Assembly (NCBI GenBank): GCA_027886925.1
Contig: JAPCJN010000061.1
Span: forward strand, 1 to 11,895
Origin: Nitrososphaerota archaeon
GTDB lineage: Archaea > Thermoproteota > Nitrososphaeria > Nitrososphaerales > UBA183
Direction: 5' to 3'
Length of the DNA stretch: 11,895 nucleotides
Part shown: positions 1 to 11,895 of the stretch, piece after piece
Layout: each line of letters opens with the position of its first letter
Position numbering within the stretch: position 1 is the first letter of the stretch
The notes under the pieces: generated by a model
What the model was told of the DNA's origin: nothing
What the model saw: the letters and a program-made list of their open reading frames with translations, nothing else
The model's database searches: none
Position numbers and translations under genes: made by a program

Positions 1-158
1 TACGTCATCCGACCAAAAATAAGCGCGCCTAATGATTTCATTTGCTCTAGGGAATGCTTGCCCATCTCATCATCATAATTGTGCCAATCTATCTCTCCCT
101 TAGGCCCCGCAAAGAAACCATCGACTGTCACTAGATCAAATGCGATAATCTTTCTCAT
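1..158 (-). CDS. DHFR/RibD C-terminal-like reductase, N-terminal part (partial)
   Basis: Only the first 52 codons lie in the window; the gene runs off the left edge. The protein starts MRKIIAFDLVTVDGFF, then has a G-P-x-G-E-I-D-W segment and ends in a strand reading ALIFGRMT. This is the usual start of the dihydrofolate-reductase-like/RibD C-terminal family (YwjB/YyaP type): a first strand, a 'VDGFF' turn, an 'I-D-W' segment, then 'LIFGRxTY'. Members are presumed NAD(P)H-dependent reductases; most have no known substrate. The ATG at 158 is preceded by GTGAG about 10 bases upstream, and a TATA-like ATAAATATT lies at 189-197, so it has its own promoter and a short leader. Family assignment is fairly sure; the reaction is unknown. 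Confidence 0.8.
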   Translation of the reverse strand, partial: MRKIIAFDLVTVDGFFAGPKGEIDWHNYDDEMGKHSLEQMKSLGALIFGRMT

Positions 159-188
159 AGTTTTATCTCTCACTTGAATTAATTCTTC

Positions 189-197
189 AATATTTAT
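189..197 (-). promoter_or_regulatory. TATA-like box of the DHFR-like gene
   Basis: On the minus strand ATAAATATT lies 31-39 bases upstream of the ATG at 158. Archaeal initiation about 25 bases downstream of the box would give a leader of roughly 10 bases, enough to include the GTGAG ribosome-binding sequence. Inferred from position and composition only. Confidence 0.4.
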
Positions 198-363
198 GAA
201 TTTGTCTCAAGTTGGCTGATGTTTGCTTTTTACGGCTCACCTGTGAGTGGTGAACATCTACCTCTCGCGAGACATGGTCTAGCATGACTCGAAGGTCGAA
301 ATCCCTTCCGGCTCTAGATATGATGGCGAGCAACGGGACTTTGGGCACCGAAGGCCGAAGACC

Positions 364-381
364 CACATGAATATTCATGTG
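364..381. repeat. Perfect 18-bp palindrome
   Basis: CACATGAATATTCATGTG reads the same on both strands. It directly abuts repeat copy A (GAGT then CCCCCCGGTCCAC). Copy C near the right end is also directly preceded by a strong hairpin, so the palindrome may be part of the same element. It could form a cruciform or hairpin, or be a dimer-binding site; no nearby start codon points to an operator role. Confidence 0.8.
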
Positions 382-384
382 AGT

Positions 385-416
385 CCCCCCGGTCCACGTC
401 CATTGTCGATACGGGT
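385..416 (+). repeat. Dispersed repeat, copy A
   Basis: The 32 bases starting CCCCCCGGTCCAC match 11842-11873 at 29 of 32 positions, in the same orientation. A shorter copy lies at 2403-2418. The shared block continues well past GGTCCAC (TCCATT, TCGAT, CGGGT are shared with copy C). Probably the end of a mobile or miniature element; no gene product is evident. Confidence 0.7.
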
Positions 417-534
417 ATTTGCGGCCTGGATCCTGCTCGTTTTCGCTGGCGACGTAGAGTTCGTGAAAGCGATGCACAGTAATCCTACGTTCTTTTCCCG
501 GAACAGGCCACGGTGCGGGGAGCAACAGGTGGCC

Positions 535-996
535 TCAAGAGGTCAGAAGATAGTGCACATCCGTGCGAATCAGCGAAGGATTGGCATTCCACTCAGGCTG
601 CCAGTGACCGTAGATCTCCCAATTTGGCCCCGCAAGGCTGTGATTGTTGACCATGCACCAGCGGCGGACGGCGTCGTGCGCCGCGCCCAGGCCGCCATAA
701 GGGCCGAAATGCGTCGTCGACGCCACAAGGCCAGCCGGTGTCGCCGATCGCACGACTTCGCCCTGCTCAACAAAAGGTCCGTTAAGCTCTACACCTACCT
801 CGAGCCGGATGCTGCCGTCCCAATAGACGGCGACCTGGCGGCCGCCTTTCGTTTGCTGCGCACGCAGTGCGTTCCAGACTAGCCCGCAGCACTCGGGTAC
901 CACGCGAGAGAGCTCGGACGGCCTTGCCTGCCGTCGGATGACAGCGAGGGGGACACTTCTGAGCTGCTGGAGCTGAACGGCGAAAAAAGCAGTCAT
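535..996 (-). CDS. GyrI-like small-molecule-binding protein
   Basis: A 153-residue stand-alone GyrI-like/AraC effector-binding domain (SHS2 fold), near full length for the family. Visible family marks are the conserved strand TTHFGPYGGL at 95-104, the ligand-pocket segment WEIYGHW at 126-132 and the closing strand TDVHYLL at 145-151. Stand-alone members bind, and in some cases hydrolyse, small or toxic molecules; fused versions are effector domains of BmrR/Rob-type regulators. No DNA-binding domain is present. The ATG overlaps the stop of an upstream broken frame (ATGA at 996-993), so translation was probably coupled. GC content is clearly higher than in the neighbouring vapBC region, which suggests transfer from a bacterium. 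Function of this copy is unknown. Confidence 0.85.
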   Translation of the reverse strand: MTAFFAVQLQQLRSVPLAVIRRQARPSELSRVVPECCGLVWNALRAQQTKGGRQVAVYWDGSIRLEVGVELNGPFVEQGEVVRSATPAGLVASTTHFGPYGGLGAAHDAVRRWCMVNNHSLAGPNWEIYGHWQPEWNANPSLIRTDVHYLLTS

Positions 997-1206
997 GGGC
1001 TTTTCCTTGACGGAACGTCGGCTTCGTGTTGCCTGATAAACTCGTAGGCATCCTCACGTGAGATGGCGAACGCTTCAGGAGATAGCTCGAGGATTTTTCC
1101 GGCGAAGGCGGTTCGTCCAGCTCTACGTGCTCCCCTGCTTTATGAAAGGAACTCATAAGCGCGCATCCCTCGCGTTTCCCCGTCAAGGAGGCCCAGCCTG
1201 ACCATG
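993..1206 (-). pseudogene. Broken small gene upstream of the GyrI-like gene
   Basis: In one minus-strand frame the sequence starts with ATG near 1206 and reads MVRLGLLDGETRGMRAYEFLS, hits TAA at 1142-1140, then continues open as AGRTAFAGKILELSPEAF, then SREDAYEFIRQHEADVPSR, to a TGA at 995-993 that overlaps the GyrI-like ATG. Between the two halves a different frame reads KAGEHVELDE, which would join them smoothly, so the gene probably suffered paired frameshifts. The ATGA overlap and helical composition argue that it was once a real gene in an operon with the GyrI-like gene. I do not recognise the family. The start is uncertain. Confidence 0.4.
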
Positions 1207-1552
1207 CATGACGGGCTCCGTAAAGGAGCAAGAAAGCCACGAGGTTCGGAGGAAGAGGAAACCATCAAGACGCCATGCTGATCGGTGAATTTCAACTTGA
1301 ACTCTTCGCAAAGATGCTCCGAGAGGCGTTCAGGTCGTTGCGCTAATCGGAGATTTGGTGAATGATGAATTCGTCGTCCGAGCAGCTAGAGCAGAGTTCA
1401 CATTCTGCCCTTGACATGTTCCTTTGCTTCAAGGACCGCTTTTCTCAAAATTGGGTGTCGCCGGAGGTCCGGTGAACATTCAGTTTGAGAAAAGGTTAGA
1501 GATGTCGAATGTTTGTCGGGTTATCAAGGAGAACTGAAAGGCCTGAATTCGA
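1207..1552. other. Gene-poor stretch with a long inverted repeat
   Basis: No supported gene. A very short plus-strand frame beginning at 1275 (23 codons) has no recognisable content. The one clear structure is the 11-bp inverted repeat at 1439-1494. Its position between a decayed gene and vapBC suits remnant mobile DNA. Confidence 0.4.
1439..1494. repeat. 11-bp perfect inverted repeat with 34-base spacer
   Basis: CTTTTCTCAAA (1439-1449) and TTTGAGAAAAG (1484-1494) are exact inverted copies. The spacer contains a second small inverted repeat (CCGG at 1461-1464 and 1469-1472). It could be the ends of a tiny miniature element, or a transcript hairpin. It lies over 130 bases upstream of vapB and is too far from that start to be its main operator. 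Confidence 0.6.
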
Positions 1553-1592
1553 ATGCTACTAAGGTTTGTTGATATGCGGCCAGATGGCAAAG

Positions 1593-1612
1593 CTTATGTG
1601 TATACACATAAG
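1593..1612 (+). promoter_or_regulatory. vapBC promoter: 20-bp palindromic operator over the TATA box
   Basis: CTTATGTGTATACACATAAG is a perfect 20-bp palindrome. The TATA-like TTATGTGT at 1594-1601 sits 31-24 bases before the ATG at 1625, the spacing seen at other leaderless genes here. VapB-type antitoxins bind palindromes at their own promoter and repress jointly with VapC, so binding here would directly mask the TATA box. Palindrome seen directly; repression inferred. Confidence 0.75.
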
Positions 1613-1624
1613 TATATCCGGCTG

Positions 1625-1882
1625 ATGGCAATCACCGTTAAGCTTCAAAAGATAGGAAACAGCATCAGAGCAACCATACCAAAAGAGATAGTGGAAGAGC
1701 TTTCCTTGAAGGAAGGAGAAGACATGATAGTGGCGGAGCTCGATGAGACGATCTTGATTAGACGGAAGCATAGAACTGGGACCAACGACTCGTCATCGCA
1801 ATTTTTTGGCAGGCTCAAGAGAAAGACCGGCAAGGTGGAAAATTGGCCAACCCCAGAAGAAATCAAGAGTATCTGGGATTAG
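1625..1882 (+). CDS. vapB: VapB-type antitoxin, AbrB/SpoVT family
   Basis: An 85-residue protein. Residues 3-47 form an AbrB/SpoVT swapped-hairpin DNA-binding domain (KLQKIGNSIRATIPKEIVEE, then LKEGEDMIVAELDETILIRR). The C-terminal 30 residues are charged and end in TPEEIKSIWD, the kind of tail that wraps the toxin's active site. The frame is open back to 1553, but that region contains the palindromic operator and TATA box, so ATG 1625 is the better start; there is no Shine-Dalgarno sequence, in keeping with a leaderless message. It overlaps the toxin gene by 40 bases. It should neutralise VapC and repress the operon. Confidence 0.88.
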   Translation: MAITVKLQKIGNSIRATIPKEIVEELSLKEGEDMIVAELDETILIRRKHRTGTNDSSSQFFGRLKRKTGKVENWPTPEEIKSIWD

Positions 1883-2274
1883 ACTCAAATGTGCTGGTCG
1901 CTTATCTGGTTCCGGATCATCCCGACCATCCAAAGACAAAGTCCATAAAGGAAGAGGCTCATTCGATCAATCCCACGGTCATTCACGAGACTTATCACAC
2001 ATGTGTCTTCAAGTTGAAGAGGCCGGCGAAAGAAACTATCAATACCCTGATTGATTACATGAACTTGGTACAATTCGTCTCTTCGGACTCCGGTGCCTCT
2101 GAGTTGGGGCTCAAGCTCGCCCTGAAACACTCACTAGGAGGAAGGGATGCGCTTATTCTGGCGACCTATTCTCGGTCAAAGAATGTCACCAAGTTTGTCA
2201 CCATGGACAAGTCGCTGTTAGAGCTAGGTCGCATCGTGAGTGGCAGCAAGAAGCTGACTATAATCGCTCCTTGA
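1843..2274 (+). CDS. vapC: VapC-type toxin, PIN-domain ribonuclease
   Basis: A 143-residue PIN domain. The four acidic metal-binding residues are present: D14 in LGLDSNVLVAYL, E49 in TVIHETYH, D102 in GGRDALILA and D122 in FVTMDKSLLEL. VapC toxins use Mg2+ or Mn2+ to cut RNA, often tRNA or rRNA, and arrest growth when the antitoxin is lost. The start is TTG at 1843, inside vapB, preceded by AAGGTGG at a spacing of about 5 bases; no ATG or GTG is available before the essential D14. This start contrasts with the leaderless vapB and fits coupled translation. All catalytic residues are intact, so it is probably active. Target RNA unknown. Confidence 0.9.
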   Translation: MANPRRNQEYLGLDSNVLVAYLVPDHPDHPKTKSIKEEAHSINPTVIHETYHTCVFKLKRPAKETINTLIDYMNLVQFVSSDSGASELGLKLALKHSLGGRDALILATYSRSKNVTKFVTMDKSLLELGRIVSGSKKLTIIAP

Positions 2275-2402
2275 ACCTGCATATGCGTGTTGATATCCTG
2301 CCCTTGACACCCTGTCTCGCCGAACGTGTTCGACCGGATCATCGTTGAGAGTCCTAAATGGATACGATTCAAATTCAAGTGATATACCTAATAATCTCGG
2401 AC

Positions 2403-2418
2403 GAGTCCCCCGGTCCAC
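2403..2418 (+). repeat. Dispersed repeat, copy B (short)
   Basis: GAGTCCCCCGGTCCAC matches copy A at 381-397 except for one C fewer in the C run; the match stops after GGTCCAC. The preceding CTCGGACGAG (2397-2406) is a small inverted repeat, so this copy, like the other two, has potential for a stem just in front. Confidence 0.55.
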
Positions 2419-2496
2419 AACTTTAGAGCTTAATTGGAGCTATTTGCGTCTAAATAGGCTTGATTCATACTTATTTAGCTAATTTATCTTCAGTCT

Positions 2497-2524
2497 GCAA
2501 GGGTTCGAATCCCGTCAGGGCTGC
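2497..2524 (+). other. tRNA 3'-end fragment (T-arm plus acceptor strand), possible att site
   Basis: GGGTTCGAATCCC at 2501-2513 is a textbook T-arm (TTCGAAT loop), followed by GTCAGGGCTG, which has the length of the rest of the T-stem, the 7-base acceptor strand and the discriminator. The 5' partner strand (AGCCCTG) and a D-arm are absent from the preceding ~120 bases, and one T-stem pair (A50-G64) is broken, so this is not a whole tRNA. Many archaeal integrases insert at tRNA 3' ends and leave such fragments at the far side of the element. Fragment seen; att role inferred. Confidence 0.5.
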
Positions 2525-2716
2525 GCATGATTAGGTACGACTCCAAGCTTGGCGCGACTCCAAATGCAGGGTCAGAATGTGCAGGGCAAGCGGTCACCAG
2601 CACTAAAATGACAACCACCTACTGAACCTTCCCTGTTTTTTCCTTGGTGGTCGGTTTCAGGACGCCGTTGTTAAGAAGATAAGAGCTACCCTAAGACAAG
2701 ATACTGCGCTATTCCA

Positions 2717-3205
2717 ATGACGCAGACAGATTTGCTCCTCAGGAATAATGAAGCGTATGCAAAGACCTTCAAGACCAAGTCTCTTCATGGTCGGCCGAAG
2801 AGGAAACTCGCAGTGATTGCATGTATGGACGCCAGGCTCGACCTTTTCAAGATGCTGGGACTTGAAGAAGGCGACGCCCACATGATTCGAAATGCGGGCG
2901 GAATTGTCAATGACGATGTGATACGGTCGCTAGTTATTTCTCAGCATCTCTTGGGAACAGAAGAAATTGTTCTTGTTCATCACACAGATTGCGGCATGCT
3001 CACCTTTGATGAGGTCGACCTAAGACGAAGAGTCGAGTCTCAAGCTGGCAGGGCGCCGCCATTTCTGTTTGGGGCATTCTCTGATCTTGAAAAGGATGTG
3101 CGACTGAGTAAGAGAAGGCTTCGCTCGAGTCCATTCATCCTCAAAAAGGACAGAATACGCGGTTTCATTTACGATGTGAAATCCGATGGACTCAAGGAAG
3201 TGTGA
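2717..3205 (+). CDS. Beta-class carbonic anhydrase (Cab-like)
   Basis: A 162-residue protein of the small archaeal Cab type. Zinc ligands are C36 (in VIACMDARLD), H89 and C92 (in VHHTDCGM); the D38-R40 pair that gates the active site is also there, as is the conserved MIRNAGG at 56-62. It should interconvert CO2 and bicarbonate in the cytoplasm, supplying bicarbonate to carboxylases or buffering. Length matches the family. The ATG lacks a good Shine-Dalgarno sequence; an A/T-rich GTTAAGAAGATAAG at about 2670-2683 could serve as promoter with a short leader. It stands alone, 124 bases ahead of the reductase gene. Confidence 0.9.
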   Translation: MTQTDLLLRNNEAYAKTFKTKSLHGRPKRKLAVIACMDARLDLFKMLGLEEGDAHMIRNAGGIVNDDVIRSLVISQHLLGTEEIVLVHHTDCGMLTFDEVDLRRRVESQAGRAPPFLFGAFSDLEKDVRLSKRRLRSSPFILKKDRIRGFIYDVKSDGLKEV

Positions 3206-3263
3206 CTAGGGATCAGCAATCTTCTATTTCCATTGGCCCTGTCTGAGGCGACAGGAAAGACGT

Positions 3264-3288
3264 CTTGCGTCGAGCGTGCGGCCGCAAG
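3264..3288. terminator. Hairpin downstream of the carbonic anhydrase gene
   Basis: CTTGCG (3264-3269) and CGCAAG (3283-3288) form a 6-bp stem around a 13-base GC-rich loop, about 60 bases after the carbonic anhydrase stop and just before the promoter of the next gene. There is no run of T after it, so a terminator role is only a guess; it could instead be a regulator site. Confidence 0.25.
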
Positions 3289-3298
3289 TCGAAGTTGA

Positions 3299-3306
3299 TT
3301 TAAGAT
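3299..3306 (+). promoter_or_regulatory. TATA-like box of the reductase/glycerate kinase operon
   Basis: TTTAAGAT lies 31-24 bases before the TTG start at 3330. The identical octamer at the identical distance precedes the peroxiredoxin gene. This spacing implies that transcription starts at or next to the start codon. Confidence 0.6.
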
Positions 3307-3329
3307 GATGTGAGTCTTCCGTCGCGTGT

Positions 3330-4304
3330 TTGAAAATCTACGTTACGTCAAACGAGATTCCTGAGGAGGCAATCAAGATACTCAGCAAGCTTGGCGATGT
3401 CAAAGTAAATCCAACCAGCGGCCCTCCAAAGAGGGAAGACTTGTTCGCAGAAATCCATGACGCGGACGCTATCTTGTGCCTCCTTACCGAAAAGATCGAT
3501 GGCGAATTGCTGAATAACGCAGGGAGACTCAAAGTCATCGCAAACATGGCGGTGGGCCATGACAACATTGACTTGGCTGAAGCCACAAGGAGAGGTATCG
3601 CCGTTACGAATACACCGGGGGTCCTTACCGACACGACGGCCGATACGGCGATGGCGCTCATCCTTAGCATAGCTCGAAGAATCGTCGAGGCTGATCGGTA
3701 CGTTCGCGATGGAAAATGGACGATCCCATGGAGCCCGATGACGATGGTAGGGACTGATGTCCATGGAAAGACCCTTGCAATATATGGTCTTGGACGTATT
3801 GGGGAAGCTCTCGCCAAACGAGCGCGAGGCTTCGACATGAAGATCATCTACGCCAGCGCAAGCAGGAAGCCCGAATTGGAATTGAAATACGAGATGGAAT
3901 ACGTTAGTCTGGAAGAGGCTCTAGGCCGTTGCGATTTCTTGTCAATACACGTGCCGCTGCGACCTGAGACGAGACATAGCATCGGTGCGCGTGAACTCTC
4001 ACTCATGAAAGAGACGGCCTATCTAATCAACACGTCAAGGGGCCAAGTGGTGGACCAAGCAGCGTTGATTGAAGCCCTTGGCCAGCACAGGATAGCGGGA
4101 GCGGGGCTCGATGTCTTTGAGGAAGAACCGGTTCCCCAGAGCAGCCCCCTGCTAGGGATGAACAAAGTAGTGCTCCTACCACACATCGGAAGCGGAAGCA
4201 AGGAGACCAGGACTTCAATGGCTGTCATGGCGGCGGAGAACATCGCCTCGGCCTTGAAAGGGATGCGGCCTCCCAATCTTGTTAACAGGGATGTCTTCAG
4301 ATAA
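3330..4304 (+). CDS. Glyoxylate/hydroxypyruvate reductase (D-2-hydroxyacid dehydrogenase)
   Basis: A 324-residue D-isomer 2-hydroxyacid dehydrogenase close in plan to archaeal GyaR and mammalian GRHPR. The Rossmann motif GLGRIG is at 153-158. The catalytic set is R237 (INTSRG), E266 (LDVFEEEP) and H285 (LLPHIGSGS). The N-terminal substrate domain has the conserved NMAVGHDNID at 72-81. After the second Rossmann strand the sequence is YASASRK, with no acidic residue, which suggests NADPH rather than NADH. It should reduce hydroxypyruvate to D-glycerate and glyoxylate to glycolate. The only usable start is TTG 3330: an in-frame TGA lies at 3306 and no ATG or GTG lies between. It is followed 8 bases later by glycerate 2-kinase, which supports the hydroxypyruvate reaction. 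Confidence 0.9.
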   Translation: MKIYVTSNEIPEEAIKILSKLGDVKVNPTSGPPKREDLFAEIHDADAILCLLTEKIDGELLNNAGRLKVIANMAVGHDNIDLAEATRRGIAVTNTPGVLTDTTADTAMALILSIARRIVEADRYVRDGKWTIPWSPMTMVGTDVHGKTLAIYGLGRIGEALAKRARGFDMKIIYASASRKPELELKYEMEYVSLEEALGRCDFLSIHVPLRPETRHSIGARELSLMKETAYLINTSRGQVVDQAALIEALGQHRIAGAGLDVFEEEPVPQSSPLLGMNKVVLLPHIGSGSKETRTSMAVMAAENIASALKGMRPPNLVNRDVFR

Positions 4305-4312
4305 GCAATATC

Positions 4313-5725
4313 ATGCGTAGGCCGACGCTACGAATAGAAAATTGGCCTAGGGGCATCCGTGAGACCTCGGACATACGCGATGCGCTAATAGCTGCACTGA
4401 GTGTCGCAGAACCTGAGACAATCCTGAAGCGTGCGCTGACAGTGGAAGGGTCAACTCTCCGTGCTGGACGGAGGGCGTATCAGCTTTCCAAATTTGACCG
4501 AATAATTGTGATTGGAGGAGGCAAGGCCGCGGGGGGAATGGCGGCCGGACTGGCGAAGGTACTTGGCGACAAGGTTACAGCGGGAATCGTCAACATCCCA
4601 GATAGCCTGGCGCCGCTCCCCCGATGCTCGCGCATTGAGCTACATCGTGCGACCCACCCGATTCCGGGTTCAGAGGGGATCGAAGGCGTCAAGATGATGC
4701 TTGAGCTCGTGGGCAAGCCGATGGCCTCAGATCTTGTCATCTGTTTGCTATCGGGAGGAGGTTCGGCACTCCTTCCGATGCCCGCAAAGGGCCTGACACT
4801 TCCGGACATACAAAAGGTCACGAAGCTCCTCCTAAGGTCTGGGGCAGAGATTCACGAAATCAACCTTGTCCGCAAGCATCTTTCCGAGATTGCGGGAGGT
4901 AGACTCGCGGAGAGGCTTTACCCGGCCCAGGTCCTTTCTCTCATAATATCAGACGTGGTCGGAGACAATCTCGACTCTATCGCTTCCGGTCCGACCGCCC
5001 CTGACCCGTCCACGTATCTCGACGCGCTGGCAGTCCTCGCAAAGTACAACCTCGTTGGCGAGGTTCCAGCTAGTGTGCGGAAGACACTGGACGATGGAAT
5101 GCTGGGCAGAATCGAGGAGACACCCAAGGCGAACTCGAAGGTGTTCGGTCGGGTGCACAATTTGGTCGTGGGCAGCAACGAGTTGTCCTGCCGTGCGGCG
5201 GCCGACCTTTTTCGCAGAAGGGGGTATGCTACGACGATTCTCACAACGAGAATCCAGGGAGAGGCTAGTGAAGTGGGCAAGCGGTTTTCTGGTCTCCTGT
5301 TGAAGATGCGCGAGAAGTCGTCGCCGTCTCGGCCCGCGTGTATCATTGCGGGTGGCGAAACGACTGTGACAGTGCGGGGAAGAGGTATCGGTGGAAGGAA
5401 CCAAGAGCTCGCCCTATCCGTGGCCCTCGGGATTGCCGGCCTCGATGGTGTCCATTTTGCCTCCATGGGGACTGATGGACTGGATGGAGGAACCGATGCA
5501 GCGGGAGCTATCGTCGACGGCGGGGTAATCGAGCGGGCACTCAGGAAAGGATTAGGTGCAGACTCGTATATTCAAAGGAACGATTCCCACGCCTTCTTCA
5601 AGAAAGTGGGAGGCTTGATCATGACTGGGGCCACAGGGACCAACGTGAACGATATCATGATAGCCATAGCAAGCGACGTCGGGCGGGCTAGACGTCGGCC
5701 CGACCGTCGTTCAGCGGCCAGTTGA
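4313..5725 (+). CDS. Glycerate 2-kinase, MOFRL family
   Basis: A 470-residue class II glycerate kinase with an N-terminal DUF4147 domain and C-terminal MOFRL domain. Motifs in order: VIGGGKAAGGMAAGL (66-80, with K71), LLSGGGSALL (145-154), EINLVRKHLSEIAGGRLAE (182-200), ISDVVGDNLDSIASGPTAPD (212-231), AGGETTVTV (346-354), GGRNQELAL (360-368), GTDGLDGGTDAAGA (386-399) and TGTNVNDI (441-448). Archaeal members phosphorylate D-glycerate to 2-phosphoglycerate, feeding the lower glycolytic pathway. It is co-transcribed with the upstream reductase (8-base gap) whose product is its substrate. The arginine-rich tail (RARRRPDRR) runs into the 3' end of the convergent aminotransferase gene, overlapping by 15 bases. 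Confidence 0.93.
   Translation: MRRPTLRIENWPRGIRETSDIRDALIAALSVAEPETILKRALTVEGSTLRAGRRAYQLSKFDRIIVIGGGKAAGGMAAGLAKVLGDKVTAGIVNIPDSLAPLPRCSRIELHRATHPIPGSEGIEGVKMMLELVGKPMASDLVICLLSGGGSALLPMPAKGLTLPDIQKVTKLLLRSGAEIHEINLVRKHLSEIAGGRLAERLYPAQVLSLIISDVVGDNLDSIASGPTAPDPSTYLDALAVLAKYNLVGEVPASVRKTLDDGMLGRIEETPKANSKVFGRVHNLVVGSNELSCRAAADLFRRRGYATTILTTRIQGEASEVGKRFSGLLLKMREKSSPSRPACIIAGGETTVTVRGRGIGGRNQELALSVALGIAGLDGVHFASMGTDGLDGGTDAAGAIVDGGVIERALRKGLGADSYIQRNDSHAFFKKVGGLIMTGATGTNVNDIMIAIASDVGRARRRPDRRSAAS
5675..5704. repeat. GC-rich hairpin and direct repeat at the convergent gene ends
   Basis: GTCGGGC (5678-5684) and GCCCGAC (5698-5704) form a 7-bp GC stem with a 13-base loop. The octamer GACGTCGG also occurs twice, at 5675-5682 and 5691-5698. 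The structure sits just before the overlapping stops of two convergent genes and is still inside the kinase reading frame. It could slow or end transcription from either side; neither strand has a T run. Confidence 0.4.
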
Positions 5726-6844
5726 GGCCTTTGCGAACGAATCGACGAAGTAGTTCGCTTGCTCCTCAGTCAGGTTGCCAAAGTGACCGACCCGGAGCAT
5801 CTTCGTCCCATTCTCTCCCAATCCCTTGGCGACATCTATGTTGTACCTCTCTCGAAGGACCCTCTGGACACCAGGAGCAGCCCCGTCTTTCGTCCAGACC
5901 CCGGTGACTGTATCTGCGCGATGGGCGCGTTCCCTGACCACCATTGTATTCCCAGCACTCGTGACTCCCTCTCTGATGATCTCGGCGTTCGTGTGATGCC
6001 TTCGCCACCTCGCGTCGAGCCCCTCCTTGTCAAGCTCCTGGAGAGCCACCTTGAGCGCTTGCATAAGCTGCACGGCCGGAGTCGCAAAATATCCGCGGGG
6101 ATCGTCCATGTATGGCTTCCACCGCAGGAGGTTGAGGTAGTAGCCGCGTATCGAATCCTTCCTCCTCTCCATCTGCTCGAGCAGCTCCCTTGAGACAGCG
6201 ATGAGGACTGTCCCTGGCGGGGCGGCCAAGGCCTTCTGTGAACCCGTGAAAACGACATCGGCGCCAAGCCTGTCAAAGTCGAGTTCGAGGCCGCCCACTG
6301 AGCACACGCCGTCGACCACAGCCAAGGAGTTCGAGTTCTTGGCTTCCTTCACAATCTCCTTGATTGCGTTGCAGGTTGTCGAGCTGGTGTCAACATGAGT
6401 GACAAAGACCGCCTTGAATTTGTCCGCTGCCAACTTCCTTCGGACTTCGTCCGGGTCAGCACACACGCCGAACTCGGGACGGATTTCTTCCACAGATGCT
6501 CCATAGGATTTGTTGATCTCGACCATCCTGTTGGCGAAGTATCCCGTGTTGAGAGCAAGAACCTTGTCGCCGGGAGAGACGATGGAGGTGACCGCGATCT
6601 CCATAGCGAGGGTACCGCTTCCTGTTAGGACGAACTGGTGTCCGTTGCTATTCCTGAATGCTTTCCTCGCGAGCCGGACCACCTCGGAGAACTCCTTCGC
6701 ATAATCGAGGTCCATGTGCCCTACTTGCGGCTGCGACATCGCCTGTCTGACTCCCATCGAGAGATTGGTCGGCCCCGGGACCATCAACAATCGTCCGCCC
6801 TCTCCTTCTTTCGGTGCAACCGCTTTCGCAGCCTCTTCCATCAT
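5711..6844 (-). CDS. Class V aminotransferase, serine/alanine-glyoxylate type
   Basis: A PLP-dependent aminotransferase of the AGXT/SGAT family, 377 residues from ATG 6844 (384 if the GTG at 6865 is used). Counting from the GTG: substrate loop MVPGPTN at 28-34, GSGTLAME at 82-89, Asp185 in AVVDGVCSVGG for the PLP ring, Lys211 in FTGSQKALAAPPG for the Schiff base, and Arg358 in MLRVGHFGN for the substrate carboxylate. Members move the amino group of serine or alanine to glyoxylate, giving hydroxypyruvate or pyruvate plus glycine. A box TTAAAGAG at 6869-6876 fits ATG 6844 as a leaderless start but would lie too close to the GTG. Next to the hydroxypyruvate reductase and glycerate kinase, serine-glyoxylate activity is the best guess; exact substrates cannot be read from sequence. 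Confidence 0.9.
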   Translation of the reverse strand: MMEEAAKAVAPKEGEGGRLLMVPGPTNLSMGVRQAMSQPQVGHMDLDYAKEFSEVVRLARKAFRNSNGHQFVLTGSGTLAMEIAVTSIVSPGDKVLALNTGYFANRMVEINKSYGASVEEIRPEFGVCADPDEVRRKLAADKFKAVFVTHVDTSSTTCNAIKEIVKEAKNSNSLAVVDGVCSVGGLELDFDRLGADVVFTGSQKALAAPPGTVLIAVSRELLEQMERRKDSIRGYYLNLLRWKPYMDDPRGYFATPAVQLMQALKVALQELDKEGLDARWRRHHTNAEIIREGVTSAGNTMVVRERAHRADTVTGVWTKDGAAPGVQRVLRERYNIDVAKGLGENGTKMLRVGHFGNLTEEQANYFVDSFAKASTGR

Positions 6845-6868
6845 AGCCGGAGATGGCAAAAACACCTA

Positions 6869-6876
6869 CTCTTTAA
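6869..6876 (-). promoter_or_regulatory. TATA-like box of the aminotransferase gene
   Basis: On the minus strand TTAAAGAG lies 32-25 bases upstream of ATG 6844. It decides the start: from this box transcription would begin near 6844, leaving the upstream GTG (6865) outside the message. Confidence 0.5.
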
Positions 6877-6968
6877 GCAGAGCTAGAAGCGTATTCTTCC
6901 ATCACGGAGCAGGTTCGCTCCTGACAAGGAGTTTCTGACAGGCTTTTCCGAGGCCAATGATGGAGCCT

Positions 6969-7214
6969 CTAGGTTGATGAGCTCGATGTCCTGGTTAGGG
7001 TGGCGCCCCCACCAGCCATGGTGGAGGATGGCCTGTATCTGGGCATTGCCCCAATGATTATCAGTACGAGCCCGGCGATGTCAGGCAGGCCTCCGACGTA
7101 GATGTACCCGGAGTTTCCACTCATGACGGCGCTCCCCTTTAGGACGTTGGCCCCCTGCAATGCGAAGGTCGTTCCGAAAACAGGAGAGGGAAGCCCACAA
7201 TGATTAAGCCCCAT
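6969..7214 (-). CDS. Possible small membrane protein, unrecognised
   Basis: An 81-codon frame from ATG 7214, just downstream of the peroxiredoxin gene on the same strand (36-base gap). It contains one hydrophobic helix (DIAGLVLIIIGAM, about 45-57) followed by a basic, Ser/Thr-rich tail. The frame is open much further upstream but there it runs antiparallel in frame to nothing real and lies inside the peroxiredoxin gene. The helix and polar tail look protein-like; the rest is of low complexity. I do not recognise a family. It fills a 405-base gap between well-supported genes and may be spurious. Confidence 0.3.
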   Translation of the reverse strand: MGLNHCGLPSPVFGTTFALQGANVLKGSAVMSGNSGYIYVGGLPDIAGLVLIIIGAMPRYRPSSTMAGGGATLTRTSSSST

Positions 7215-7249
7215 CTGCGCGCTGACACCGTTGACTCTCTCTCCTTTCC

Positions 7250-7693
7250 CTAGACCGCCTTCAGGGCCTCCGAGATGTGTTGTTCGGGATGCGTCTGGGA
7301 GACGAAGATCGACTTTATGACTCCCTGCTTGTCGATAACGTACGTGACCCTCCCAGGCAGAATCCCAAGTGTGGAGGGCACTCCGTATGCTTTCCTTACC
7401 TTCCCATCGGTATCGCTTAGGAGTGGGAACGAGAGGTTGTGATGCTCTGCGAACTTCTGGTGCGAGTCGACGGTGTCCGAACTCACCCCCAGTACCTCGG
7501 CGCCCAGACCCATGAACTCCTCGTAGCTGTCCCGGAATGCGCAAGCTTCCTTCGTGCAGCCCATGGTCTCATCCTTCGGATAGAAGTAGAGGACGACGCT
7601 CTTAATGCCCCTGAACTCCGATAGCGAAACCTCACCTCTGGCAGCCGAGGGGAGTCTGAAGTCCGGCGCGACATCTCCCACTCTGAGCTTCAT
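7250..7693 (-). CDS. bcp: Thioredoxin-dependent peroxiredoxin, Bcp/PrxQ family
   Basis: A 147-residue peroxiredoxin. The peroxidatic cysteine is C46 in DETMGCTKEACAFRD; C51, five residues on, is the usual resolving cysteine of the atypical two-cysteine PrxQ type. The conserved VLYFYPKD (34-41) and Arg115 (PGRVTYVID) complete the active site. It reduces hydrogen peroxide and organic peroxides with electrons from thioredoxin in the cytoplasm. Full length for the family. It starts with ATG 7693 and has no Shine-Dalgarno sequence; the TATA-like box at 7717-7724 fits a leaderless message, with an inverted repeat just beyond it. Confidence 0.95.
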   Translation of the reverse strand: MKLRVGDVAPDFRLPSAARGEVSLSEFRGIKSVVLYFYPKDETMGCTKEACAFRDSYEEFMGLGAEVLGVSSDTVDSHQKFAEHHNLSFPLLSDTDGKVRKAYGVPSTLGILPGRVTYVIDKQGVIKSIFVSQTHPEQHISEALKAV

Positions 7694-7716
7694 GCTCTGG
7701 TTTTGAGGAGTGCTTT

Positions 7717-7743
7717 ATCTTAAAGTTGGTGTGCATTACACAC
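7717..7743 (-). promoter_or_regulatory. bcp promoter: TATA-like box and adjacent operator-like repeat
   Basis: The minus strand has TTTAAGAT at 7724-7717, 31-24 bases before ATG 7693, the same octamer and spacing as in front of the reductase gene. Five bases further upstream, GTGTG-N5-CACAC (7729-7743) is a perfect inverted repeat placed where it could contact or exclude TFB/TBP, as an operator or activator site would. Confidence 0.55.
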
Positions 7744-7878
7744 TGACCGGCTCCTCACAACCTCTTAAGGGCATGAGGGTGGATCAGGCAAGCACGTGAG
7801 ACCACTGTCGCGTGAAAGGCGAGAAAGAGAGTAGCTCGAGTCCGCGCTTTCGAGACTCCGGTCCGTCAATGACCTCCT

Positions 7879-8217
7879 TCATTCGTTCACGAACCTCTTG
7901 ATTCCCGTCGCGAACACCAGCATCATCAGCCAGAACCCCACGAGCAGTACGAGCAGCGGGTAGCCGCTGTAGAGGCTGAGCGCTACCGGAGACGCGGCGA
8001 CGATGGTCCCTCCCACGAAGTTCGAGAGACCCCACAAGACGTTGATTCTCGGAGACGACCTCTCCCCTAAGGTGCTCCTGAATGTCTTCCCGGCGGCCCC
8101 GAAAGCGAAGTGTGGGACCCCGTTCCCGAGGAGAAAACTCATCACAAAATACCAGATCAAGAAGAGCTTGAGGGGCCATCTAAGGATGGAAAGCGAGGTG
8201 GAGTGTGTATCCGCCAT
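7879..8217 (-). CDS. Small three-helix membrane protein, function unknown
   Basis: A 112-residue protein with three predicted membrane helices (about 15-31, 61-82 and 86-106). A conserved-looking loop GNGVPHFAFGAAGKTF (31-46) follows helix 1, and NVLWGLSNFVGG (59-70) starts helix 2. This plan (GNGVPHF...GKxF...NVLWG..N) resembles a family of uncharacterised small membrane proteins found in bacteria and archaea; no function is known to me. Its 5' end overlaps that of the divergent HxlR gene by 32 bases, so the two may share a control region and the regulator may act on this gene. ATG 8217 is the first start; no alternative is convincing because helix 1 starts near residue 15. Confidence 0.7.
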   Translation of the reverse strand: MADTHSTSLSILRWPLKLFLIWYFVMSFLLGNGVPHFAFGAAGKTFRSTLGERSSPRINVLWGLSNFVGGTIVAASPVALSLYSGYPLLVLLVGFWLMMLVFATGIKRFVNE

Positions 8218-8497
8218 CTTTAGCGTGCTATCTCAGCGATGGTCTTTGGGGATAATCTTTCTTCTCTACATGAGAGACCTCAAGTTCAATGAGTTGAGGG
8301 ACGTGCTCAAGGCAATAAGCTCCAGGACGCTAACGGAGAAACTGAGGATGCTCGAGAAGAACGGAATTCTGACAAGGAGCGTCACGAGCAGCGCTCCCGT
8401 AAGAGTCGGTTACTCGCTAACTGCAAGGGGCAGGGTAATAGCACTTTCCAGTCTACCTCTCCTTTACCATGTGCACAGCACGAATGAGAAATCATGA
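8186..8497 (+). CDS. HxlR-family winged-helix regulator
   Basis: A 103-residue winged-helix DNA-binding protein. The HxlR plan is clear: C7 near the start, a first helix with LSQRWSLGIIFLL (15-27), FNELRDVLKAISSRTLTEKL (34-53) covering the helix-turn-helix, MLEKNGILTR (55-64) and the wing VRVGYSLTARGR (72-83). HxlR proteins bind DNA as dimers; some sense redox state or aldehydes through the N-terminal cysteine region. ATG 8186 is chosen because the frame further upstream (open to 8003) is not HxlR-like and lies inside the divergent gene. Likely target: its own promoter and the membrane-protein gene facing away from it. Confidence 0.85.
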   Translation: MESEVECVSAIFSVLSQRWSLGIIFLLYMRDLKFNELRDVLKAISSRTLTEKLRMLEKNGILTRSVTSSAPVRVGYSLTARGRVIALSSLPLLYHVHSTNEKS

Positions 8498-8654
8498 GAT
8501 GTTCTGTTTCCGTCGCTGGTTGCACCGAAGAGCATCCCTAGGCTCAAACCAAACCATTTCTGTAAGAAGACTGGCCTGCTCTGCTCCTTTCGATTCAGTG
8601 GGCTAAGGAAGGATCGACTGGTTCGAAAACGCCTTGAGGTCAGGGGCAGCACAC
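8498..8654. other. Intergenic stretch, nothing recognised
   Basis: I see no gene, strong hairpin or repeat between the HxlR stop and the end of the decayed winged-helix frame. Confidence 0.4.
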
Positions 8655-8870
8655 CTACGTCGGCAGACGGTAGAGCCCGTGCTTGACCTTGATAACGAGG
8701 CCCATTTTGCGAGCTGACTCAACCTCTTCGAGATGTTGCCGCTAGCTCTCGATTCTTTGTCTGGAGACCCTCCCACTTGCGGCCGAGTACAATTCTCTGA
8801 CCTGCGCCGCCCCACCCAGTTTGCTCACGAGTTCGAGCACCTACTCTTGATCGACGGAACTTATCTTGTC
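8655..8870 (-). pseudogene. Decayed winged-helix domain
   Basis: One minus-strand frame reads VLELVSKLGGAAQVRELYS then AASGRVSRQRIES, hits TAG at 8744-8742, and continues to KMGLVIKVKHGLYRLPT with a TAG at 8657-8655. A second frame between supplies SGNISKRLSQLAK, a typical recognition helix, so the intact gene would have read through both via paired frameshifts. Together they give a roughly 65-residue winged-helix domain: helix, 'RELY', recognition helix 'ISKRLSQLAKMGLV', and the wing 'KVKHGLYRLP'. Another in-frame stop (TAG 8843-8841) precedes VLEL. No intact start remains. It is in the same frame as the permease remnant just upstream. Confidence 0.6.
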
Positions 8871-9064
8871 TCACGATGTGAGAGCGTTCTCTGATTCCAT
8901 GTCAGGGATTCTCTCAGATGGGGGATTCGGCCCGCTTAATCTTTGTCGGCCACCGTTGTACTTCTGCCCAATCGCCATCAGAGCGGGTACAAAGAACAGG
9001 ATGACCACGCCGACATCGACCATGACCGCAGAAGCGACGCTGACGCCAATTTCCTGAAGGAGGC
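8871..9064 (-). pseudogene. C-terminal remnant of an RND/MMPL-type membrane transporter
   Basis: In the minus frame ending with TGA at 8873-8871 the sequence reads LLQEIGVSVASAVMVDVGVV, then ILFFVPALMAIGQKYN, then a polar tail. This matches the last membrane helix of MMPL/RND permeases (pattern: E-I-G-x-x-x-A, V-x-x-D, then hydrophobic, VPALM, G-x-x-x-N). The rest of such a protein (several hundred residues) is missing: the fragment begins directly after the quinoprotein stop codon at 9065, with no start codon. It was probably cut when the quinoprotein gene came to lie here. Confidence 0.6.
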
Positions 9065-11350
9065 CTAGGAGGCGGGCTTCCTGCGACTCATCGCAAGATA
9101 GCCCGTCGCGATGATGAAGATTACGGCCACCGCCGCGACTCCATAGAGTGTCGTCGAGCTGACTCCTCCGGTTAAGGATGTGCTTATCGATGTGGTTGTG
9201 ACCGTCGTGGTCGCTCCTGGAGCGCCCGATGCCGTGACCGTCGTGGTCGTGGTCTGGCCCGATGAACCCGTTGGTTGGGGCTGCAGGGTCAAAGCTACGA
9301 TGTCACCTGGGATTCCAGTGGCCCACGAGACAAGTCCAGCCGTAATCGGGACTATGATTTCTTCTTGCCCGGTTGCTGTCGCTCCTATCGATGAGAGGAC
9401 GTTAAGCGGACCACCGATGTAGTAGTCCTTGAGTAGCGCGCCTGTCTGGGCATTGAGCATTATGACGTCTCCCGATGACAGCGTCAGATAGAGGATGTTG
9501 CCGCTGACGGTCATGCCGCCTCGGTATCCTTGAGCTGGGATGAAGTGAGACCAGGCCATCTGTCCGGTCGCCGTGTCGATGGCCTCGACTGTAGCGTTCG
9601 TGTTAGGACCAGCGAATCCATAAGTACATGCCCCTGGGTGAGCAGCACAATACCCGCCGGGAACAGGCAAGAACGCGAATCCTGGGTTCGTCTTGTAGTT
9701 GGTCGCGTTCAACGGGATGTAGACGAGGTAGATGGGCACGTTATTGGAAACGGTGTAGATGTAGTTCGTGACCGGACTGTACGCGCTCACAGACTCGAAC
9801 GTTACGGCCCATGGGTACATGATCGTGGGCTGGAGGTTCGGGTTCATGAATGCCCGCGTCATCTCCGTCCTGTTGAGTGGGTCGAGATAGTAGCAGAAAT
9901 GGCACCTGGGCAATATGCTTGTTGGTGGCGTCCAGCTCCAGATGAACGCGCCCGTCACCGCATTCAGTTCGAACATGTAGCCGGCCTTGCACGACTTCCA
10001 CACCACTTGCGTGTTCACCCCGTTGATGGTCTCGTTGCCGATACCTTGCCACCAGGAGCAGTCGTAGTCCCACAACTCGTGAGGTCCGCTCTGCAAGCCC
10101 CAGACCCACTGGCCGGTGGTCTCGTTGATTGCCAAGACGGAGGCGGACCAAAGGTCAGGGCCGTTCATGCAGGCACTGGTGTACGGATCCCTGTTATTGG
10201 TGTCGACGAACGCTAAACCAGCACTAGGGCCTGTACCTAGGATCCAAGGTCCGCCCCATCCGGCGGCGGTCGATCCTGTAGACCCGCCTGCATCGGCTGC
10301 TGCGCAGGCTGGACTCTGGTTGACATAGCCCCAGTCGTCATAGAGGGTCGAGTTGAGTACGGCGGGAGAGAGTGCCTTCAGGTCGACTATGGTGTTGGCC
10401 CCTCCGTATCCGCCAGGACTGTCTGGACCGGCGCCCTTGAAGATGAGGGCGTTCTTCATTGTCGCTATCTGTTGGGCATCCCAGTTCGGATTCAGCGGTA
10501 GGTTACCGCCTGGTTGGGGAGGTGTGCAAAACGCGGTCCACATCAGCGTTGGTGGGTTTACGAGGATGTTCCATCCACGGTACATGCACCTGCCCGTGTT
10601 GGCTGCGGAGCCGCTCATGACGGATGTGATAACGATGCCTCGTTGCTGGTCAACCAAGAGGTTGGTTGGAGTACCGCCTTCGACACAGTTAGGGTTGTTT
10701 CCTGCTATCGTGACGCAGCCGGTGAAGTCCGTGAAGTTGAGGATGATCTTACCGGTCAAAGCATTGAGGGCATAGACCTTTTGGTCAGAAGCTGACAACC
10801 AGAACGTTGGGGTATGGTTGAACAGGGATGTTGTGAACGCCACGTCCCCGTCGTGGGTATGCAGGGAGAGTGTAACACCGTGCGATGCGGTGCTGTTAGG
10901 GAAGATTGGTAGCACGGTCGTCCAGAGTACGTTCCCGTTGGCCGCGTTGAGGGCGAATATTTGCATGGCCTGGGTGATAAAGTAGACGGTGCCGTTGATA
11001 ATCAGCGGAGCGGTGTCCACGCCCAGACCTCCCGCTACATCCAACAACGCCGTCGGGTGGATGGGAAGCGGGAACAGCCAGTTCAAGCCCAGGTTCTGGA
11101 TGTTCGAGCTGTTGATCTGGTTCTGCGGGTTGTAGTCCCAGTTGAATGCGTTGCCATTGGTGGCTGCCCAGTTGGCTTCGGCCTGCGTCAGCGGGCTCGC
11201 TGCCGAGACCGGTGCCGCTGCAGATGGCGAAGACGAGTTGGGCGCGGCGCTCGCGGGGTTGATGAGCACCGACGCACCCACTCCCGACATCAGGAAAAGA
11301 AGAGCGATTACGACTGCTCTGATTCTTGCCTCATCAAGAGGCTTCGCCAT
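9065..11350 (-). CDS. Secreted, membrane-anchored PQQ-type quinoprotein dehydrogenase
   Basis: A 761-residue eight-bladed quinoprotein beta-propeller. Residues 11-36 are a Sec signal peptide ending in ASAA. Propeller blade repeats of the type 'VYALNALTGK' occur throughout (VYALNALTGK 192-201, LAINETTGQWVWG 406-418, FELNAVTGAFIW 460-471, EAIDTATGQMAW 589-600, IMLNAQTGALL 630-640). The metal-site segment is GPHELWDYDCSWW at 422-434: D428 is the expected catalytic/metal Asp and D430 the extra Asp seen in lanthanide-dependent enzymes (XoxF type). GGPWILGTGPSAG at 366-378 matches the segment that carries another metal ligand region. A Thr/Ser-rich linker (698-734), one membrane helix (about 735-754) and a basic SRRKPAS end anchor it to the cell surface. 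About a dozen N-x-S/T sites could be glycosylated. No CxxCH haem motif is present, so electrons must go to a separate acceptor. Likely oxidises alcohols, aldehydes or sugars outside the cell; the substrate cannot be told. Confidence 0.85.
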   Translation of the reverse strand: MAKPLDEARIRAVVIALLFLMSGVGASVLINPASAAPNSSSPSAAAPVSAASPLTQAEANWAATNGNAFNWDYNPQNQINSSNIQNLGLNWLFPLPIHPTALLDVAGGLGVDTAPLIINGTVYFITQAMQIFALNAANGNVLWTTVLPIFPNSTASHGVTLSLHTHDGDVAFTTSLFNHTPTFWLSASDQKVYALNALTGKIILNFTDFTGCVTIAGNNPNCVEGGTPTNLLVDQQRGIVITSVMSGSAANTGRCMYRGWNILVNPPTLMWTAFCTPPQPGGNLPLNPNWDAQQIATMKNALIFKGAGPDSPGGYGGANTIVDLKALSPAVLNSTLYDDWGYVNQSPACAAADAGGSTGSTAAGWGGPWILGTGPSAGLAFVDTNNRDPYTSACMNGPDLWSASVLAINETTGQWVWGLQSGPHELWDYDCSWWQGIGNETINGVNTQVVWKSCKAGYMFELNAVTGAFIWSWTPPTSILPRCHFCYYLDPLNRTEMTRAFMNPNLQPTIMYPWAVTFESVSAYSPVTNYIYTVSNNVPIYLVYIPLNATNYKTNPGFAFLPVPGGYCAAHPGACTYGFAGPNTNATVEAIDTATGQMAWSHFIPAQGYRGGMTVSGNILYLTLSSGDVIMLNAQTGALLKDYYIGGPLNVLSSIGATATGQEEIIVPITAGLVSWATGIPGDIVALTLQPQPTGSSGQTTTTTVTASGAPGATTTVTTTSISTSLTGGVSSTTLYGVAAVAVIFIIATGYLAMSRRKPAS

Positions 11351-11373
11351 TGGGCTGTTTTTGGGATATTGTC

Positions 11374-11381
11374 TCTTTTAT
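11374..11381 (-). promoter_or_regulatory. TATA-like box of the quinoprotein gene
   Basis: ATAAAAGA on the minus strand lies 31-24 bases before ATG 11350, inside the A-rich GAAATAAAAGAG. The spacing matches the other leaderless genes in the window; there is no Shine-Dalgarno sequence in front of the ATG. Confidence 0.6.
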
Positions 11382-11412
11382 TTCTTTCGCCAAGATTCTG
11401 GGTTTTGGTAAC

Positions 11413-11739
11413 TCAACTGGTGCTTGACCTCTCCCTGTTACCACTGGACTTCATCGCGTTCTGAATCACCGTCACCCAAGGGTTCTCGCCCTCGACGATT
11501 ATCCCCGCCGCTTCCGCTGGAGTCTTCCCGTCTAGACCCATATGGGGCCTGAAGTAGTTGTGGTAAATCTGCATCCCCTTCAGGATAGGCGTGTCCTTCA
11601 TCTTCAGGCCCCGCATCGTCTTCTCTAACCTTCTCCACGATATGAAGGATTCCATTAGCCGGTAGTAAGCCAGTCCACACCATGTGTTGAAGACCGACGG
11701 CTCTGCATCTGTTTGATTTGAAAGAGAGGGACATAAATA
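11413..11739 (-). mobile_element. IS transposase, C-terminal remnant
   Basis: The open frame from 11739 reads DAEPSVFNTWCGLAYYRL, then MESFISWRRLEKTMRGLK, MKDTPILKGMQIYH, NYFRPHMGLDGKTPAEAA. The last part is a hallmark of archaeal DDE transposases: 'K-x-M-R-G-L-K' followed by the helix 'YHNYFRPHMGLDGKTPAEAAGI', in which the DDE glutamate lies upstream. The DDE aspartates and the N-terminal two thirds are missing: a TGA closes the frame at 11740-11742 and nothing transposase-like lies between it and the window end. It is inactive, and sits just upstream of the quinoprotein promoter. The IS family (IS6-like) is a guess. Confidence 0.75.
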
Positions 11740-11774
11740 TCAAGCCGCTCCACTATGTCAAATGAACGTGAGTG

Positions 11775-11844
11775 CGGAACGGGAAGGGTTCCGGACCCAC
11801 TCAGAGGTTGGCCAGGGACTCGCCCCTTGCGAGGGGCGGAACCC
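11775..11844. repeat. Hairpin-rich segment in front of repeat copy C
   Basis: Three overlapping stems are visible: CGGAAC/GTTCCG (11775-11780 and 11788-11793), GGGTTCCG/CGGAACCC (11786-11793 and 11837-11844), and CGCCCC/GGGGCG around TTGCGA (11821-11838). They cannot all form at once, so alternative folds are possible. Such nested palindromes are typical of the ends of hairpin-using insertion sequences, REP-like elements or structured RNA; which applies here is unknown. Confidence 0.6.
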
Positions 11845-11873
11845 CCCGGTCCACTTCCATTATCGATGCGGGT
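11842..11873 (+). repeat. Dispersed repeat, copy C
   Basis: Matches copy A (385-416) at 29 of 32 bases, same orientation, beginning CCCCCCGGTCCAC and ending TCGATGCGGGT. It lies about 100 bases upstream of the transposase remnant and directly after a strong hairpin. Similarity fades after the final GGGT, so this may be a true boundary. Confidence 0.7.
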
Positions 11874-11895
11874 CTATATTACGCATGGCTTTTGG

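Follow-up and report, generated by a model that had tools for sequence, protein, structure and literature searches.

Quinoprotein dehydrogenases of the PQQ type have been reported from thaumarchaea, namely marine heterotrophs and the Gagatemarchaeaceae (PMC7300363, PMC10640624). As far as the available text of these reports goes, they resemble the gene examined here, which lies in an 11,895-nucleotide stretch of DNA (the window), and its relatives in having archaeal hosts, many copies that are often adjacent, signal or transmembrane segments, a DYD or other DxD motif in a subset and a reported pqqC, and in lacking a Cys-Cys pair. In the accessible part of PMC7300363, the vicinal Cys-Cys is described as absent from marine thaumarchaeal quinoproteins, and DYD is recorded in 4 and other DxD in 5 of 21 sequences, so that the novelty attached by the original prediction to a DYD motif in an archaeon does not hold. 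The literature search, which was based on partial texts and was not aimed at the HxH or Cys pair described below, turned up no demonstration of lanthanide use by an archaeal quinoprotein, and comments on the motif in PMC7300363 only. Within the wider set of archaeal proteins compiled here the clade of the window protein is distinguished by Asn386 and by the lack of an acid-Gly loop, whereas 81/184 proteins have the loop together with Gln386.

Two bacterial systems are also comparable. With the XoxF and ExaF-PedH lanthanide alcohol dehydrogenases the window protein has in common, by homology, the propeller family, the WDYD motif and the Asn and Trp columns; unlike them it has neither the Glu ligand nor the vicinal disulphide, carries Lys for Arg and, at position 519, Glu for Asn or Asp, has a putative C-terminal anchor and stands separate in the tree. 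E. coli Gcd shares with it D-x-D, the Lys, Glu at 519, the lack of a vicinal disulphide and a His near that site, but column 386 differs, and with 86.4 bits the window protein stays below the cut-off of the glucose quinoprotein (Gcd) model TIGR03074, which is 832.65. Gcd possesses a multi-span N-terminal membrane domain, whereas the window protein has one prominent N-terminal hydrophobic segment only. A further quinoprotein-like gene was noticed on a Paraburkholderia plasmid (L029:742-2817), between an F420 reductase gene and a gene for an LLM-class flavin-type oxidoreductase.

The gene occupies positions 9065..11350 on the minus strand, an ATG-initiated frame of 761 aa that confirms the reported ORF, and is assigned to the PQQ-type beta-propeller quinoproteins by Pfam/NCBIfam profile and phmmer matches. 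PF01011 reaches 106.8 bits against a gathering cut-off of 26.7, placing the protein among the PQQ propellers, and thaumarchaeal paralogues fall in the same clade, in agreement with its description as an archaeal quinoprotein; the alcohol quinoprotein model TIGR03075 scores 105.4 bits, below its cut-off of 480.05. Profile scans of the protein with Pfam/NCBIfam-type models found no haem domain, as had been predicted. The host, an uncultured archaeon, probably comes from soil. A contig scan, by which close relatives only were reachable, returned five related loci, all in two archaeal MAGs: three in Thaumarchaeota palsa_1368 (best-segment identity 57-63%) and two in archaeon MAS3.bin69 (47-48%). 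These are the nearest named genomes, and an aminotransferase of palsa_1368 (G001) is 66% identical to the aminotransferase neighbouring the quinoprotein gene in the window. In an order-level search the window profile was matched in 35/151 genomes, with more than 900 bits in G001, G002 and G110 only; a phylum-wide search with A2 gave mainly short repeat matches and served only to place one G001 gene. TIGR03075 is matched by 17 distinct open frames of G001 (E <= 0.001), some by a short piece only, and seven G001 frames are of the same kind as the window quinoprotein. The latter is a member of a strongly conserved, multi-copy archaeal family; proteins of this kind have been published before, but the site is unusual. 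Among the frames scanned in the window itself there was no partner gene of the quinoprotein, no cupredoxin and no transporter. Elsewhere in the window, genes resembling glyoxylate/hydroxypyruvate reductase, glycerate 2-kinase and class-V aminotransferase lie together (3330-6865) and perhaps form a glycerate/serine/glyoxylate unit; a frame for a MazE/AbrB-type antitoxin and, after it and overlapping with it, one with a PIN domain (1553-2274) are likely a toxin-antitoxin pair; and immediately 5' of the quinoprotein gene a short frame (11413-11655, minus strand), which lacks a Pfam match, looks by eye like a transposase end.

Both termini of the protein carry a hydrophobic stretch. By hydropathy the most hydrophobic 19-residue segments begin at about residues 12 and 735, corresponding to a putative N-terminal signal or anchor (residues 12-30; 11261..11317, minus strand) and to a C-terminal segment (residues 735-753; 9092..9148, minus strand) that is followed by a basic tail. 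The latter would serve as the C-terminal anchor originally predicted, and the Thr-rich linker that accompanied it in that prediction was also found: of the 41 positions from residue 695 to 735 (9146..9268, minus strand), 16 are Thr. The archaeal-looking promoter is less firm: an A/T-rich, TATA-like stretch, AAATAAAAG, does lie 25-33 bases 5' of the ATG (11375..11383, minus strand), and a TAAATA-like box precedes several of six paralogues, but the box is a weak one and both readings were made by eye. The quinoprotein C-terminal tail TTLYGxAA...GY.A.RGRKP also closes a 367-aa frame that gave no Pfam match and is situated among quinoprotein copies (L001:12281-13384; L001:9983-12223), as well as a 422-aa frame in G110, and may represent a shared surface-anchoring tail.

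The WDYD motif (residues 427-430; 10061..10072, minus strand) contains the putative catalytic Asp428 and, two residues later, Asp430, and is the sole D[YFW]D in the protein. It is aligned by phmmer with the WDYD of XoxF 6dam, and a profile-profile alignment brings it into register with the same motif in the bacterial references; together with the presence of both Asp residues in 120/120 listed sequences, this indicates that the motif is homologous and not a chance match. The listed sequences are the window's own protein (P0001) and 119 others out of 354 hits of the first protein search, and ten residues are identical in all of them: D428, D430, N386, W365, K455, E519, H164, H166, C431 and C454. 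The alignments with XoxF match D428 and D430 to its pair of Asp, N386 to its Asn, W365 to its Trp and K455 to the Arg/Lys position. Trp365 (10256..10258, minus strand) is the counterpart of the Trp in GTTWG of the bacterial enzymes; Asn386, in an Asn385-Asn386 pair (10193..10198, minus strand), aligns with the Asn metal ligand, a column that appears to be kept; Lys455 follows Cys454 (9986..9991, minus strand) at the bacterial Arg/Lys site; and Glu519 (9794..9796, minus strand) takes a position that is Asn or Asp in the bacterial alcohol references but Glu in E. coli Gcd. A larger set, of 184 proteins, was assembled from 49 fetched frames, 24 of the first 120 sequences and 111 from a second search (526 hits, 120 of them listed, less 9 shorter than 550 aa); near-identical members remain in it, among them most of the proteins with GxG and a single G002 gene represented by two frames. 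DxD is present in 160/184 of this set. The altered sites include GxG in 12 proteins, ExE in 4 and QxG in 2 (P0224-P0234, L069, L053, L007, L009, L087, L088, L049, L051). Counted separately, 13 of the same 184 have another residue in place of Lys455 and 16 in place of Glu519; such site-altered archaeal quinoproteins may be non-catalytic or altered propellers.

The Glu metal ligand of the lanthanide enzymes is missing. In XoxF the metal Glu is carried by the loop that corresponds to residues 243-254 (10589..10624, minus strand), where the window protein reads SVMSGSAANTG, with zero acidic residues in 243-253; the Glu position is occupied by Ala250 or Ser248, depending on the register, in which the MAFFT and profile alignments differ. 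The Glu ligand that the original prediction proposed to look for is absent in either register. Asp or Glu occurs somewhere in this loop in 59/120 listed sequences, at shifting positions, and in the wider set 81/184 combine an acid-Gly loop with Gln386 and 6/184 have Glu386 without the loop. The window clade accounts for 38/184, with Asn386 and no acid-Gly loop, and another acid is found in that segment in 22/38. That acids seem to change place between archaeal subfamilies hints that a cation site is kept, but the shift is not clean, since Gln386 also occurs without the acid-Gly loop in 19/184.

The vicinal disulphide is likewise missing, there being no CC anywhere in the window protein. Roughly at the bacterial Cys-Cys site lies H164-x-H166 (10853..10861, minus strand), present in 120/120 listed sequences and, in the wider set, in 155/160 DxD proteins versus 4/24 non-DxD proteins; two of the five DxD proteins without it are truncated frames. 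A different pair of cysteines is conserved, Cys431 (10058..10060, minus strand) and its proposed partner Cys454, which are both present in 171/184 and both absent in 13/184. That the two are never discordant (0/184) suggests a disulphide between them. When mapped on the tree, the joint loss of HxH and DxD corresponds to 2-3 independent events and that of the Cys pair to 2, neither of which is significant.

A quick tree was computed from 68 rows after the removal of 6/55 matching frames that covered less than 70% of the profile. The seven references group together (SH-aLRT 99), 59 archaeal-family rows are separate from them (SH-aLRT 93) with the distant rows L056 and L060 outside, and the window protein belongs to a 26-row clade (SH-aLRT 100) with thaumarchaeal paralogues. 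An AU test that joined the window clade to XoxF5 and a further two alcohol enzymes with DxD rejected this grouping (p 9e-67; the group was picked after inspection of the tree, and long branches are present). The affinity to XoxF/ExaF that had been envisaged is thus not borne out by the phylogeny.

Genes relevant to the cofactor were sought in related genomes, with a divided outcome: the original prediction had proposed a check for pqq synthesis genes, and PqqC-like matches were obtained in 8/10 genomes, 2 of them above the cut-off, but PqqB was matched in 0/10 and PqqE exceeded its cut-off in 0/10, and 14 control genomes likewise gave neither above the cut-off and so supplied no positive control; incompleteness of the genomes may also play a part. 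A long PqqC match is present in five of the six nearest genomes (G001, G002, G107, G110 and G140). The PqqC-like gene adjoins a quinoprotein gene in G001, G002, G107 and G110, with a gap of less than 300 bases or, in G107, an overlap with a quinoprotein frame that contains one stop; in G140 it lies about 1.5 kb from the quinoprotein gene. G116 has a PqqC fragment only, at the end of a contig. For G016 and G030 the distance from the PqqC match to the closest listed quinoprotein of the same contig, where any is listed, is at least 13 kb, and G005 and G063 gave no PqqC match. The PqqC-like protein of G001 shares 41.7% identity with an annotated Rahnella PqqC, from which the PqqC-like proteins (eight rows less L069 and L070, which were wrong frames) differ at several Tyr, Lys and His positions that we take to be catalytic in PqqC. 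If PqqB and PqqE are indeed lacking, PQQ would have to be imported or to come from a different pathway. According to the available text of PMC10640624, pqqC was probably gained in this section of the phylum.

With regard to the electron acceptor, cupredoxins are encoded in 6/6 genomes examined and, as the original prediction suggested looking for, some lie close to quinoprotein genes. Within 5 kb of such genes are 4/9 cupredoxin matches in G002 (about 0.5 expected, p 0.001) and 3/20 in G001 (about 1.0 expected, p 0.07), both values counting neighbours as independent, which adjacent cupredoxin matches are not; the linkage in G001 is weak by itself. For c-type cytochromes a single match was found, in 1/8 genomes. 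The available part of PMC13374868 describes marine heterotrophic relatives without haem C synthesis genes, and that of PMC7300363 proposes that electrons go to blue copper proteins or the quinone pool. As to the substrate, two G001 quinoprotein arrays are flanked by SBP_bac_1 solute-binding proteins. Three permeases next to the arrays were scanned, of which one is above the Pfam cut-off and two slightly below. Members of the SBP_bac_1 family often bind sugars.

On the basis of what the sequences show, namely the family assignment, the residues under conservation, the lack of the Glu and of the disulphide, and the gene neighbours in relatives, the best explanation, to which we give an even chance, is a surface sugar or polyol dehydrogenase of a thaumarchaeon-like archaeon, with a PQQ-type cofactor and cupredoxins as electron acceptors. 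The enzyme would be held at the cell surface by its C terminus and would oxidise a sugar or polyol outside the membrane. Asp428 would act as the base, Lys455 would hold the quinone of the PQQ-type cofactor, and a cation would be bound by Asp428, Asp430, Asn386 and possibly Glu519. Electrons would pass to membrane cupredoxins and not to c-type cytochromes, and a Cys431-Cys454 disulphide would probably be formed. The resemblance of Lys455, Glu519, DxD and the His near the disulphide site to E. coli Gcd counts in favour of this reading. On the other side, the Arg of the bacterial CCDxxNRG segment, presumably a PQQ carboxylate ligand, was not seen in the window protein.

The metal in the proposed dehydrogenase is the subject of the strongest alternative, according to which the enzyme is lanthanide-dependent, Asp430 being the extra ligand and the lost Glu being replaced by Glu519, by an acid near Asn386 or by water; we regard this as rather unlikely. 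In the accessible part of PMC11996626, D-x-D is taken to indicate lanthanide binding and is used by itself in this way on metagenomes, and the strict conservation of the motif (120/120 listed, 160/184 in the wider set), the retained Asn column and the acids that seem to relocate in archaeal subfamilies (81/184 and 6/184), which hint at a retained cation site, would be consistent with lanthanide dependence. The extra Asp is not, however, the specific mark that the original prediction took it for: in the same alignment WDMD is found in E. coli Gcd, and Gcd, which has the motif, can complex Ca, Mg, Zn and Sr, as stated in the available text of PMC11996626, which predicts a facultative use of lanthanides. 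D-x-D is no proof of a lanthanide. The absent Glu ligand, the uncleanness of the acid shift (19/184) and the separation from the three DxD references in the AU test, with its post hoc group and long branches, also speak against it. The lanthanide enzyme originally proposed thus keeps its D-x-D and Asn but not its Glu or its place near XoxF/ExaF, and lanthanide use is a legitimate hypothesis of low probability, not a conclusion.

It is improbable, in our estimate, that the protein is an empty quinoprotein, that is, a propeller that retains the fold but is non-catalytic or differently loaded, with a non-PQQ cofactor or none. The failure to find PqqB and PqqE in the 10 genomes, the absence of the vicinal disulphide, the Glu and the NRG Arg, and the clearly changed site of some relatives (GxG in 12/184) would fit such a protein, but they contend with ten site residues invariant in 120/120 listed sequences and with the PqqC-like genes that adjoin sister quinoproteins. 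A match to TIGR04528, 'acido-empty-quinoprotein group A', at 97.7 bits is far below the cut-off of 650 and says little, as the same model scores higher on XoxF5 (289 bits) and Gcd (218 bits). Membership of the XoxF type was rejected on the missing Glu, the missing vicinal disulphide, the profile score and the tree, and the BamB-like, non-PQQ placement that the original prediction had weighed was rejected as well, TIGR03300 giving 29.2 bits against a cut-off of 285.2.

Tentatively, and with more doubt than for a surface sugar or polyol dehydrogenase as such, these proteins may form an archaeal quinoprotein branch with a rebuilt site, in which HxH over the cofactor stands in for the vicinal disulphide, the loops of D-x-D and of the Lys are linked by a Cys431-Cys454 bridge and the cation site does without the classical Glu. 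The metal in such a site may be a rare earth or a different one, bound in a manner not found in XoxF, and the enzyme may use PQQ from neighbours or a variant finished by the linked PqqC-like enzyme. An archaeal family with a strict D-x-D and without the Glu ligand or the vicinal disulphide offers a test of how far the D-x-D rule reaches: if its members use rare earths, lanthanide biology would extend to the archaea, and if they use Ca or Mg, counts of lanthanide enzymes based on the motif would be too high.
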